From Bacteroidota bacterium (GTDB lineage: Bacteria > Bacteroidota > Bacteroidia > Chitinophagales > Saprospiraceae), in assembly GCA_030147525.1 (NCBI GenBank), contig JASBVF010000055.1, positions 1-64,000 of the forward strand: a stretch of DNA of 64,000 bases, given 5' to 3'. Below, piece by piece: positions 1 through 64,000 of the stretch (positions are counted from its first letter, which is position 1; each line of letters begins with the position of its first letter). A model generated the notes under the pieces. That model had not been told where the DNA came from, made no database searches, and saw nothing but the letters and a program-made list of their open reading frames with translations. Made by a program: the position numbers and the translations under genes.

Positions 1-203
1 CAATTACCCAAATCCCCAGAGGGGCGATCATGTTTGTAGTCAAACAACCGGGCTTTTCAATTACCCAAATCCCCGGAGGGGCGATCATGTTTGTAGTCAA
101 ACAACCGGGCTTTTCAATTACCCAAAGCCCCGGAGGGGCGATCCTGTTTGTAGCGCTGCCAACGCCGTAAGTTCCGAGCCCCAGCGGGGCGGCCATGTTT
201 AAA
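1..203. repeat. Left REP-like palindrome cluster (57-bp tandem units)
   Basis: Two adjacent 57-bp units (1-57 and 58-114) are nearly identical. A third partial unit starts at 115 and loses similarity after about 153. Each carries a small palindromic core, CCCC(A/G)GAGGGGCGATC(A/C)TG, followed by TTTGTAG. A fourth diverged core, CCCCAGCGGGGCGGCCATG, lies at 179-199. The same core appears in the opposite orientation on the other side of the transposase gene. No coding sequence was seen here. The units look like REP elements mobilised or maintained by the adjacent Y1 transposase. Confidence 0.7.
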
Positions 204-742
204 TTCACCAGGAGCGAACCCCATCAAAAAAATCAAACAGGTATTCATCTTTATATTCCACTTCAAATTTTTGCAACATATCCAGGTACTCCTCTCGAAA
301 TGTTTTTTTTCGATGATGTTCTTCCTGATTAATGATATATTTCACGACTGCATCAATCTGTGAATGGGAATAGCTGAACGCACCATAACCACTCTGCCAT
401 TGGAATTTAAATTTACAAAATCGATTCTTTTTGATAAAAATGTCACTGTCAGTTTTAATAGTTTCGACCAGATCCGGAATAGTCTGTGTTGGTTTATATC
501 CAATAAAAATATGAACGTGATCGGGCATACCATTTATCCTAAGCATTTTATGTCCATTGTTCTGGACGATACCAGTGATGTATTGGTATAACTCCTCTTT
601 CCATTCCTTTTGAATCAGGCTTTCCCTGTTTTTTACAGCAAAAACCAATTGGATGTAAAGCTGGGTGTATGTATTCGCCATGGTTTTAAGTTTTCTTCAT
701 TGTATGATCAAATTGGTTTAAACATGGTCGCCCCGCTGGGGC
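177..742 (-). mobile_element. IS200/RAYT-like unit flanked by inverted REP palindromes
   Basis: A Y1-transposase gene is bracketed by the closest left core (179-199, CCCCAGCGGGGCGGCCATG) and the closest right core (717-742, the reverse complement with CCCCGCTGGGG). The two cores point in opposite directions, the arrangement known for REP-associated tyrosine transposases (RAYTs). No terminal inverted repeats of a DDE-type IS and no clear target duplication are seen, as expected for a single-strand HUH transposase. The exact element ends cannot be fixed without comparing empty sites. Confidence 0.55.
205..681 (-). CDS. IS200-like / REP-associated Y1 transposase
   Basis: A 158-aa HUH single-strand DNA transposase (Y1_Tnp family). 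The HUH metal-binding motif is H55-V-H57 in PDHVHIFIG. The likely nucleophile is Y115 in the helix VVKYIINQ, with Q119 four residues on as in IS200/IS605 TnpA. The conserved WQSGYGAFS segment lies at 95-103. The length is typical of an intact IS200-type TnpA. No frameshift or stop is seen, so the gene looks functional. The family cleaves and joins single-stranded DNA next to hairpins, and the flanking REP-like palindromes are plausible substrates. There is no accessory tnpB. The position directly downstream of a SusC gene without SusD may mark a rearrangement site; that is inference. Confidence 0.85.
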   Translation of the reverse strand: MANTYTQLYIQLVFAVKNRESLIQKEWKEELYQYITGIVQNNGHKMLRINGMPDHVHIFIGYKPTQTIPDLVETIKTDSDIFIKKNRFCKFKFQWQSGYGAFSYSHSQIDAVVKYIINQEEHHRKKTFREEYLDMLQKFEVEYKDEYLFDFFDGVRSW

Positions 743-796
743 TAAATCTCTGTGCTGTTGTCAATGCTACAAACATGGTCGCCCCGCTGGGGATTG
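717..796. repeat. Right REP-like palindromes (two copies, inverted relative to left cluster)
   Basis: Two copies of ACATGGTCGCCCCGCTGGGG occur, one beginning in 717-742 and one in 769-794. They are the reverse complement of the left-side cores. They are separated by about 27 bp containing CTGTGCTGTTGTCAATGCTAC. Together with the left copies they enclose the transposase gene. Confidence 0.65.
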
Positions 797-817
797 TGTC
801 TGTGCATCGAACGAGCG

Positions 818-893
818 GTTAAAACACGGTGATTTTCAAAACCACCACGTTTTAACCCCCTCATTAACCATTAACCATTAATCATTAACCATT
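818..893 (-). terminator. Hairpin plus CATTAAC tandem words after susC
   Basis: A 14-nt stem with two internal mismatches pairs 818-831 (GTTAAAACACGGTG) with 843-856, around an 11-nt loop. Next to it, between the hairpin and the SusC stop codon, are four 7-bp words CATTAAC/CATTAAT (862-889) plus a half word. The hairpin is a plausible 3' end for the leftward susC transcript, but no long T-run follows it on the minus strand, so intrinsic termination is uncertain. The repeated words fit the class of intergenic micro-repeats seen elsewhere in the window. Confidence 0.4.
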
Positions 894-899
894 CCCTGG

Positions 900-3890
900 T
901 TAAAACATAATCTCCACGCCACCCTGCCAGCTCTTCGCAATCGGGTAGCCGCCGTTGTCCAGACCTACCTCGAACGGGCTGCCCGCATTCGGGAATTCCG
1001 GAGAGTAACCGCTGTAATTTTGCTGTGTCCAGACGTTATTGCCGATCACAAACACCCGGAACTTCGAGATACGAGCCTTTGACAGCAGTTCCTGCGGCAG
1101 CGAGTAGCCCAGTGAAATACTTCTCAGGCGGAAAAAGCTGCCGTCTTCGAGGTAACGATCGCTCACCCGGTAGTTGTGGCCGCCGTTGGTGATGCGAGGC
1201 TCTGTGTCGCTGGGGTTTTCCTCGGTCCAGCGGTCGAAGAAGGATTTTTCCCAGTTGTACACACTGAAGCGGAAGGTCTTTTTGGAATTAAAAACCTTGT
1301 TGCCTCTTTGCCCCAGAAAATCGACCGCAAAGTCGATGCCTTTCCAGTCAAAACCGGCCGTAAAGCTGTAGATCAGGTCGGGGATCGGGCTTCCCAGGTA
1401 GGTGCGGTCGTCGCCATCGATGACGCCGTTGCCGTCGAGGTCGGCATATCGGAGGTCGCCGATCTTTTCGCCGCCGAGTTTCGGCAGGTTATCCAGTTCT
1501 TCCTGGTTTTGAAAAACGCCGGCCACCTGATAACCGTAAAAAGCACCGATGGGTAACCCAACAACCGTATGCGTTGCCGGTTCACCCTGTATGAAAGCCG
1601 CAAAAATCTCGCTTCTGCCTTCTGCCAGTTTCATCACCTCATTTGTCACCGGGCTGATCGTAGCGCCCAGGTTGTAGCGGAAGGTACCGCTGTTACGCCA
1701 GTTGATGGTAAAATCCCAACCCCGGTTGCGCACCTCTGCCGTATTCACGACCGGATCGCCCTGCGACCCGACAAAGTCAGGAATCGGCACGGCAGCGATG
1801 ATATCATAGGTATAACGATTGTACCAGTCGGCTTCCAGTTCGAGCCGGTTGTCGAAAAAGCCCATTTCCACGCCGATGTCTGTCTGTCTCGATGTTTCCC
1901 ATTTCAGATTCGGGTTCGAAAGTGTGATAAGCGTGGCGCCCTGGTTCAGATCCTCTCCCGGACCGAAGACACCGTAAAGGCCGCTCGTCACTGCACCCGT
2001 GCTGGGGTAGGCACTGGCCGAAGCCTGGTTGCCTAACACGCCGTAGCTGAAGCGCATTTTCAAACGATCGAACAATCCTGTGTTTTTCACAAAATCTTCC
2101 TGGCCGAGGTTCCAGCCTGCACTAAACGACGGGAACACACCCGCACGGTTATCGCTCAAAAAGCGGGAAGACTGGTCCCGTCGCATAGTGACGGTGAACA
2201 GGTATTTGTCAAACAGCGTGTAATTCACCCGGAAAAGCATGGAAACGAGCGCCTCGTCCACGGCACCGCCGGAGTTGAGCTGCGTGGTGTCGTTACCGGC
2301 GGAGAGGAACAGCAGTTCGTCAGCCGTGCCGGGGAAGTTTTGGCGGCTGGCGCCGAAAGACTCCCGGTAGCGCTCTTCTGCGGTGTAACCGGCCAGTACG
2401 TTGATCCGGTGCCCGGTCCATTCTTTGTTGAAATTCAGCGTTTGCTCCCAGATCCAGTCCCGGTTGAGGTTGTAACCGACGCTGAGGCGGTCGTTCGGAT
2501 TGCGTTGCGAAGCACTCACCTCAAAGATGGGTTCGAAATACCTGCTCTGTCCGTCGCCCCGGTCGAATCCGAAGTTGGAGCGGAAGGTGAAGTGTTTCAA
2601 AAAGTTCACATCGGCGTAAATGTTACCGAACAGGCGGTTGCCCTTTGCCTTGTTGTTGCTTTTGTAAAACAGGTCGGCGGCCGGGTTGCCGATGGCCAGA
2701 CCAAAAAAGGTCGGATCGCTGAAGTCGCCCGTACTGTCTCTCACGGAGAACACCGGCGGCATGCGGTAAGCGCTGCCCACCACGCCACCGGGAGCGATGT
2801 CGCTCTGCGTGTTGGCGTAGGCCACGTTCGTCCCGATGCTCAGGAAAGAATTCAGCTGAATGTCTGTGTTGAAACGAAGGGTAGCCCTTCTGTAATTGGA
2901 GGTTTTTACGATACCATCCTGGTCGAACCAGTTGGCGCTGAAGTTGTAAGTCATTTTATCGGAGCCGCCGTTGGCGGAAACCTGTACGTTGGTGATGGGG
3001 GCATTCTGAAAGATTTCATCCTGCCAGTTGGTGCCCTCTCCAAGCGAAGCGGGGTCGGGATAGTATTGCTGATTTCTGAGTTCATTGTAGAGTTGCGCAA
3101 ATTCGGCAGCGTTGGCCATCTCGATTTGACGGGTAACCTGCTGAACGCCATGGTAGCTCGATGCGGTAATGACGGCGTTTTCCCGTTTTTTACCGCCTTT
3201 GGTGGTAATGATGATGACGCCGTTAGCGCCCCGGCTGCCGTAAATGGCTGCTGCCGAAGCATCCTTCAGCACTTCGATGCTTTCCACGTCCTGCGGGTTC
3301 ACCAGCGAGGCATCGTAAGTAATCATTCCGTCGATGACGTAAAGTGGGTTGGCATTGTTCAGGGTACCCGTACCACGGATACGGATAACGGCGCCTGCAC
3401 CCGGCGTACCGGAGTTTGGAGCAACGTACACACCGGCTACTTTACCTTGTAATGCCTGTTCAATGTTAGCTGTTGGGATTCGCTCGATATCTTTTTGTTT
3501 GACCGTACCGACCGAACCGGTCAGGTCGCTTTTTTTCTGGGTGCCGTAGCCCACTACGACGATTTGCTCGAGCAGGGTGCTTTCTTCGCTAAGTATCAGG
3601 TCTATTTTGTTCCTGCCGTTCACCGGAATTTCCTGGCTGGCAAAGCCGGTGTAGCTGTAAATCAAAATGGCGTCTGGGCTGGAAACTTCGAGGGAATAAC
3701 TTCCGTCAATATCGGTAATGGTGCCGTTCAAGGTGCCTTTTTCGAGTACGTTGGCGCCGATGAGCGGCAGTCCGTCAGAGGCGCCGGTGAGGTAGCCTTC
3801 GACAGTATGCTGAGCAAGCATTAAAGAAGATGAAAAAAAAGCAAGGAAGAAAAAGCTGAACCTCGCTTTGGTCAGGTAGCGTTTTTTCAT
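900..3890 (-). CDS. SusC/RagA-family TonB-dependent outer-membrane receptor (no partner SusD)
   Basis: A 996-aa TonB-dependent transporter, expected to import oligosaccharides across the outer membrane. Visible parts: signal peptide (1-26, ending LMLAQ); carboxypeptidase-D-regulatory-like domain (about 28-110, with GTITDIDGSYSL and YTGF); the SusC signature VVVGYGTQKKSDLTGSV leading into the plug (RIRGTGTLNNANPLYVIDGM); then a long beta-barrel ending in VEIMF. The length is normal for SusC. Upstream on the same strand are the six-module secreted protein and a GH144 enzyme, so it probably serves the same glucan locus. No susD follows; the next feature is a transposase. An intrinsic terminator ends only 14 nt before its ATG, so expression probably depends on read-through. 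The six-module protein may take the place of SusD, but that is inference. Confidence 0.93.
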   Translation of the reverse strand: MKKRYLTKARFSFFFLAFFSSSLMLAQHTVEGYLTGASDGLPLIGANVLEKGTLNGTITDIDGSYSLEVSSPDAILIYSYTGFASQEIPVNGRNKIDLILSEESTLLEQIVVVGYGTQKKSDLTGSVGTVKQKDIERIPTANIEQALQGKVAGVYVAPNSGTPGAGAVIRIRGTGTLNNANPLYVIDGMITYDASLVNPQDVESIEVLKDASAAAIYGSRGANGVIIITTKGGKKRENAVITASSYHGVQQVTRQIEMANAAEFAQLYNELRNQQYYPDPASLGEGTNWQDEIFQNAPITNVQVSANGGSDKMTYNFSANWFDQDGIVKTSNYRRATLRFNTDIQLNSFLSIGTNVAYANTQSDIAPGGVVGSAYRMPPVFSVRDSTGDFSDPTFFGLAIGNPAADLFYKSNNKAKGNRLFGNIYADVNFLKHFTFRSNFGFDRGDGQSRYFEPIFEVSASQRNPNDRLSVGYNLNRDWIWEQTLNFNKEWTGHRINVLAGYTAEERYRESFGASRQNFPGTADELLFLSAGNDTTQLNSGGAVDEALVSMLFRVNYTLFDKYLFTVTMRRDQSSRFLSDNRAGVFPSFSAGWNLGQEDFVKNTGLFDRLKMRFSYGVLGNQASASAYPSTGAVTSGLYGVFGPGEDLNQGATLITLSNPNLKWETSRQTDIGVEMGFFDNRLELEADWYNRYTYDIIAAVPIPDFVGSQGDPVVNTAEVRNRGWDFTINWRNSGTFRYNLGATISPVTNEVMKLAEGRSEIFAAFIQGEPATHTVVGLPIGAFYGYQVAGVFQNQEELDNLPKLGGEKIGDLRYADLDGNGVIDGDDRTYLGSPIPDLIYSFTAGFDWKGIDFAVDFLGQRGNKVFNSKKTFRFSVYNWEKSFFDRWTEENPSDTEPRITNGGHNYRVSDRYLEDGSFFRLRSISLGYSLPQELLSKARISKFRVFVIGNNVWTQQNYSGYSPEFPNAGSPFEVGLDNGGYPIAKSWQGGVEIMF

Positions 3891-3904
3891 AACAAGAGAT
3901 TTTC

Positions 3905-3939
3905 AAAAAATACCGGCGTGACAGGTCGTCACGCCGGTA
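3905..3939 (-). terminator. Intrinsic terminator/attenuator immediately upstream of susC
   Basis: A perfect 12-bp stem pairs 3911-3922 (TACCGGCGTGAC) with 3928-3939 around a 5-nt loop. On the minus strand it is followed directly by six T (plus 3905-3910). This is a textbook rho-independent terminator for the upstream gene (stop at 3960). Only 14 nt separate the T-run from the SusC ATG, leaving no room for a separate promoter, so it probably acts as a partial attenuator between the two genes. Confidence 0.85.
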
Positions 3940-3959
3940 CATTTTCATGATGCGTTAGC

Positions 3960-6900
3960 TTATTGCTTGATGAACTTCGAGTTGGCCACCAAAGTGCCGT
4001 TGCTCGTGAAACCAGCGATGGTGTACACGCCTTTTGGCAGGTTGGTTACGTCGAGGTAAGCAGCTGCGTCGTTGCCCACCCAAACATTGGCTACCCGGTT
4101 GCCCAGTACGCCGTAGATTTCCAGTCTTGAAATCTTGCCCAGGTTTTCAACTCTCAGCAGATCGGTAACCGGATTCGGTGCGATGCTCAGTGCTTCTACT
4201 TTAGGCGTTTCAAATACGTTTACGATCGATCCGCAATCGCCGCCGTCGAGGCGAACATCGTCAAAGTAGTAAGTCACGTCGCTGGATGGGATGTTCAGGA
4301 TATCCCAGATCAGCGTAACAGTACGGTACTTGCCGTCGTCCGGAATCGGGTTAGGCGAAGCGGTAAAGTCAAACGTCAGTTCTTCCCACTCATTTGTTTT
4401 GGTGATAGGCACGGTATTGTCGCCGGAAGAGCCGGGAGCGCCCGGTGTGGCCGGGTTTTCCAGTTTCATCGTCAGGCTGGTAGCATTAGGCGACCAGACT
4501 TTGATTTTCACCAGCTTGTTGGCGCCGAACTGCACGTAAGAAGGCAGTGCTGTAAACATACCCTGCCAGGGTTGTGTGCTGATGGCTTTTTCAACCGCCT
4601 TACCGACGGTAGGGCTGGTGTTGATGCCTGTTGGATCCGGGTTAGCGACCATTTCAAAGCTGCCATCGCCGCCGTCAGGGAAGAAGCCCCAGTTGGTAGA
4701 AGTAAAGGCAGGATCGTCAAAGTTCATGATGCAACCATCGAATGGCGCATGTGCCCAGTTCACGTTGTCGATGTAGTAATCTTCTACCACGCCGGCATGG
4801 TCAACACCGCCATTGAAGAAGAAGCAAACCTTTTTGTGGTTCATGCCTGCCTGACCGGAAAAGTCAACGGACAGTGTTTGCCACTCATTTACAGCAGTGT
4901 AATCCGCCCAGATTTCAGCCGCAGGGCTGGTGCCGCCTTCCAGTTTGAAAAGGACTGGAGCAGCTTGCGGAGCGTAAACCTGTATGCTCAACTGGTTGAA
5001 AACTGCCAGGTTAATACCGTTTGGAAATTCGAAGCAAAGCGCATCCCAGGGAGCGCCGGGCTGATCTTTATAAAGACCGGACTGAAGCGAGCTGTTTGCA
5101 GTTGTCAGCAATGGATTGCTGACAACTTCCAGGAGGTTGCTGCCATTGCTCACTTCGTAGTTGCGCTGGCACTCGAAGTCGTCGATGATGTTTGCAATCG
5201 GAGTAATGCCTTCGCAAGGATCCACGGTGGATGCGCCCTGGGTCAGGTTGTCAAAGAAAAACATGGCGCCGGGTTCGGCAGTGCCAGGATTGAAAATCAG
5301 ACGCATGGACACCCAGTCAGTCGTGTTCTGATTGTCGGAGAAGTCGAAGGATACTTTTTCCCAGTTGCCCGGGTTGGTGATGTCACGGTTCACATCGACG
5401 AAGCCCTGCGAGACGCTTTCCAGCTGCATGGTGACAGAGGTTGAACCGGCAGGCGCCCAGATGTCGAGGTTGAATTGTGGCTGTGTCGTCGTATTGATTA
5501 CACCGGGAGCCACGGCAGAAAGGATGGAGAAAGCTGCGGTACCTTTGGTGTACTTACCTACGGAAGCGGAAGTGTTGATGCCCGCCGGAGCAGGGTTGGC
5601 CACTACTTCGAAAGTACCGTGCTGCACAGTCTGCTGATCGAGCGGTTCCCAGGGCAGGAAAGCGCCGCTTTCGAAATCTTCGAGTACGGTTTCCGTTTTC
5701 TGGCCCCACTGAATTTCATCGATCCAGTAAGTGTCGCCTGGTACAGGATCATTGCCGCCGTTGAAGAAAATTACGATTTTCTTGTGATTAGCTGCTGCTT
5801 CGGAGCTGAAATCGGCAGTCAATTCTACCCATTGGTTGGTTGAAGTGACGTCGAGCCAAACTTCTTTGGGTGCAGAAACGCCGCCTTCGAGTTTGAAAAG
5901 GATCGGTGCTGCTTTCGTTGCTCTTACTTTTACGATGAGCTGGTTATTCACGCTCAAATCAATCGGATTGTGGTAGTCGATCAGCACGTTTTCCCACGGG
6001 CTGCCGTAATCTTCGTATTCGCCAACTTTGGATGATGGGTTGACGGCGTTTGGCGCCGGGTTGTCAACCACCTGCAGGATGTCCCAGCCGTTGGTGTAGG
6101 TAGCGTTGCGGTTGCATTCGAAGTCGTCGATCATGTTCGGGATCGGATCGACACCTGCGCAGGCGCCCTTCGGCACGGCGCATAGGTTGTCGAAGTAGTA
6201 AGTATCGCCACTTGTTTCAACACCCGGATCGAAGAACAGGATCACCTTCGTCAGGCCGTCGTTGTCGGCAGCTGCTGAGAAGTCGAAGGTGTACTCCTGC
6301 CAAACGTTGGTAAGTCCAATGTTTTTGATTTGTTCGATAGCGCCGCCGGGGCCTTCGAGTTTCATCAGTAACTGCGTAGGAGCGCCGGCATACACCTGAA
6401 TTTTAAACTGGTTCAGAACGCTCAGATCGAGTGGGGTAGCGCTTTCTGCCAGCAGGAGGCTGTAGGCGCTCGTGTTGGATTTTACGTACTCGCCCACTTT
6501 TGCGGAGCTGTTCACGCTGTTAGGCGCCGGGTTGTCAACCGGACCGGTGAACATACCGTCGAGGCCCTGCCAGCCGAATTCGTTACCGCTTTCGAAAGTT
6601 TCATAACATTCCTTGGGTTCGTGACCCACGATGTCATCCCAGTAGAAAGTGCCGGACATGCCGGGCAGGAAGCTGTTGAAGCTGATGAGGCACTTCGTCA
6701 AACCGGTAGGGTTGGCAGCGCCAGCCGACAGGTCCACGGTGTACTCGACCCACTTGCTTGCTTCGGTGATCTGAATGAACTTTTCAACGGCTGGGCCGCT
6801 GCCTTCAAATTTAAGCAGGGCCTGCGTTGGTGCGAATGGCGACCAGATTTTCACTTTCACCAATCCGTAAGTTCCCATGTCAGCCGGAGCTGGCAGGTCG

Positions 6901-7124
6901 GCAATGGCAAAATTGAAATCAGAGCCGGCGTTCAGTGTGTAAGACCCGACAAATGCGCTGGTATTGGCGCCGGTAGGATCCGGGTTGGCAACTACGCCGT
7001 CGTAAGTACCGTTAATTCCGTTCCAGGGCAAGGGAGTGCCCTCGAAGTCTTCGTAAACTACCTGTGCCTGCGCCATGGACAGGCCGCAGAACATAGTGAT
7101 GAGAAAGAGTAAAACATTTTTCAT
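3960..7124 (-). CDS. Secreted protein with six tandem ~150-residue modules and T9SS tail
   Basis: The start was chosen at 7124, where MKNVLLFLITMFCGLSMAQA forms a good signal peptide; an upstream ATG at 7196 would add 24 unlikely residues. The product is 1054 aa. After the signal come six related modules at about 22-169, 170-322, 323-475, 476-632, 633-793 and 794-970. Each has an opening (D/E)FE or NFDDP strand, a VANPDPTGxNTS or VDNPAPNxVN loop followed by a VG(E/K)Y-type strand, a central LLxKLEG strand, W(V/Q)E(Y/L)TxDFS, and a closing (T/D)YY(F/I)D(D/N) strand. The look is of jelly-roll carbohydrate-binding modules, but no named family is recognised. The C-terminus (APNPVTDLLRVENL ... GVYTIAGF) is a T9SS sorting domain. 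Lying between a GH144 gene and susC, it is probably a surface or secreted glycan-binding protein. Confidence 0.8.
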   Translation of the reverse strand: MKNVLLFLITMFCGLSMAQAQVVYEDFEGTPLPWNGINGTYDGVVANPDPTGANTSAFVGSYTLNAGSDFNFAIADLPAPADMGTYGLVKVKIWSPFAPTQALLKFEGSGPAVEKFIQITEASKWVEYTVDLSAGAANPTGLTKCLISFNSFLPGMSGTFYWDDIVGHEPKECYETFESGNEFGWQGLDGMFTGPVDNPAPNSVNSSAKVGEYVKSNTSAYSLLLAESATPLDLSVLNQFKIQVYAGAPTQLLMKLEGPGGAIEQIKNIGLTNVWQEYTFDFSAAADNDGLTKVILFFDPGVETSGDTYYFDNLCAVPKGACAGVDPIPNMIDDFECNRNATYTNGWDILQVVDNPAPNAVNPSSKVGEYEDYGSPWENVLIDYHNPIDLSVNNQLIVKVRATKAAPILFKLEGGVSAPKEVWLDVTSTNQWVELTADFSSEAAANHKKIVIFFNGGNDPVPGDTYWIDEIQWGQKTETVLEDFESGAFLPWEPLDQQTVQHGTFEVVANPAPAGINTSASVGKYTKGTAAFSILSAVAPGVINTTTQPQFNLDIWAPAGSTSVTMQLESVSQGFVDVNRDITNPGNWEKVSFDFSDNQNTTDWVSMRLIFNPGTAEPGAMFFFDNLTQGASTVDPCEGITPIANIIDDFECQRNYEVSNGSNLLEVVSNPLLTTANSSLQSGLYKDQPGAPWDALCFEFPNGINLAVFNQLSIQVYAPQAAPVLFKLEGGTSPAAEIWADYTAVNEWQTLSVDFSGQAGMNHKKVCFFFNGGVDHAGVVEDYYIDNVNWAHAPFDGCIMNFDDPAFTSTNWGFFPDGGDGSFEMVANPDPTGINTSPTVGKAVEKAISTQPWQGMFTALPSYVQFGANKLVKIKVWSPNATSLTMKLENPATPGAPGSSGDNTVPITKTNEWEELTFDFTASPNPIPDDGKYRTVTLIWDILNIPSSDVTYYFDDVRLDGGDCGSIVNVFETPKVEALSIAPNPVTDLLRVENLGKISRLEIYGVLGNRVANVWVGNDAAAYLDVTNLPKGVYTIAGFTSNGTLVANSKFIKQ

Positions 7125-7211
7125 AAGAAAAAATTTAGCGGTTAAGGATAAAGTGTCAAACGATGGTTCCAAGGAGGTAGATTTTTGCTGTTTCAAGGGT
7201 CGTTGTATGGC

Positions 7212-9053
7212 TTAGTTTTTTATGAATTTTAAAACCTGCACACCGCCTTCGCCTCGCAGGCGCAGGAAGTAGAGCCCCTGCGGCAGTCCTGCCAGGTCAA
7301 CGGGCATTCTCAGGATGCCTGCCTGACTGTTTTTTTGATGAAACACCTCCCGCACCTGCTGACCCTGCTGGTTCAGTACATCCAGTGTCAGGGTTTGATT
7401 TTTTAAAATGCCCAGTTCCAAGGTCAGCGATTCGCCGGCGGGGTTTGGTGAAACAGACCACGGCATTGCTGCTTCAGTTGACTTTGTTCCCGTGGTGATA
7501 TCTTCTGTAAAACCGATGGCATCCAGCGCCGGCTGAATTTCCGGGTTGGCCATAAACAGATCCCAGAGCAGCCTCGTCCGGTAGTTTTCAATCATGTCGA
7601 TGATGGGGCCTTGATCGATAGCGAGGTAGCTGTCAGCGTACCAGTTGGCGCTGAGGTTGAAGGCATCGTAGAAACCCATTTCACCCCAGAGTTGTGCGCC
7701 TTGCTCCCTGTAAAAATGTTTGAGCGCAGCCATACTTTCTGTCGGGGTGTAAGGCATGGAAGAAAGCGCTGCCGTGGGGGTGATGGTGCCATTGTCTTTG
7801 CCGAAGCCTGGTTCATGAGCCAGGTAACCCCAGGGGTTATCACTGGCTGTTAGTCCCCAGTTTGATTCGGAGTATCCGGCGTGATTGAGCGGGTTGGCGA
7901 CGCAGTAGGCCCGGTTGATGAGCGTGTGATTTTTGTTTCTTTCAAAATAATTGGTGTAAGCGTCCTTTTTATTTCGTGGGTCAAACCCGAGGTAGGAATA
8001 GTGCGCAAAAAACAGCGGACCTCCCAGCGGCGGGCCTACATCCAGTTTGTAACCGAACCAAGTGTTGCCGTTGGTGTAATTCTGTCCTGCCCAGCCGGTA
8101 TGGTAGAGGCTGGCGGGAACTGGGTGTGTCGGGGAAGCGATGGCAAGAATGTAAGTGATCATCACCTCGTTAAAGCCCCGCAACGGGAAGTTCATCTGCC
8201 AGCCAAAGTTGGGCGACCAGTGCCAGTAAAGCACGTTGGAATTGTTTTTTCGGTAAAAATCCCACTCTACATTTTCCCAGATGCCGGTAATGCCCTGCCG
8301 CAGCGCATCCTCCAGCGGATCATCTTCATTAAAATAGGTGCGGGCGCAGAGCAGGCCCTGAATCAGGAAAGCCGTTTCCACCAGATCGCCGCCGTTGTCG
8401 TACTGGCTGAATGGGACGGTTTTGCCCGTAGCGCCATTGAGCCAGTGCGGGAATACGCCATGATATTTATCGGCAAATTCCAGAAAGCTCACGATTTGCA
8501 GCAAGCGGTTGAGTCCCTGCTCCCGGGTGATGAAGCCCCGTTCGATACCTACCAGAATGGCCATGATGCCAAAGCCGGAGCCGCCGGTCGTGACGATGTT
8601 GCCGCTGGTATTGCGTTCCCTGGCCATACCGCTCACCGGGTGGGCAAAGTCCCAGAAGTAGCGGAAAGTGTACTCTTGCACCATTTCGAGGAGTTGTTCG
8701 TCCGTCATTTCAGCTACGGTCACCTGTACGGTTTCGGAGGTGGCAACGACAGCGTTAATGCCATTCAATGCGGTGAGGTAATAATAATAGGTGTCGGGAG
8801 TATCGCCTGCGAAGCCGGTGAAGTCGATGTAAGCATTTGCATTCAGGGTTTTAATTTCAGTAAAATTCTGTCCGTCGGTTGAGCGCCAGATTTTGTAGTT
8901 GGAAGGATTGGCTCCCTGGGGAGCTTCCCAGTTTAATTCAACGTGGCTGTCGAAGCCTGCTGCCGTGAAGGGAAAAGTCTGCCCGATTCCATGGGACTGA
9001 AATAAGAAAAACAGGAGAATGGAAGTGAGGAAGCAGTGTAGCGGTTTGAGCAT
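7212..9053 (-). CDS. T9SS-secreted GH144-type glucanase (glycoamylase-like, PF10091/COG5368)
   Basis: A 613-aa protein with signal peptide (1-24, ending SHGIGQ), a fibronectin-III-like domain (about 27-112, WEAPQGANPSNYKIWRSTDG) and a catalytic region at about 115-500. The latter carries the family's conserved stretches YFWDFAHPVSGMARERN, TTGGSGFGIMAILVGIERGF, YHGVFPHWLNGATGK and FNEVMITYILAIASPTHP. It ends in a T9SS sorting domain (SVSPNPAGESLTLELG ... VLKFIKN). PF10091 proteins include the GH144 beta-1,2-glucanases of Chitinophaga and Parabacteroides, with an (alpha/alpha)6 barrel; the exact linkage cannot be read from sequence alone. It heads the leftward arm and diverges from a lipoprotein paralogue at 9327, suggesting a released or extracellular enzyme plus a cell-anchored one. 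Confidence 0.85.
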   Translation of the reverse strand: MLKPLHCFLTSILLFFLFQSHGIGQTFPFTAAGFDSHVELNWEAPQGANPSNYKIWRSTDGQNFTEIKTLNANAYIDFTGFAGDTPDTYYYYLTALNGINAVVATSETVQVTVAEMTDEQLLEMVQEYTFRYFWDFAHPVSGMARERNTSGNIVTTGGSGFGIMAILVGIERGFITREQGLNRLLQIVSFLEFADKYHGVFPHWLNGATGKTVPFSQYDNGGDLVETAFLIQGLLCARTYFNEDDPLEDALRQGITGIWENVEWDFYRKNNSNVLYWHWSPNFGWQMNFPLRGFNEVMITYILAIASPTHPVPASLYHTGWAGQNYTNGNTWFGYKLDVGPPLGGPLFFAHYSYLGFDPRNKKDAYTNYFERNKNHTLINRAYCVANPLNHAGYSESNWGLTASDNPWGYLAHEPGFGKDNGTITPTAALSSMPYTPTESMAALKHFYREQGAQLWGEMGFYDAFNLSANWYADSYLAIDQGPIIDMIENYRTRLLWDLFMANPEIQPALDAIGFTEDITTGTKSTEAAMPWSVSPNPAGESLTLELGILKNQTLTLDVLNQQGQQVREVFHQKNSQAGILRMPVDLAGLPQGLYFLRLRGEGGVQVLKFIKN

Positions 9054-9326
9054 AGTTTAACTGATTTTTGTTGATTTAACTGGAATAAAATACCGATTTT
9101 GATTTTAAAATGATATTTGGCAGCAGGTTTTTTAAGACATGTGAAATTAGGCAGGACATCCGTTCGCCGAAAGAAAATCACCTCACTATTACTACGCCAT
9201 CGATAAAAACATTGAAAAACCGATGCTGAATTTTGAAAAGTTTACAAAGTTTGGGATGTAATTCTGAAATGCCCTGCACAGCGTATTGCGGGGTGTATAC
9301 CTACGCTTAAAACTACACTTTAAAAT
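9054..9326. promoter_or_regulatory. Divergent intergenic region between the two GH144 genes
   Basis: This 273-bp AT-rich gap separates the outward-reading GH144 genes and must hold promoters for both arms of the locus. No clean TTTG-N19-TAnnTTTG promoter was found on either strand. The nearest hits are partial (for example TTTACAAAGTTTGG around 9239-9252). No strong palindromic operator is evident apart from a short GTATAC-centred symmetry near 9295. Confidence 0.4.
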
Positions 9327-10661
9327 ATGAACAGGTTTTTTGTACTCCTCACTTTTTTTGTCATACTTTTTACCGGATGCAGTAATCCGGCTCCTTCGGT
9401 TAGCCAACCGCAGCAACTCACCGAGGACGAACTTTTCACCCTCGTTCAAAAACAAACCTTCCAGTATTTCTGGGACGGAGCCGAGCCGGTGTCTGGTCTT
9501 GCCCGTGAGCGTTTCCATGCTGACGGGGTTTATCCTGACAAAGACCCCAACGTAGTTACCTCCGGCGGCTCCGGTTTTGGCGTCATGGCTATTCTCGTTG
9601 GTATCGAACGGGGCTTCATCACCCGGCAGGAAGGCTTCGATCGCCTGAAAAAAATAACGGACTGGCTGGAAAAAGCCGATCGCTACCATGGAATGTTTCC
9701 GCATTGGTGGCAGGGAGAAACAGGAAAAACGAAACCTTTCAGCAAAAAAGATGACGGTGGTGACATCGTCGAAAGTGCATTTCTTTTTCAGGGACTGCTT
9801 TGTGTCCGGCAATATTTCCAGAATGGAAACGAAGAAGAACAGGCGCTGGCTGCCCGTGTCGATCAACTTTGGCGGGATGCTGACTGGGATTTTTACCGGG
9901 GTGAAAACAAGGAAAATGTACTCTTTTGGCACTGGTCTCCCAATTACGGCTGGGATATGAATTTCCGGATCAGCGGCTGGAACGAATGCCTCATTGCCTA
10001 CGTGCTGGCAGCTGCATCGCCTACCCATGGCGTACCCGCCGAAGTGTACCACGAAGGCTGGGCGAAAAACGGCGCAATGACAGGCGGCCCGGAGAAGTAC
10101 GGCCTCTCGCTGGCTCTCCAGCACAACGGTTCACCTGAATACGGCGGCCCGCTTTTCTGGTCGCATTACTCCTTCCTCGGCCTTGACCCCCGAAAATTGA
10201 AAGACCGGTACGCTGACTACTGGGAGCACAACCGCAACCACGTTTTGATCAATTACAACTACTGTGTCGAAAATCCGAAACGCTGGTACGGCTACGGCCC
10301 CGACTGCTGGGGCTTGACGGCGAGCTACTCGACCCGGTTTTATGCAGCTCACCGGCCGGAGGAAGATTTTGGTGTTATTTCACCCACCGCTGCACTGGCT
10401 TCCTTCCCGTACACGCCGGAGGAGAGCGCCGCTGCGATGCGGTATTTTTATGAAAAACTGGGGGGCAGCCTGTTTGGCGAATACGGATTTTACGATGCAT
10501 TCAGCGAACATGTCGACTGGTTTCCCCGCCGCTACCTCGCCATCGATCAGGGGCCGATTGTCGTGATGATGGAAAACCATCGCTCCGGCTTGCTCTGGGA
10601 TTTGTTCATGTCCTGCCCGGAAGTGAAGGAGGGCTTGAAGAAACTGGACTTTACTTTTTGA
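9327..10661 (+). CDS. Lipoprotein GH144-type glucanase (glycoamylase-like, PF10091)
   Basis: A 444-aa protein. A lipoprotein signal ends in LFTGC with lipidated C18, so it is membrane-anchored rather than T9SS-released; it has no sorting tail and no FnIII domain. The catalytic region fills the rest: YFWDGAEPVSGLARER, TSGGSGFGVMAILVGIERGF, YHGMFPHWWQGETGK, WHWSPNYGWDMNF, GWNECLIAYVLAAASPTH and RRYLAIDQGPIVVMMENHRS. These match the 7212-9053 protein block by block, so the two are paralogues with different addresses. In characterised relatives (GH144) the activity is on beta-1,2-glucan. The GH3 gene follows at once (its signal-peptide ATG is 121 bp on), consistent with one operon in which sophoro-oligosaccharides are cut to glucose. 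Confidence 0.87.
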   Translation: MNRFFVLLTFFVILFTGCSNPAPSVSQPQQLTEDELFTLVQKQTFQYFWDGAEPVSGLARERFHADGVYPDKDPNVVTSGGSGFGVMAILVGIERGFITRQEGFDRLKKITDWLEKADRYHGMFPHWWQGETGKTKPFSKKDDGGDIVESAFLFQGLLCVRQYFQNGNEEEQALAARVDQLWRDADWDFYRGENKENVLFWHWSPNYGWDMNFRISGWNECLIAYVLAAASPTHGVPAEVYHEGWAKNGAMTGGPEKYGLSLALQHNGSPEYGGPLFWSHYSFLGLDPRKLKDRYADYWEHNRNHVLINYNYCVENPKRWYGYGPDCWGLTASYSTRFYAAHRPEEDFGVISPTAALASFPYTPEESAAAMRYFYEKLGGSLFGEYGFYDAFSEHVDWFPRRYLAIDQGPIVVMMENHRSGLLWDLFMSCPEVKEGLKKLDFTF

Positions 10662-10782
10662 AAAAATGGCTAAATCTGAAAAGTTTGAAAATCAGCGATT
10701 TGATGCTCCTCAACTTCCTGTTTTCAATTTCAAAACAATAAAATACCCGGGCGTGAGACCGGGCAAAACTATAGTTACAATC

Positions 10783-12996
10783 ATGAAAAATAAGCTTACC
10801 CTAATCCTTTTAACTATCTGGGTACTTCCCGCATTTGCTCAAAAAGATTACACCAAAGAAGTGGAAGCCCTACTGTCAAAGATGACTTTGGAAGAAAAAA
10901 TCGGTCAGATGACCCTCTACACCAGTGGCTGGGACGTCACCGGGCCAACCCTCAACGAAAATTACAAGGCAGACATCCGTGCCGGGCGCTGCGGAAACAT
11001 TTTTAACGCACACACCGCAAAATACAACCGGGATCTCCAGCGCATTGCCGTGGAGGAGACCCGGCTGAAAATTCCACTGCTCTTTGGCTACGATGTCATC
11101 CACGGCCACAAAACCATTTACCCGATTCCGCTGGCAGAGGCCTGTAGCTGGGATCTGGAATTGATTGAAAAATCGGCCCGCCTCTCCGCTCGAGAAGCTG
11201 CCGCCAGCGGCCTGCACTGGACTTTTAATCCCATGGTGGATATCGCCCGTGATCCCCGCTGGGGCCGCATTGCCGAAGGCACCGGCGAAGACCCCTTCCT
11301 CGGGGCGCTCATGGGCGCAGCGAAAGTGCGGGGTTACCAGGGTACGGACCTTTCTGACCCGTACACCCTGATGGCCTGCGTGAAACATTTCGCTGCCTAC
11401 GGCGCTGCCCAGGCCGGCCGGGATTATCACACCGTGGACATGAGCGAGCGGGAGTTACGGCAAACTTATCTGCCGCCTTACAAAGCTGCGATTGATGCCG
11501 GTGCAGCATCGGTGATGACCTCATTCAATGAGTATGACGGCGTGCCCGCAACAGGCAGTAAATTTCTGATGGACAAGGTGTTGCGTCAGGAGTGGGGTTT
11601 TGATGGAATCATTGTCACCGATTACGGATCTGTCGCCGAGATGATCCCCCACGGATTTGCTGTCAATGGCAAACATGCAGGCGAACTCGCTGCCAATGCC
11701 ACAGTGGATATGGACATGCAATCCGGTGTTTTTCAAAATAACCTGAAGCAATCCGTGGAGGAAGGCAAGGTTTCAATGAAAACCATCGACGATGCAGTGC
11801 GGAGGGTTTTATTGAAAAAATTCGAGTTAGGGCTGTTTGACGATCCCTACCGCTACTCCAACGAGGAGCGGGAAAAGCAAGAGGTTTTTTCCGATGAAAT
11901 GATGCAACACGCACGGGATGCCGGCCGCAAATCCATCGTTTTGCTGAAAAACGAACCTTTCAACGGCCAGAAGCTGCTTCCATTAGCTAAAACAACCCGC
12001 AACATTGCACTCATCGGCCCGCTCACTGAAGCACCCGAAGACATCCTCGGCAGTTGGCATGCATCCGGTGATGCCTCCAAAGCGGTCACACTGCTTAGCG
12101 CTCTGCAACAGGCAGTTCCCGGCGCCAAAATTTTCCATGCGCAGGGCTGCTCCACAGAAAGCGACGACCGAAGCGGCTTCGAAGCGGCTCTGAATGCAGC
12201 CCGACAGGCAGATGTGGTCATCATGGCGGTAGGCGAGAACTACCGTCAGAATGGTGAGGCTGCCAGCCGCAGCGACATCGGCCTGCCCGGCGCCCAGCAG
12301 GCGTTGCTGGAAGAAATTTACAAACTCGGGAAGCCCGTCGTAGTCGTAGTCATGGCTGGTCGCCCGTTGACCATCGGCTGGATGGATGAAAACATTCCGG
12401 CCATCGTGAATGCCTGGCACCTGGGCACAATGGCTGGTCCGGCCATTACGGATGTACTTTTCGGCGACTACAATCCGAGCGGCAAACTCGTCATTACATT
12501 CCCGAGAAACGTGGGACAGATCCCCATTTTTTATTCGATGAAAAATACCGGACGGCCATTCAACGCCAATGACAAATACACCTCCAAGTATCTCGATGTG
12601 GCAAATACGCCACTGTATCCGTTTGGCTACGGACTGAGCTACACCTCTTTTAAATACAGTGACCTGAAAGTTAGCAAGCCGGTGATTGGTTTTGGTGAAA
12701 AACTTCAGGTAGAAGTGACCGTGAAGAATACCGGCGACAGGGCAGGGGAGGAGGTTGTGCAACTTTACACCCGTGACCTCGTGGGCAGCGTCACCCGCCC
12801 GGTGAAGGAGTTGAAGGGTTTTCAAAAAATAAACCTGAAACCCGGTGAAAGTGAAAAAGTAACGTTTACGCTGACGAGCGATGATCTGCGGTTTTACACC
12901 CAGGCCATGGAGTACAAGGCTGAGCCGGGCGACTTCAAGGTCTTCGTTGGCGGAAGCTCGGCGGATGTGCTGGAGGTGGGTTTTGAATTGAAGTAA
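10783..12996 (+). CDS. GH3 beta-glucosidase, exported
   Basis: The start was chosen at 10783 because MKNKLTLILLTIWVLPAFAQ is a signal peptide; the open frame from 10666 adds 39 residues with no signal character. The 737-aa product has the GH3 N-terminal barrel (KIGQM, GYDVIHGHKTIYP, RDPRWGRIAEGTGEDP, KHFAAYG) with the catalytic nucleophile D280 in GIIVTDYGS. The second alpha/beta domain follows (SIVLLKNE, ALIGPLTEAPEDILGSW, VGENYRQNGEAASRSDIGLP, where the Glu of NGEAASRS is the likely acid/base). A C-terminal FnIII-like domain closes the protein (FGYGLSYTSFKYS, VKNTGDRAGEEVVQLY). Such periplasmic BglX-type enzymes release glucose from beta-linked gluco-oligosaccharides. It pairs with the upstream GH144 and the downstream SusC/SusD. 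Confidence 0.92.
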   Translation: MKNKLTLILLTIWVLPAFAQKDYTKEVEALLSKMTLEEKIGQMTLYTSGWDVTGPTLNENYKADIRAGRCGNIFNAHTAKYNRDLQRIAVEETRLKIPLLFGYDVIHGHKTIYPIPLAEACSWDLELIEKSARLSAREAAASGLHWTFNPMVDIARDPRWGRIAEGTGEDPFLGALMGAAKVRGYQGTDLSDPYTLMACVKHFAAYGAAQAGRDYHTVDMSERELRQTYLPPYKAAIDAGAASVMTSFNEYDGVPATGSKFLMDKVLRQEWGFDGIIVTDYGSVAEMIPHGFAVNGKHAGELAANATVDMDMQSGVFQNNLKQSVEEGKVSMKTIDDAVRRVLLKKFELGLFDDPYRYSNEEREKQEVFSDEMMQHARDAGRKSIVLLKNEPFNGQKLLPLAKTTRNIALIGPLTEAPEDILGSWHASGDASKAVTLLSALQQAVPGAKIFHAQGCSTESDDRSGFEAALNAARQADVVIMAVGENYRQNGEAASRSDIGLPGAQQALLEEIYKLGKPVVVVVMAGRPLTIGWMDENIPAIVNAWHLGTMAGPAITDVLFGDYNPSGKLVITFPRNVGQIPIFYSMKNTGRPFNANDKYTSKYLDVANTPLYPFGYGLSYTSFKYSDLKVSKPVIGFGEKLQVEVTVKNTGDRAGEEVVQLYTRDLVGSVTRPVKELKGFQKINLKPGESEKVTFTLTSDDLRFYTQAMEYKAEPGDFKVFVGGSSADVLEVGFELK

Positions 12997-13157
12997 GCGC
13001 AGAGACGAATTGACTATTGATTCTTTGGCGGGCTTGTATGAAGCCCTTTTTATAAATAAAAGTAGACGGAAAACAGGCCCGCCAAACTTGTTTTTAGTAG
13101 AGTTTTTTTTATTTTTCAATATTCCTGAAAGTCATTTTAGGGTTATTTTTCACGTGC

Positions 13158-13165
13158 TATTTTTG
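13158..13165 (+). promoter_or_regulatory. Candidate Bacteroidota -7 element upstream of susCD
   Basis: TATTTTTG matches the TAnnTTTG -7 consensus inside the 532-bp gap between the GH3 and SusC genes. A weak TTTTAG lies about 20 bp upstream in place of TTTG. If used, transcription would begin near 13172 and give a leader of about 350 nt containing the two hairpins at 13423-13480. Confidence 0.35.
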
Positions 13166-13422
13166 TTGAAAATGCTAGTTGCCGACGCTTTTGAATTTTG
13201 TCTTCCTACCATCATAAAATAGCCGTTTTTTGCGGCAGCAAAATGACTCATTTCCCGTTTATGAAAGAATTGACTTGACGATGAGCGAACAGTTCAAACC
13301 CCAGTAAAACTATTTCATTAACAGTCGGCAAGTAGAAGCTTGATTGTCTTTTTTGGGAGAGACTATCCGTCGAACCAATTATTCAGACCAACAGTACAGG
13401 AGAATTTAAAGTGAGAACCCAT

Positions 13423-13480
13423 AGTTCTATCCGTTTGTGGATAGGACTAGCCAGATGCGTATTGCATATGCAATACGCAT
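13423..13480 (+). promoter_or_regulatory. Two consecutive hairpins in the susC leader, one a perfect 26-bp palindrome
   Basis: Hairpin 1 pairs 13423-13432 (AGTTCTATCC) with 13439-13448 around a 6-nt loop, with one G-U pair. Hairpin 2 is a perfect palindrome at 13455-13480, half-site ATGCGTATTGCAT, followed by TTTTATAATG. It ends 48 bp before the SusC ATG at 13529. As DNA it could be an operator for a dimeric regulator. As RNA it could be an attenuator like that before the other susC. The rest of the 12997-13528 gap shows no gene. Confidence 0.6.
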
Positions 13481-13528
13481 TTTATAATGCGCCTAACATT
13501 TTTTTTAACTAAACTAAATTATTTCAGT

Positions 13529-16500
13529 ATGAAGAAAATTCTGCTTGTATTTTCTTTAGTGGTTTCTGCGGTCAGCTTATCGTTGGCACAAAGAAACATC
13601 AAGGGTACGGTATCCGACCAGGCTGGCGAGCGGCTCATCGGAGCAACCGTATTAGTGCAGGGTACCACGGTAGGTACTGTCACTGATGTTGATGGCACTT
13701 ATGAAATCAGAGTGCCAGAGGGGGCTTCAGCTCTCCTTTTCAGTTACACCGGGTTTCAGACCCAGGAAGTTCGTCTCGGAGCTTCTAACGTTGTTGATAT
13801 TGTTATGGTGACTGACAATGCTACGTTGTCAGAAGTAGTGGTAGTTGGTTACGGAACGCAATTGAAAAAAGACGTGACCGGCTCCATTTCACAGGTAAAA
13901 GGAGAAACGATTTCGAACCTGGCTACGCCCAGCTTTGACCAGCAGTTGGCTGGCCGGGCGGCAGGTGTACAGATCACCACTCCAAACGGTATCCTCGGTG
14001 CTCCGCCACAGATCCGTATCCGGGGTGTGAACTCTATTTCATCTGGTACTGAGCCGCTCGTGGTGATTGACGGTGTTCCGGTTTTCAGTGGTAACGTAGG
14101 TGGTTTCACCCCTGCAAATGCATTGGCTGACCTGAACCCTGCCGACATCGAATCTTTTGAAATTCTCAAGGATGGTGCTGCCACAGCGATCTACGGTTCA
14201 CGTGCTTCCAACGGTGTCATCCTGGTTACCACAAAAAAGGGTAAAGCAGGCAAGGCACAATTCAGCTACGATGCTTACGTTGGCTCTGCCCGTGCTACCA
14301 AGCTTCACGACCTGCTGAATGCCAGAGAGTTTGTTGAAATCAACAACGAGAAGAACAAAAATGCCGGTGGAACAACGGATATCGCAGCATTGCAAACCCG
14401 TCCGGATGGCAGCATCGTTGAGACCAACTGGAACGATGTGATGTACAGAAGTGCTTTGCAACACAACCACGTCTTTTCTGTGAATGGCGGAAACGACAAA
14501 ACCAATTACTACTTTTCAGTAGGGTACTCCGATCAGGAAGGTATCGCTTACTCCAACAGTCTTACCCGTTACACTTTCCGTGGAAACCTTGACCAGAAAG
14601 TTAACAACTGGCTGAAAATTGGTTTCAGCAGCGGTGTTACCCGTCAGGAAAACTTTGGTCCGCTTACCGGCTCGAACAACTTGTCAGGAAACACTTTCGG
14701 TACTGTAAGGATGTTCCCAAACGTAGCAGTTTACAATCCTGACCATCCAACAGGCTACAACATCGACGAGCAAAACCCAAGAACACTGGGCCGTGGCGCT
14801 AACACCACGGAAATTGCTAACGGTATTCCAAACGCCCGTTTCGTACTCGACAACGACACTCGCCGTGCTTTTAACTGGCGTTTGCTGGGGACAACTTATG
14901 CTAATATTTCTTTGGCGAAAGGTCTGGACTTTCGCACCCAGGTGGGTATCGACGGCAGCTATGTTGACGACCTGCTGTTCCAGGATCCTCGTCATGGCGA
15001 TGGTTTCTCTGCAAATGGCCGTGTTTCACAGTCATTTTCTCCTGCGTTGCGCTGGAACTGGCAAAACATCCTTACTTACAACAAGTCATTTAACGAAAAA
15101 CACAACCTGGACCTGACTGCTGTGCAGGAATACCAGAAGCAGCGTACCAGTTTCTACCAGGCTGTTGTCTCCGACCTGTCTGATCGTTTCTTCCGTGAGA
15201 ACATGATCAGCGGAACATTTGCTAACCAGCAGGCCTTCGGCGGTATCTCTGAAAACGGTCTGGCTTCTTACCTCGGTCGAGTTAACTACAACTACGCTCG
15301 CAAGTACTACATCAGCGCCTCCATCCGCCGGGATGCACTTTCTGCACTTCCTGAGAACGGACGGGTGGGTTACTTCCCGGGAGCGTCATTTGCCTGGCGT
15401 ATTTCTGAAGAAGCTTTCTGGGGCGGCGCTCTGGCAAGTGTGATTTCTGACCTGCGTATCCGTGGTTCTTACGCTGAAGTTGGTAACACCAACATCGGTA
15501 ACTATCCATACATCGGCTCTTACGGTTCTGCCCAGTACGGTTCACAAAACGGCATCGGATTCAGCAACTTTGGAAACGATCAGCTACGTTGGGAAGCACA
15601 GCAAAAGCTTGACTTCGGCCTCGATCTTGGCTTGTTTGAAAACCGCATTGTGGCATCTGTCGCTTACTGGACACAGGATAACGCCGATATCATTCTACAG
15701 GCGCCAACGCCTCCTTCAGTGGGTATTCCCGGCAACTTTATCAACCAGAACGTTGGCCGTTTGAAAGGCAGTGGTATTGAATTGAGCCTGGATGCAACTG
15801 TTGTTCGGGTAGAAAAAGTGCGCTGGAACACCAGCATTAACTTCTCTACGCAACAGAATGAAGTAACGGAATTGGTTAACGACCAAGACATCACCAGCGA
15901 CTTCAACATCATTCGGGTAGGCGAGTCCATCAACGCTATTTACGGTTTTGACTACTACGGTGTAAATCCGGCCAATGGTAACCCGGTTTACGAAAAATCT
16001 ACCGGTGTGTTGGTAGAAAACGAGTTGAGCAACGGCGCATTCTACGTTTTCGACCCGGCTAACCCCGGCACTCGTGGCGAGGCAAGCTCACTTTCTGCTG
16101 CTACCGACCGCAGAGTATTAGGCGTGTCCATTCCGAAGTGGTTCGGTGGTTTTGACAACAACGTGTACTTCGGTAATTTCGACGTGAATATCTTCCTGCG
16201 TTTTTCCGGAGGAAATATGATCTTCAACCGTACCCGTGCTGACCTCCTTGACATGGGATTCAACAATAACGGAACGGAAATCCTCGGCCGCTGGCAGTCA
16301 CCTGAAAATCCTGGCGACGGCATGACGCCTAAGATGGTGCTCAACCAAAGCAACCGGGTGAACAACCCGAACGTAGCTACTACCCGTTTCCTTGAAAAAG
16401 GAGACTTCCTGCGCCTGGGTAACCTGGCATTTGGTTATACCATGCCAAAAACTGTCACGCAAAGGCTAAACATCGAATCGCTGCGTGTTTATGTGCAGGG

Positions 16501-16630
16501 CCAAAACCTGCTGACATTCACGCCCTACACAGGTATCGATCCCGAAACGAATACCAACGGTTTTGGTGTTGATTGGAACGGTAACCCGCAACAGCGTGTG
16601 ATTTCTGCTGGTGTAAATCTCAAATTCTAA
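13529..16630 (+). CDS. SusC/RagA-family TonB-dependent outer-membrane receptor
   Basis: The start was chosen at 13529 (MKKILLVFSLVVSAVSLSLA signal peptide); the open frame from 13487 adds 14 residues. The product is 1033 aa. It has a CarboxypepD_reg-like domain (about 22-105: GERLIGATVLVQGTTVGTVTD, YTGFQTQEV), the SusC motif VVVGYGTQLKKDVTGS, a plug with RIRGVNSISSGTEPLVVIDG and AIYGSRASNGVILVTTKKG, and a full-length barrel ending in VNLKF. It is followed after 117 bp by its SusD. The pair should bind and import the oligosaccharides made by the surface GH144 enzymes. Its leader carries two hairpins. It is only moderately similar by eye to the SusC at 900-3890, so it is not a recent duplicate. 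Confidence 0.95.
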   Translation: MKKILLVFSLVVSAVSLSLAQRNIKGTVSDQAGERLIGATVLVQGTTVGTVTDVDGTYEIRVPEGASALLFSYTGFQTQEVRLGASNVVDIVMVTDNATLSEVVVVGYGTQLKKDVTGSISQVKGETISNLATPSFDQQLAGRAAGVQITTPNGILGAPPQIRIRGVNSISSGTEPLVVIDGVPVFSGNVGGFTPANALADLNPADIESFEILKDGAATAIYGSRASNGVILVTTKKGKAGKAQFSYDAYVGSARATKLHDLLNAREFVEINNEKNKNAGGTTDIAALQTRPDGSIVETNWNDVMYRSALQHNHVFSVNGGNDKTNYYFSVGYSDQEGIAYSNSLTRYTFRGNLDQKVNNWLKIGFSSGVTRQENFGPLTGSNNLSGNTFGTVRMFPNVAVYNPDHPTGYNIDEQNPRTLGRGANTTEIANGIPNARFVLDNDTRRAFNWRLLGTTYANISLAKGLDFRTQVGIDGSYVDDLLFQDPRHGDGFSANGRVSQSFSPALRWNWQNILTYNKSFNEKHNLDLTAVQEYQKQRTSFYQAVVSDLSDRFFRENMISGTFANQQAFGGISENGLASYLGRVNYNYARKYYISASIRRDALSALPENGRVGYFPGASFAWRISEEAFWGGALASVISDLRIRGSYAEVGNTNIGNYPYIGSYGSAQYGSQNGIGFSNFGNDQLRWEAQQKLDFGLDLGLFENRIVASVAYWTQDNADIILQAPTPPSVGIPGNFINQNVGRLKGSGIELSLDATVVRVEKVRWNTSINFSTQQNEVTELVNDQDITSDFNIIRVGESINAIYGFDYYGVNPANGNPVYEKSTGVLVENELSNGAFYVFDPANPGTRGEASSLSAATDRRVLGVSIPKWFGGFDNNVYFGNFDVNIFLRFSGGNMIFNRTRADLLDMGFNNNGTEILGRWQSPENPGDGMTPKMVLNQSNRVNNPNVATTRFLEKGDFLRLGNLAFGYTMPKTVTQRLNIESLRVYVQGQNLLTFTPYTGIDPETNTNGFGVDWNGNPQQRVISAGVNLKF

Positions 16631-16747
16631 GGAATGAGGGAAGCAGACTTCAGGTTTTTTCAGGTAAAAAACCAGCTTGAATAAGCGCTTTTTGCCAAAA
16701 TGGCCTGTTGTTTTTCTTTATTTCAAAATTTAAAAATTTCATTTACC

Positions 16748-18343
16748 ATGAAAAAAATCATGATGATAAATAAATTCATCGTTGCAGCCTGTCTGGTTCT
16801 GATGATGTGCTTGTTTGCGGTTTCCTGCGACGACAGTGTAACCGACCTGCAGCCATTGGATCGCATCACAGAGGCAGCTGCATTCGAAACACCCGATCGC
16901 TGTGAGTTGTCTATGGTCGGGGTTTACGACAGAGCTCAGAGTGGATTTTATGCTGGAGGACAGGTGCGTGGCTATCCTTTCGGTGCTGCGAATGTCGAAC
17001 AGGGCGATAACCGTGGTGAAGATATGCTAAACGTAGCGTTGTTTTATGCCATCACGTACGAGGCAACTTACAACCCGACTACTGCGAACAACGTGTATCA
17101 CTGGGAGACACTATACGGTTTGATCAACCGGGCCAACATTGTGATTGAGGGTATGAGAAATGCCGCCACTAACGGCGTAATCTCTGCACAGGCTGCAGCT
17201 GAATACGAAGGCGAGGCCAGATTTCTCCGTGCGTTGGCTCACCACGAACTGCTGATCCATTTCGCACGTCCGTACAATCACACGCCTGATGCGTCCCACC
17301 CTGGCGTACCTTATCGCACGACTGCCGTTAATACGGCTGCAGCTCTCGACCAGGCAGCAACCCAGGGACGAAATACTGTGAAAGAATGTTATGACCGCAT
17401 CCTTGAGGATCTCAATTTTGCAGCCGCCAACCTGCCCGATACTCGTGCCGGTTCCAGGAAGATATCCCGCGCTACTGCCGGTGCAGCTACTGCGCTTAAA
17501 ACCCGCATTTATCTGCACATGGGCGACTGGCAAAAGGTGATTGATGAAGGTTCAAAACTGGTCGCTGGCGGTGTTTATTCACTGACTGCTACTCCGGAAG
17601 GGCCTTTTGCCAACAACGCTTCCAACACGGAGTCTATTTTTGCTATTGAAAACTCTCAGGCTGATAACCCGGGAGTTAACGGCGCTCTGCCGGTGATGTA
17701 TGCCGTTTCTCCGGGCCGTGCGCTCGTGGCAATCAGCCCGATTATATGGAATGCGCCTTTCTGGCATCCTTCCGATTTGCGCCGTGGACAATTGGCCAAG
17801 GACAACGGACGTGCATTTTTCTCACACAAGTACCGTAACATCACAACGCAGGATGACTACAATCAAATCATCCGTTTGCCGGAGGTGCTCTTGAATATGT
17901 CAGAGGCTTATGCCCGTTTGGCAAGCCCGAACACGACTGAAGCACTTGCCATGCTGAACATGGTTCGCAATCGTGCATTGACAGATGCTGCACTTCACTA
18001 CACAGCGGCTTCATTCCCAACCACGAACGACCTGATTCGTGCGATTTTGAACGAGCGTCGTATTGAATTCTTAGGTGAAGGCCGTCGTTGGGCTGATATT
18101 CACCGCCTGGCAAAAGATGCGGTTTTCTCTACTGGTGGTATCCCTGCCAAAGTGCGTTATAACAACACCTCATTTGCAAGCTGGGGCCCTGGCGTTGATT
18201 ATGACGGGAATGGAAATTACGTTCCAGCCGCAGAATTGGTACCTGCGATTGAATACGATGATTACCGTTTCGTCTGGCCAATCCCGCAATCCGAGTTGAA
18301 TACTAACCCGGTATTGGCAGAACAGCAGAATCCTGGTTATTAA
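16748..18343 (+). CDS. SusD/RagB-family surface glycan-binding lipoprotein
   Basis: The start was chosen at 16748 so that MKKIMMINKFIVAACLVLMM leads to the lipobox FAVSC with lipidated C27; the frame from 16700 adds 16 residues. The product is 531 aa, usual for the family. SusD hallmarks are the N-terminal TDLQPLDRITEAAAFET, the TPR-like helices (LYGLINRANIVIEGMRN, AEYEGEARFLRALAHHELL), and near the end the conserved LLNMSEAYARL, ILNERRIEFLGEGRRWADIHR and VWPIPQSELNTNP. It caps the adjacent SusC on the cell surface and hands it oligosaccharides. It is the last gene of the rightward arm, followed by a strong terminator. Confidence 0.95.
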   Translation: MKKIMMINKFIVAACLVLMMCLFAVSCDDSVTDLQPLDRITEAAAFETPDRCELSMVGVYDRAQSGFYAGGQVRGYPFGAANVEQGDNRGEDMLNVALFYAITYEATYNPTTANNVYHWETLYGLINRANIVIEGMRNAATNGVISAQAAAEYEGEARFLRALAHHELLIHFARPYNHTPDASHPGVPYRTTAVNTAAALDQAATQGRNTVKECYDRILEDLNFAAANLPDTRAGSRKISRATAGAATALKTRIYLHMGDWQKVIDEGSKLVAGGVYSLTATPEGPFANNASNTESIFAIENSQADNPGVNGALPVMYAVSPGRALVAISPIIWNAPFWHPSDLRRGQLAKDNGRAFFSHKYRNITTQDDYNQIIRLPEVLLNMSEAYARLASPNTTEALAMLNMVRNRALTDAALHYTAASFPTTNDLIRAILNERRIEFLGEGRRWADIHRLAKDAVFSTGGIPAKVRYNNTSFASWGPGVDYDGNGNYVPAAELVPAIEYDDYRFVWPIPQSELNTNPVLAEQQNPGY

Positions 18344-18371
18344 TCGGCGAGTTGTTATTTCTTTTGAAAAA

Positions 18372-18409
18372 CGAAGCCCTGTCTGGTTCTCCAGGCAGGG
18401 CTTCGCATT
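18372..18409 (+). terminator. Intrinsic terminator after susD
   Basis: A 15-bp stem with one G-U pair pairs 18372-18386 (CGAAGCCCTGTCTGG) with 18391-18405 around loop TTCT, followed by CATTTT. It starts 29 bp after the susD stop and closes the GH144-GH3-susC-susD transcript. Confidence 0.8.
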
Positions 18410-18458
18410 TTGAACGGATGCAGTGGTTGAGAACGCAGGTGATGGATATAGGAAAAAG

Positions 18459-18493
18459 AAAAGCCGCTGAAAGTATTAACCTCAGCGGCTTTT
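18459..18493 (-). terminator. Intrinsic terminator after the tRNA-Gly/tRNA-Leu transcript
   Basis: A perfect 12-bp stem pairs 18459-18470 (AAAAGCCGCTGA) with 18482-18493 around an 11-nt loop. On the minus strand it runs into TTTTCTTTTTCC. It lies just downstream of tRNA-Leu (minus strand). With A and T runs on both sides it may also stop rightward transcription from susD. Confidence 0.8.
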
Positions 18494-18496
18494 TCG

Positions 18497-18581
18497 TACC
18501 CGGAGCGGGACTTGAACCCGCACGGCCATTGCTGGCCACTGGATTTTAAGTCCAGCGTGTCTACCATTCCACCACCCGGGC
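18497..18581 (-). tRNA. tRNA-Leu(TAA)
   Basis: An 85-nt class II tRNA on the minus strand. The acceptor stem is GCCCGGG with TCCGGGT (two G-U pairs), discriminator A. The anticodon stem-loop CTGGA-CTTAAAA-TCCAG gives anticodon TAA. A long variable arm (GTGGCCAGCAATGGCC) and the T-arm GCGGGTTCAAGTCCCGC are present. The 3' CCA is not encoded. It is probably cotranscribed with the tRNA-Gly upstream. Confidence 0.95.
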
Positions 18582-18660
18582 AGGCTTCCAATATTTCAAC
18601 GAATTCCTGTGAAAACGCTCTGCGAAGGTATAAAAAAAGCCCTCATTTCTGAAGGCTTTG

Positions 18661-18733
<73 letters not shown>

Positions 18734-18763
18734 ATATTTTCATGCTTTCTTCCGAAAGCGGTG

Positions 18764-18795
18764 CAAATATAAAACGACCTTTCGCATTTAGACAA
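18764..18795 (-). promoter_or_regulatory. Bacteroidota promoter for tRNA-Gly/tRNA-Leu
   Basis: On the minus strand TATATTTG (plus 18764-18771) is an exact TAnnTTTG -7 box, with TTG (plus 18793-18795) 21 bp upstream as the -33 element. Transcription would start about 20 bp before the mature tRNA-Gly 5' end. The match and position are both good. Confidence 0.7.
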
Positions 18796-18870
18796 CTCTG
18801 AGTCGAAAAAAATTCAACTTTATTTAAAAAAAATCTTGTAGCAAGGGTAAGTATTTGATTCTCAATGATT

Positions 18871-19518
18871 TCACAAAACCCAAATTTCGTCATACCTGAA
18901 TGAATATTTTTCACCAAGACTGACCAATATGAAACCGGCATTTCGGGCCTCGCAAACCTCCATAATTAATTCAGAGGCCTTGCGGGTATTTTCCTCATCG
19001 AGATGACTGAACGGCTCATCCAATAATAAAAAATCAAAAGGCTGGCACAGGGCCCTGATGATGGCTATGCGTTGTCTTTGGCCATAGGAGAGGGTTGCTG
19101 CAGTTTGTTCCAAATTTTCTTCCACGCCCAGCCTGCCGGCCCAGCGCATGATTTCCTCTTCAGAAACGGCCGCTGTCAGGGCTGACTTCAATAGAATATT
19201 TTCAAAAGCGGTAAGTTTTGGGAAGAGTCTGAGGTCCTGAAAAACGATGGAGAGATGGTTTTGCCGGACCCCTGCCCAATCGTTTGATTCAAGTTGCCGG
19301 ATGTTTTTATTGTTGAAATGGACGGCTCCTTCAAAATCTGAGCGAAGGCCGTAAATGATGTGCAGCAAAGTTGATTTTCCCCGGCCCGATGGCGCCATGA
19401 CGAGGTAGTTCCTGCCTTTTTCAAATTGACAATGTGTGCCAAAAGTCTTTGAGTCCGGTGAAATTCCTCCGGGCATTTCCTTGAGCGGAATTGGCAAGAC
19501 GTTTTTTAGCTCGATCAT
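18871..19518 (-). CDS. Orphan ABC-transporter ATP-binding protein with altered H-loop
   Basis: A 215-aa ABC ATPase of the LolD/MacB/FtsE size class. Motifs: Walker A APSGRGKST (42-50), Q-loop Q94 in IVFQDLRLF, signature LSYGQRQRI (143-151) and Walker B LLLDEPFSHLD (164-174). The H-loop position, normally SHD or THD, reads VSLGEKY, so the switch His is Leu201. That should lower hydrolysis, although the other motifs are intact. No permease gene is adjacent: the neighbour upstream is a hydrolase-like gene and downstream are tRNAs. It may work with permeases encoded elsewhere. The ATPase call is secure; the substrate is unknown. Confidence 0.85.
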   Translation of the reverse strand: MIELKNVLPIPLKEMPGGISPDSKTFGTHCQFEKGRNYLVMAPSGRGKSTLLHIIYGLRSDFEGAVHFNNKNIRQLESNDWAGVRQNHLSIVFQDLRLFPKLTAFENILLKSALTAAVSEEEIMRWAGRLGVEENLEQTAATLSYGQRQRIAIIRALCQPFDFLLLDEPFSHLDEENTRKASELIMEVCEARNAGFILVSLGEKYSFRYDEIWVL

Positions 19519-19548
19519 GGTGACGGAAATTTGAAAAATGAACGGGAA

Positions 19549-20157
19549 TTACAATTCAACGGACGAAATGACCTTCACGCCTGCCTGCTCACATGCGGCA
19601 AGGGCGTCTTCGATGGCTTCCTGTGTACGGCCTTTACAGGCATCCCTGACGATGTAGGTGTCGAAACCGGCCTGCTGACTGTCAAGTGCGGAATTTTTTA
19701 CTTCATCCTCCAGCGGCAGGCCTGCGATGTAGAGCTCTTTGACTTGGTTTTGCTTAAAAAAATCAAGTAGTCCGGTTGCCCTCCGTTTTTCAGCATCAAA
19801 AAATGCACTGTGAGGAGGTATCTGCGCATCGCTGCCCATGCTGGCTTGGAAAGCGAAGTTTGCTGTGTCAAGTCCGGGCATCCATTCGGCGCCAAATGTG
19901 CCGGGGACACCAAAAATATTGCGAAGCAGGATCGGGATGCCTTCAATTTCGATAGTTTGGCCCGGATGACGCCAAGGATGATTTCCTGCAAAGGCAAGGT
20001 GATTCGCGGGAAGTTGGAAGTTCGCAGCTGTGACGAGGTCGAATTTTGTTTGCAATTGATTGACAACCGGAACGATTGATTGGCTGTCCGAAACTTCCGC
20101 CGGCCCGCCGTCTATCAGGTCGATCTGCATGCCGATGATTAGCAGTGCTTTCATCAA
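19549..20157 (-). CDS. Nicotinamidase/isochorismatase-fold protein lacking the catalytic triad
   Basis: A 202-aa member of the cysteine-hydrolase fold (PncA-like): LLIIGMQIDLIDGG at the start, PANHLAFAGNH, PPHSAFFDAE, LYIAGLPLEDEVKNSALDS and YIVRDACKGR in family order. The catalytic residues appear lost. The Asp of the IVDMQ motif is Gly9. The nucleophilic Cys of the DYCV motif aligns with Glu152. The catalytic Lys lies in a stretch (FQASMGSDAQ) with no Lys. The metal-binding D-x-H reads N46-x-Q48. It is therefore probably not a nicotinamidase but a pseudoenzyme or binding protein. Its start codon overlaps the ribH stop by 4 bp, so it is translationally coupled to riboflavin synthesis. No frameshift is seen, arguing for retained function. 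Confidence 0.75.
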   Translation of the reverse strand: MMKALLIIGMQIDLIDGGPAEVSDSQSIVPVVNQLQTKFDLVTAANFQLPANHLAFAGNHPWRHPGQTIEIEGIPILLRNIFGVPGTFGAEWMPGLDTANFAFQASMGSDAQIPPHSAFFDAEKRRATGLLDFFKQNQVKELYIAGLPLEDEVKNSALDSQQAGFDTYIVRDACKGRTQEAIEDALAACEQAGVKVISSVEL

Positions 20158-20669
20158 AATCCGATTTTGATGCCTGGTCTTACCACGGTTTTCCGGAGGC
20201 TGGCCATTCGGATGGCGGTAACGGCTGCCTCCACGCCTTTATTGCCATGTTTGCCGCCTGCCCGGTCGAGCGCCTGCTCCATGGTGTTGGGGGTGAGTAC
20301 CCCGAAGATGCAGGGTGTGCCAATGGCGATACTGAGTCCTGTGAGGCCGGTGGCTACGGCGTGGTTGATGTATTCGTCGTGTTTTGTTTCACCCTTGATC
20401 ACGCATCCGAGGCAAATGATGGCGTCGAACCGCTGGGCGTCAGCGAGTATTTTTGCGCCGGCGGTTAATTCGAAAGACCCGGGCACCTGAATGGTCTGGA
20501 TGTTTTCTTTGCTGGCGCCATGTTTTACCAAAGTTTCAAAACAACCCTGGTAGAGTGCATGGGTGATGCGGGTATTCCATTCGGAGACGACAATTCCGAA
20601 TTTGAATTTTTCAGCGTCCGGTATGTTTTCGTCGTTGTATGCTGACAGATTTTTTAAAGCGCTTGCCAT
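20154..20669 (-). CDS. ribH: 6,7-dimethyl-8-ribityllumazine synthase
   Basis: A 171-aa enzyme that condenses 5-amino-6-ribitylaminouracil with 3,4-dihydroxy-2-butanone 4-phosphate, the penultimate step of riboflavin synthesis, in the cytoplasm. Family motifs are FGIVVSEWNTRIT, VPGSFELTAGAK, CLGCVIKGETKHDEYI (with the catalytic His region) and FGVLTPNTMEQALDRAGG. The length is slightly above the usual 155-160 aa because of an N-terminal tail. The stop overlaps the start of the nicotinamidase-like gene by 4 bp. Other riboflavin genes are not in the window. Confidence 0.95.
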   Translation of the reverse strand: MASALKNLSAYNDENIPDAEKFKFGIVVSEWNTRITHALYQGCFETLVKHGASKENIQTIQVPGSFELTAGAKILADAQRFDAIICLGCVIKGETKHDEYINHAVATGLTGLSIAIGTPCIFGVLTPNTMEQALDRAGGKHGNKGVEAAVTAIRMASLRKTVVRPGIKIGF

Positions 20670-20752
20670 GTTGGAAAGGGTTTAAGGATATTAATATTTC
20701 GATATCAGGAACGATAAGGCTGACAGATTTGCCTTTTGTAAGTCTGAAAAAC

Positions 20753-20784
20753 AAAAAAAGGCAGGGCTTGTTGAGCCCCGCCTT
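20753..20784 (-). terminator. Intrinsic terminator after the TPR membrane protein gene
   Basis: An 11-bp stem with one mismatch pairs 20758-20768 with 20774-20784 around loop TGTTG. On the minus strand it is followed by seven T (plus 20753-20759). It separates the TPR gene (stop at 20822) from ribH, so ribH should have its own promoter in the remaining 83 bp. Confidence 0.75.
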
Positions 20785-20821
20785 CGGTTTTATTCTTGCA
20801 TCTTCGAACGCCGTGCGGGCA

Positions 20822-21505
20822 TTAGCGAAGACGGATAAGATTTTTCTCTGCGTCCCGGGCTTCAGGTGCAGTAGGATATTCGGTTTTGATTTTATCCCAT
20901 GCGGCGATAGCGTCGGAGCTGTTGCCTTGTTTTTCACTCAGCATTGCTACTTTTTTCAGGTAGTAGGGAGTGAGGATTTCGTTCTCGTTGGTATTCGCTG
21001 CTTTTTTATAAAAGCTAAGAGCCTTGTCGAGGTCGCCTTTTTCAGCCCAGGCGTCGCCAAGCGCACCGTTTTTCATGATGGGCATCGTTTCGCCATCGGC
21101 GCTGAAGTCGTCGAGGTAGGAAATTGCTGCATCGAACTGCCCAAGGTTCAGGCAGGAAATACCGGCATAGTAGAGCGCTGCGTTAGCTGCATCGGTGCCG
21201 CTGTATTTCTTTACGATTTCAGCAAAACCTGGATAACCGCCGCCGGGGTTGGCGAGTGCAAGGTTGAAAGAATCCCGCTGGAACTGCCACTCTGCCTGTG
21301 CCATTTGCTCAACGGCTTCTTTTTGCTTGGGCTTCACGTAGAGGTTGGAATATGCCAGCCATCCACCTACGATCACCACGAGTGCCACGATACCAATGAG
21401 TATTTCTTTTTGGTATTTTTCAAATACGTCTTCGGCCTGGCCGGTGACTTCGGTGATGTCGATGAGGACTTCTTCGTCTTTCTTTTTCTTTTTGCGTTGT
21501 GCCAT
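20822..21505 (-). CDS. Membrane-anchored TPR protein (YfgM-like)
   Basis: A 227-aa protein. A charged Lys-rich cytosolic N-terminus (QRKKKKKDEEV) precedes a single transmembrane helix at about 36-55 (IGIVALVVIVGGWLAYSN). The rest is helical tetratricopeptide-like repeats: ALYYAGISCLNLGQFDAAISYLDDF, GDAWAEKGDLDKALSFYKKAA and AMLSEKQGNSSDAIAAWDKI. The architecture resembles YfgM/DUF2133 proteins that assist periplasmic or secretory chaperones; the specific role here is not known. It is a single gene, followed by its own terminator. Confidence 0.75.
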   Translation of the reverse strand: MAQRKKKKKDEEVLIDITEVTGQAEDVFEKYQKEILIGIVALVVIVGGWLAYSNLYVKPKQKEAVEQMAQAEWQFQRDSFNLALANPGGGYPGFAEIVKKYSGTDAANAALYYAGISCLNLGQFDAAISYLDDFSADGETMPIMKNGALGDAWAEKGDLDKALSFYKKAANTNENEILTPYYLKKVAMLSEKQGNSSDAIAAWDKIKTEYPTAPEARDAEKNLIRLR

Positions 21506-21835
21506 CTTGTAATTTAATTTAAACCGATTGATAGAACGATGAGTCGTTTTGGCAAATAAAAGCTCATGAATCCTTTGAAAATCAATGTTTCAATCGCTCA
21601 TTATTTCACGGTCTCACTTCTCACCTCTATTGGATTTGTCTGGCCCTTCTACGGATTATTTCAGACAAGGTTTTTCAAAAGTGGCGCAAAAATAAAGAAA
21701 CTTTACATTCAGGAAAGAAAAAATGAAAGTAGTATTTCGGAATCTGGTCGGGAAGGGAGCGTTCAGAAAAACAAAAGGAAGCGAAAGGCATAGCCTTCAC
21801 TTCCTTTTTTGTCTTTTTTCGGGCGGGTTTTCCCG
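21506..21835. other. Intergenic region between pdhA and the TPR gene
   Basis: A 330-bp gap. It contains the pdhA terminator (21773-21810) at its right end and presumably the promoter of the leftward TPR gene at its left end. A 75-codon plus-strand frame (21566-21793) is of low complexity and runs into the terminator, so it is not called. Nothing else is recognised. Confidence 0.5.
21773..21810 (-). terminator. Intrinsic terminator after pdhA
   Basis: An imperfect stem pairs GGAAGCGAAAGGC with GCCTTCACTTCC around loop ATA (about 21777-21804), with one mismatch and a bulge. On the minus strand it runs into TTTTGTTTTT. It begins 26 bp after the pdhA stop. Flanking T/A runs could make it bidirectional. 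Confidence 0.65.
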
Positions 21836-22885
21836 TTAATCCCGCATGTAAGGATAGTCTTCCTGTACGTAGTTGTCTTCGTACAGCGCAGCGCCATCCG
21901 GGAACGGTGATTCTTCGGCAAATTGTACTGCCTCTTCAATCTCCGCCTTTATTTTTTCCTTGATCGCTTCGATTTCCTCCTCTGTTGCCAGTTTGTTGTC
22001 AAGAATGGTTTGCTCCGTCATTTTGAGCGGATCAATATCCATGTAGGACTTCAACTCGTCACGGGTACGGTAAGTACCGGGGTCGGAAACAGAGTGGCCT
22101 TTGTAGCGATAGGTCTTGATTTCCAGAAAGTAAGGGCCTTTGCCGGCACGAATGTGCTCGACGGCTTTGGAAATTGCCTCGTGAACGGATTCCGGGCTCA
22201 TGCCGTCAACTGCTTCGCTTGGCATGTCGTAGGCAAAGCCCAGCTTATAAATGTCTTTGATGTTGCTGGTACGCTCAACGGAAGTTCCCATTGCGTAGTT
22301 GTTGTTTTCACAAATGTAAAGTACCGGCAACTTCCAGGTCATGGCCATATTGAATGCTTCGTGCAGGGCTCCCTGGCGGGCAGCACCATCACCGAACATC
22401 GTAACGCACAGATTATCAGTGCCTTTATACTTTTCTGCGAAGGCAATACCGGTGCCGATAGGGATTTGTGCACCTACGATACCGTTGCCACCGTAGTAGT
22501 TGTGTTCTTTTGAAAAGAAGTGCATGGAGCCGCCTTTTCCTTTGTTCACGCCGGTTGCTTTTGCGTATAATTCAGCCATACAAGCTTTGGTCGAAACGCC
22601 TCTTCCGATGGCGATTCCATGTTGGCGGTAAGCGGTTACGATGCCATCTTCCGGGCGGATTGCAGATTCAATACCGGCAGCAATTGCTTCCTGACCGATG
22701 TAAACGTGAAGAAAGCCCCTGATTTTTTGCTGACTGTAACCCATCAGTGCACGCTCCTCAAAACGGCGAATGCGAAGCATCAATTCATACCAGCTCAGGT
22801 ATTGCTCCTTGCTGTAGGTAGTTCCTTTTTTGCTTGACTTTTTTGCCGTAGATTTTTTTTCAGGCTTTGTTTTTTCAAGAACCAT
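21836..22885 (-). CDS. pdhA: Pyruvate dehydrogenase E1 component, alpha subunit
   Basis: A 349-aa thiamine-diphosphate-dependent E1 alpha subunit that decarboxylates pyruvate for acetyl-CoA formation. The TPP/Mg motif is GDG (165-167) to N179 (GDGAARQGALHEAFNM). Also typical are RRFEERALMGYSQQKIRGFLHVYIGQEA, TAYRQHG, GKGGSMHFF and, near the C-terminus, YRYKGHSVSDPGTYR. The N-terminus has an unusual Lys/Ser/Thr-rich 22-residue extension before the conserved core. The beta subunit and E2 are not adjacent, common in Bacteroidota. It has its own terminator. A 223-bp gap separates it from the fusion gene upstream. Confidence 0.93.
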   Translation of the reverse strand: MVLEKTKPEKKSTAKKSSKKGTTYSKEQYLSWYELMLRIRRFEERALMGYSQQKIRGFLHVYIGQEAIAAGIESAIRPEDGIVTAYRQHGIAIGRGVSTKACMAELYAKATGVNKGKGGSMHFFSKEHNYYGGNGIVGAQIPIGTGIAFAEKYKGTDNLCVTMFGDGAARQGALHEAFNMAMTWKLPVLYICENNNYAMGTSVERTSNIKDIYKLGFAYDMPSEAVDGMSPESVHEAISKAVEHIRAGKGPYFLEIKTYRYKGHSVSDPGTYRTRDELKSYMDIDPLKMTEQTILDNKLATEEEIEAIKEKIKAEIEEAVQFAEESPFPDGAALYEDNYVQEDYPYMRD

Positions 22886-23108
22886 TTCTATAATTTATTG
22901 TGTGAAGGCTTGTGTGAAAATGATTGGATACCGGCCTAAATTAGGTGTTTTACCCCGGAAATCCACGTTTTTTTATTCAAAAAACAGCTTTTGTAAAAAG
23001 CGGTTGCAAAAAAATTCATTTTCTGTCAAAAAGTGAAACCATTCCGTCAAAACCTGCGAATTCAGGTTCATTAAGACAGATAATTCTCCTTTTTGTCCCT
23101 TAATGCTA

Positions 23109-25949
23109 TCATCGTCCGGACCGGTCAATAAAATTCGAGCCTGCCTGCTGTGTGCCGAACATCAGCACATCCTGAATATTAACGTGAGGAGGCCGGGTAG
23201 CGATAAAAAAGATCGTCTCCGCCACATCGCTCGATTTCAGCGGTTGAAAGTTTTCATAAACCTGAGCAGCACGGTCGGTGTCGCCATCGAAACGAACACT
23301 GGCAAATTCGGTCTCTTCGACATGTCCTGGTGCTACCTGACTGACCCGCACGTTGTGCTTGTACAAATCCAGCCGCATGGATTTGGTGAGGGCGTCCACG
23401 GCAAATTTGGTGGCGCAGTACACGTTCCCGCCAGGGTACACCTCTTTGCCTGCACCTGACGCAACATTGATGATATGTCCACTGCGCCGCTCGACCATCT
23501 GTGGTGAAACGGCACGGGTGATGTAGAGCAGACCTTTGATATTGGTGTCGATCATTGTGTCCCAATGCTCCGGGTCGCCCTCGTGGATGGGGGAGAGACC
23601 CCTTGAAAGACCGGCATTGTTGATCAAAATATCAATCTTGCGCCAGGCTTCAGGAAGGTCCTCCATGGCTACTTTTACGGCCTCCGCATCCCTTACGTCG
23701 AAGGTGAGGACCTGGATATTGTTGTTGTATTTTTCCTTGAAATCATTTTTCATGGCATCGAGCCGATCCTTCCTGCGACCGGTAATGATTACCTGGTAAC
23801 CGTTGGCTGCAAAAACCTCTGCCGTCGCTTTGCCGATGCCTGCCGTTGCTCCGGTAATCAGTACGATGGGCTTATCATTTACCTGGACGGGTTCGGGGGC
23901 AGGCGCTGTACTTACCGCTTCCATGGATTTTGGAGCAGGCGGGGCTTCAACCGGCTTCGTTGTTTCAACAAAATCCAGCGCATCCGTGATGGCAGCGGTG
24001 GCGCCAACAGCTGCCATGGTTTCTGTTATTTCGAGTTTATTCAGGACTGCAGGTTTAGTCTCAGACGGCGCTTCATTTTGCGGGTCGGGTGCTTCACCTG
24101 CTTCTTCCAGGTTGAAGGCTGGCATTTCCTGTTCGAAAGCTTCGACGCTTTCGGTGACAGTCGATTCTTTCTCCTCTTTTACTGATGGCTCCGGCGCTTC
24201 AGCAGCTGGTTTTTCAACATAAAAAGCGGCATCGTTTTGAGGCGTTTTTAACTCAGGGTTGATCGTTGTCGCCCTGACGTAGTAGTCATTGGCAACTTCC
24301 TTTTCACCCAGCCGGTAGTAAAGCAGGGCAAGGTCATAATTGGCAAAGGCATGTGTTGGGTCCTGCAACAAGGTTGATTTAAAATAATCGATGGCGCTCT
24401 CAGGGTCGCCGAGCCGCTCGTTGAGCAGAGTTCCGAGCAGGTAGTGTGCTTCGGCGTTTCTGGGGTTGTGGGCGATTGCTTTTTTGAAATAACCGGCAGC
24501 TTTAGCATCCTGCTCCGGAAAGTGCTGAATGGTAAGCAGGCCCAGTCTGTAAAATACCTCCGGGAAATCTGGTTGGAGGGAAGCTACTTTTTCGAAACAT
24601 TGCTTTGCGTCTGTTATTTCGCCTTGATTTTCAGCAACTTCCGCCAGCAGGAACCATGCATCCGGATGTTCGCTGTCACTTTCCAGGATGGTGTTCAGCT
24701 GCTTGCGGGCGGCTTTCCAGCGTTCTCCGTAGCGTGCGAGTGCATAAGCATAATAGTATCGCAGCGTATGGTCATTCGGGTTGAGCTTGACGGTTTTTTT
24801 CAGATAATCTAATCCTTCCTCCACGTTGCCCTCATCGAAAAGGTCGACGGCATATTCAAGAATTTCTTCCGGGGTGGCGTGTGTTTTTCCATCTGCATTG
24901 ATGACCAGGCCTTCTTCGTCGTCGGAGATCAGATCAAGAAGGACTTCATCCTCTTCGGGTTCATCCTTACTGTCTTCTGATGCTGTTTCTTCATCAAATA
25001 AAGAGTTCAGGTCCAGTTCATCAGCATTTTCGGGGTCATCACTGAGGAAGCGGTATTCTTCGCCATCCTCGTCGTCTTCTTCACCGAGGACTTCATTCAG
25101 AATCTCATTCACTTCGTCATCCTCATCATCCTCATCAGAGGCACTGTCTTTTCTGGCAGCTTCGTTGAGCATATCCATACCGGGAATTTCGGAAACATCA
25201 ACCGGCGGGTTTTCTTCCTCTTCGGATCCTTTGTTTTTAGAAAGCTCCTGGTTTTCAGCCATGAGTTCCTCCGACGAATCCTGAATAATTTCGGCCAGTG
25301 ATTTTTGCGAACGACCGCTGGCAGAAGAGGGATCGGCAGTGCTGGTAGTTGATTCGGTAGCATCGTCAGCGATGATGGCTTCGCCGTAAAATTTGCGCAA
25401 CACCTTAAATCCGTCAAATTTGAAGTCCTCCAGCGTGTACCAGTTCAGGTTGCGGAGGTACCGAAGGAATTCGCCTACTTCAGTTGAAATGGCTTTGGTC
25501 AGTTCAAGTTCTTTTTCCAGTTTTTCATCGTCTTCGTGGTGGCGTTTTTCCTTGCGAAGCTCAAGGTAATGGTCTTGCCAGTGATTCATGTACTGGATGA
25601 TGTTGCTCACCCGGTCGAAGGTGGTCGGAACATTTTCCCAGCCACCACCTGTCTTAGGCTGGCGGCCATCGGCCACCACCGGAACAAGTTTTCCTGAGGT
25701 GGCCCAATCTTTTAGTGCCTGCAGCGCTCCGTGCATGCAGCCTCTCGATTTCAGGAAGTTATCTGTCACCAACAAAATGATGGCACCATCGGAGCTTTCG
25801 GTTTCCTGACGCAGCGGTGTTTGGGAATATTCACTGATTTCTGTTGGTAAAACCGGAAAGCCTGCCTGTGTCAGGCCTGTTATGAGTTGTGTTGCAACTT
25901 CTTGGTTATCAGAACTATAGACAATGACGTTTTGCTTGGTGCGAGACAT
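23109..25949 (-). CDS. TIR-like / TPR / short-chain dehydrogenase fusion protein
   Basis: A 946-aa three-part protein with one uninterrupted frame. (1) Residues about 6-105 form a TIR-like domain: VIVYSSDNQEVATQLITGL as strand A/helix A, DGAIILLVTDNFLKSRGCMHGAL as strands C/D. The usual C-x-x-E of NADase TIRs reads CMHG, so the catalytic Glu is Gly74. (2) A helical stretch (110-195) and a very acidic Ser/Glu/Asp linker (196-350). (3) About six TPRs (361-570). (4) An Ala/Pro/Glu-rich linker (575-692). (5) A complete classical SDR domain (693-946): TGATAGIG (699-706), NNAG (777-780), N803, S831, Y844-x-x-x-K848, closest in style to YdfG-type dehydrogenases. It should oxidise or reduce an unknown alcohol or carbonyl with NAD(P) while docked through TIR/TPR contacts. 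No defence genes are nearby. Confidence 0.85.
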   Translation of the reverse strand: MSRTKQNVIVYSSDNQEVATQLITGLTQAGFPVLPTEISEYSQTPLRQETESSDGAIILLVTDNFLKSRGCMHGALQALKDWATSGKLVPVVADGRQPKTGGGWENVPTTFDRVSNIIQYMNHWQDHYLELRKEKRHHEDDEKLEKELELTKAISTEVGEFLRYLRNLNWYTLEDFKFDGFKVLRKFYGEAIIADDATESTTSTADPSSASGRSQKSLAEIIQDSSEELMAENQELSKNKGSEEEENPPVDVSEIPGMDMLNEAARKDSASDEDDEDDEVNEILNEVLGEEDDEDGEEYRFLSDDPENADELDLNSLFDEETASEDSKDEPEEDEVLLDLISDDEEGLVINADGKTHATPEEILEYAVDLFDEGNVEEGLDYLKKTVKLNPNDHTLRYYYAYALARYGERWKAARKQLNTILESDSEHPDAWFLLAEVAENQGEITDAKQCFEKVASLQPDFPEVFYRLGLLTIQHFPEQDAKAAGYFKKAIAHNPRNAEAHYLLGTLLNERLGDPESAIDYFKSTLLQDPTHAFANYDLALLYYRLGEKEVANDYYVRATTINPELKTPQNDAAFYVEKPAAEAPEPSVKEEKESTVTESVEAFEQEMPAFNLEEAGEAPDPQNEAPSETKPAVLNKLEITETMAAVGATAAITDALDFVETTKPVEAPPAPKSMEAVSTAPAPEPVQVNDKPIVLITGATAGIGKATAEVFAANGYQVIITGRRKDRLDAMKNDFKEKYNNNIQVLTFDVRDAEAVKVAMEDLPEAWRKIDILINNAGLSRGLSPIHEGDPEHWDTMIDTNIKGLLYITRAVSPQMVERRSGHIINVASGAGKEVYPGGNVYCATKFAVDALTKSMRLDLYKHNVRVSQVAPGHVEETEFASVRFDGDTDRAAQVYENFQPLKSSDVAETIFFIATRPPHVNIQDVLMFGTQQAGSNFIDRSGR

Positions 25950-26019
25950 ATTTGAATGTTAGATTCCTGGATATTGACGGATAGTTGCCAAACGGGCAGC
26001 CGGCTTTTTTCCGGCCATT

Positions 26020-27351
26020 CTACTCGTTTAATAGCGAAGTGACAAAAGTATCGAATTCTTTTGTGAATGCCACATACTCGCTGGTGGCAGGACCGTAAAA
26101 GCCCGTGTGAATTTTCCGAACCCGGTTGTTTTTATCCAAAAAAATCATGGTGGGGTAGGAGAGTACCCGGTTGAGCATTGGCAATGCTTTGGCGGCCTCT
26201 TCTTTTTTGTAGGATCCTGCATGCACGATTTCGTAGTTCATACCGAATCGCTGTTTGTAAGTTCGGATGGCGGCATTGGCTTTTTCAGGGTCGCTGTATT
26301 TTTCAAATGCGAGAGCGATGACGGCTATGTTTTCCGGATTTTTTTGATTCAAATAATCGATTAAAAATTCGGTTTCATCCCGGCAGTTCGGGCACCATGT
26401 ACCCATGATCTGGACGACTTTTACTTTGCCCTCGTATTCAGGGTTTTCAGGTGAAATGACCTTTCCGTCAGGGTTTTCAAAAGAAAAGGTCAGCTTGTCG
26501 TAGCCGGGAAGGAGGTAAGTCAGCGAGTCTGGGTTGGCGAGTTTGAAGCTATCATCCCGGTGACCTTCCCAGGTGGTCTGGTAGTGTTTTCCGGAGAAGA
26601 AAGCACCGGTCAGCGTGCTGTCAGGCAGTATTTTACCCTTGAACAAAAAGGCATGCGATCCGTCAAAGACCGAGAGGTAAAACTTGTCTTCCTGAACGGT
26701 GCCCTCGAGGAAGCGGTAATCGCCGGTTTCAGTCTGGAAAGTGCCGGTGAGGCGGTTGCCTTCCTGTTTGAATTCGGCGATTGCAGGATAGGGTTCCTCT
26801 TCGTCCAGTCCAAAGGTGCAGGCCCATTTGCCGCTAAGGTCGAGCGCCGGTTCTTTGCGCAACGGTGTGAAGCGGTAATCCTTCCCTTGCGTGGCGGTGA
26901 AGGGGATGGCGTAGTTCTCCCGTGTAGTCACGACCCAGGAGCCTTCGATGATATTTCCGGCGAAGGAGCCGGTGATGTAGGAATCGTAAATCGGAAAATC
27001 GATACGGATGGTATCCCTTGCCCGGTTCTTGCTGCGGCCAAACTGTATGTCGCCGGCCGGCACAACGATGCGCTCTTCGCCGTTGATAATCTCGATGTGA
27101 AATGTGGAGTCGTTGTCGTAAATGACTTCGAAATTAAAAGGCAACTCGTCCTCGTTAACATCAGCGAATTTCATATCCACTTTATCGGGGAGGGGTTGCC
27201 CCTTCGGATTAGGTGTGATGAAATCAGGTTCAAGTTTCAGCACAGCTCGCCAGGGGCCGGGAGGCAGCGCTGAGTAGGTGTTGTCAGTGACGATGCAGCC
27301 GCTGGATGTGATTATTGCAATCAAAAAAATAAGAATGGAAAGCTTGTTCAT
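26020..27351 (-). CDS. TlpA-like thioredoxin-domain lipoprotein
   Basis: The start was chosen at 27351: MNKLSILIFLIAIITSSGC is a lipoprotein signal with C19 lipidated. The 443-aa product has a beta-rich N-terminal half (about 25-290; PPGPWRAVLKLEP, FAGNIIEGSW, LTGTFQTETGDYRFLEGTV) typical of Bacteroidota redoxin lipoproteins. The C-terminal thioredoxin fold follows (about 300-440) with the active-site GTWCPNCRDE and the cis-Pro segment RVLSYPTMIFLD. It is likely a periplasm-facing disulfide reductase. It is leftward and single; a weak hairpin lies upstream. Confidence 0.85.
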   Translation of the reverse strand: MNKLSILIFLIAIITSSGCIVTDNTYSALPPGPWRAVLKLEPDFITPNPKGQPLPDKVDMKFADVNEDELPFNFEVIYDNDSTFHIEIINGEERIVVPAGDIQFGRSKNRARDTIRIDFPIYDSYITGSFAGNIIEGSWVVTTRENYAIPFTATQGKDYRFTPLRKEPALDLSGKWACTFGLDEEEPYPAIAEFKQEGNRLTGTFQTETGDYRFLEGTVQEDKFYLSVFDGSHAFLFKGKILPDSTLTGAFFSGKHYQTTWEGHRDDSFKLANPDSLTYLLPGYDKLTFSFENPDGKVISPENPEYEGKVKVVQIMGTWCPNCRDETEFLIDYLNQKNPENIAVIALAFEKYSDPEKANAAIRTYKQRFGMNYEIVHAGSYKKEEAAKALPMLNRVLSYPTMIFLDKNNRVRKIHTGFYGPATSEYVAFTKEFDTFVTSLLNE

Positions 27352-27412
27352 TGTGTCAGAATTGAAAACTTGGTCAATGATCACCATGATTTTGAAAACC
27401 GCTGATGATTTT

Positions 27413-27449
27413 GGAATAAAACATCAGAGCCACAGCCTTTGGCTGCGGC
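27413..27449 (-). terminator. Weak hairpin downstream of the 27540-28079 gene
   Basis: GCCACAGCC (27429-27437) pairs with GGCTGCGGC (27441-27449) around loop TTT, with one A-C mismatch. On the minus strand the stem is followed after a few bases by GTTTTATT. It could end the leftward transcript of the small conserved gene. Confidence 0.4.
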
Positions 27450-27539
27450 CCTGCCTTTTGATAAGTAGTTATTCGCATCAAAATTAGCTTTTGAACACCA
27501 CCTAAAAAGCATTGTTCAAACAAATTCAGGAATCCGGCA

Positions 27540-28079
27540 CTAAGATTTTTCACCTACGAAGTTATCCTCTTTGTTTTTAAATAGAACATTGAAAGTTGTC
27601 AAGCTGCCGTAGATGCGTGTGATGTACTGCTGGAGGTCTACTTTTTCGTCATCGCTGAGTTTGCTGCTGTTGATGCGCTGCTCCATCACCCGAAGGCGGT
27701 CACGGACCATCACGATTTTATGAAAAAACGTTTCGATAGGAATTTCCTTAGGCTTTAGGCTGTCGTCTTCCGGTTTCAGGACCAGCGTTCCGCCTTTCCA
27801 GCGGTCGCCCAGGTCGACGACCTGGCTGATGTCGGACCAATGGCGCAGGATTTTCATCAACGACCGTTCAGCTTCTGTGAAGGTGATGCTTTCCTCAGCG
27901 GGTATTGCCTCCACGATTTGCCATTTGTCGTATTCTTTCCCGACCAACTTTATGCCGTATAGCGTAAAACAACATTCGTAAGCCGCCATGTGCAGCCGGA
28001 TGACCACCCCGTCGCCGTAGGCCGGATGTTTTACCCTCGAACCGATGCCGAGGAGTCCCGATTTTTGAGAATCACTCAT
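27540..28079 (-). CDS. Conserved hypothetical protein with UvrD-tail-like N-terminus
   Basis: The start is set at 28079 (MSDSQKSGLLGIGSRVKHP); an in-frame ATG at 28139 adds 20 residues of poor character. The 179-aa protein opens with GIGSRVKHPAYGDGVVIRL. This resembles the small tudor-like module at the C-terminus of UvrD/PcrA helicases and the N-terminus of CarD-like proteins, which contact RNA polymerase. The rest (about 70-175) is helical, with MVRDRLRVMEQRINSSKLSDDEK. No signal peptide. A nucleic-acid or polymerase-related role is only suggested by the first 60 residues. Confidence 0.6.
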   Translation of the reverse strand: MSDSQKSGLLGIGSRVKHPAYGDGVVIRLHMAAYECCFTLYGIKLVGKEYDKWQIVEAIPAEESITFTEAERSLMKILRHWSDISQVVDLGDRWKGGTLVLKPEDDSLKPKEIPIETFFHKIVMVRDRLRVMEQRINSSKLSDDEKVDLQQYITRIYGSLTTFNVLFKNKEDNFVGEKS

Positions 28080-28223
28080 GTTCAAATTCTTTTTTAATGT
28101 GCAATTATCGTTTGAATCAGATGGAATGACAATTTTCAATCAAATAAAAATGTCCGGCACCTGTTTACGGAGTTTTTACGTGGATTGTTCCAATGAAATC
28201 AACCGTGTTCTTGGCTGAAAATT

Positions 28224-28252
28224 TTTGGAAAAGAAACTTCCATCTACCTTTG
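28224..28252 (+). promoter_or_regulatory. Promoter of the GT4 gene
   Basis: TTTG (28224-28227), a 17-bp spacer and TACCTTTG (28245-28252) match the Bacteroidota -33/-7 pattern. Initiation near 28259 would exclude the upstream ATG at 28193 and supports translation from 28274. Confidence 0.6.
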
Positions 28253-28273
28253 CCGGAAAATTTGACAAAAAGT

Positions 28274-29467
28274 ATGCAAACTGCCGCCTTGCCAGATAAG
28301 CCATTACCAAGGGTAGCTTACATAACCAATAAAATTTATCCCCACCATAACACAGATACCCAACAGGTTATAAAAAATGCCAGCGCTCTGCACGCTGCCG
28401 GGCTCCCGGTAGAGTTGATTATTCCACTGCAACTGAAAGCGCTCCTCAAACCTGGCTACGATGTGGCTGAGGCTGTTTATTCTTTCTACAATATTGAAAA
28501 AGGCCTGAAAATCAAGCAGTTAGCCGGTTTTCCGGCCGGTGGTTCCAATATTGAGAAATTCTTTCACCCTATTATCGCAGCCTGCTTTGTGGCCCTGCGC
28601 AGAAAGTATGACGTGATCTACACCCGAGATAAGTTCTCTGCTTTGCTTGCGCTTTTCACCGGACGGAAGTTTGTTTTTGAAACCTACCGGCGCTTCGGCG
28701 ATGAATCACCGAAGGCAATGAGTTGGCTGGCCAAACGGGCCAAGCGAAAAAATTTCCTCGGTATGGTATTGCACAGCAATGTCGCAGCCAGGTCGATGGC
28801 AAAGGTGGGTTTCCCGGAGGAAAAACTTTTTGTGTTACACAATGGTTATGACGATTCCGATATGCAGCCGGTACTCAGCAAGGAAGAGGCCCGTAAGCAG
28901 TTAGGGCTGGATGTAAACGAGGTGTACATCGTTTACACCGGCAATATGCAAAAGAACAAGTGCATCGAAAGCCTCATCGACATTGCCGAGGGAGTGCCGG
29001 GTGCAAAATTTTTGCTGGTGGGAGGTCGGGAAGAAGACGTAAAACGGCTGACCGAGTACGCTGAAACCAAAGGCGTCAGCAACGTCATTCTCGCCGGACA
29101 CCAGCCCATTGCACTGGTGTCACATTATCTGTACGCAGCGGATGTGCTGATCATTCCACCGGTTTCAGCACCGCTGGAAAAGTTCGGCCGGACGGTGTTG
29201 CCATTCAAAACCTTTCCTTACCTGGCTGCTGGTCGTCCCATCGTTGCAGCGGATGCGCCGGACATCCGGGAGTTGCTGGTCCATCGGCACAACGCCATTT
29301 TGGTAAAAGCCGATGATTCGTTGCAAAATGCCGCCGCCATCAATGAGTTGCTGGCTGATAAAACGCTGATGAAAGAGCTCGCCGGCAATGCATCCCAGCT
29401 GGCTAAAACCCTCACGTGGGAGGCCAGAGCCAACAAACTAAAGGCAATTCTGCGTAAAATCTGGTGA
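28274..29467 (+). CDS. Family 4 glycosyltransferase
   Basis: The start was chosen at 28274 (MQTAALPDKPLPRVAYITN) because a good promoter lies at 28224-28252, inside the longer open frame from 28193. The 397-aa GT-B protein has N-terminal TNKIYPHHNTDTQQVIKNASAL, a central VIYTRDKFSALLALF and GMVLHSNVAARSMAK, and the C-terminal donor-binding half: VYTGNMQKNKCIESLI, KFLLVGGREEDVKRL, IIPPVSAPLEKFGRTVLPFKTFPYLAAGRPIVAADAPDIRELL. It lacks a membrane anchor. The next two genes encode a CDP-alcohol phosphatidyltransferase and a phosphodiesterase, suggesting that it glycosylates a lipid or polyol phosphate. Donor and acceptor are unknown. Confidence 0.85.
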   Translation: MQTAALPDKPLPRVAYITNKIYPHHNTDTQQVIKNASALHAAGLPVELIIPLQLKALLKPGYDVAEAVYSFYNIEKGLKIKQLAGFPAGGSNIEKFFHPIIAACFVALRRKYDVIYTRDKFSALLALFTGRKFVFETYRRFGDESPKAMSWLAKRAKRKNFLGMVLHSNVAARSMAKVGFPEEKLFVLHNGYDDSDMQPVLSKEEARKQLGLDVNEVYIVYTGNMQKNKCIESLIDIAEGVPGAKFLLVGGREEDVKRLTEYAETKGVSNVILAGHQPIALVSHYLYAADVLIIPPVSAPLEKFGRTVLPFKTFPYLAAGRPIVAADAPDIRELLVHRHNAILVKADDSLQNAAAINELLADKTLMKELAGNASQLAKTLTWEARANKLKAILRKIW

Positions 29468-29533
29468 TGCGCCTCACCGGCCAAGTCTGGAAAAATCCCC
29501 ACCTTTGCGCCCGAAAATTTTAAAACAGAAAAA

Positions 29534-30730
29534 ATGGATTCACCCAGGTATTCGGCGCTCGTGCATGTGCCGGAAATTTCAACCTTCAATATTTTAGGTC
29601 TTACACAGTTGGAGCGCACACTCATTGCACTTGGAAAAGCAGGCGTGGAGGCCTGCTTTATCGCTGCTGCTGATGTCACAAAAGTGAAGATCGCAATGAG
29701 CGAGATCAGGGAAATTCCAGTCAGGATTTTCCCGGCCGGTCGAATTGCGGAAGCTCAGCAACTTGCTTCGGAAGTAGGTTTTACCGGCGTTTTCCTGGTG
29801 CCAAAACCGTTGGTGGTGGACCTGTCCATTTTAGAAGATTTAAAAAAACAACTTCCGTCGTCGGGTGCAGTATTACCGGCAGCCGGAGGTATTGCGCTGG
29901 CGACTACGGGTGTGGTAAAACAGCTTCCTGAATCAGTTTTATCTTCGGAAAAACTGACCGACAGCATTCCCCAACCCGTGATCCTGGATACCGGCAACCG
30001 TACCTGCCAGTCAGTCGGCTCCAAAGCGGAGCTGAAGCAGGTAAAAAAACGGATGATCAAAAACCTGACGAAGCCGACGGACGGCATCGTTTCACGAAAT
30101 ATCAATCGCCGGGTGTCAACCAGCATCAGCCGCTGGGTGACTTATCTGCCGGTTTCGCCCAATCAAATCACGCTGGTGACGGGCCTGATCGCTTTCATTC
30201 CCTGTTATTTTATGTACCAGGGCGGCTACAAAAACTGGCTCATCGGGGCAGCAACTTACCAGCTGGCTTCCATCCTCGACGGCGTTGACGGGGAAATCGC
30301 ACGCCTGAAAATGAAAAGCTCAAAATTCGGGCAGTGGCTCGATACGATGCTGGATTTTGTGTCGATGATTGCGGTGTTGCTGTGCCTGGTAGCGGGCGTG
30401 CACCGGGTAGATCAGCCGGAATACATCCGCTGGGCAGGCAAACTGGCTATCATTTTTGCGGTGCTGTGTTTTCTGGGGTTGCTGTTGTACGTGATTCGTT
30501 TCAAAAAAGAAGGTTCCTTCAGCATTCAGTATTCGTTCCTAGACAGTGACAGCAAATGGGCAAAGGTGATCAAATCACTGGACTTTCTCGGCAAGCGTGA
30601 TTTTTACATTTTCTTTTTCCTGATTCTGGCCCTGTTTGGGCTGATGCCCTGGGCGCTGGTGTACGTTGGGACAATCACTGTGATGGTGTTTGTGTTCGTC
30701 GTGCAGGCGCATATCCAAACGAAGGCCTGA
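29534..30730 (+). CDS. CDP-alcohol phosphatidyltransferase with degenerate nucleotidyltransferase-like N-terminus
   Basis: A 398-aa protein. The C-terminal half (about 176-398) is an integral-membrane CDP-alcohol phosphotransferase with the full metal/CDP motif D249-G-V-D252-G ... A256-R257 ... G266 ... D270 ... D274, plus several hydrophobic helices. The preceding NLTKPTDGIVSRNINRRVS and VSPNQITLVTGL resemble the CDP-inositol transferase (DIPP synthase) type. The N-terminal about 170 residues look like a sugar/polyol-phosphate nucleotidyltransferase (GLTQLERTLIALGKAGVEACFI) but lack the G-x-G-T-R loop and an obvious metal Asp pair. The module may be inactive or have changed role. The substrate alcohol (inositol phosphate is one candidate) is not defined by sequence. 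Confidence 0.82.
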   Translation: MDSPRYSALVHVPEISTFNILGLTQLERTLIALGKAGVEACFIAAADVTKVKIAMSEIREIPVRIFPAGRIAEAQQLASEVGFTGVFLVPKPLVVDLSILEDLKKQLPSSGAVLPAAGGIALATTGVVKQLPESVLSSEKLTDSIPQPVILDTGNRTCQSVGSKAELKQVKKRMIKNLTKPTDGIVSRNINRRVSTSISRWVTYLPVSPNQITLVTGLIAFIPCYFMYQGGYKNWLIGAATYQLASILDGVDGEIARLKMKSSKFGQWLDTMLDFVSMIAVLLCLVAGVHRVDQPEYIRWAGKLAIIFAVLCFLGLLLYVIRFKKEGSFSIQYSFLDSDSKWAKVIKSLDFLGKRDFYIFFFLILALFGLMPWALVYVGTITVMVFVFVVQAHIQTKA

Positions 30731-30732
30731 AT

Positions 30733-30763
30733 TTACTCCCGCAGATTTCACAGATTTTACTCC
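30733..30763. repeat. Short tandem-word intergenic repeat
   Basis: TTACTCC (30733-30739), CAGATTT (30742-30748), CAGATTT (30751-30757) and TTACTCC (30757-30763) form a small mirror-ordered set of 7-bp words directly after the CDP-alcohol transferase stop codon. It belongs to the class of word-built intergenic repeats seen at six or more places in this window. Confidence 0.5.
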
Positions 30764-30816
30764 TGAAAGGGTCTGATTTGTGAACATGTACATGATCAGC
30801 GAGCGACTCAATTTTT

Positions 30817-32232
30817 ATGAAAAAAAAGAACCCACTAACGTTATACCTGCTGGCCGACGGCGCACGGCCGGATGTTTTTAAAAGACTGCTGGAAGAGGGG
30901 CGCTTGCCCAACATTCAGCGGGAGATATTGGAAAAGGGAACGTTCCGCACGGCGACCTCCTGCTTTCCAACTACGACCGGCCCTGCCTACCTGCCCATGC
31001 TTTACGGCGGTTTTCCCGGCACGCTGGATGTACCCGGTATTCGTTGGTTTGACAAAAAAGAATTTCGCAGAAAACGGTTTGGGAAATTCGCAGCCCGCAC
31101 TTATGTCGGGCCGGAGGCCGGTTACTTCAGCGATGATGTAAAGGCTGGAAATCCTTGTATTCATGAGCTTTTCGACCGGCCTTTCAATATTTTTTCGATG
31201 CTGACCAAGGGCGTGCCGGAGGCGAATGACCTCGGTGCGAAGGGCAAGGCATGGATGTATTTCAGGGCGCATTATTTTTTTGTGCACCAGCCGGTTGACG
31301 AGGAAGCGCACAAGCGCATGATGGCAGGCCTGGACCTTGACCCGGAGTTTTTCTTCGTGGTTTTTCCCTGTATCGATTGGAATTCGCACCATTTTCACCC
31401 GGAACACGAGGAGACTATCAAGTCTTACGAATACCTGGATTTCAGTGTCGGGCAGGTGGTTGAAAAACTGAAAAAACTGGGCCGTTGGGAGGAGACATTG
31501 CTCATCATCACCTCTGATCACGGCCTGACGCAAACGCATACCCACCTTGACTTGGCTGATTTCCTTCGGAGTAAAGGGTTGAAAACATTGGCTCACCCGA
31601 ATATTTTTACCCTCAGTCCTGATGCAGCCGTGATGATTTCCGGCAATTCTTTCGGCAGTATCCATCTTTTGAAAAACGGTAGCGACGATATCCTTCGGGG
31701 CGATGAGGTGCAGGCTGCAATGGGGATTGAAGTTTTCGAGGCGCTGATCGCAAGGCCTGAAGTAGATTTTGTGGCCTGGCGGGGTGTTGAAAATGAATAC
31801 TGGGTGGCTTCGGAGCAAGGCCGTGCCCGAATTTTGCAGCAGGGTGGACTGATGTATGAACCGGTGACAGGCGATCCCTTTGGTTTTGGAAAAATGGACC
31901 GGCCGTTAAATCACCAGGAGGCGCTGGCGGCTACTTTCGACTCAAAATACCCGGATGCGCTGGTGCAAATCGAGCAGCTTTTCAGCAGCCGCAGGGCCGG
32001 GGATCTGGTGGTGAGCGCCAATCCTGGCTACGACCTTCGGGATTTCTGGGAGATTCCGGAGCATCACGGCTCGCATGGTTCGCTGCACCGGGAGCACATG
32101 ATGGTGCCATTTCTTTACAACCAGCAAGGCTGGGACGACCGCCCCGCCCGCACGGTGGATATTTTCAACACTATTTTAAAATGGATGGGAAAAGAAGAGC
32201 GGGAAGCCTCTGAAGGCCGAGCGCTTTGTTGA
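30817..32232 (+). CDS. Alkaline-phosphatase-superfamily phosphodiesterase/pyrophosphatase
   Basis: A 471-aa protein of the type I phosphodiesterase/nucleotide pyrophosphatase fold. Metal site 1 and the nucleophile are visible: LLADGARPDVF with D14, and FPTTTGPAY where T54 is the likely nucleophile. Later metal ligands are VFPCIDWNSHHFHP (D and H), ITSDHGLTQTHTH and EHHGSHGSLHREHMMVPF. There is no signal peptide, so it acts in the cytoplasm, unlike classical phosphatases. Third in the row after GT4 and CDP-alcohol transferase genes, it may cleave a phosphodiester in the same lipid or polyol pathway; this is inference. The stop lies inside a word-built inverted repeat shared with the end of fmt. 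Confidence 0.82.
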   Translation: MKKKNPLTLYLLADGARPDVFKRLLEEGRLPNIQREILEKGTFRTATSCFPTTTGPAYLPMLYGGFPGTLDVPGIRWFDKKEFRRKRFGKFAARTYVGPEAGYFSDDVKAGNPCIHELFDRPFNIFSMLTKGVPEANDLGAKGKAWMYFRAHYFFVHQPVDEEAHKRMMAGLDLDPEFFFVVFPCIDWNSHHFHPEHEETIKSYEYLDFSVGQVVEKLKKLGRWEETLLIITSDHGLTQTHTHLDLADFLRSKGLKTLAHPNIFTLSPDAAVMISGNSFGSIHLLKNGSDDILRGDEVQAAMGIEVFEALIARPEVDFVAWRGVENEYWVASEQGRARILQQGGLMYEPVTGDPFGFGKMDRPLNHQEALAATFDSKYPDALVQIEQLFSSRRAGDLVVSANPGYDLRDFWEIPEHHGSHGSLHREHMMVPFLYNQQGWDDRPARTVDIFNTILKWMGKEEREASEGRALC

Positions 32233-32314
32233 GTAGGCAGGTAGGCGAGTAGGCGAAGGTCTGCTGATTTTCGAGGATACTGGCCTACCGGCATACTCGC
32301 CTACTCGCCTACTC
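32231..32314. repeat. Inverted repeat of GTAGGCGA words between convergent genes
   Basis: The left arm (32231-32254) is built from GAGTAGGC/GTAGGCGA words and matches the reverse complement of 32291-32314 at 21 of 24 positions, around a 36-nt loop. It overlaps both stop codons (plus-strand TGA at 32230 and fmt TGA at 32313-32315). It can form a long stem and probably ends transcription from both sides. Confidence 0.65.
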
Positions 32315-33254
32315 AAGACTTGAGTCCGTTCAAAAAACTCACCGCATCCATTCTGCGGCGGCCCGGCGCCTGTAATTCCAGCACCTCGACGAAGCCGTCG
32401 GTGGCAGCAATTTTCAAGTTCTTGCGGCTGTCCGTGACGAACTCGCCCGGAGTGTAATCGTGAGCCTCTTCAATTTTTTTGGTTTTAAAAATCTTCACTA
32501 CCTCGCCTTCGTAGCGCTCCTGTTCGCTGTCGGCGGACCAGTGAAGATACGCCCATGCGCCGGGATAGGGGCTAAGGCCACGGACGAAATTGTGGACTTT
32601 AGCGGCAGTTTGGTTGAAGTTGATCTCACAGGTTTCATGAAAAATTTTAGGGGCTTTGCTGACAAGGGATTCATCCTGTTTTTGCAGGGTGTAGTCACCT
32701 TTTTCAATGGCCTGAACCGTTTCGAGGACGAGTTGAGCGCCCAGCGTCATCATCCGGTCGTGGACTTCGCCGGCGGTCTCATTTTCACCGATGGGTGTTG
32801 TTTTTTGAAATAAAATATCGCCGGTATCGATCTCGTGTTTGATGAAAAAAGTAGTGACGCCGGTTTCTTTTTCACCTTCGATGACGGCCCAGTTGATGGG
32901 CGCTGCACCCCGGAACTTGGGAAGCAGGGACCCATGCAGATTGAAGGTGCCGATGGTGGGCATGTCCCAAACGACTTCCGGCAACATGCGGAAAGCGACC
33001 ACGACCTGAAGGTCAGCCCGGTAGCTTCGCAATTCCTCAATGAATTCGGGTGCTTTCAGGTTTTTGGGTTGCAGGACAGGAATCCCCCTGGATACGGCAA
33101 ACTTTTTCACAGCGGATTCGAGCAACTGCTTGCCGCCACGGCCGCCGAGCTTGTCAGTAGCAGTGATGACGGCAACAACATCGTAGCCGTTCTCGATTAG
33201 AATTTGAAGAGAAGGCACCGCAAATTCCGGGGTACCCATGAAGATGATGCGCAT
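32313..33254 (-). CDS. fmt: Methionyl-tRNA formyltransferase
   Basis: A 313-aa enzyme that formylates initiator Met-tRNA using 10-formyl-tetrahydrofolate. Signatures: MRIIFMGTPEFAVPSLQ, the catalytic N-H-D set in GTFNLHGSLLPKFRGAAPINWAV (Asn and His) and HEIDTGDIL (Asp), and a C-terminal OB-like tRNA-binding domain from about 200 (RGLSPYPGAWAYL). The length is normal. No def gene is adjacent. A perfect 30-bp hairpin lies 28 bp upstream of the start, between fmt and a small lipoprotein gene. Confidence 0.95.
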   Translation of the reverse strand: MRIIFMGTPEFAVPSLQILIENGYDVVAVITATDKLGGRGGKQLLESAVKKFAVSRGIPVLQPKNLKAPEFIEELRSYRADLQVVVAFRMLPEVVWDMPTIGTFNLHGSLLPKFRGAAPINWAVIEGEKETGVTTFFIKHEIDTGDILFQKTTPIGENETAGEVHDRMMTLGAQLVLETVQAIEKGDYTLQKQDESLVSKAPKIFHETCEINFNQTAAKVHNFVRGLSPYPGAWAYLHWSADSEQERYEGEVVKIFKTKKIEEAHDYTPGEFVTDSRKNLKIAATDGFVEVLELQAPGRRRMDAVSFLNGLKS

Positions 33255-33281
33255 TTGAGAGATGGTTGGATGGTTGGATTA

Positions 33282-33349
33282 ATTGTTTGATGGTTGGATG
33301 GCTTGATTGTTTTCAGACCAACAATCAAGCCATCCAACCATCAAACAAT
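33282..33349. repeat. Perfect 30-bp-stem hairpin made of short words
   Basis: Positions 33282-33311 are the exact reverse complement of 33320-33349, with an 8-nt loop TTCAGACC. The arm contains TGGTTGGATGG-type words, also repeated in tandem at 33261-33279 (GATGGTTG units). It lies 5 bp after the small lipoprotein stop and 28 bp upstream of fmt (minus strand). No T-run adjoins the stem, but a 30-bp perfect stem is well above ordinary terminator size. Confidence 0.8.
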
Positions 33350-33354
33350 CCTCC

Positions 33355-33717
33355 TCACTTTTTCACCAATAAAAGAGTTTCCTGCGTTCCGGCCCGGTTC
33401 ATTTCCATTTCGAGGGTGTCGGGAGTCAGGTGCAGTATTTTGACCATTTTCTGTATTTGGCCTTCAGCAGTAGTGTATAGTTTATTGCCTTCCACTTTGA
33501 AGGTGCCTTGTTCTTTTTGTTCGCCGAAAGTGGCGGCATATTGCGTGGGGGCAGTGAACTGAAAATGGACAGCCTCAGCATTGCGGCCGGAATCTTTTCC
33601 TTCGACGGTCCAGCTGACGCCTTGCCAGTCGCCGTAGATGGCTTCGGGGATGGCAGATTCGCTGCCACAGCTTGCGAGGAAAAGAAGAGCGAGGAAGAGA
33701 AAACTTAGTTTGTGCAT
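33355..33717 (-). CDS. Small lipoprotein, lipocalin-like fold suspected
   Basis: A 120-aa protein with lipoprotein signal MHKLSFLFLALLFLASC (C17 lipidated). The mature part begins GSESAIPEAIYGDWQGVSW and has alternating beta strands: AVHFQFTAPTQYAATF, EQGTFKVEGNKLYTTAEG, HLTPDTLEMEMNRAG and ETLLLVKK. This is the pattern of the lipocalin-like (DUF4923/DUF5640-type) lipoproteins common in Bacteroidota. The function is unknown. It is followed by the 30-bp-stem hairpin and then fmt. Confidence 0.7.
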   Translation of the reverse strand: MHKLSFLFLALLFLASCGSESAIPEAIYGDWQGVSWTVEGKDSGRNAEAVHFQFTAPTQYAATFGEQKEQGTFKVEGNKLYTTAEGQIQKMVKILHLTPDTLEMEMNRAGTQETLLLVKK

Positions 33718-33844
33718 GATGATTTTGTTGAAATGATGAAACGGGGTGGGGAGTTTGTTTTACCTAAAACAAGGCTCCCAAGCGGCAAAGAAACCAAAGT
33801 TTTCCCTGTCTCGAAACGTTCAGCCCTTCAATCCTTCCAATCTT

Positions 33845-34624
33845 TTAATACAAAACCATGTCAAACCGGCGGCGGTACTTCCGGGTCAGTTCGTGCTCGT
33901 CGCCCCAAAGGTGAAACAAAGCAATGGCCGAACGGCGGGGAAGATCACTCAGGTAACTCTTGTCCATCATGGTGGCATCGATAATGTTGCGGATGGCGTT
34001 TTCTTCCTCCCCGGCTTGCAGGGCCTTGCTTGCAGCGGTTAGTTTTTCACCCGGTGCGGAGCCGTTTTCCGGTTGAAATTGCAGCAATTCTGACAGGGTC
34101 CGGATGTCGCTGGCATCGTCGTGTTCAGGTTCGGCGACGTTGATGTCTTCGACGAGGGAGACGGCTTCTTCCGGTTTTTTTAACACGATCAATTTGGCCA
34201 GGGCTATTTTTTTATCCTTTTTCTCTGGGTTGGCGGCGACGAACTCACGTAGTTTTTGCTCTGCCAGTTCAGGGTTGGCATTGTTGAGCAATTCCTGCAA
34301 TTCGGCGGCGGCTGGGTCTGGCAGGTTTTCATCGAGCCATTGCTCGATCTGGTATCTTGGAAGGGCGCCAGCGAATTCGTTAATGACTTTTCCCTTGTGA
34401 AACAATTTTACGTTAGGGATGCTCATGATATTGAATTGCTGAGCCAGATCAGGGTGTTTTTCCGTGTCGATTTTGACGAGTTCCCAGCGGTCGCTTTGTT
34501 CAGCTGCGAGTTTTTCGAGGACAGGACCGAGCACCTTGCAGGGGCCGCACCAGGACGCCCAAAAATCTACGAGAACCGGAATTTGGTGACTACGATCAAT
34601 GACTTCTTTTTGAAAATTAAACAT
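33845..34624 (-). CDS. Thioredoxin-TPR protein (CnoX/YbbN-like)
   Basis: The start was chosen at 34624 (MFNFQKEVIDRSHQIPVLVDF), the normal thioredoxin beginning; the frame from 34675 adds 17 residues. Residues 1-105 are a thioredoxin domain with active site WASWCGPCK and cis-Pro in MSIPNVKLF. The rest (about 115-259) is TPR-like helices (AAAELQELLNNANPELAEQKL, ALAKLIVLKKPEEAVSLVED) ending YRRRFDMVLY. This is the layout of the chaperedoxin CnoX, except that the canonical WCGPC pair is kept, so it may also be an active oxidoreductase. Cytoplasmic. Confidence 0.88.
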   Translation of the reverse strand: MFNFQKEVIDRSHQIPVLVDFWASWCGPCKVLGPVLEKLAAEQSDRWELVKIDTEKHPDLAQQFNIMSIPNVKLFHKGKVINEFAGALPRYQIEQWLDENLPDPAAAELQELLNNANPELAEQKLREFVAANPEKKDKKIALAKLIVLKKPEEAVSLVEDINVAEPEHDDASDIRTLSELLQFQPENGSAPGEKLTAASKALQAGEEENAIRNIIDATMMDKSYLSDLPRRSAIALFHLWGDEHELTRKYRRRFDMVLY

Positions 34625-34857
34625 GTTCGTAATTTTTTTTGAGGCCGGTTGGGGAACTTGTTTCCATTCCGCCAACCAGTGAAATTATACTTTCCAAAGC
34701 TCAAAGGACGTACCACTCCGCAAATCAGGAAAAAAGGGCAGCCGGGCTTCAAAATGCCTGTCATATTTTCGTGGTTGCGCCCAATTTTCGGGTCAGAATG
34801 GCAGGGTAGAGGGCGGTAGGAGCAAAATACTCAGGAGTTTGATATTTTCCCCGATAC

Positions 34858-34888
34858 TTTGATGTGGCGTAAGGGAATGCTATTTTTG
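34858..34888 (+). promoter_or_regulatory. Promoter of the alpha/beta hydrolase gene
   Basis: TTTG (34858-34861), a 19-bp spacer and TATTTTTG (34881-34888) match the Bacteroidota consensus exactly. The start point would be near 34895, about 30 nt before the ATG at 34925. It rules out the upstream ATG at 34859. Confidence 0.75.
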
Positions 34889-34924
34889 GCAGCTGAATTT
34901 TTTCACCAAAAAAAATTAAACACC

Positions 34925-35767
34925 ATGGAGCCAATGACTATTAACCGGCAGCATTCGGAAGGTCTGGAAATACAGGGGAAACATTGGCCTCAAGCCAATC
35001 CCCGTGCGGTGGTTTGTCTCGTTCATGGCCTCGGCGAACACATCGGGCGATACGGACATGTTGCTGAATTTTTTATAAAAAACGGCATGGCAGTAGCCGG
35101 GTTTGACTTGCCTGGTTTCGGCAGGTCCGAAGGTAAACGAGGGCATGCCAGGCAGCTTGAAACTTACCTGGAAGTGGTGAAATGCCTGACTGAAATGGCC
35201 GGTGAATGGTATCCCGGAGTGCCCCTGTTTCTTTACGGGCAAAGCATGGGTGGCAATATTGTTCTAAACTATTTGCTGGACAGGGGAAATTTGCTCAAAG
35301 GAGCAATAGCAAGCAGTCCGTGGATCAGACTGCCCAAACCGCCTTCCTCCCTGTTGGTGAGTTTTGCCAAATTAATGTTCCGCATTTATCCTTCATTTTC
35401 GCAAGGCAACGGATTGGATGTCAATGAGTTGTCCAACGATCCGGCGGTGATTAAAGCTTACGCCGCTGACCGGTTGGTGCACGACCGGATTTCTGTTTCG
35501 ACGGCTATTGCCATGCTGGAAGCAGCCCGGCGGCTCGACACTTTTTCCGGTAAAATACCTGCGCCGGCACTGCTCATGCATGGTAGCGACGACCTCATTA
35601 CCGATCCAAAAGGCAGTGAGTATTTTGCCCGCAGAACCACAGGCAGCGTGACCTTCAAAGCTTGGGAAGGTCTCAAACATGAGTTGCACAACGAGCCTGA
35701 GCAGCAGGAAATTCTCACTTTTGCATTACAGTGGATGGAGGGTGTGCTGAAGGCAAAAGCTGTTTAG
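34925..35767 (+). CDS. Alpha/beta hydrolase, monoacylglycerol-lipase-like
   Basis: The start was set at 34925 by the promoter at 34858-34888. The 280-aa protein shows the serine aminopeptidase S33/monoglyceride lipase pattern: VVCLVHGLGEHIGRYGHVAEFF (oxyanion HG), GFDLPGFGRSEGKRG, nucleophile Ser in YGQSMGGNIVL, acid Asp in LLMHGSDDLITDP and His in EGLKHELHNE. Cytoplasmic, no signal peptide. It probably hydrolyses mono-acyl lipids or small esters. An SCP2-type lipid-carrier gene follows 86 bp later with its own promoter. Confidence 0.88.
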   Translation: MEPMTINRQHSEGLEIQGKHWPQANPRAVVCLVHGLGEHIGRYGHVAEFFIKNGMAVAGFDLPGFGRSEGKRGHARQLETYLEVVKCLTEMAGEWYPGVPLFLYGQSMGGNIVLNYLLDRGNLLKGAIASSPWIRLPKPPSSLLVSFAKLMFRIYPSFSQGNGLDVNELSNDPAVIKAYAADRLVHDRISVSTAIAMLEAARRLDTFSGKIPAPALLMHGSDDLITDPKGSEYFARRTTGSVTFKAWEGLKHELHNEPEQQEILTFALQWMEGVLKAKAV

Positions 35768-35783
35768 ATATAATTTACAAGGC

Positions 35784-35813
35784 TTTGGAGAATGGGTAAT
35801 TTTTAGAACTTTG
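35784..35813 (+). promoter_or_regulatory. Promoter of the SCP2-domain gene
   Basis: TTTG (35784-35787), an 18-bp spacer and GAACTTTG (35806-35813). The -7 box departs from TAnnTTTG at its first base only. It lies about 40 bp before the ATG at 35854. Confidence 0.45.
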
Positions 35814-35853
35814 CCTCATTCATGGAAATCATTTCATCGTTAAAAAAACACCA

Positions 35854-36207
35854 ATGGATTACGACAAGATTCCTAAAATTTCTATTGACAGCGCAAGAGA
35901 CTTCATCATGTCATTGCCCCAGACTGTCAGGCCGGAGTGGTTGAAAAATGTGGACGATACCAATTTTCATTTTGACATCGACGGTGATGGCGGCGGGCAG
36001 TTTTCAGTGATTGTAAAAGATGAAAAATTGGAGATACACGACCAGTTTGTCGGCGAGGCAAAATGCAAAATCACTGCCAAAGAAAAAAATCTCATCAAGC
36101 TTCTCCGTGGCGAACTGAACCCCATGATGGCAGTTTTTACCGGAAAACTTAAGATCAGCAACACGGGCGAAATCATGAAATACGCCAAACTGTTTGGTTT
36201 GATGTAA
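35854..36207 (+). CDS. SCP2 sterol-carrier-domain protein
   Basis: A 117-aa protein that is essentially one SCP2 domain: FHFDIDGDGGGQFSVIVKDEKLEIHD, AKCKITAKEKNLIKLLRGELNPMMAVFTGKLKISNTGEIMKYAKLFGL. The family binds acyl or sterol-like lipids in a hydrophobic tunnel. There is no signal peptide, so it is cytoplasmic. Its place after a monoglyceride-lipase-like gene hints at lipid turnover. About 210 bp of non-coding sequence follows, with nothing recognised. Confidence 0.85.
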   Translation: MDYDKIPKISIDSARDFIMSLPQTVRPEWLKNVDDTNFHFDIDGDGGGQFSVIVKDEKLEIHDQFVGEAKCKITAKEKNLIKLLRGELNPMMAVFTGKLKISNTGEIMKYAKLFGLM

Positions 36208-36421
36208 AATTTTTCATTTCAACTTCGGAGATATACCGGAAATTCGGCAATGCGCCCGGCTTTCCGGTATTTTTTTTGTCTGATGCAACCGTTTGCAAAA
36301 TATTTTCACCAAAAAAATCAAAGCCTGTTTTAAACCATTCCCAAAAGTTAAAGTCTACACAATGCCTCCCCTGAAACTGACTTCGTTCCAACATTAAATT
36401 TCATTCACTAACTCATAACAG

Positions 36422-38098
36422 ATGGATAGAAGAACAACTCTGGCAACGTTTTTTGGCCAAAAGTCCACTGACCAGGCTGCTGTCACTGCCACGGCTAAGC
36501 CGCCGGTCATGTCGGGCCTTTCGCCTTACACCGGGCCTTTCGAATACGAGCAAGCGGCGCATCTACTGCGCCGGGCGATGTTCGGGCCCACCTATCAGCA
36601 GATCAGGGCATCAGCGGATGCAGGTCTGGATGCCACTATCGATCAACTTTTTGCAGACAACCCGCTGCCGCCGCCACCGGTCAATCATTATTACCAGGAC
36701 GATCCAAATGTGCCCATTGGTGAACCATGGATCGATGCGCCTTACATCCAGGGAGTGCAGGCAATTGCTAACTATCGCAACCAGTCGCTGGCCGGCTGGA
36801 CGATAGGGACGCTGCTGGCGGAAGGCGTTTCACTGCGTGAAAAAATGACCCTGTTCTGGCACAACCATTACGTCATTTCCGACATCAACGACCCAAAATT
36901 CGTCTATCGCTACATCACGATGCTGCGCCAAAACGCCTGGGGCAATTTCCGGGAACTCACTAAAATGGTGACCATTGACCCGGCCATGTTGAGATACCTC
37001 AACGGAAGGGATAACATTGCCGCCGCACCCAACGAGAACTACGCCCGTGAGTTACTTGAGCTTTTTACCATTGGAAAAGGTCCGGCCGTTGGTCCTGGCG
37101 ATTACACCAACTACACCGAAGACGATGTGGTGCAAATGGCCAGGGTACTCACCGGCTGGCGTGATACCGGTTTCAACTCCGCCAATCCGGCCAATCCGGT
37201 GGGAGCAATCTTTATAAATAACCGCCACGACCAGGAGGTAAAGCAGCTGTCTCACCGCTTCGACAACGTCGTCATCACCAACATGGGCAACGAGGAGTAT
37301 GCCCATCTGATCGACATCATTTTTTCAAAAGACGAATGTGCCCGGTTCATCTGCCGCAAGCTGTACCGCTGGTTTGTGTACTACCTCATCGACGATCAGG
37401 TGGAAGCGGACGTCATTGCGCCAATGTCGCAGATACTCATCGCCAACGACTATGAAATCCGGCCGGCGCTCGAAGCGCTGTTGCGGAGTGAGCATTTTTT
37501 CGATATGCTCAACATGGGCCCCATGATCAAAAGTCCTGTTGACTTTATCCTTTCTGTTTTAAAAACGATGGAAGTGGACTTCCCGACGGCCAACCTGAAT
37601 CAAACTTACCGGCTGTGGCTCCGCTTTTTCAGGGATGCCTTGCCGCCCATGCAGCAGGTTTACTATGCATTGCCAAGCGTGGCCGGCTGGAAGGCGTATT
37701 ACCAGGAGCCGGTTTTTTATCGAAACTGGATTAGCTCCGCCACGCTGCCTATCCGTATGCAATTCACTACTACAATGATCATGCAGGGCGTGACGCAATT
37801 GGGCGCCACGGTAAAAGTGGATGTTTTGAAACTAGTCAGCCAGCTCGACGATCCGTTCGATCCGAATGCGTTGCTCGATGAGTTTTCAAAAATATTCTTA
37901 CCGCAGCCCATCACGCAGGGTCAAAAAGATGCGCTGAAAGAAGTACTCATCCCCGGTCTGCCCGATTTCGAGTGGACGGTCGAGTATTCCGACTACGTCA
38001 ATAATCCGAATGATCCGAACCTCGCTGCTGCGGTGGAGACCAAGCTGCGCAACCTGTTCGTCGCCATGACGAGCATGCCGGAATTTTATCTTTCATAA
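36422..38098 (+). CDS. DUF1800 family protein
   Basis: A 558-aa DUF1800 protein, here paired with DUF1501 as is usual in Bacteroidota. Typical segments are AAHLLRRAMFGPTYQQIRASADAGLDATIDQLF, EKMTLFWHNHYV, NYARELLELFTIGKG, VVQMARVLTGWRDTGF, IFSKDECARFICRKLYRWFV and a C-terminal MTSMPEFYLS. The N-terminus MDRRTTLATFF looks like the start of a Tat signal but lacks the hydrophobic core, so the export route is unclear. The biochemical role of the family is not established. The DUF1501 gene starts 70 bp downstream after a word-built inverted repeat. Confidence 0.88.
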   Translation: MDRRTTLATFFGQKSTDQAAVTATAKPPVMSGLSPYTGPFEYEQAAHLLRRAMFGPTYQQIRASADAGLDATIDQLFADNPLPPPPVNHYYQDDPNVPIGEPWIDAPYIQGVQAIANYRNQSLAGWTIGTLLAEGVSLREKMTLFWHNHYVISDINDPKFVYRYITMLRQNAWGNFRELTKMVTIDPAMLRYLNGRDNIAAAPNENYARELLELFTIGKGPAVGPGDYTNYTEDDVVQMARVLTGWRDTGFNSANPANPVGAIFINNRHDQEVKQLSHRFDNVVITNMGNEEYAHLIDIIFSKDECARFICRKLYRWFVYYLIDDQVEADVIAPMSQILIANDYEIRPALEALLRSEHFFDMLNMGPMIKSPVDFILSVLKTMEVDFPTANLNQTYRLWLRFFRDALPPMQQVYYALPSVAGWKAYYQEPVFYRNWISSATLPIRMQFTTTMIMQGVTQLGATVKVDVLKLVSQLDDPFDPNALLDEFSKIFLPQPITQGQKDALKEVLIPGLPDFEWTVEYSDYVNNPNDPNLAAAVETKLRNLFVAMTSMPEFYLS

Positions 38099-38101
38099 AA
38101 T

Positions 38102-38163
38102 GGATTGAAGGATTGAAGGCGCTCACCGCCTGGAACCTCCAATCCTCCAATCCTCCAGTCCTT
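38102..38163. repeat. Word-built inverted repeat between DUF1800 and DUF1501 genes
   Basis: The left side has GGATTGAA twice (38102-38117), then a small stem AGGCG/CGCCT. The right side has TCCAATCC twice and TCCAGTCC (about 38138-38162), the imperfect reverse complement (GGATTGGA). It fills the whole 70-bp gap and can form a long imperfect hairpin within what is probably one operon. Confidence 0.65.
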
Positions 38164-38168
38164 AAAAA

Positions 38169-39716
38169 ATGAAACGTCGCAAATTCATACAAACTACCGG
38201 CCTTTCGCTCCCTGTCCTGCTCAACGGGTTCAGCGTGCGGGCGATGCCGAAGTCTTCCATATTTTCTGCAATTTCCGGTGAAAACGACCGGGTACTTGTT
38301 TTGATCCAACTCAACGGCGGCAACGATGGCCTGGCCATGATCACGCCGCTCGACCAGTACGATAAACTGGGCAACGCACGGGGCAACATCCTGATCCCGG
38401 AGTCGAGCCTGCTGGACGTAGGTTTCAACAACGCATTTCACCCGACGATGACCGGACTAAAGTCCGTTTTTGATGACGGTAAAATGAGCGTAGTTCAATC
38501 CGTCGGCTACCCGAACCAAAACCGTTCGCATTTCCGCAGTTCGGATATCTGGACCAGCGGATCACCTGCCGACGAGGTTTGGACGACCGGCTGGCTGGGT
38601 CGCAATTTTGAAAAAGATCATCCTGCCTATCCGGAAGGGTATCCGGGCGGCGATTATCCTGATCCGTTTGCCATTACTATCGGCTCGCTTGTATCGGAGA
38701 CCTGTCAGGGTTCGATTGCCAATTTCAGTCTGGCGATCAACGATCCGTTTAACCTGAATCCGTTAGCTGATTCGGCTGGAAGCATGCCGCCGAATACGCC
38801 CTATGGCAATGAGCTGACTTTCCTTCGTGAAACTATCGAACAGACGAACGCCTACGGCGAAGTTATTACGGCGGCAGCCGGTAATGCGGCCAACATGGTC
38901 AGCTATCCCGACGACAACCGCCTTGCCCAACAACTGAAAAATGTGGCGCTGATGATTGCCGGCGGCTTGCAGACGAAAGTTTACATCGTCAACCTTGGCG
39001 GCTTCGATACGCACGCTAACCAGGTGGCCGATTCGCCACTGCTTGGAGAGCATGCCAGCTTGCTGCAAACACTAAGCGACGCCGTCTCGCTATTTTTGGA
39101 AGACTTGAAACTTCTGGGTGTCGACCAGCGGGTGCTCACGATGACCTTCAGTGAGTTCGGCCGCCGCATCCGTTCCAACGAAAGCCTTGGGACCGATCAC
39201 GGTGACGCTGCTCCGCTGATGTTGTTTGGTCCATGCGTGGCGCCTGGTTTCATTGGCGACAACCCGGAAATTCCCACCAACCCTGACGTGCAGGAAGCCG
39301 TGGCGATGCAATACGATTTCCGGAACGTCTATGGCTCCGTAATGATGGATTGGTTTGACGTGGCGGAAGAGGATGTGAAAAGCCTGCTTTTTTCTGACTT
39401 TTCGCACATTCCGGTGATTGCCGGCTGCTCGACGGTCAGTACTGATGAGTCGCTTCCGGAACTCGATATCCGGCTTTCGCCAAACCCGTTCGCTGGTCAG
39501 GTGAATATTGCTTTTGCCTCCGGCAATGAGCATGTCCGGCTGAGCGTGTTCAACGGTATGGGACAGGAGCTGGCGGTTTTGATCAATAAAAAATTGCCGG
39601 CAGGCAATCATCAGCTGACCTATGATGGTTCCGGGCTGGCATCCGGCCACTATTATTTCCACCTGCGGCTCGATGGTGGCCGGCAGAAGGTGAAGATGAT
39701 GATGAAAGGAAGGTAG
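38169..39716 (+). CDS. DUF1501 (sulfatase-fold) protein with Tat-like signal and T9SS tail
   Basis: A 515-aa DUF1501 protein. The N-terminus MKRRKFIQTTGLSLPVLLNG is a Tat-type signal. The core shows family features of the alkaline-phosphatase/sulfatase fold: VLVLIQLNGGNDGLAMITPLDQYDKL, VQSVGYPNQNRSHFRSSDIWTSG, VNLGGFDTHANQ, TMTFSEFGRRIRSN and GTDHGDAAPLMLFGP. The last about 80 residues (IRLSPNPFAGQVNIAF ... GHYYFHLRL) form a T9SS sorting domain. A Tat-like start together with a T9SS tail is notable, since T9SS cargo normally crosses by Sec. The family's activity is not established. A strong terminator follows. Confidence 0.88.
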   Translation: MKRRKFIQTTGLSLPVLLNGFSVRAMPKSSIFSAISGENDRVLVLIQLNGGNDGLAMITPLDQYDKLGNARGNILIPESSLLDVGFNNAFHPTMTGLKSVFDDGKMSVVQSVGYPNQNRSHFRSSDIWTSGSPADEVWTTGWLGRNFEKDHPAYPEGYPGGDYPDPFAITIGSLVSETCQGSIANFSLAINDPFNLNPLADSAGSMPPNTPYGNELTFLRETIEQTNAYGEVITAAAGNAANMVSYPDDNRLAQQLKNVALMIAGGLQTKVYIVNLGGFDTHANQVADSPLLGEHASLLQTLSDAVSLFLEDLKLLGVDQRVLTMTFSEFGRRIRSNESLGTDHGDAAPLMLFGPCVAPGFIGDNPEIPTNPDVQEAVAMQYDFRNVYGSVMMDWFDVAEEDVKSLLFSDFSHIPVIAGCSTVSTDESLPELDIRLSPNPFAGQVNIAFASGNEHVRLSVFNGMGQELAVLINKKLPAGNHQLTYDGSGLASGHYYFHLRLDGGRQKVKMMMKGR

Positions 39717-39734
39717 GGTCGGTTTTTTCGAAAA

Positions 39735-39776
39735 GAAAAAGGGCGCTCGCAATGCTGCGAATGCCCTTTTTCTTTT
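39735..39776. terminator. Bidirectional terminator between convergent genes
   Basis: A perfect 10-bp stem pairs 39735-39744 (GAAAAAGGGC) with 39763-39772, with an inner CGCA/TGCG helix. A run of A precedes and T follows, so it can stop transcription from the DUF1501 gene (plus) and from the small secreted protein gene (minus). Confidence 0.8.
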
Positions 39777-39790
39777 TGAATTCAGCCTGG

Positions 39791-40258
39791 TTAATCGAAA
39801 GCGTAAAAACTTGCTGCAATTTTCAGTGCTTCGTTTTCGTAACCCTTGTCGTAAGCGATGATGACCAACAGGTTGGTACTGCTTTGTGTATCCATCAGCG
39901 CCATCACCACGGCTTGGGCAGCATCGAGGGAGCCTTTTACGTAATAGCCCACAAAGTCGTCAATTTCAATAGCGTCCGCTTCGTCCACAACGTCATACTG
40001 CATTTCGATAGCCATTTGTACGACAGCCTCTGCGAGATTGTCTTCAGTGATGGTTTCGTCCTGAATGGGTGTCATGGAAAGGTAAAGGTGTTCGTTGACA
40101 GCGGTAAATTCTTCACCAGTGTTGGTGATAATCGAAAAGTCGCTGGGTACGGTGAATCCAATACCGTGGTCCGTCCATTCCATTTGGACCTGAGCTGAAA
40201 GTTGAATTGTTGAAAAGAGCAGGGCTGTCAGCGCTGCGAGAGAAATCATTTTTTTCAT
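39791..40258 (-). CDS. Small secreted protein of unknown function
   Basis: A 155-aa protein with a clear signal peptide (MKKMISLAALTALLFSTIQLSAQ). The mature domain is mixed alpha/beta: GIGFTVPSDFSIITNTGEEFTA, LYLSMTPIQDETIT, DDFVGYYVKGSLDAAQAVVMALMD, NLLVIIAYDKGYENEALKIAASFYAF. The shape recalls small DUF4252/PsbP-like lipid- or stress-associated periplasmic proteins, but no family is recognised with confidence. It is a single gene with a terminator downstream and about 185 bp to the divergent oxidoreductase. Confidence 0.65.
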   Translation of the reverse strand: MKKMISLAALTALLFSTIQLSAQVQMEWTDHGIGFTVPSDFSIITNTGEEFTAVNEHLYLSMTPIQDETITEDNLAEAVVQMAIEMQYDVVDEADAIEIDDFVGYYVKGSLDAAQAVVMALMDTQSSTNLLVIIAYDKGYENEALKIAASFYAFD

Positions 40259-40443
40259 AGAGTTGAAATTTTCATTTGCGTCAAAATGTCCGGGAATTGA
40301 GTAAGCCGGAACCGCTTGCCGCTAAATAGTGAGTAAATTTAGCCCGGAACTTCACAAGATGTACAAAACAGGCTGGTTCCGGGCAATATTTTTTTTTAGC
40401 TTTCGGCATTCTGAATTTTTTCACCAGCAAAAAGACTATCGAC

Positions 40444-41787
40444 ATGAAAAATTCACGCCGGAAATTCATCCTGCATTCCTCCGCTGCTTTTGCCGGAGCA
40501 ACCCTGCTTCCCCTCGAAATTTTAGCTATGCGAAAAGGCCGTGTTTCAGCAAACGACAAAATCCACGTCGGCGTCATCGGCTGCAAAGGCATGGGTTGGA
40601 GCAATCTGCAGCAGCATTTAAAAATCCCTCAAATCGAGTGCATCGCCCTCGCCGACGTCGATCAAAGCGTACTGGACGAACGGGCTGCTCAGGTCGAAAC
40701 CCTGCAGGACAAACGCCCGCAATTGTTCAAGGATTACCGTAAAATGCTGGAATTGAAGGAGTTAGACTACGTGATTATTGCCACGCCGGATCATTGGCAT
40801 TGCCTTCAGTTTTGCGATGCGCTCTCGGCAGGCAAACATGTTTACCAGGAAAAACCCATCGCCAACTCCATCGAGGAGTGCAACGTGATGTTGAGAGCCG
40901 CCAAACGTTACGGTAAAATGGTGCAGATCGGACAGTGGCAGCGCAGCGGCTCCCACTACGAGCAGGCGATCAAATATCTGCACTCAGGCAAACTGGGTAA
41001 CGTGCGACTCGTGAAAGTCTGGGCCTATCAAGGCTGGATGAAACCTGTACCCGTGGTGCCTGACGGCAAGGCTCCCGAAGGCGTGGACTACGACATGTGG
41101 CTCGGCCCGGCGCCGAAGCGGGCGTTTAACCAAAACCGTTTTCACTTCAATTTTCGATGGTTTTGGGACTACGCAGGCGGCCTGATGACCGACTGGGGCG
41201 TCCATGAAATCGACATCGCCCTTTACGCTATGGGTGCAACGGCCCCAAAATCCGTCATGGCTTCCGGTGGCAGACTGGCTTACCCGGACGATGCCTCCGA
41301 GACGCCCGACACCTTGCAGACGGTGTTCGAGTATGAAAATTTCAACATGCTCTGGGAACATGCCACGGGTATCGATTTGGGGAATTATGGTAAAACGGAA
41401 GGCATCGCCTTCATCGGAAACAACGGTACACTCGTCGTGAACCGCCAGGGCTGGGAAGTGACGCCGGAAACGGAGTCGAAGGATGGCATCCGGATGTACA
41501 AAATCGAGGACCTGCCCGACCAAAACCGCCCCGGCCAGGCGAACTACGTGTACGATCACGCCGTCAATTTCGTGGAAGCCATGCGGAAAAACGACGCTTC
41601 CATCCTGAAATGCGGCATCGAAACCGGCGCCATCGCTGCGATCAATGCCCACATGGGCAACGTGGCATTCAAAACCGGCCGAAAAGTGTACTGGGATGCA
41701 GCCAATGGCAATTTCAAAAACGACGAAGAAGCCAACCGCCTGATCAAGGCGAAGTATCAGAATGGGTGGAAGTTGCCCGAGGTCTAA
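40444..41787 (+). CDS. Tat-exported Gfo/Idh/MocA family oxidoreductase
   Basis: A 447-aa protein. A Tat-type signal (SRRKFILHSSAAFAGATLLPL) precedes the NAD(P)-binding Rossmann domain starting DKIHVGVIGCKGMGW. The family EKP motif is present (YQEKPIANSIEECNVM), followed by the substrate domain (GGLMTDWGVHEIDIALYAMG). Exported members with bound NAD act on sugars or glycans (for example GH109-type glycosidases). Dinucleotide-dependent catalysis in the periplasm requires tightly bound cofactor, hence the Tat route. No sugar genes are adjacent, so the substrate is open. A 13-T tract at 41804-41816 follows the stop. Confidence 0.88.
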   Translation: MKNSRRKFILHSSAAFAGATLLPLEILAMRKGRVSANDKIHVGVIGCKGMGWSNLQQHLKIPQIECIALADVDQSVLDERAAQVETLQDKRPQLFKDYRKMLELKELDYVIIATPDHWHCLQFCDALSAGKHVYQEKPIANSIEECNVMLRAAKRYGKMVQIGQWQRSGSHYEQAIKYLHSGKLGNVRLVKVWAYQGWMKPVPVVPDGKAPEGVDYDMWLGPAPKRAFNQNRFHFNFRWFWDYAGGLMTDWGVHEIDIALYAMGATAPKSVMASGGRLAYPDDASETPDTLQTVFEYENFNMLWEHATGIDLGNYGKTEGIAFIGNNGTLVVNRQGWEVTPETESKDGIRMYKIEDLPDQNRPGQANYVYDHAVNFVEAMRKNDASILKCGIETGAIAAINAHMGNVAFKTGRKVYWDAANGNFKNDEEANRLIKAKYQNGWKLPEV

Positions 41788-41874
41788 GCGTTGGCTGGCT
41801 ACGTTTTTTTTTTTTTGACTAAGCAATGGCAGGTGTCACTTAAACGCTCATGTCAGGTTTGCCAAATACCAACT

Positions 41875-41882
41875 TACCTTTG
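41875..41882 (+). promoter_or_regulatory. -7 element upstream of the DUF58 gene
   Basis: TACCTTTG is an exact TAnnTTTG box 61 bp before the ATG at 41943. The nearest TTTG upstream (41858-41861) is only 13 bp away, shorter than usual, so the -33 element is unclear. Confidence 0.4.
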
Positions 41883-41942
41883 CAACACTTTCATTTATAT
41901 ATCGTTTTCTGAATCAGAGCCACAAAACCTAACAGCTTACTC

Positions 41943-42872
41943 ATGACTTTATTAGACAATTTCGACGTAAGAAATATTGGCAACCTGGAACTGCTGGCGA
42001 AGCAGGTAGTAGAAGGATTCATTATCGGCCTGCACAAGTCGCCGTTTCACGGTTTTTCCGTGGAATTTGCGGAGCATCGCCTCTACAATCAGGGCGAAGC
42101 AACCAAGGATATCGACTGGAAGGTGTATGCCCGCACCGACCGGCTTTACGTCAAAAAATTTGAAGAGGAAACCAACCTCCGCTGTCAAATCGTGGTGGAT
42201 GCTTCTTCATCCATGTACTTTCCCGAAGTTTCGAAAGACAGTAAAAATTACACTAACAAGCTGCGTTTCTCCGCACTTGCCGCCGCTGCTTTGATGAATT
42301 TACTGATGAAACAACGGGACGCTTTCGGCCTCTCGATTTTTGACGAAGAAGTTAAAAATCACACCCGTTGCAAAGCCAGTACGGCTCACTACCGTCTGCT
42401 GCTGACTTACCTTCAGCAATTGCTGGACAACCCTGAACGCAACCGCACAACCTCTGCTGCCAAGGCGCTTCATCAAATTGCCGACAGCGTGCACAAGCGC
42501 TCGCTGGTCGTTATTTTCAGCGATATGTTTGAGCAAACGGAAGATTCCGAGGCACTTTTTTCGGCGTTGCAACACCTGAAGCATGCCAAGCATGAGGTGA
42601 TCCTTTTTCACACCGTGGACAAGTCGCTGGAGGTGGAATTTGAATTTGAAAACCGGCCCTATCTTTTCATTGACATGGAAACGGGCGAGCAACTTCGCCT
42701 GCAACCCAACCAGGTGAAGGAGCGATACATCAGTCAGGTGGCTAAATTCAAAGAGGAGCTTAAGCTGAAATGTATGCAGTATCAAGTCGATTTTGTAGAA
42801 GCCGATATCAACCAGGGTTTTCGGCAAATTTTGCAGGCCTGGCTGGTGAAACGGATGAAAATGAAAGCGTGA
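41943..42872 (+). CDS. DUF58 domain protein
   Basis: A 309-aa DUF58 protein, a von Willebrand factor A-like fold. Markers: HKSPFHGFSVEFAEHRLYNQGEATKDIDWKVYARTDRLYVKKFEEETNL (the family core) and VVDASSSMYF as a MIDAS-like D-x-S-x-S. Such genes usually sit next to a MoxR ATPase and Bat-type membrane proteins. None is in the neighbourhood here; it is followed instead, after a 23-bp gap made of repeated words, by an MbnP-like lipoprotein. Cytoplasmic. The exact role is unknown, with chaperone-like complex assembly suspected for the family. Confidence 0.85.
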   Translation: MTLLDNFDVRNIGNLELLAKQVVEGFIIGLHKSPFHGFSVEFAEHRLYNQGEATKDIDWKVYARTDRLYVKKFEEETNLRCQIVVDASSSMYFPEVSKDSKNYTNKLRFSALAAAALMNLLMKQRDAFGLSIFDEEVKNHTRCKASTAHYRLLLTYLQQLLDNPERNRTTSAAKALHQIADSVHKRSLVVIFSDMFEQTEDSEALFSALQHLKHAKHEVILFHTVDKSLEVEFEFENRPYLFIDMETGEQLRLQPNQVKERYISQVAKFKEELKLKCMQYQVDFVEADINQGFRQILQAWLVKRMKMKA

Positions 42873-42878
42873 TTGTTA

Positions 42879-42999
42879 ACGATGAATGATGAACTATGAA
42901 TGATGAACATTTAGGGATAAAAATTTCCCAATTTCCCAATTTCCCAATTTCCAAACCTCCAATTCTCTCATTCTCTTATTCCCTCATTCTCTCATTGTC
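42879..42999. repeat. Word-built repeat spanning the 5' end of the MbnP-like gene
   Basis: It starts with GATGAATGATGAAC-type words (two near-copies, about 42884-42909). Next is ATTTCCCA three times plus ATTTCC (42923-42952), then CTCATTCT/CTTATTCC-type words (about 42965-42998). The second and third blocks lie inside the following reading frame and encode the SQFPNFPIS and SYSLILSLSF parts of a signal peptide. Confidence 0.65.
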
Positions 43000-43819
43000 C
43001 TTCCTCCTGGCCGGTTGTTTTCAGCCAAAGGAAGGCTGTCTCGACGTCCGGGCGACAAATTACGATGTTTCTGCTGACGATCCCTGCGTCGATAATTGCT
43101 GCGTTTACCCTGCAATTTCCATCACCTTTCAGCATCGGGTAGTGCTGCCGACAGAGCCAGATACAGCCTATACCATGCGCTACGACTCGATTTATCCGTC
43201 TCCCTTCGACCCAACGCACTATTTTTCATTTGAGAGAAGCCGGTATTTTTTGACCAATTTTCGTTTGGTTCGGGAAAACGGTGAGGAGGTCAGCGTGTCA
43301 GATTCGCTTGAACTGGAAACGCTTTCCGGTGTTAGTTTTGTGACCAAGCGGAGCTTTGCCAAAGTTGATCGGGATATTTTTCAGGCGAGCTCAATGGGCG
43401 TGATTTTGGCAAGTGGTTTTTTCACTAAAATTAAATTCACGCTCGGTTTGAATGATTTGCAACAGCAAACCGATCCTCAGAGCGTTCCAACAGGGCACCC
43501 GCTAAGCATCACTTCCGACACGCTGATTTACGAGGAGGGTACCGGGTACATCTCCAACCGGCTGATATTCACGCCGGATACGTTGGCAGGCACCGATTCG
43601 CTGGATTTTAAATTCCTGACTCCGAAGGAAGTTGAACTGGATTTGGGTGGGTCAGTTGAAGTAAACCGGGGTTTCAACCTGAAATTAACACTCCTGGTGA
43701 ACTACATGGCATGGTTTGAGGGGGTAGATATGGTGAATGACAGTCCGGCGACCATGCAGACAAAGATTGACAGCAATTTAACCAAAGCGTTTTCTGTCAC
43801 CGAAATAAAATCTGAATAG
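42896..43819 (+). CDS. MbnP-like lipoprotein with GC-D-A-NYD motif
   Basis: A 307-aa protein. The only workable start is ATG 42896. The lipoprotein signal is unusually long (lipobox LLAGC, C41) and is partly encoded by the ATTTCCCA and CTCATTCT word repeats. The first mature residues EGCLDVRATNYDVSADDPC-DNCCVYP match the Cys-rich GCTDPxAxNYDPxA motif common in secreted Bacteroidota proteins. The remaining beta-rich domain (SITFQHRVVLP, YFSFERSRYFLTNFRLV, GFFTKIKFTLGLND) resembles MbnP, a periplasmic copper-binding protein. An MbnP proper and an MbnH-like enzyme follow, supporting a copper-related surface role. Similarity to MbnP is moderate. Confidence 0.7.
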   Translation: MNDEHLGIKISQFPNFPISKPPILSFSYSLILSLSFLLAGCFQPKEGCLDVRATNYDVSADDPCVDNCCVYPAISITFQHRVVLPTEPDTAYTMRYDSIYPSPFDPTHYFSFERSRYFLTNFRLVRENGEEVSVSDSLELETLSGVSFVTKRSFAKVDRDIFQASSMGVILASGFFTKIKFTLGLNDLQQQTDPQSVPTGHPLSITSDTLIYEEGTGYISNRLIFTPDTLAGTDSLDFKFLTPKEVELDLGGSVEVNRGFNLKLTLLVNYMAWFEGVDMVNDSPATMQTKIDSNLTKAFSVTEIKSE

Positions 43820-43822
43820 CTC

Positions 43823-43830
43823 TATTTTTG
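43823..43830 (+). promoter_or_regulatory. Candidate -7 element before the second MbnP gene
   Basis: TATTTTTG is an exact TAnnTTTG box directly after the stop of the first MbnP-like gene, 52 bp before the next ATG. No TTTG is seen at the right distance upstream, so its use is uncertain. Confidence 0.3.
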
Positions 43831-43881
43831 TCTGAAACAATAGCTTGAATTTACAACCCCTGCTTCTAAAATTCTCAATCA

Positions 43882-44664
43882 ATGAAAAAACTACTCTTCA
43901 TTTTACTTTTTGCCCCCGTATTTTTCACAGCATGCGACGATGACGAAGTGCTCGGTCCAACCACCACGGTCAACCTTAACTTCAAAGCTGTTTATGATGG
44001 TAAACCGCTCGTTTCCATCAGTGATAAATATCTCTACCCTGACGACAAGCAGGTGAAATTTCAAGCCTTCAATTTTTACATTTCCGATGTGGTCCTCATT
44101 GAAGGCGAGACAGGAGATGAAGCAGAATTGGTAGACATTGAGTTTGTTGATTTTTCTGATAATACCACCCCTGTTGAAGCGGAAACGCCAGTCAGTTTCA
44201 CCAAACAAAGAGTACCGGCCGGAAAGTACGCAGGGGTTCGGATTGGCTTCGGTGTGCCTACCGATCTGAATACTGCCACTGCAAACCAGTTTGGGTCAGG
44301 GCACCCCCTGCGCAAGACTTACAACACGCACTTCTGGACGGATTGGGAAAGCTTTATTTTTATGAAAATCGAAGGCGTTTACGATAAAGATGGCAACGGT
44401 TTTGACGGAAACGATCCGGGCTTCGGTCATCATCCGGGCACCAATGAGGTTTACCGGGAGGTCACGTTGTCAAGGAATATTGAGTTGAAGGAAGGTCAAC
44501 CATTTAACCTGAACCTGGTGGTAGATGTGCGGAAATTGTACGAAGTCAACGGAGATTACCTCGACCTTTCCAATCCTGCCAATCTTTATACGCACAACCC
44601 CAACGACTTGACGATTGCAAAATATTTAATGGACAACTTTAGCCAGGCTATTGTGCTTGAGTAA
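43882..44664 (+). CDS. MbnP family copper-binding lipoprotein
   Basis: A 260-aa lipoprotein (MKKLLFILLFAPVFFTAC, C18). It fits MbnP: TVNLNFKAVYDGKPLV at the start, FNFYISDVVLIEGE, VPAGKYAGVRIGFGVP, a central THFWTDWESFIFMKIEG carrying conserved Trp residues, and C-terminal LNLVVDVRKLYE. In the methanobactin-linked MbnP a Trp is oxidised to kynurenine by the partner MbnH, creating a high-affinity Cu(I) site. Here the MbnH-like gene starts 17 bp downstream, so the same modification is likely, but no methanobactin genes are present. A His-rich GFGHHPG segment may also bind metal. Confidence 0.87.
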   Translation: MKKLLFILLFAPVFFTACDDDEVLGPTTTVNLNFKAVYDGKPLVSISDKYLYPDDKQVKFQAFNFYISDVVLIEGETGDEAELVDIEFVDFSDNTTPVEAETPVSFTKQRVPAGKYAGVRIGFGVPTDLNTATANQFGSGHPLRKTYNTHFWTDWESFIFMKIEGVYDKDGNGFDGNDPGFGHHPGTNEVYREVTLSRNIELKEGQPFNLNLVVDVRKLYEVNGDYLDLSNPANLYTHNPNDLTIAKYLMDNFSQAIVLE

Positions 44665-44681
44665 AAGAAATCCGCTGTTTT

Positions 44682-45806
44682 ATGAAAAAAATCATTTTCA
44701 CATCCCTCGCTCTTTTAACCTTATTTTTTGCCTGCAAAGACGATGATACCGTGCCTGCCGGACCGGTGGAAGGCGACCTTACCGGCATTCCGTATGCGCC
44801 GAAATCTTACACGCTGACCAATCCGCAGGGTTTTCCCTCCATGCTCATTCCGGAAGACAATCCAATGACGGAAGAAGGTGTTGACCTTGGCAGGCGCTTG
44901 TTTTATGACCCCATTCTTTCGGTCGACAGCACTTTATCCTGTGCCGGCTGCCATCAATTGGAATACAGTTTTAACGACAATAAAGCCATAAGTCCCGGTG
45001 TGCAAAACCTGATGGGAACCCGAAGTTCAATGTCGTTGATTAACATCGGATTTGCGGACAACGGACTTTTTTGGGATGGACGGGTCAAATCCCTGGAGGA
45101 ACAGGCTTTACACCCCGTCGAAAACCCCGTCGAGATGGCTGAAGTCTGGGGTAATGTGGAAGTTAAACTACAACGTCACAAGGATTATCCGGCGCTATTC
45201 AGAAAGGCGTTTGGTATTGAAAACAAGGCGGATATTACCAGGGAGCTTGCCGCAAAGGCCATTGCTCAGTTTGAGCGTACGCTCATCAGTTCAAATTCCC
45301 GTTTTGACAAGAAGTTTTACAAAAATGACCCGGATCCGTTTCTGCTGTCGGATCTTGAAATTGACGGTTATGCCATTTATTTTGACGACTTGACGAACAC
45401 CGCAAAGGGCGGTCATTGCGCTCATTGTCATGACGGTGGTCCGCTGCTTACATCTGATGCCTATTTCAACAATGCAATCGAAAATGTTTCATCGCTGGAT
45501 GATTTTCCTGACAACGGTCTTGGTACTGTAACCGGCAAACGAACCGACAATGGAAAATTCCGTGCTCCTTCGCTTCGCAATATCGAATTGACGGCTCCAT
45601 ACATGCATGATGGCCGTTTCCTGACGCTGGAAGAAGTGGTGGATCACTACAATTCCGGGGGACATTGGGTAGAGAATGTGAACTCACAATCTATCAATCA
45701 GCTGAACCTGACGGAATACGAAAAACAGGCTTTGGTGGCATTTTTGAAAACTTTCACCGACACGACTTTCTTTACTAATCCTGCCTTCCAAAATCCATTT
45801 AAATAG
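44682..45806 (+). CDS. MbnH-like di-haem cytochrome c peroxidase (MauG family), lipoprotein
   Basis: A 374-aa exported enzyme. The lipoprotein signal ends LFFAC (C18). Two c-type haem sites are visible: C87-A-G-C90-H91 (LSCAGCHQLEYSFND) and C246-A-H-C249-H250 (GGHCAHCHDGG). Typical family parts are DLGRRLFYDPILS, LFWDGRVKSLEEQALHPVENPVEM, KFRAPSLRNIELTAPYMHDGRF and TLEEVVDHYNSGG. It follows the MbnP gene by 17 bp and so should be its modifying partner, oxidising Trp to kynurenine in MbnP; an ordinary H2O2-reducing peroxidase is the alternative. It is the last gene of the row, with a strong terminator. Confidence 0.9.
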   Translation: MKKIIFTSLALLTLFFACKDDDTVPAGPVEGDLTGIPYAPKSYTLTNPQGFPSMLIPEDNPMTEEGVDLGRRLFYDPILSVDSTLSCAGCHQLEYSFNDNKAISPGVQNLMGTRSSMSLINIGFADNGLFWDGRVKSLEEQALHPVENPVEMAEVWGNVEVKLQRHKDYPALFRKAFGIENKADITRELAAKAIAQFERTLISSNSRFDKKFYKNDPDPFLLSDLEIDGYAIYFDDLTNTAKGGHCAHCHDGGPLLTSDAYFNNAIENVSSLDDFPDNGLGTVTGKRTDNGKFRAPSLRNIELTAPYMHDGRFLTLEEVVDHYNSGGHWVENVNSQSINQLNLTEYEKQALVAFLKTFTDTTFFTNPAFQNPFK

Positions 45807-45834
45807 GCAATGCCTTGACAAAAAATTTGCAGAA

Positions 45835-45879
45835 TATAGCCAGAGTATCCTCCTGCAGGATACCCTGGCTATAGTTTTT
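45835..45879 (+). terminator. Intrinsic terminator after the MbnH-like gene
   Basis: A 17-pair stem with one mismatch pairs 45835-45851 with 45857-45873 around loop CCTGC, followed by GTTTTTG. It starts 29 bp after the stop codon. Confidence 0.85.
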
Positions 45880-46178
45880 GATACCATAGAATCGCTAAAT
45901 TTTTTTAAGACGGTCTGCTTAACCTCTAAAAAAAACCTATCTTTATGCACCGATTTATTTTTCTGCTAGCTAATTGTTAAGAGGATCAAAAGTTTTAAGC
46001 TGATTTTTAAGCAGTTATTTTTATTATTCTACCCATTCATTAAGCATCTAAGGAAGTCTTAATCCAGGTCTGACTCAATTCTCAATCTCTGTCCCTTAGT
46101 TTATTCCGAATAATCTGACAATTCCGGAGCAGTTGCTCCTGAAATTATATTAAAACCTTTATCAAAACTCTGTTCGCT
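45880..46178 (+). promoter_or_regulatory. AT-rich leader of the SprB-like adhesin gene
   Basis: About 300 bp without a gene. A near-consensus -7 box TATCTTTA occurs at 45938-45945 without a clear -33 partner; if used it would give a leader of about 220 nt. A small hairpin GGAGCA-GT-TGCTCC lies at about 46123-46136. Nothing else is recognised. Confidence 0.35.
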
Positions 46179-49100
46179 ATGAACTTAACTCGACACTTTA
46201 TTTTAAAGTCAGGCAAAACCTGCATGACAATCTTGACATTTCTTCTTCCTTTTCTTGGTTTTTCGCAAGTAAGTGTAACCATTTCGGGCATCAGCCCCAC
46301 CTGCAACGGCTATGCAAATGGTGAAGTCTCAGCTGCTGTTTCAGGCGGTCTAGCTCCTTACACTTTCGCCTGGAGCAACGGAGGCGTTGGGCCAGTGCTG
46401 CAAAGTATCGGCGCCGGCAACTACGGTGTTACTGTGACTGACGCCAATGGCGACCAGGCTTCTGACAGTTTTGTACTGACAGAACCGGCAGCTATTAACG
46501 TTTCTGTAGCGTTGGCTGATGTTTGCAGCGGAAACGGGAATGCAACAGCAACAGCTACCGGCGGTTCCGGAGCATTCACTTATGCCTGGGACAATGGTGC
46601 CACAGGTGCAATTGTTTCTGGTCTTTCTCCAGGATTTCACTGCATGACTGTTACGGATGCAAATGGTTGTCAGGCGGTTGGCTGCGTCAATGTGCCTGCT
46701 GCTATGTCCCTCGAATTACTGGTGCAGGGCTTGGCCTGTTTTAATTTTTGCGATGCCAGTGTAACGGCAATCGTAACCGGCGGCACTGGTCCGCTGACCT
46801 ATTCCTGGAGCAATGGCGCCACAGGTCCCGTCAATGAAAACCTCGGCCCCGGCGACTATTCCGTCACCGTTACTGACGCCAATGGCTGCACCATCAGTGG
46901 TAGCACCAGTGTTGGAAATCCGGTGGCAATTAATATCAATGTCAACGTAACCAATCCACCCTGCTCTGGAGGAGGTACTGGTTCGGCTTCTGCTACTGTT
47001 ACTGGCGGAACTTCCCCTTATTCCTATCTGTGGAGCACAGGTTCCACCATGTCTACCATTACCGGTCTGATTCCCGGAACTTACGGATTGACGGTGACCG
47101 ACTTTCTCGGATGTACTCAAACCGCAACCGCAACAGTCGTCCCACAATCGGATGTGAATCTTAGTATTTCTGCTAATCCATCCTCTGGTTGTGGCGTTGC
47201 AGATGGCACTGCCTCTGTGGTTATCTCAGGCGGAGTAGCACCTTTCACAATTCTTTGGAGCAACGGAGGAACCAATACGAGTATCTCCGGCCTTGCCCCA
47301 GGCAATTATTCAGTGACAGTAAATGATGCGAATGGTTGTGGGGCTACTGCTCAGGTGACCGTTGGAGGTCCCCCCGCTATCGATTTGATGATCACGGGCG
47401 TGAATGCAGGCTGTGCAGCGAATGGTTCGGCCAATGCAATGGTGACCCCGGGTTCAGGAACTCCACCCTTTTCTTATCTGTGGAACACTGGTGCTACGAC
47501 TTCGATTATTAACAATTTGGCGGCAGGCGTTTATTCCGTTACGGTTACGGATGCGGCTGGATGTACAAAATCCTCACTGGTAATCGTCACCGGATCTTCA
47601 AATCTTTCCGTGAGTACGAATGGTACGAACCTTACTTGTTTTGGTGTGCCAACCGGTAGTGCTACTGCCACGGTAACCGGGGCTACCGGTTCAGTCAGCT
47701 ACGCCTGGAGTAACGGCGGGACGACACAAACAATTACAGGGCTTGCTGCCGGCACCTACTTTGTGACGGTGACGGATGGTGGCAGCGGCTGTACGGCTAT
47801 GACCAATGTTTTCATCAGTCAACCTGCTCCCGTCATTGTAACGGTGACAGGTGTTGATGCCGGGTGCGTTGATCTTGGGTCGGCCACAGCAGTGGCCAAC
47901 GGCGGTACTCCACCTTATACTTACAACTGGAGCAATGGAGATACTGGCCCCTTTATCGTGAATCTGACTGCTGGCGCCTACATGGTTACGGCAACTGATG
48001 CCAACGGATGTACTGATAGCGACTTTGTAACAATTGCTGATGACGATCCATTAGATGTTCAGGTTGATATAACGAGCCCAATTAGTTCCGTTGGAGCAAA
48101 CGACGGATCTGTAACAGCACAAGTTAGCGGTGGTGTTGCTCCTTATACCTATGCCTGGAGCAACGGTGGCTCCACAGCCACTATCAGCAACCTTGGCCCG
48201 GGAGTCTATACCGTAACCGTGACAGATGACAACGGCTGTACCGGAACGGATTCGGTGACCCTTGAGGAACCGGCCTGCATCGGCGACCGGGTATGGGAAG
48301 ACAAAGACCGTGATGGTTGTCAAGATCCTGGGGAATTTGGTGTAGGTGGTGTAACAGTTACACTGACAGGAACCACAAACTCCGGCGCTGCCGTGAACTT
48401 GTTTACGGTAACTGCGCTCAACGGGCAGTATCAATTTAAAAATCTGGCCCCGGGGACTTACAAAGTGAGCGTGCAACTACCAACAGGATTTGCATTTTCA
48501 CCGGCCAATGCCTGTACGGATGATTTCACCGATAGTGATATTTTACCTGGTGGAAGTACGGCCAATATTACCCTGGCTGCAGGTCAATGTAATATAACAG
48601 TGGATGCCGGAATCTATGATGATTGTATCAATATCTCCAATCCCGGCACCATTTGCTGCGATCAGGTATTATGCGGACCAGGGGTTGACGCAGCTCCGAT
48701 TAACTCAGTGACGCCTGCAAGTGGCGGCGGCAGTCCTGTCCAGTACATGTGGATGGCTTCGACGATTGGCGGGCCGTTCAATTCATCTACCTGGTATGCA
48801 ATTCCTGGTGCTACGAGTGCAAGCTATGATCCCGGCTTTGTTTATACGACGACTTATTTCATTCGCTGCGCAAAAGCCGCTGATTGCGAAGATTGGTTAG
48901 AGTCAAATATTGTAACCGTAGAAATTGGCGACGATGCAGTAGCCATCATCAGTGGTGACGAGGGTGTTTGCGTGGGAGATGTTGAACTCTACTCGACACC
49001 GGACAATGGTCCAGGTGCTACTTACTCCTGGAATTTTGGCCCATGGGCCTCTCCTTCAACTTCAAATGCGCAGCAGGTTAACGTCACTTGGTTGCAGGCA

Positions 49101-49727
49101 GGTTTGGTTTATGTGACATTGACGGTAACGGCTAACGGCTGTGTTTCTACGGATGAAATGGCCGTTTTCATTTCCGACAGTCCTATCATTTGTGGTAATT
49201 CCATTTTAATTGATGTAAATAACCTCGGTAATGCAGTGATGATAGCCTGGGACATGGAGAGAATTGAAGGTGATTTGTCATTTGCAGTCCAAAGATCTGC
49301 AGATGGTGAAAACTTTGAAAACATTGCCCTTATGCAGCAGGCGCAGCAAGACGGTATGAATCACTATGCCTATGCCGACTATTTTCCGAAGCGAGGGAAT
49401 GCTTTCTATCGGTTAGAAATTTTGAAAGATGGTCAGCATTACAGATACTCTAATATGGAGCGGGTGGCAATCTTTGGCAAAGCCAATTTCATTGTATACC
49501 CTAATCCGATGACAGATTTGATAACTATTGAATCCGGTAACAAGGTAATTTCCAATGTAAATTTGGAGATACTTAGCCTAAGCGGAGTCGTAGTTCATTC
49601 GGAAGTTGTTGCCGAAGGCGATATGCACCATGTGATCAACCTGTCGGACTTAAAGGCAGGGGCTTACCTGTTGCGTGTAACCTACAATGACGGTACGACG
49701 GAGATGATGAAATTGGTGAAGAACTAA
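46179..49727 (+). CDS. SprB-repeat adhesin with SdrD-like B domain and T9SS tail
   Basis: A 1182-aa cell-surface protein. After the signal peptide (to about 30, LLPFLGFSQ) come nine SprB-type repeats of about 75 residues. Each has a P-Y-(T/S)-Y-x-WSNG strand, a GLxxGxYxVTVTDANGC loop, and conserved Cys pairs. From about 695 an SdrD-like B domain follows (CIGDRVWEDKDRDGCQDPGEFGVGGVTVTL), then PKD/Ig-like segments (GATYSWNFGPWASPS). The end is a T9SS sorting domain (FIVYPNPMTDLITIESG ... GAYLLRVTYNDG). SprB itself is the gliding adhesin of Flavobacterium; this smaller relative is more likely a general adhesin. No gliding genes are adjacent. Confidence 0.88.
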   Translation: MNLTRHFILKSGKTCMTILTFLLPFLGFSQVSVTISGISPTCNGYANGEVSAAVSGGLAPYTFAWSNGGVGPVLQSIGAGNYGVTVTDANGDQASDSFVLTEPAAINVSVALADVCSGNGNATATATGGSGAFTYAWDNGATGAIVSGLSPGFHCMTVTDANGCQAVGCVNVPAAMSLELLVQGLACFNFCDASVTAIVTGGTGPLTYSWSNGATGPVNENLGPGDYSVTVTDANGCTISGSTSVGNPVAININVNVTNPPCSGGGTGSASATVTGGTSPYSYLWSTGSTMSTITGLIPGTYGLTVTDFLGCTQTATATVVPQSDVNLSISANPSSGCGVADGTASVVISGGVAPFTILWSNGGTNTSISGLAPGNYSVTVNDANGCGATAQVTVGGPPAIDLMITGVNAGCAANGSANAMVTPGSGTPPFSYLWNTGATTSIINNLAAGVYSVTVTDAAGCTKSSLVIVTGSSNLSVSTNGTNLTCFGVPTGSATATVTGATGSVSYAWSNGGTTQTITGLAAGTYFVTVTDGGSGCTAMTNVFISQPAPVIVTVTGVDAGCVDLGSATAVANGGTPPYTYNWSNGDTGPFIVNLTAGAYMVTATDANGCTDSDFVTIADDDPLDVQVDITSPISSVGANDGSVTAQVSGGVAPYTYAWSNGGSTATISNLGPGVYTVTVTDDNGCTGTDSVTLEEPACIGDRVWEDKDRDGCQDPGEFGVGGVTVTLTGTTNSGAAVNLFTVTALNGQYQFKNLAPGTYKVSVQLPTGFAFSPANACTDDFTDSDILPGGSTANITLAAGQCNITVDAGIYDDCINISNPGTICCDQVLCGPGVDAAPINSVTPASGGGSPVQYMWMASTIGGPFNSSTWYAIPGATSASYDPGFVYTTTYFIRCAKAADCEDWLESNIVTVEIGDDAVAIISGDEGVCVGDVELYSTPDNGPGATYSWNFGPWASPSTSNAQQVNVTWLQAGLVYVTLTVTANGCVSTDEMAVFISDSPIICGNSILIDVNNLGNAVMIAWDMERIEGDLSFAVQRSADGENFENIALMQQAQQDGMNHYAYADYFPKRGNAFYRLEILKDGQHYRYSNMERVAIFGKANFIVYPNPMTDLITIESGNKVISNVNLEILSLSGVVVHSEVVAEGDMHHVINLSDLKAGAYLLRVTYNDGTTEMMKLVKN

Positions 49728-49753
49728 GCGTTTTTATTCAATAAAGTTTGAAT

Positions 49754-49790
49754 GGGTTGGGCTATCATTTGCATAGCCCAACCCGTTTTT
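49754..49790. terminator. Terminator between the convergent adhesin and SNase-like genes
   Basis: A perfect 12-bp stem pairs 49754-49765 (GGGTTGGGCTAT) with 49773-49784 around a 7-nt loop, followed by GTTTTTTATT. It serves the plus-strand adhesin and touches the stop codon of the minus-strand gene. Confidence 0.85.
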
Positions 49791-50800
49791 TATTGCGGTA
49801 ATGCGAATCGCTCATACGTTTCGGCCCTCAGCAATTTCCAACCTGCCAACTGAAAATATTCTCCGAAATTGCCGGGGATATACATGCGGTCTTCCACATT
49901 TTTGATGGTGAAATACAGCTCCGGGTCGAGTAGGGTATCCGTTCCCGGCTGGCCGAGATCGATGACGTAACGGCTGGGTTTGCTTCCACGGGCAAGGGTG
50001 CGCAACTCCATTGGCAACAGGCGAAGTGGGTCCGTTTCATTGTAAACGCCCCGTTTTTTCTCCCTGGCATTTTTAACGGCAGCCCGGGCAGCCTGAAGCT
50101 TGCCTGCGTTGTTCATAATTTCCCAAAAACCTTCAGGCTGGATAATTTTTTCATCAAGCGGATTGAAAATACGAAGAAACGGGTCTACGTTTGGAAAAAT
50201 AAAATACGGAGTAGAAAACCCACCTGCCAGCTGCCGGATGTTGTAATCAATGTCGGCAGAGGCCGGAACTTCGCCCTCGAAGTTGTCCCGGTGTGGCCGG
50301 ATGTAGCAGAGCAATCTTCCATAGCTATCAAGAAATTCAAAACCATAAGCCAGAAAAAACCGGAAGTCATCTTTTGTTTTTCCGCTCGCCGCCATGTCAT
50401 TATCTATTTCATCAATCAAAAACTGCCTGGCAGCTTCAGCATGCCGGCGGTGGTTGAGTGCAACATCCTTTCCATCGCCTATGATAGAGCGAAGGTGGTC
50501 GGCATGCGGATCGCTGAAGCTTTTCAGTTTTGATTCAAAATCACCGCTTTCAAAAAACTCAATCCAGTCTTCATTGTCAAGACCGAGAAAACCCCGGCTG
50601 CCCGGAATGTCGAAGCTGATTTCCGGGGAGTCGATGCCCAGAAACCGGGTGCCGATATTAGCGGGAGAATTAACGCTGAGCGTATCTCCGTCATGGGTAA
50701 TTTCTTTCACAGAGGCGGTCCGGTCCCTGCGAACTGCAAAGTTTACACTGCCATATTTAAAGCCGGACCTGCTTACGGAAAACATACTGTTACGGGCCAT
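49790..50800 (-). CDS. SNase (thermonuclease)-like protein with large insertion
   Basis: A 336-aa protein without a signal peptide. It shows the staphylococcal-nuclease pattern in order. VKEITHDGDTLSV has the Ca-binding D37/D39. TRFLGIDSPEISF has R52 and E60 in the places of R35 and E43 of SNase. LDSYGRLLCYI has R162 in the place of R87. Between the second and third motifs lie about 95 extra residues (helical, with HADHLRSIIGDGKDVALNHRRHAEAARQFLIDEID), and a further 170 residues follow. All three catalytic groups appear intact, so an intracellular calcium-dependent nuclease is plausible. The inserted and C-terminal parts are not recognised. Confidence 0.6.
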   Translation of the reverse strand: MARNSMFSVSRSGFKYGSVNFAVRRDRTASVKEITHDGDTLSVNSPANIGTRFLGIDSPEISFDIPGSRGFLGLDNEDWIEFFESGDFESKLKSFSDPHADHLRSIIGDGKDVALNHRRHAEAARQFLIDEIDNDMAASGKTKDDFRFFLAYGFEFLDSYGRLLCYIRPHRDNFEGEVPASADIDYNIRQLAGGFSTPYFIFPNVDPFLRIFNPLDEKIIQPEGFWEIMNNAGKLQAARAAVKNAREKKRGVYNETDPLRLLPMELRTLARGSKPSRYVIDLGQPGTDTLLDPELYFTIKNVEDRMYIPGNFGEYFQLAGWKLLRAETYERFALPQ

Positions 50801-50821
50801 AATTTTTCATGTAGTTGGTGA

Positions 50822-50881
50822 AGAACCGTCTTTGCGGCGACGGTTCTGTGGTTAATTGATTGATTTGCTAGCATAGCAAAT
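50822..50881. promoter_or_regulatory. Two perfect hairpins in the divergent intergenic region
   Basis: AGAACCGTC (50822-50830) pairs with GACGGTTCT (50839-50847). ATTTGCTA (50863-50870) pairs with TAGCAAAT (50874-50881). Both lie between the diverging SNase-like gene (minus, start 50800) and the peroxiredoxin-like gene (plus, start 50965). They could be operators or leader structures. Confidence 0.45.
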
Positions 50882-50964
50882 GTAAAAATTAGATTTGCTT
50901 TTATGATAAAGCTAATTTTAAACCCTTTTCACAGAATGCTGTTTTTAAGCCTAAAATCTTCCGT

Positions 50965-51510
50965 ATGTTAGCTGCCATGTTAGAAAACGACCTCGAAATT
51001 TTGGAAGAAATGATCACCAATACCGGGGAGCCCTTGAACAAGGTGACTTACCGCAGCCCGGTTTTGCTGGTATTTTTGCGTCATTTCGGATGCGTTTTTT
51101 GCAAAGAAGCGTTGGATGACCTTTCTGCCCGTCGCAGTGACTTTAAAAAAGCGGGCATCAATCTCGTTTTTGTCCACATGGCTGATGATGAAACGGCTCA
51201 GGAATATTTTGCCAGGTTCAATCTCGACGGTGTCGAATATGTCTGCGACCCAAGCCAGCGGTATTACGCTGCGTTCGGTCTTCACAGGGGGACGTTTTCT
51301 CAGTTGTATGGCCTTCAGACATGGATGAGAGGTTTCAAACTCAAAAGTCAGCGGGGCTACAATCTTGAATTAGCCCAAAAACTCGGCGACTCCACCCAAA
51401 TGCCTGGCGTATTTGTTTTGCAGGATGGCCAAATCAAGGAAAGTTTTATCCATGATCATGCTGCAGAGCGTCCGAATTATGACCGCTTGGTCGAGTGTTG
51501 TGTCCGTTAA
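50965..51510 (+). CDS. Peroxiredoxin-like protein (AhpC/TSA_2, PRXL2/SelL type)
   Basis: A 181-aa thioredoxin-fold protein. The redox motif is C43-V-F-C46 in VFLRHFGCVFCKEALDDL. The downstream pattern (LVFVHMADDETAQEYFARFNLDGVEYVCDPSQRYYAAFGLHRGT) and MPGVFVLQDGQI fit the AhpC/TSA_2 or SelL-like group, in which a CxxC replaces the usual peroxidatic T-x-x-C. It should reduce peroxides or act as a thiol oxidoreductase in the cytoplasm. The ATG at 50965 is preceded by a second possible start at residue 5. It is a single gene; aroC follows with its own promoter. Confidence 0.8.
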   Translation: MLAAMLENDLEILEEMITNTGEPLNKVTYRSPVLLVFLRHFGCVFCKEALDDLSARRSDFKKAGINLVFVHMADDETAQEYFARFNLDGVEYVCDPSQRYYAAFGLHRGTFSQLYGLQTWMRGFKLKSQRGYNLELAQKLGDSTQMPGVFVLQDGQIKESFIHDHAAERPNYDRLVECCVR

Positions 51511-51553
51511 GCTTTCTCATCGGGCTAAAATTTTTTTCCCTTCTTTTTTCCTT

Positions 51554-51561
51554 TAACTTTG
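51554..51561 (+). promoter_or_regulatory. -7 element upstream of aroC
   Basis: TAACTTTG is an exact TAnnTTTG box. The -33 region is T-rich (TTTTTTTCCC) without a clear TTTG. Initiation near 51568 allows either ATG 51585 or 51627. Confidence 0.5.
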
Positions 51562-51626
51562 CTCGCCTTCTCCAAATATGACACATGGCGAGCCGCCTTC
51601 ATATTTCATTAAAATTACCATTTTGC

Positions 51627-52715
51627 ATGGCTGGCAACTCTTTCGGGCAAGTTTTTCGAATCACAACTTTTGGCGAATCACACGGAGCAGCTATCGGCGT
51701 AATCGTTGATGGGTGCCCGGCAGGTTTGGATGTGGAAGAGCAATTCATTCAGCATGAACTCGATCGGCGGCGGCCCGGTCAGTCGAGTATTGTTACGCAG
51801 CGCAAGGAAGCTGACAAGGTGGAGGTTTTGTCAGGCATTTTTGAAGGGAAAACGACCGGAATGCCTATTTCTCTGCTGATTCGAAATGAAGATGCCCGGT
51901 CGAAAGACTACAGCCACATTGCCGATAAATTCCGGCCTTCTCACGCTGACTTTACCTACCAGGCCAAGTACGGCCATCGTGATTACCGGGGTGGCGGACG
52001 ATCATCGGCCCGTGAAACGGCGGCTCGTGTTGCCGCAGGCGCCATCGCAAAAATCTTACTCAAAAAAGTTGGCATAAATGTCCAGGCTTACGTCAGCAGG
52101 GTAGGGGAGATTGAGTTGTCCACACCCTACCAGGAGCTCGATTTTTCAAAAACAGAGTCCACGCCCGTCCGGTGCCCTGACCTTGAAGTTGCGGAGCAAA
52201 TGGAAACACTCATCCGCCAGGTAAGGAAGGATGGCGATACCATTGGCGGCATTGTGAGTTGCGTAATTTTTGGATGCCCGGCGGGCCTGGGTGATCCGGT
52301 TTTCGACCGGCTTCACGCAGATATCGGGAAGGCGATGCTGAGTATCAATGCATGCAAAGGTTTTGAAATTGGCTCCGGTTTCAGTGGCGTGACCATGCGT
52401 GGCTCAAAGCATAACGATGCTTTTTATCACGACGGACGGCAAATTCGAACCCGAACCAACTACTCCGGCGGTGTGCAGGGAGGAATATCCAACGGCATGG
52501 ACATTTACTTCCGGGCAGCATTCAAGCCTGTGGCGACCATTGTGCCGGCACAGGAATCCGTTAACGAAGCAGGCGAGTCCGTAACCGTCGAAGGCAAGGG
52601 CCGTCACGATCCCTGCGTTTTGCCCAGGGCGGTGCCCATCGTCGAAGCGATGACAGCACTGGTGCTGGCCGATCATTTTTTACGACAAAAAATTTCACAA
52701 ACTGGCGATTGGTAA
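51627..52715 (+). CDS. aroC: Chorismate synthase
   Basis: The start was set at 51627 ([20 protein letters not shown]), the family's normal N-terminus; ATG 51585 would add 14 residues. The 362-aa enzyme makes chorismate from EPSP with reduced FMN, the last step of the shikimate pathway. Signatures: [93 protein letters not shown] and [19 protein letters not shown]. The length is normal and no other aro genes are adjacent. It runs without a terminator towards the next gene, 55 bp on. Confidence 0.96.
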
Positions 52716-52770
52716 CGAAGCTTACCATTTGCCAGTTGACTACCTAACTTTTCACCAATCATTTTCAAAA

Positions 52771-54171
52771 ATGAAAGCCAAATTATCATTACTTCTCATT
52801 TTTCTGACCGGGCAGGTATTCGCACAGTTGACCATCAAAGTCAACAGCATTCCGGCGAATACTCCGGCGAATGCAGATATTCATATTGCGGGAAGTTTCC
52901 AGGGTTGGGACCCCGGTGACCCAAACTATATTCTGACGAATAACGGCGACGGAACCTACCAAATCATAATCACACCGCCCAATGGTTTGATCAAATACAA
53001 ATTTACACGGGGCAGTTGGGCGACGGTTGAGGGCAATGCTTCCGGGACTTTTCTTCCCGACCGGGAATTCAACTACACAGGTGGTGCTGTCACGGAGCAG
53101 GTGACGATTTTAACCTGGGAAGACCTCGGCGGCGGTAGCGGCGGCGGAACAGCTGCTGACAATGTTTTTCTCCTCAGTGATAATTTCTATATGCCGCAAC
53201 TGGATCGTTACCGGAAAATCTGGATTTACCTCCCCCCGGACTATGATTCTTCTTCGAAATATTATCCGGTGCTGTACATGCACGACGGGCAAAACCTGTT
53301 CGATAAAAACACCAGTTTCGCCGGAGAATGGGAGGTGGACGAATCCCTGAACGAGCTTTTTAATCAGGGCAATCATGGAGCCATCGTCGTGGGTATTGAA
53401 AACGGCGGTGCCAAACGTATCGATGAATATTCGCCCTGGTACAACCAGAATTACCAGGCAGGCGGCGAGGGCGCTCAGTACGTTGATTTTATTGTTGAAA
53501 CGCTCAAGCCCTACATTGATCAAAACTACCGGACCTTGCCCGGGCCTGAATTTACCTGCTTGTTTGGCAGCTCTTTGGGCGGCCTGATTTCACAATATGC
53601 CATCATGAAACATCAAGACGTTATCGGAAAGGCTGGCGTGTTTTCACCGGCGTTCTGGTTCAATCCTGAAATCTTTCAACACAGTGTCGACATACCCAAG
53701 ACGGAAGATTTGAAAATTTACCTGTTGGCTGGCATGCAGGAAGGCAACGGGTCGGTCGTCGCTGACGTGAACCAGATGGAATCGGCTTTGTTAAACAACG
53801 GCTTTGAAAGCGAGGAACTGAACAAGGCATTTCACAATGACGGCCAACACAGCGAATGGTACTGGGCAAGGGAGTTTCCATGGGCTTACCTCTGGTTGTT
53901 TGACGGAATGGATTTTACGAGTGCGTCGGAAGCGGAAGCCGGTAAAATCAAACTTTACCCAAATCCGGCGGATACTTTGCTTAACCTTGAAAACCTGCCG
54001 GAACTTCGAAAGCCATCTTACCGGATTTCCGGGCTGAATGGCCAGGTTTACGAAAAAAACCGGTTGAACGGAAATGCCATCAACGTAAGCCAGTTGCCAT
54101 CAGGCACCTATGTGCTGAATGTGTTTTCAAAAAAGGAAATTGTTTTTACTGAAAAATTTGTGGTGAAATAG
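52771..54171 (+). CDS. T9SS-secreted esterase with CBM48-like N-terminal domain
   Basis: The start was chosen at 52771 (MKAKLSLLLIFLTGQVFAQ signal peptide). The 466-aa product has an N-terminal carbohydrate-binding-like beta-sandwich (about 20-110: IHIAGSFQGWDPGDPNYILTNNGDGTYQI, LIKYKFTRGSWATVEG), a Gly-rich linker, and an esterase-D/Fes-type alpha/beta hydrolase (about 125-385: RKIWIYLPPDYDSSSKYYPVLYMHDGQNLFD, the nucleophile elbow LFGSSLGGLISQYAI, and a His near NDGQHSEWYW). A T9SS sorting domain ends it (KLYPNPADTLLNLENL). It probably removes acyl groups from glycans, or acts on glycan-linked esters, outside the cell. Confidence 0.87.
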   Translation: MKAKLSLLLIFLTGQVFAQLTIKVNSIPANTPANADIHIAGSFQGWDPGDPNYILTNNGDGTYQIIITPPNGLIKYKFTRGSWATVEGNASGTFLPDREFNYTGGAVTEQVTILTWEDLGGGSGGGTAADNVFLLSDNFYMPQLDRYRKIWIYLPPDYDSSSKYYPVLYMHDGQNLFDKNTSFAGEWEVDESLNELFNQGNHGAIVVGIENGGAKRIDEYSPWYNQNYQAGGEGAQYVDFIVETLKPYIDQNYRTLPGPEFTCLFGSSLGGLISQYAIMKHQDVIGKAGVFSPAFWFNPEIFQHSVDIPKTEDLKIYLLAGMQEGNGSVVADVNQMESALLNNGFESEELNKAFHNDGQHSEWYWAREFPWAYLWLFDGMDFTSASEAEAGKIKLYPNPADTLLNLENLPELRKPSYRISGLNGQVYEKNRLNGNAINVSQLPSGTYVLNVFSKKEIVFTEKFVVK

Positions 54172-54179
54172 CAGGCTTC

Positions 54180-54219
54180 GGCGCTGACGTTTTCTTGTTT
54201 TTTAAAAAACGTCAGCGCC
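54180..54219. terminator. Perfect 14-bp hairpin between the esterase and hemH genes
   Basis: 54180-54193 (GGCGCTGACGTTTT) is the reverse complement of 54206-54219. The T-run is inside the loop rather than after the stem. It starts 9 bp after the esterase stop; its use as terminator is probable but not classical. Confidence 0.6.
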
Positions 54220-54247
54220 TGGCCTTGTCAAAACTATAGTGAAATAC

Positions 54248-55273
54248 ATGTCGAAATTTGGAAAAAAGGGTGTCCTGCTCGTCAATTTAGGTACACCCGA
54301 TGCGCCGGAGTGGGGGGCAGTTTACAGGTATTTGAAGCAATTTTTACTCGATGCCCGTGTGATTGACTATCCATGGCTGGCCAGGAACCTGCTGGTCAGG
54401 GGGATCATCCTGCCATTTCGGACCAGCAGCTCGACCAAACTTTACAAAGAACTCTGGCTGCCTGAGGGCTCCCCTTTGAAAGTTTACGGTGAGAAATTAA
54501 CGGAGGGTGTCCGGGAATCGCTCGGCGAGGAGTACGAAGTGGAACTGGCGATGCGATACCAAAATCCATCCATCGAATCGGCGATCGACAAATTGCTGGC
54601 AAAACAGGTGAGGGACATCACGGTTTTCCCGCTGTTCCCGCAGTACGCCAGCGCTACGACGGGTTCAGTTCACGAGGAGGTGATGCGGATTTTGGTGAAA
54701 AAACAAACCATTCCGGACGTCAAGCTGATTAACTCCTATCACGACTACGAGCCGATGATCGAAATTTTTGCTGAAAACGGACGGACGTTCGGTATCGAAA
54801 ATTACGACCATGTGCTGTTCAGCTATCACGGCTTGCCGCAGCGTCACCTCCGAAAGGCTGACACCTGCAATCATTGCCTGAAAACAGCGGATTGTTGCCA
54901 GACGTTATCTATCAAGAATCAATTTTGTTATTCGGCGCAATGTCACGCAACGACGGCTGCATTGGTGAAAAAACTGGGGCTGAAGGAAGGGCAGTACACA
55001 ACCTGTTTTCAGTCGAGGCTCGGCAAGGAAGTTTGGGCGCAGCCCTACACCAGTGAAATTATTGAAAAGCGGGCCAAGGCCGGCGATAAAAAATTGCTGG
55101 TTTTCTGTCCTGCCTTCGTGGCAGATTGCCTGGAAACCACGATTGAAATTTCGGTAGAATACCAGGAGGAGTTTGAAGAATTGGGAGGTGAAAAAGTACA
55201 ACTGGTGCCCAGCCTGAACGACAGCCCAATCTGGGTTGAGGCAGTGGCAGGCCTCATCCAAAAGGAAGCATGA
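54248..55273 (+). CDS. hemH: Ferrochelatase
   Basis: The start is ATG 54248 (MSKFGKKGVLLVNLGTPDAP); a GTG at 54239 is the only upstream alternative. The 341-aa enzyme inserts Fe(II) into protoporphyrin IX. Typical parts: VLLVNLGTPDAPEWGAVYRYLKQFL, ELAMRYQNPSIESAI, PLFPQYASATTGSV, HVLFSYHGLPQRHLRKAD (catalytic His) and VFCPAFVADCLETTIEISVEY (Glu). A Cys-rich insertion (CNHCLKTADCCQT) after the catalytic His may bind metal or an iron-sulfur cluster. The stop overlaps the next ATG by 4 bp (ATGA), so the HAD gene is translationally coupled. Confidence 0.95.
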   Translation: MSKFGKKGVLLVNLGTPDAPEWGAVYRYLKQFLLDARVIDYPWLARNLLVRGIILPFRTSSSTKLYKELWLPEGSPLKVYGEKLTEGVRESLGEEYEVELAMRYQNPSIESAIDKLLAKQVRDITVFPLFPQYASATTGSVHEEVMRILVKKQTIPDVKLINSYHDYEPMIEIFAENGRTFGIENYDHVLFSYHGLPQRHLRKADTCNHCLKTADCCQTLSIKNQFCYSAQCHATTAALVKKLGLKEGQYTTCFQSRLGKEVWAQPYTSEIIEKRAKAGDKKLLVFCPAFVADCLETTIEISVEYQEEFEELGGEKVQLVPSLNDSPIWVEAVAGLIQKEA

Positions 55274-55980
55274 TGGAAAAAACGCTCGTTATTTTCGATG
55301 TTGACGGTACGCTGGTTTACTCCAACAAGATTGATAGTCAGTGCTTTGCGCAAGCTTATCAGGAAATTTACGGGCAGATGTTTCCAACCATTGACTGGGC
55401 AAAATATCCGCACGTAACGGATCACACGATATTCAGAACGGTCATTCACCAACACTTCGAACGGGAGGCGACGGAAGATGAAATGACGGTTTTTCAGCAG
55501 CACTACATTGGGCTGCTGGAGTATAACCGGGTGGTGAAACCGGAAGAGTTTCAGGAAGTGCCCAATGCAAAGCTGACCATTGACAGTCTTCGGCAGGACG
55601 AACGCTTTGTGATCGGAATAGCTACGGGCGGATGGCAAAGACCAGCCCACGTCAAGCTGAATCATGTTAAAATTCCCGCTGGCGAGCTTTTCCTGAGCGG
55701 TGCTGACGGAAAAGAGACCAGGGAGGAGATCATTGAGCAGGTCATCGGTGTGGTGCAAAGCCACCACGGAACTATCGGCAGGGTGGTTTACGTTGGTGAT
55801 GCCATCTGGGACGTACACACGACCCGCAGGATGAATCTGAATTTTATCGGGATACGCAGAATGGGCGATGTGGAGGTATTGGAACGGGAAGGTACAACAG
55901 TCGTCCTGCAGGATTATTCGAGTTATGATCGATTTGTGGAAGCTGTTTTCGAGGCAAGACCGCCAGTTAATTTTGAATAA
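55270..55980 (+). CDS. HAD-superfamily hydrolase (phosphoglycolate-phosphatase-like)
   Basis: A 236-aa HAD phosphatase. Motif I is VIFDVDGTLVYSN with nucleophile Asp and acid Asp. Motif II is IGIATGGWQRPA (Thr). Motif III Lys is near LSGADGKETREE. Motif IV is VVYVGDAIWDVHTTRRMNL (GDxxxD). The helical cap lies at about 15-95. The substrate is unknown. Its ATG overlaps the hemH stop, so it is coexpressed with haem synthesis and may clear a toxic phosphorylated by-product; that is only a guess. Confidence 0.85.
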   Translation: MMEKTLVIFDVDGTLVYSNKIDSQCFAQAYQEIYGQMFPTIDWAKYPHVTDHTIFRTVIHQHFEREATEDEMTVFQQHYIGLLEYNRVVKPEEFQEVPNAKLTIDSLRQDERFVIGIATGGWQRPAHVKLNHVKIPAGELFLSGADGKETREEIIEQVIGVVQSHHGTIGRVVYVGDAIWDVHTTRRMNLNFIGIRRMGDVEVLEREGTTVVLQDYSSYDRFVEAVFEARPPVNFE

Positions 55981-56078
55981 ACCGACAGTTGTTGAAAACA
56001 TTTTTGATTAAATTGCTGTTCGGGATGGCGTATTAATCAAGGAGTTACATATTTTTTTATAAAAATCTTCAATCATCC

Positions 56079-56108
56079 TTGGTTTTATTTTTTTGGTCTG
56101 TATCTTTG
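56079..56108 (+). promoter_or_regulatory. Promoter of tRNA-Lys
   Basis: TTG (56079-56081), a 19-bp spacer and TATCTTTG (56101-56108) fit the Bacteroidota consensus exactly. The start point would be near 56115, 28 nt before the mature tRNA. Confidence 0.75.
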
Positions 56109-56142
56109 CACCCGCTTTGAAAGAAAAGCGAAAAACAAATAA

Positions 56143-56215
56143 GATTCCGTAGCTCAGTCGGTAGAGCATTTGACTTTTAATCAAAGGGTCCCGGGTTCGA
56201 GCCCCGGCGGAATCA
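56143..56215 (+). tRNA. tRNA-Lys(TTT)
   Basis: A 73-nt tRNA. The acceptor stem GATTCCG pairs with CGGAATC, discriminator A. The D-arm is AGCTCAGTCGGTAGAGCA. The anticodon stem-loop TTTGA-CTTTTAA-TCAAA gives TTT. The T-arm is CCGGGTTCGAGCCCCGG. CCA is not encoded. It has its own promoter upstream and a terminator immediately downstream. Confidence 0.96.
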
Positions 56216-56217
56216 CG

Positions 56218-56250
56218 AAGCCTTGGTGAGCATTCACTGAGGCTTTTTTT
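56218..56250 (+). terminator. Intrinsic terminator of tRNA-Lys
   Basis: An 11-bp stem with two G-U pairs pairs 56219-56229 (AGCCTTGGTGA) with 56234-56244 around loop GCAT, followed by a run of seven T ending at 56250. It begins 3 nt after the tRNA. Confidence 0.85.
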
Positions 56251-56297
56251 GTGTCTGATTTTATGAAAAGCTGATAGCTTCCTTCAGAAACCTGCCA

Positions 56298-56645
56298 ATG
56301 ATGAACCCATATCTCTTCGTTTACGGAACGCTTAAAAATGACGCACAGAATGAAGTTGCCCGATTTCTGCGGGATCATGCTACATTTTTAGGCGAGGGCA
56401 GTATGACTGGCCGGATGTTTGACCTTGGTGAGTACCCCGGAGCTGTTTTTATTGAAAATGGCGGAGAGCAAGTGTCCGGGCATGTTTTCAAAATGACAGA
56501 GCCGGCGCTGGTCTTGAACGTTTTGGATGCGTACGAGGGCATTGGGGATGAATTTCCTGAGCCTCATGAGTACGTCCGGCAGGAGGTGCCCATTTTTTTC
56601 CGGCAGGGAAGGTTGAATTGTTGGGTTTATCTTTACAATCTCTAA
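56298..56645 (+). CDS. Gamma-glutamylcyclotransferase-like (AIG2/GGCT) protein
   Basis: A 115-aa protein of the GGCT-like fold. The substrate loop is YLFVYGTLKND near the N-terminus, the body GRMFDLGEYPGAVF, and the catalytic Glu is in LDAYEGIGDEFPEPHEYVRQEV. It ends CWVYLYNL. Members cleave gamma-glutamyl amines or peptides to 5-oxoproline; the particular substrate is unknown. ATG 56301 is an equally possible start. It lies just behind the tRNA-Lys terminator. Confidence 0.88.
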   Translation: MMNPYLFVYGTLKNDAQNEVARFLRDHATFLGEGSMTGRMFDLGEYPGAVFIENGGEQVSGHVFKMTEPALVLNVLDAYEGIGDEFPEPHEYVRQEVPIFFRQGRLNCWVYLYNL

Positions 56646-57134
56646 AATTCATAAGTTGGCAGGATTTTATTAAGAGTCTGATAGTCAGTAATTTATTGAT
56701 CTTTTTTCTTTCCAATAGTTTTTCAGGCAATTGCGAATTTGAATTGGTATGGTATTTGAACTTTTGGTGGGAACTCCCTCCTCGTTGTTTTATTTCCCCC
56801 CTTCGTTTTAAGTGAAATATTCCCCCCTTTGGAATTACACGTTCAAAGTCCTTAGGACTTAAAGCAGAAACTATACAAACAAAGATGACCTTTTTCACCC
56901 TTTTACAGCACCCGCTGCGGCGTACTGCCGTAAGCTATCCGGTCTTACCCATCTCTGTATTTCTGCTATTAGGTTTTGGTCTTTTTTTAACCTGGCACCG
57001 CCGCTCAGTTGCTTTAAAAAACATTGGCGAATGTCCGGTTTGTTCTGTGTGATCTTTTACAAGGCTAAGAAAATCAATCATATAGCATTTTCTACTTATT
57101 GCAATTCCTCTCAGAAAGAAAAATTTTAAAAACT
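56646..57134. other. Non-coding region before the giant TSP3 protein gene
   Basis: About 490 bp with no convincing gene. It holds two direct TTCCCCCCTT blocks (about 56794-56803 and 56820-56829) and a hairpin AAGTCC-TTA-GGACTT (56846-56860). The C-runs resemble degraded remnants of the C-rich leaders often seen near small endonuclease genes in this phylum, but no such protein remains. No consensus promoter was found before 57135. Confidence 0.4.
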
Positions 57135-60100
57135 ATGAAATCCAGCATCCTCTACAAAACTAAAACTGTATTACTTTCGGTTGTTCTGTCGGCTTTTTTT
57201 ACGATCAGCCTGCAAGCACAACTGGAACTCAGAGTGGGTGTTCTTGCTGATGGTGTAACGTATGCCGTTTACGCACGACCGGACGGAACGATTAACCCGA
57301 GTACCAATACCATTACGGGTACCGGGCAGATTACGTTGGTCGTTCCGGCGGATTTTACCTATTCCAATTTTACGAACGTAAACGGGATATGGTCGCCTAA
57401 CGCAACCGTTCAATCGCCGATTGAGAATCCTGACCACGACTACATTTCAATCGGCCTGACGGTCGATAACGGGATTGATTATATCTCGGGGCAGGAGACG
57501 ATGTTATTCAGGTTAAAACGAACCTCGGCGTGTAGCGGCGAGGTTCACCTCATTGATAACGACGACGATCCGTTTGCCCAGTTGCCCAACTCAGTAGGGA
57601 CTAACCCCGGGAATGATCTTAGCGTGATTGATATCGGCCGTGCAGGGCTGCCTTCCTATTTTTATACACTCAATTATGGTTTTGCGCCCGGATGCGAGGA
57701 TGCTGACGGGGATGGTATTTTCAATCATATCGAAGACACCAACGGCAACGGGGTAGTGGATCCAGGTGAAACTGATCCTAACAATCCTGATACAGATGGT
57801 GATGGAATTGAGGATGGGGTGGAAGATGCTAATAAAAACGGACAGGTAGATGTCGGGGAAACTGACCCCAGGGATCATTGTGATCCGTATGCCTTCGCTC
57901 CTGATTGTGATTGGGACGGCGACGGCCTCGTCAATTCACAGGATCCCGATGACGATAATGACGGGGTGGCTGACGGTTTTGATGTGGCTAATTTCAACAA
58001 AGACAGCGATAGCGATGGTGACGGCATCAGTGATGATGATGAAACAGGTAACGATGGTGTTTACAATGCCGGTACTGACAGTGACCCGCTGAATCCTTGC
58101 GATCCGGACATTAACTCCGTTGCCTGTACAGCAACGGATGCGGATGGCGATGGTTACTACGCTGACTTATCGCCAAATGATCCGCTTTACGATCCGCTGG
58201 ATGACAATCCGTGCGTGCCTTCGATGATGGCTGGCGCCTGTGATTTTGATAGCGATGGACTGCCCAATAGCACCGATCCCGATGATGACGGTGATGGCGT
58301 GAACGATGTTAACGATGTTGATCCATACAATCCGAACTCAGACAGCGACAACGACGGCCTGTCAGATATCATTGAAACTGGCGGTGACGGCGTCTACAAT
58401 CAAGGTGTTGATACCAATCCGCTTAACCCGGATACCGACAACGACGGCATCAAGGACGGTGTGGAAGATACCGATAAGGATGGCAACAAAGATCCGAACG
58501 AGACCGACCCATTGAAGGCAGACACGGATGGCGATGGCTTGAAAGACGGTGTTGAAGACGCTAATAAAAATGGCCAGATCGACCCAGGAGAAAGCGATCC
58601 GCTCGACCGGTGTGATCCGCAGGCTATTTTTGGAGAATGTGATTTTGATGGCGATGGTATCATTAACTCGCAAGATCCGGACGACGACAATGACGGTGTG
58701 GTGGATACCAGCGACGTTGGCCCTTACAACCCGAATAGCGACAGCGATGGTGATGGCATTACTGATTTGCAGGAAACAACCAATGGAACCAATCCATTGA
58801 ATGCCTGCGACCCTAATGTCAACGTGTCTGCGTGTGTTAAAAAGGATTTGGATGGAGACTTGTTTTTTGGCAATTATCCACCCAGCCATCCAAAATATGA
58901 CCCGAATGATGCTAACCCTTGTATCCCAAGCTTTGCTGCCGGTACCTGCGATTTCGATGGGGATGGTATCATCAACGCTCAGGATCCTGACGATGACAAC
59001 GACGGTGTGGCTGACTTGTATGATGTTGGCAAATACAACCCTAACTCGGATAGCGACAGCGATGGAATTGTCGACAATGTGGAGACAGGCGGCGACGGCG
59101 TTTACAACCCTGGCATTGATACAAACCCGCTGAACGACGATACAGACGGTGACGGCCTGAAAGACGGCTGCGAGGATAAAAATAAAAATGGTGACCTGGA
59201 TCCTGGCGAAACTGATCCGTTGAAAGCTGACACAGACGGCGACGGAATCAAGGATGGTGTGGAAGATGCCAATAAGAACTGCGTTCTTGATCCGGGTGAA
59301 AGTGATCCGCTCGACAAATGCAGCCCGAATAAAACATTGCCTTTCTGCGACTTTGACGGCGATGGCCTCATCAACTCCCAAGACCTCGACGACGACAATG
59401 ACGGCGTACTCGATGTTGATGATGTCAATCCTTACAATCCGAACTCTGACAGCGACTTTGATGGTATTACCGATATCATTGAAACGGGTGGCGACGGCGT
59501 TTACAACGTTGGCATCGACACAAACCCGCTCAATGATGATACGGACGGCGACGGCATCAAGGATGGCATTGAGGATAAAAATAAAAATGGTAACGTAGAC
59601 ATTGGTGAAACCGATCCTGTTAACCCGAATACGGACGGCGATTTGCTGGCAGACGGCGAAGAGGATATCAACCGGAATGGTAAAATTGATCCGGGAGAAA
59701 GTGATCCGCTTGACCCGTGCAGCCCGTTTGCGACCAGTGGATACTGCGATTACACAGACAATGATAACGACGGATTTTATGCTGACCTTCCTCCAAACGA
59801 TCCGCTCTACGATCCGAATGACGACAATGCCTGTGTGCCGTTGGTGTCAGCTCCGACCTGTGATTTTGACGGGGATGGCATTGTGAACCAGAATGACCTC
59901 GACGACGACAATGACGGTGTACTCGATATTCACGACGTTGGTCCTTACAATCCGAACTCTGACAGCGACAATGACGGTATTTCCGACAACGTCGAAACCG
60001 GCGGCGATGGCGTGTACAACAATGGTATCGACACGCACCCGCTCAACCCTGACACGGACGGCGATGGCATCAAGGATGGCGTTGAAGATGCTAATAAAAA

Positions 60101-63100
60101 CGGCGTCTTTGATGTTGGTGAAACTAATCCGAGGAAAGTTGATACGGATGGTGACGGAATTCCGGATGGTGTGGAAGATGCCAATAGAAACGGCGTCGTC
60201 AACCAGGGCGAATCTGATCCGAGGGACAAATGTGATCCTTACACCAACTTCCCAGGCGAATGTCTTCCTACGGATATCGATGGTGACGGGTATTTCTCTG
60301 ATTTCCCGCCAAACCATCCTTCCTTTGACCCTGACGACTTTAACCCTTGTGTTCCAGATAACACCGCAGGTACCTGTGATTTTGATGGCGATGGCATCAT
60401 CAACGCCCAGGATTTTGACGATGATAATGACGGTGTTGCCGATGTGGATGACGTAGATCCGTACAATCCGAACAGTGACTCTGATAACGACGGCATTTCA
60501 GATAATGATGAAACCGGCGGTGATGGCGTGTACGATCCGGAATTTGACAGCGATCCGCTCGATCCTTGTGATCCGAACGTGAATACCGTTGCTTGTAGCG
60601 GAGTTGATGAAGATGGTGACGGTTACTATTCCAACTTTACACCTGACGATCCAAGCTTTGATCCTGACGACAACAACCCGTGTATTCCGGACCACACTGC
60701 AGGATTGTGCGACTTTGATGGTGACGGACTGATCAACAGTGTTGACAAAGATGACGACAATGATGGCGTAAAAGATGTCAACGACGTCGATCCTTACGAT
60801 CCGATGAGCGACAGTGATGCTGATGGAATTGCAGACAACATCGAAACTGGCGGCGATGCTCAATACAATCCGGGCATTGATACCAATCCGCTGGATGATG
60901 ATACAGATAACGATGGTATCCTGGACGGTACCGAAGATGCAAATCAAAATGGTAATCTGGACGCCGGTGAGACCGATCCGCTCGATCCTGACAGCGACGA
61001 CGACGGACTGAATGACGGGGTAGAGGATGCCAATAAAAATGGTATTCTTGATCCGGGTGAAAGTGATCCGTTGGATCTCTGCGATCCGAATGCAACTTTC
61101 GCAAGCTGTGATTTCGATGGGGACGGTACGCCGAACAACATCGATCAGGACGACGATGGAGACGGTGTGGCAGACGATGTGGATGCCGACCCATTCAACC
61201 CTAACAGCGATAGTGATGCGGATGGTATTTCCGATATTGAAGAAACCAATAATGGTTGGAATCCGCTGAATGCCTGTAGTCCTAATTCGTCAGCACCGAA
61301 CTGTGTGCCGGTTGACCACGACAATGACGGATATGCAGCGAACTTCCCATCCGATGATCCGCTTTTCGATCCGGATGACAATGATGGCTGCGTACCTGAT
61401 TTCACAGCTGGTAGCTGCGATTTTGACGATGACGGCATCATCAACTCGGAGGATGCGGATGACGATAATGACGGCGTGGCCGATGTTGATGACGTTGATC
61501 CGTTCGATCCAAACAGTGATAGCGACAACGACGGACTTACGGACGTCATTGAAACCGGTGGCGACGGCGTTTACAATGCCGGCGTGGATACGGATCCGCT
61601 CAACCCTGACACGGACGGAGATTTGATTCCTGACGGTGTGGAAGATGCTGACCAGGATGGCGAACAGGATTTTAATGAAACGAATCCGTTAAATCCAGAT
61701 ACTGACGAAGACGGTTTGTCTGATGGTGAGGAAGACGCAAATCAGAATGGTCAGCTTGATCCGGGTGAAAGCGATCCGCTCGATCATTGCGATCCGGACA
61801 ATACGCTGCCGGCCTGCGATTTTGACAACGATTTATTGTCAAATGACGTGGACCTCGATGACGATAACGATGGTGTGCCGGATGCGCAGGATGTCGATCC
61901 GTTCAATCCGAACAGCGACAGCGACGGCGATGGTATTTCAGATATCGATGAGACTAACGGCAACACCGATCCGCTCAATGCCTGTGATCCGAATGTTGAC
62001 AGCAACGCCTGTGTGCCTACAGACGAAGATGGTGACGGCTACGTCGGAAACTTCCCGGAATCACATCCTGATTTCGATCCGGATGACAATGATCCTTGCG
62101 TGCCGCAAGTATCAGCGGGCACCTGTGATTTCGATCAGGACGGCATCATCAATGACCAGGATCCTGACGACGATGGCGACGGTGTGAAAGACGTTGATGA
62201 CGTTGATCCGTACAACCCGAACAGCGACAGTGACAGCGACGGTATCACCGATATCGTTGAAACCAAAGGTGACGGTACTTACAACGTCGGTATCGATACG
62301 GATCCGCTAAATCCTGATACAGACGGCGACGGAATCCTCGACGGTGTTGAAGATAAAAACAAGAACGGTACGGTGAATACAGGTGAAACCAATCCACTGG
62401 ACCCTGACACTGACAAAGACGGCATCAACGACGGCGTGGAAGATGCCAACAAAAACGGCGTCCTCGATCCGGGTGAAAGCGATCCGCTGGATGCCTGCGA
62501 TCCTAATGCCACCCAGAGTTTCTGTGACTTTGATGGCGATGGCCTGACCAATGACGTTGATCCGGACGATGATAATGACTGCGTCAACGATGGCAACGAT
62601 GTTGATCCGTTTGATCCAAACAGCGATTCGGACGACGACGGCTTCACGGATATCGAAGAGTGCCAGAACGGCAGCAATCCGCTCAATCCATGCGATCCTG
62701 AACCGGTAGCTGCAATTTGTTCCGGCTCTGTTGATGAAGATGGCGATGGTTACTTTGGCGATGTAAATCCGAGCAATCCAACATGGGATCCGGACGACAA
62801 CGACCCATGTGTTCCGGAGCATACCGTAGGTGCCTGTGACTTTGACAACGATGGCATTCCGAACAGCCAGGATCCGGACGACGATGGTGACGGTGTCAAC
62901 GATGTGGACGATGACGATCCGTTTGATCCAAACAGCGATTCAGACGGCGACGGCTACTCCGACATTGATGAAACAACCAACGGTAGCAACCCGCTCGATC
63001 CCTGTGATCCGCAACCGATCTTCGGATGTGGTACGATCGACAACGATGGCGACGGATACTTCTCGGATTTGGATTCTAATGATCCTAATTATGATCCGGA

Positions 63101-64000
63101 TGATACCAATCCTTGTATCCCTGAGCTTTGCGGCCCTGCCTGCGATATCGACGGCGACGGCGCTGCAAATGCTAATGACTCGGATGACGACGGCGATGGT
63201 GTTGCCGATGTTGACGACATTGATCCATGCGATCCTGAAAGCGATACAGATGGTGATGGAATTTCTGATATCGATGAAACAACGAATGGCAGCGATCCGC
63301 TTGACTTCTGCGATCCGAACCCGACACCTGACTGTGGCGGCACAGTAGATGCGGATGGCGACGGCTACTATTCCGATTCCGATCCTACGCATCCAACGTA
63401 TGATCCGGACGATGCTGACCCATGCGTACCAGATGTATGCAGCCCGGCTTGTGACCTTGACCTGGATGGCATTGCCAATAGCCAGGATGACGACGACGAC
63501 AACGACGGCGTACTGGATGCGGATGATATCGATCCTTGCGATCCTGAAAGTGACTCTGACGGTGATGGCATCTCCGATATGACGGAGACGCTCAACGGCA
63601 CTGATCCGCTTGATTTCTGCGATCCGGTCAATACTTCGCCTTCCTGTGATTTTGACGGTGACGGCCTTACAAATGACGTTGACGACGATGATGATGGAGA
63701 TTGTGTAGCGGATTTGGACGATGTCGATCCGTTTGATCCAAATAGCGACTCTGACAACGATGGAATTACGGATGCTGACGAATGTGCGAATCAAACCGAT
63801 CCGCTCGATTTCTGTGATCCAAATAGTGACGCTGACCAGTGTGATTGCGACAATGACGGAGTCCTCAATGTTGATGACGACGACGACGACAACGACGGCG
63901 TGGCAGATGCTGACGATGAAGACCCATGCAACCCTGACAGCGATAGCGACAATGATACAATTTCAGATATTGATGAAACAACCAATGGCAGCGATCCGCT
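57135..64000 (+). CDS. Giant Asp-rich thrombospondin type 3 repeat protein (3' end beyond window)
   Basis: The gene opens with ATG 57135 and stays open to the window edge: 2288 codons, no stop. Signal peptide is about 1-28 (LLSVVLSAFFTISLQAQ). An N-terminal beta domain follows (about 30-185; LRVGVLADGVTYAVYARPDGTINP), resembling cohesin/Ig-like modules. From about 190 on it is a continuous array of calcium-binding TSP3-type loops (DxDxDGxxD). They are organised in larger blocks: DGDGYYxDxxPxDPxYDPDDxNPCVP; then CDFDGDGIINSQDPDDDNDGV; then DVDPYNPNSDSDxDGISDxxET; then, in many units, GGDGVYNxGIDTNPLN and PDTDGDGIKDGVEDANKNG-DPGESDPLD-CDP. The CDFDGDG block occurs 18 times. Regular Cys pairs suggest disulfide-pinned units. 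It is expected to be a rigid, calcium-loaded surface or matrix protein, probably with a T9SS tail or adhesin region beyond the window. Confidence 0.9.
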   Translation, partial: MKSSILYKTKTVLLSVVLSAFFTISLQAQLELRVGVLADGVTYAVYARPDGTINPSTNTITGTGQITLVVPADFTYSNFTNVNGIWSPNATVQSPIENPDHDYISIGLTVDNGIDYISGQETMLFRLKRTSACSGEVHLIDNDDDPFAQLPNSVGTNPGNDLSVIDIGRAGLPSYFYTLNYGFAPGCEDADGDGIFNHIEDTNGNGVVDPGETDPNNPDTDGDGIEDGVEDANKNGQVDVGETDPRDHCDPYAFAPDCDWDGDGLVNSQDPDDDNDGVADGFDVANFNKDSDSDGDGISDDDETGNDGVYNAGTDSDPLNPCDPDINSVACTATDADGDGYYADLSPNDPLYDPLDDNPCVPSMMAGACDFDSDGLPNSTDPDDDGDGVNDVNDVDPYNPNSDSDNDGLSDIIETGGDGVYNQGVDTNPLNPDTDNDGIKDGVEDTDKDGNKDPNETDPLKADTDGDGLKDGVEDANKNGQIDPGESDPLDRCDPQAIFGECDFDGDGIINSQDPDDDNDGVVDTSDVGPYNPNSDSDGDGITDLQETTNGTNPLNACDPNVNVSACVKKDLDGDLFFGNYPPSHPKYDPNDANPCIPSFAAGTCDFDGDGIINAQDPDDDNDGVADLYDVGKYNPNSDSDSDGIVDNVETGGDGVYNPGIDTNPLNDDTDGDGLKDGCEDKNKNGDLDPGETDPLKADTDGDGIKDGVEDANKNCVLDPGESDPLDKCSPNKTLPFCDFDGDGLINSQDLDDDNDGVLDVDDVNPYNPNSDSDFDGITDIIETGGDGVYNVGIDTNPLNDDTDGDGIKDGIEDKNKNGNVDIGETDPVNPNTDGDLLADGEEDINRNGKIDPGESDPLDPCSPFATSGYCDYTDNDNDGFYADLPPNDPLYDPNDDNACVPLVSAPTCDFDGDGIVNQNDLDDDNDGVLDIHDVGPYNPNSDSDNDGISDNVETGGDGVYNNGIDTHPLNPDTDGDGIKDGVEDANKNGVFDVGETNPRKVDTDGDGIPDGVEDANRNGVVNQGESDPRDKCDPYTNFPGECLPTDIDGDGYFSDFPPNHPSFDPDDFNPCVPDNTAGTCDFDGDGIINAQDFDDDNDGVADVDDVDPYNPNSDSDNDGISDNDETGGDGVYDPEFDSDPLDPCDPNVNTVACSGVDEDGDGYYSNFTPDDPSFDPDDNNPCIPDHTAGLCDFDGDGLINSVDKDDDNDGVKDVNDVDPYDPMSDSDADGIADNIETGGDAQYNPGIDTNPLDDDTDNDGILDGTEDANQNGNLDAGETDPLDPDSDDDGLNDGVEDANKNGILDPGESDPLDLCDPNATFASCDFDGDGTPNNIDQDDDGDGVADDVDADPFNPNSDSDADGISDIEETNNGWNPLNACSPNSSAPNCVPVDHDNDGYAANFPSDDPLFDPDDNDGCVPDFTAGSCDFDDDGIINSEDADDDNDGVADVDDVDPFDPNSDSDNDGLTDVIETGGDGVYNAGVDTDPLNPDTDGDLIPDGVEDADQDGEQDFNETNPLNPDTDEDGLSDGEEDANQNGQLDPGESDPLDHCDPDNTLPACDFDNDLLSNDVDLDDDNDGVPDAQDVDPFNPNSDSDGDGISDIDETNGNTDPLNACDPNVDSNACVPTDEDGDGYVGNFPESHPDFDPDDNDPCVPQVSAGTCDFDQDGIINDQDPDDDGDGVKDVDDVDPYNPNSDSDSDGITDIVETKGDGTYNVGIDTDPLNPDTDGDGILDGVEDKNKNGTVNTGETNPLDPDTDKDGINDGVEDANKNGVLDPGESDPLDACDPNATQSFCDFDGDGLTNDVDPDDDNDCVNDGNDVDPFDPNSDSDDDGFTDIEECQNGSNPLNPCDPEPVAAICSGSVDEDGDGYFGDVNPSNPTWDPDDNDPCVPEHTVGACDFDNDGIPNSQDPDDDGDGVNDVDDDDPFDPNSDSDGDGYSDIDETTNGSNPLDPCDPQPIFGCGTIDNDGDGYFSDLDSNDPNYDPDDTNPCIPELCGPACDIDGDGAANANDSDDDGDGVADVDDIDPCDPESDTDGDGISDIDETTNGSDPLDFCDPNPTPDCGGTVDADGDGYYSDSDPTHPTYDPDDADPCVPDVCSPACDLDLDGIANSQDDDDDNDGVLDADDIDPCDPESDSDGDGISDMTETLNGTDPLDFCDPVNTSPSCDFDGDGLTNDVDDDDDGDCVADLDDVDPFDPNSDSDNDGITDADECANQTDPLDFCDPNSDADQCDCDNDGVLNVDDDDDDNDGVADADDEDPCNPDSDSDNDTISDIDETTNGSDP

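Follow-up and report, generated by a model that had tools for sequence, protein, structure and literature searches.

A TIR-TPR-SDR fusion protein common in Saprospiraceae joins a putatively non-catalytic TIR domain to a YdfG-type dehydrogenase

Known TIR domains act either as scaffolds in immunity or as enzymes that cleave NAD, and TIR domains and TPRs are both common in bacterial conflict systems. YdfG and the NADP-dependent serine (3-hydroxy acid) dehydrogenases are single-domain proteins. The short-chain dehydrogenase (SDR) described here, in contrast, is preceded by 694 residues of TIR domain, linkers and TPRs. It is encoded in a Saprospiraceae contig (JASBVF010000055.1, positions 1 to 64,000), and the whole 64,000-nucleotide stretch that was analysed is referred to as the window. 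A search of the open-access literature, with subscription papers and protein databases outside its scope, recognised no description of a TIR-TPR-SDR protein, and the main text of a TIR survey (PMC7075850) contains none of the terms Bacteroidetes, TPR or dehydrogenase. The initial annotation had known of no described system with this domain order; that part stands as far as the open-access literature goes, but the order is not unique to the window and is common in Saprospiraceae.

The frame at positions 23109-25949 is intact and encodes 946 amino acids, as had been proposed, and it reads on the minus strand (Table 1). The proposed order of a TIR domain, an acidic linker, about six TPRs and a full SDR was confirmed, and the architecture is well supported as a genuine TIR-TPR-SDR fusion. 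The initial annotation had named a joining artefact, with separate genes in relatives, as what would overturn it. TIR and SDR were found in a single frame in 68 of 80 contigs, 63 of these closed at both ends, which rules out an assembly artefact or an accidental joining of two genes. The remaining 12 contigs comprised 10 in which the gene was cut by the contig end, one in which it was split into two adjoining frames (L111) and one with an intact TIR-TPR gene at the locus and no SDR (L121). The one-frame gene was present in 38 of 61 Saprospiraceae genomes, representing 26 genera; the 80 contigs come in part from the same assemblies as these genomes. Cultured Flavilitoribacter nigricans carries the fusion, with a TIR that matches that of the window at 38% and whose Pfam E-value misses 0.001. 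Strong TIR-profile matches occurred once per genome and accompanied the SDR, except in the contig-cut copies, L111 and L121. The profile found no match in three family genomes from a class-wide draw (G299, G418 and G439).

Table 1. Features of the fusion gene and its neighbours, in positions of the window.
Feature	Position	Strand	Basis
TIR-TPR-SDR fusion gene, 946 codons and stop	23109..25949	-	intact homologues exist
TIR domain plus helical extension at its C-terminal end (residues 1-190)	25380..25949	-	Pfam TIR_2, AlphaFold2, Foldseek, profile
Residue 10 (Val), putative place of strand-A serine	25920..25922	-	2 of the 80 members that can be read here have Ser
C71-M-H-G74, catalytic C-x-x-E glutamate site, Gly here	25728..25739	-	9 of the 81 members have Glu
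Acidic linker, residues 191-359	24873..25379	-	net charge of -54 (residues 191-366)
Array of six TPRs (residues 360-563) with capping helix, to residue 575	24225..24872	-	model helices, Pfam TPR families
Linker, residues 576-694, mostly predicted disordered	23868..24224	-	pLDDT under 50
YdfG-type classical SDR, residues 695-946	23112..23867	-	Pfam, structure, homology
SDR active-site stretch, S831 ... Y844-x-x-x-K848	23406..23459	-	catalytic residues
Redoxin/AhpC-TSA (thioredoxin-like) putative lipoprotein, upstream of SDR	26020..27387	-	Redoxin/AhpC-TSA domain
199-aa protein, conserved, often next in same gene row	27540..28139	-	62-80% identity
pdhA, for pyruvate dehydrogenase E1 alpha, next gene downstream	21836..22885	-	TIGR03182, 437 bits, above cut-off

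The TIR-like nature of the N terminus, read initially from the sequence, was upheld by structure prediction, structural search and Pfam. The TIR_2 family matched residues 9-98. With the full-length protein as query the score was 25.0 bits, short of the cut-off of 28, and with residues 1-190 alone it was 28.7 bits, above the cut-off; 28 of 32 relatives matched it at E<=1. The AlphaFold2 model of residues 1-200 had a mean pLDDT of 92.6, and its six best Foldseek matches in the PDB were all TIR domains (two at E<=0.001, best E=1.4e-4), with TM scores by target of 0.49-0.59. A flavodoxin-like fold stood close behind at rank 7 (E=4.8e-3), and WrbA/flavodoxin folds trailed the TIRs closely from that rank onward. 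Another flavodoxin-like fold in place of a TIR was ruled out by the Pfam, profile and Foldseek results combined. When the TIR profile was compared with solved structures in the PDB, the scaffold TIR of MyD88 was the best match (E=1.2e-4). The role proposed below resembles that of MyD88 in placing assembly over catalysis; unlike MyD88, the fusion TIR is bacterial and is joined to a metabolic enzyme, and its likeness to MyD88 is one of sequence profile.

The fold is shared with the NADase TIRs (SARM1, AbTir, TcpC and ThsB), and the Foldseek list includes TcpB, PdTIR, AbTir and plant TIRs; the fusion TIRs differ in the residues associated with catalysis. Profile A1 had been built from 32 of the 40 proteins then in hand, and alignment A2 held the window and 65 of the 80 contigs. 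Because both left rows out, the residues were recounted over the window plus the full set of 80 contigs (n = 80 at residue 10, since L097 is cut before it). The strand-A serine was defined by AbTir S140 and TcpC S176, mutation of which inhibits NADase activity (PMC11374754), and judging by the strand-A motif residue 10 is its probable equivalent. Gly74 does occupy the C-x-x-E glutamate position in the window, as the initial annotation had it. Glu was present at this position in 9 and missing in 72 of 81 fusion members, Ser10 was present in 2 and missing in 78 of 80 (Val10 in the window), and none of the 80 had both, whereas 8 of 10 TIR proteins outside the fusion did. In a set of 38 genome rows, many of which share their assemblies with these contigs, a single row had Glu74 (G046) and none had Ser10. 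Loss of NADase residues across the fusion family is well supported. The earlier claim of a TIR without the NADase signature is retained in a refined form, in that the nine members with Glu lack the strand-A Ser. The best TIR-profile match outside the fusion among 100 genomes was a free-standing TIR-TPR protein (L191, genome G062) from another family of the same order. As in the fusion, its TIR is followed by TPRs, but it keeps S10 and E74, has a short linker and carries no SDR.

At the other end of the protein, Pfam adh_short matched the SDR half at 197.8 bits. The predicted structure is a Rossmann fold, and the nearest structures were NADP-dependent serine dehydrogenases of E. coli (3asu/3asv; 46% identity and TM 0.93 by target for 3asv) and yeast (YMR226C, 3rku; 40% identity, TM 0.90 by target). 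Like these enzymes, the window's SDR has the catalytic residues, and in it as in them strand 2 is followed by a TGRR motif. The catalytic residues noted initially are near-universal: S831 is kept in all 105 rows of fused SDRs (82 distinct), Y844 in 102 and K848 in 104. The Tyr is changed to Phe in G059, and G058 retains the fusion though its SDR lacks both the Y and the K. Of 62 listed contigs, 52 entered alignment A3, used for the SDR comparison, together with the window. The score against the NCBIfam YdfG equivalog was 266.8, under the cut-off of 411, and the protein is therefore regarded as a relative of YdfG and not as an equivalog. Homology places the SDR in the YdfG-type class. The enzyme probably oxidises or reduces a small substrate with NADP as cofactor, and that substrate is predicted to be a 3-hydroxy acid or aldehyde. 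The fused SDR was the sole match at E<=1e-40 in 18 of the 21 fused genomes searched (of 38).

Several Pfam TPR families scored above their cut-offs in the fusion protein, and the predicted structure of residues 347-946 showed six helix pairs and a cap, in 34-residue repeats. In the same model, most of the linker between TPRs and SDR is predicted to be disordered, with pLDDT falling below 50 at 243-320, 324-326 and 328-343 of the model numbering. In each of the 62 intact fusions for which a TPR match exists, the acidic linker was net negative, with a median length of 196.5 and a median charge of -44.5.

We consider it somewhat more probable than not that the protein is a metabolic YdfG-type reductase with a non-catalytic TIR-TPR arm for assembly or recruitment, and we infer a scaffolding role for that arm. 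This reading draws on the spread of the one-frame gene over the family, on purifying selection on the folded parts (see below), on the loss of NADase residues beside retained SDR catalytic residues, on the MyD88 match, on the usual lack of a second close SDR, on the single strong TIR-profile match per genome and on G018, which lost the TPRs and kept TIR and SDR. A required canonical TIR partner is unsupported in 8 of 30 fused genomes searched, where TIR_2 (PF13676) had no match at E<=0.001, and such a second protein is therefore seemingly not needed; the other 22 had matches, up to 16 in one. A diverged partner might escape, because the same search missed the fusion's own TIR in those eight. 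The SDR would assemble into its usual tetramer, so that four TIR-TPR arms would project from each particle. Particles would be clustered by TIR-TIR contacts, as in scaffold TIRs, with the acidic stretch as a long flexible tether between the TIR and the six-repeat TPR array, and the TPRs may bind a client or a membrane-side partner. The outcome would be a reductase held or concentrated where its substrate arises. The upstream redoxin lipoprotein is a first candidate partner, although it seems to be exported and, by eye, the fusion has no signal sequence. Against this reading, the fusion is retained in G058 and G059, whose SDRs have altered catalytic residues, and the arm is dispensable: 17 of the 61 family genomes have the SDR alone; this stand-alone SDR occupies the same gene row as the fused SDR in 14 of 16 resolved genomes. 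Conversely, the intact TIR-TPR gene of L121 suggests that the arm may act by itself.

It is unlikely that the fusion is instead a sensor, the second reading offered by the initial annotation, in which the TIR pocket would bind NAD(P) or an ADP-ribose-type nucleotide uncut and so change the activity of the fused SDR; that reductase activity would track the pyridine nucleotide state is an improbable corollary. The TIR has relatives of the NADase type and is joined to an enzyme of the NADP type, and it is under purifying selection, with six residues invariant in 66 members (N64, Y120, N122, W124, Q125 and L162), both of which would suit a sensor. However, the residues tied to NAD cleavage are lost, and in the AlphaFold2 model all but one of the six invariant residues map to helices past the core, away from known active-site positions. 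Direct allostery would also be hard, since two long acidic or mostly disordered linkers separate the TIR from the SDR.

A conflict or defence protein, whose TIR-TPR half would sense infection or stress and whose SDR would be an effector disturbing cellular redox, is quite improbable. Besides the frequency of both domains in conflict systems, this reading can draw on a sub-threshold match to the TPR-S conflict sensor (PF20308; 25.8 bits vs a cut-off of 27.6), on defence-like architectures among the outside TIR relatives, such as Schlafen-TIR and, by eye, TIR-dynamin, and on weak ThsB-model matches of the TIR half alone in 4 of 32 relatives (best E=3e-4). Against it, PADLOC gave only TPR-stretch and generic ATPase matches, none of them convincing, among 10 window proteins, made up of the fusion and nine from its vicinity; the window's TIR had no PADLOC match, and no ThsA model of Thoeris matched among the 10. 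Defence genes were thus unrecognised in this set, in agreement with the initial annotation, which had placed the gene outside any defence island and between pdhA and a redox lipoprotein. Both neighbours were corroborated by their domain matches (Table 1), and the N terminus of the redoxin protein resembles a lipoprotein signal by eye. The gene row is conserved, which also speaks against a defence role: the putative redoxin lipoprotein adjoins the SDR across the family with the fusion present or absent. The neighbour pdhA, in contrast, was seen beside the SDR only in loci of the window's own genus. The 199-aa neighbour has no Pfam match. The fused SDR is the sole close copy in 18 of the 21 fused genomes searched, and related genomes encode this SDR with no arm attached.

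Very doubtful, in our estimate, is a TIR that has stayed enzymatic, at least in some members of the family, through a mechanism independent of the usual residues. A tree built from 66 fusion TIRs plus 4 from outside would agree with this to the extent that the Glu label takes three changes and 6 of the 7 Glu members share one clade; its root is unsure owing to long branches, and two further Glu-bearing members (L113 and L123) are outside the tree. The WxxxE tryptophan is, moreover, not required in TcpC (PMC11374754). All nine Glu-bearing members, however, lack an aromatic residue at that tryptophan position as well as the strand-A Ser, and seven different residues replace Glu74 in the other 72.

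Each folded part is under purifying selection in two genome pairs. In the close pair G001/G013 this selection is strong: dN/dS was 0.057 for the TIR, 0.052 for the TPRs and 0.036 for the SDR, with 0.273 and 0.236 for the linkers; the front half (TIR, TPR) gave 0.07 in the second pair. A neutral fusion, created by the chance run-on of a TIR-TPR gene into that of the SDR and leaving a functionless front half, is extremely improbable, for although that half is repeatedly absent or degenerate (the 17 stand-alone SDRs; G018, which lost the TPRs and kept TIR and SDR), its dN/dS is well below the 0.24-0.27 of the linkers and the architecture is conserved across 26 genera.

The SDR tree (79 rows) needed seven changes with G035 labelled stand-alone, which is really a contig-broken fusion; of its 76 inner branches 35 are open, the branches of G058 and G049 are long, and such change counts are blind to gain vs loss. 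The fusion may thus have been gained once or several times. Median genome size in the family was 5.8 Mb with the fusion (40 values: the 38 fused genomes, G021 and G035) vs 3.9 Mb without it (17 values; Mann-Whitney p=1e-4, kinship ignored).

As a tentative wider reading, possible though short of probable, Saprospiraceae may have turned a conflict-type TIR-TPR module, its NADase activity abolished, into the assembly arm of the cell's only YdfG-type NADP dehydrogenase. The findings suggest the reuse of a component of immunity in organising a metabolic enzyme, perhaps in TIR-driven enzyme clusters in bacteria. A natural series is on hand, with relatives that lack the arm, lack the TPRs, keep the Glu or carry a dead SDR. 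If the reading is true, scaffold-type TIRs would have arisen in bacteria outside defence, serving metabolism and not immunity or cell death.

The TIR domain, TPRs and SDR that the initial annotation had placed in one 946-codon gene were found in a single intact frame. Pfam assigned TIR_2 to residues 9-98, TPR families to about 374-567 and adh_short to 695-884 (197.8 bits). The TIR_2 score was 25.0 bits for the whole protein, just under the cut-off of 28, and 28.7 bits, just over it, for residues 1-190 alone; at E<=1, TIR_2 was matched by 28 of 32 aligned family members. The best match of a TIR profile built from these 32 (of 40 proteins collected) was to MyD88 TIR structures (E=1.2e-4). The AlphaFold2 model of residues 1-200 (66 sequences) had a mean pLDDT of 92.6. 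Foldseek against the PDB supported the TIR-like N terminus claimed earlier, with TIRs at ranks 1-6: two matches at E<=0.001, both plant L6, then TcpB, TcpB, PdTIR and RUN1. Rank 7 was a flavodoxin-like protein (E=4.8e-3). TM-scores of the six TIRs ranged from 0.34 to 0.51 by query and from 0.49 to 0.59 by target, modest values that reflect a long helical extension behind the TIR core of the model. Modelling of residues 347-946 from 53 sequences (pLDDT 84.7) gave twelve consecutive helices that form six TPRs, in agreement with the earlier count of about six, then a cap, ~100 disordered residues and the SDR; with a pTM of 0.49, the relative placement of these parts is not fixed by the model. Among solved structures, the SDR lies closest to yeast NADP-dependent serine dehydrogenase, at 40% identity and 1.1 A, and to the E. 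coli serine dehydrogenase bound to NADP, at 46% and 1.3 A.

Coordinates of the fusion gene, nearby window genes and selected proteins of other contigs
Feature	Location	Strand	Remarks
TIR-TPR-SDR gene	window 23109-25949	minus	uninterrupted 946-residue frame
199-aa protein	window 27540-28139	minus	no Pfam match; 62-80% identical in Saprospiraceae rows where found
CDP-alcohol phosphotransferase	window 29534-30730	plus	best NCBIfam NF041135, 111 bits, far under cut-off 580
C-terminal TIR protein	L220:1381-3258		window's genome, contig C9; pentatricopeptide-like repeats (by eye) precede the TIR
Free-standing TIR-TPR protein	L191:2148-3503		genome G062, another family of the order; intact C-M-Y-E
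Fusion with altered SDR	L051:4005-6953		genome G059; Phe replaces catalytic Tyr
Fusion with degenerate SDR	L085:10356-12797		genome G058; catalytic Tyr-Lys stretch gone
TIR-TPR gene, SDR absent at locus	L121:10004-12526		intact; usual locus behind redoxin lipoprotein

The joining is not confined to the window. Among 61 Saprospiraceae genomes (the window's own and the 60 nearest of the same genus or family), TIR and SDR shared a frame in 38, representing 26 genera. Fusion pieces were cut by contig ends in three (G021, G023, G035), 17 had an SDR without the arm (the TIR, linkers and TPRs ahead of the SDR), and three (G008, G034, G051) had neither a close SDR nor a TIR-profile match. One-frame fusions were also present in 68 of 80 named contigs (kept from 137 confirmed), a set that overlaps the 61 genomes, so that the two counts are not independent; cultured Flavilitoribacter nigricans DSM 23189 was among the bearers. 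The named contigs are mostly labelled Saprospiraceae or Lewinella-type genera, the remainder Bacteroidetes, Chitinophagales, Saprospirales or Bacteroidia, and we infer from them that the window's family is Saprospiraceae. No strong TIR-profile match was obtained in 39 genomes from other families of the order; weaker matches there lay in other proteins (G062, G071, G099), and SDRs of other families were of stand-alone size in 23/23 regions examined. A class-wide draw gave TIR-profile matches at E<=1e-8 in 7/395 genomes. The three strong ones were all from Saprospiraceae, and three further Saprospiraceae genomes of the draw had no TIR-profile match.

The catalytic glutamate of NADase TIRs (C-x-x-E) falls at position 74, which in the window and 80 contigs was G in 31, Q in 14, N in 10, E in 9, R and D in 6 each, K in 3 and H in 2. 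This column ranked 103rd of 179 in conservation in a 66-row alignment, in which the adjoining C71 and M72 were nearly invariant. Mutation of a strand-A serine inhibited NADase activity in AbTir and TcpC, according to the available text of PMC11374754. This serine appears to correspond to residue 10, which was Ala or Val in 72/80 fusion members and Ser in 2/80 (L097 is cut). The smaller 66-row alignment gave Glu in 7/66 and Ser10 in 2/66, against 9/81 and 2/80 in the full set. Ser10 and Glu74 never occurred together in the window and 80 contigs (L097 cut), which makes it unlikely that even the nine members with Glu act as ordinary NADases. By these residues the fusion TIR has lost its NADase signature, as the initial annotation had proposed. 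Both residues were present in 8 of 10 non-fusion TIR-profile matches from the order-level and class-wide searches; the remaining two (L195, L196), which matched weakly and are of a different type, had neither. Two proteins from other families of the class (L233, L234) combine a TIR with intact C-M-x-E and a dynamin-type GTPase-like region (by eye).

The SDR catalytic residues, described earlier as complete, were retained in the fused rows (S831 in 105/105, Y844 in 102/105, K848 in 104/105; 82 distinct) and in 22/22 rows classed as stand-alone, a class that includes two broken fusions (G035, L111). Judged from these residues, the SDR of the fusion is kept as an enzyme. A search of 21 of the 38 fused genomes gave the fused copy as the sole SDR match at E<=1e-40 in 18. 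A further match, interrupted by two internal stops, occurs in G019, and G059 carries a second, stand-alone SDR (258 aa, 49% identity); in G058 no SDR match was found at E<=1e-40. Conversely, the L121 TIR-TPR protein lacks the SDR and ends in a different C terminus of ~100 residues, and no SDR elsewhere in its genome is closer than 38% identity.

For G001 versus G013, dN/dS was 0.057 for the TIR, 0.052 for the TPRs and 0.036 for the SDR, but the linkers reached 0.273 (first) and 0.236 (second). A more distant pair, G005 versus G003, gave 0.073, 0.075 and 0.052, with dS >1 in these folded parts and saturated in the first linker, and 0.573 for the second linker over 30 codons. The acidic linker noted behind the TIR was net negative in 62/62 intact fusions with a TPR match; its acidity is kept while its sequence drifts.

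Of the two neighbours named initially, the redox lipoprotein proved typical of the family's loci, and pdhA lay downstream only in loci of the window's genus. The gene for a thioredoxin-like putative lipoprotein preceded the fusion by one or two frames, in the same orientation, at 84/102 fused loci (both copies counted where one assembly occurs twice; 11 of the 18 loci without it end at a contig edge). It was also found at 14/16 resolved family stand-alone loci (G037 unresolved), with a gap to the SDR of -20 to 65 bases, and at 0/23 SDR loci of other families. Because fused and stand-alone SDRs share this family-typical gene row, the arm was gained or lost in situ. In the SDR tree, fused and stand-alone rows were intermixed inside the family, with other families apart (98% SH-aLRT). 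The arm may have been gained once and then lost several times, which this tree does not settle. L191 is a possible model of its ancestor. Elsewhere in the window, the CDP-alcohol phosphotransferase gene adjoins a GT4 glycosyltransferase and a type I phosphodiesterase, possibly a phospholipid or inositol-lipid cluster; NF041135 represents a Thermococcales enzyme, bifunctional and acting on inositol phosphate.

We favour an enzyme whose non-catalytic TIR-TPR arm would serve assembly or recruitment, on the observed architecture, conservation, selection, NADase-residue loss and retained SDR catalytic residues. Homologues of the SDR half are tetramers, and it would form one too; the TPRs would bind a client and the fusion would itself use NADP. 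The TIRs would self-associate, a general property of TIRs in the available text of PMC8635717. The main rival is that the TIR senses a nucleotide; the long linkers make tight TIR-SDR allostery less likely, not impossible. An obligatory canonical TIR partner is argued against by 8 of 30 fused genomes searched, which gave no TIR_2 match at E<=0.001, the model also missing the fusion's own TIR in those eight. In the window's genome, L220 was the sole other TIR_2 match at E<=0.01.

Each single part of the fusion is already known. No description of the combination, its spread through the family or its lost NADase signature came up in searches of an open-access library, including the available text of PMC8635717, PMC9153377, PMC7075850 and PMC11374754. 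The fusion is real and testable, yet less exotic than a wholly new system, since some family members do without the arm and what it does is a proposal.
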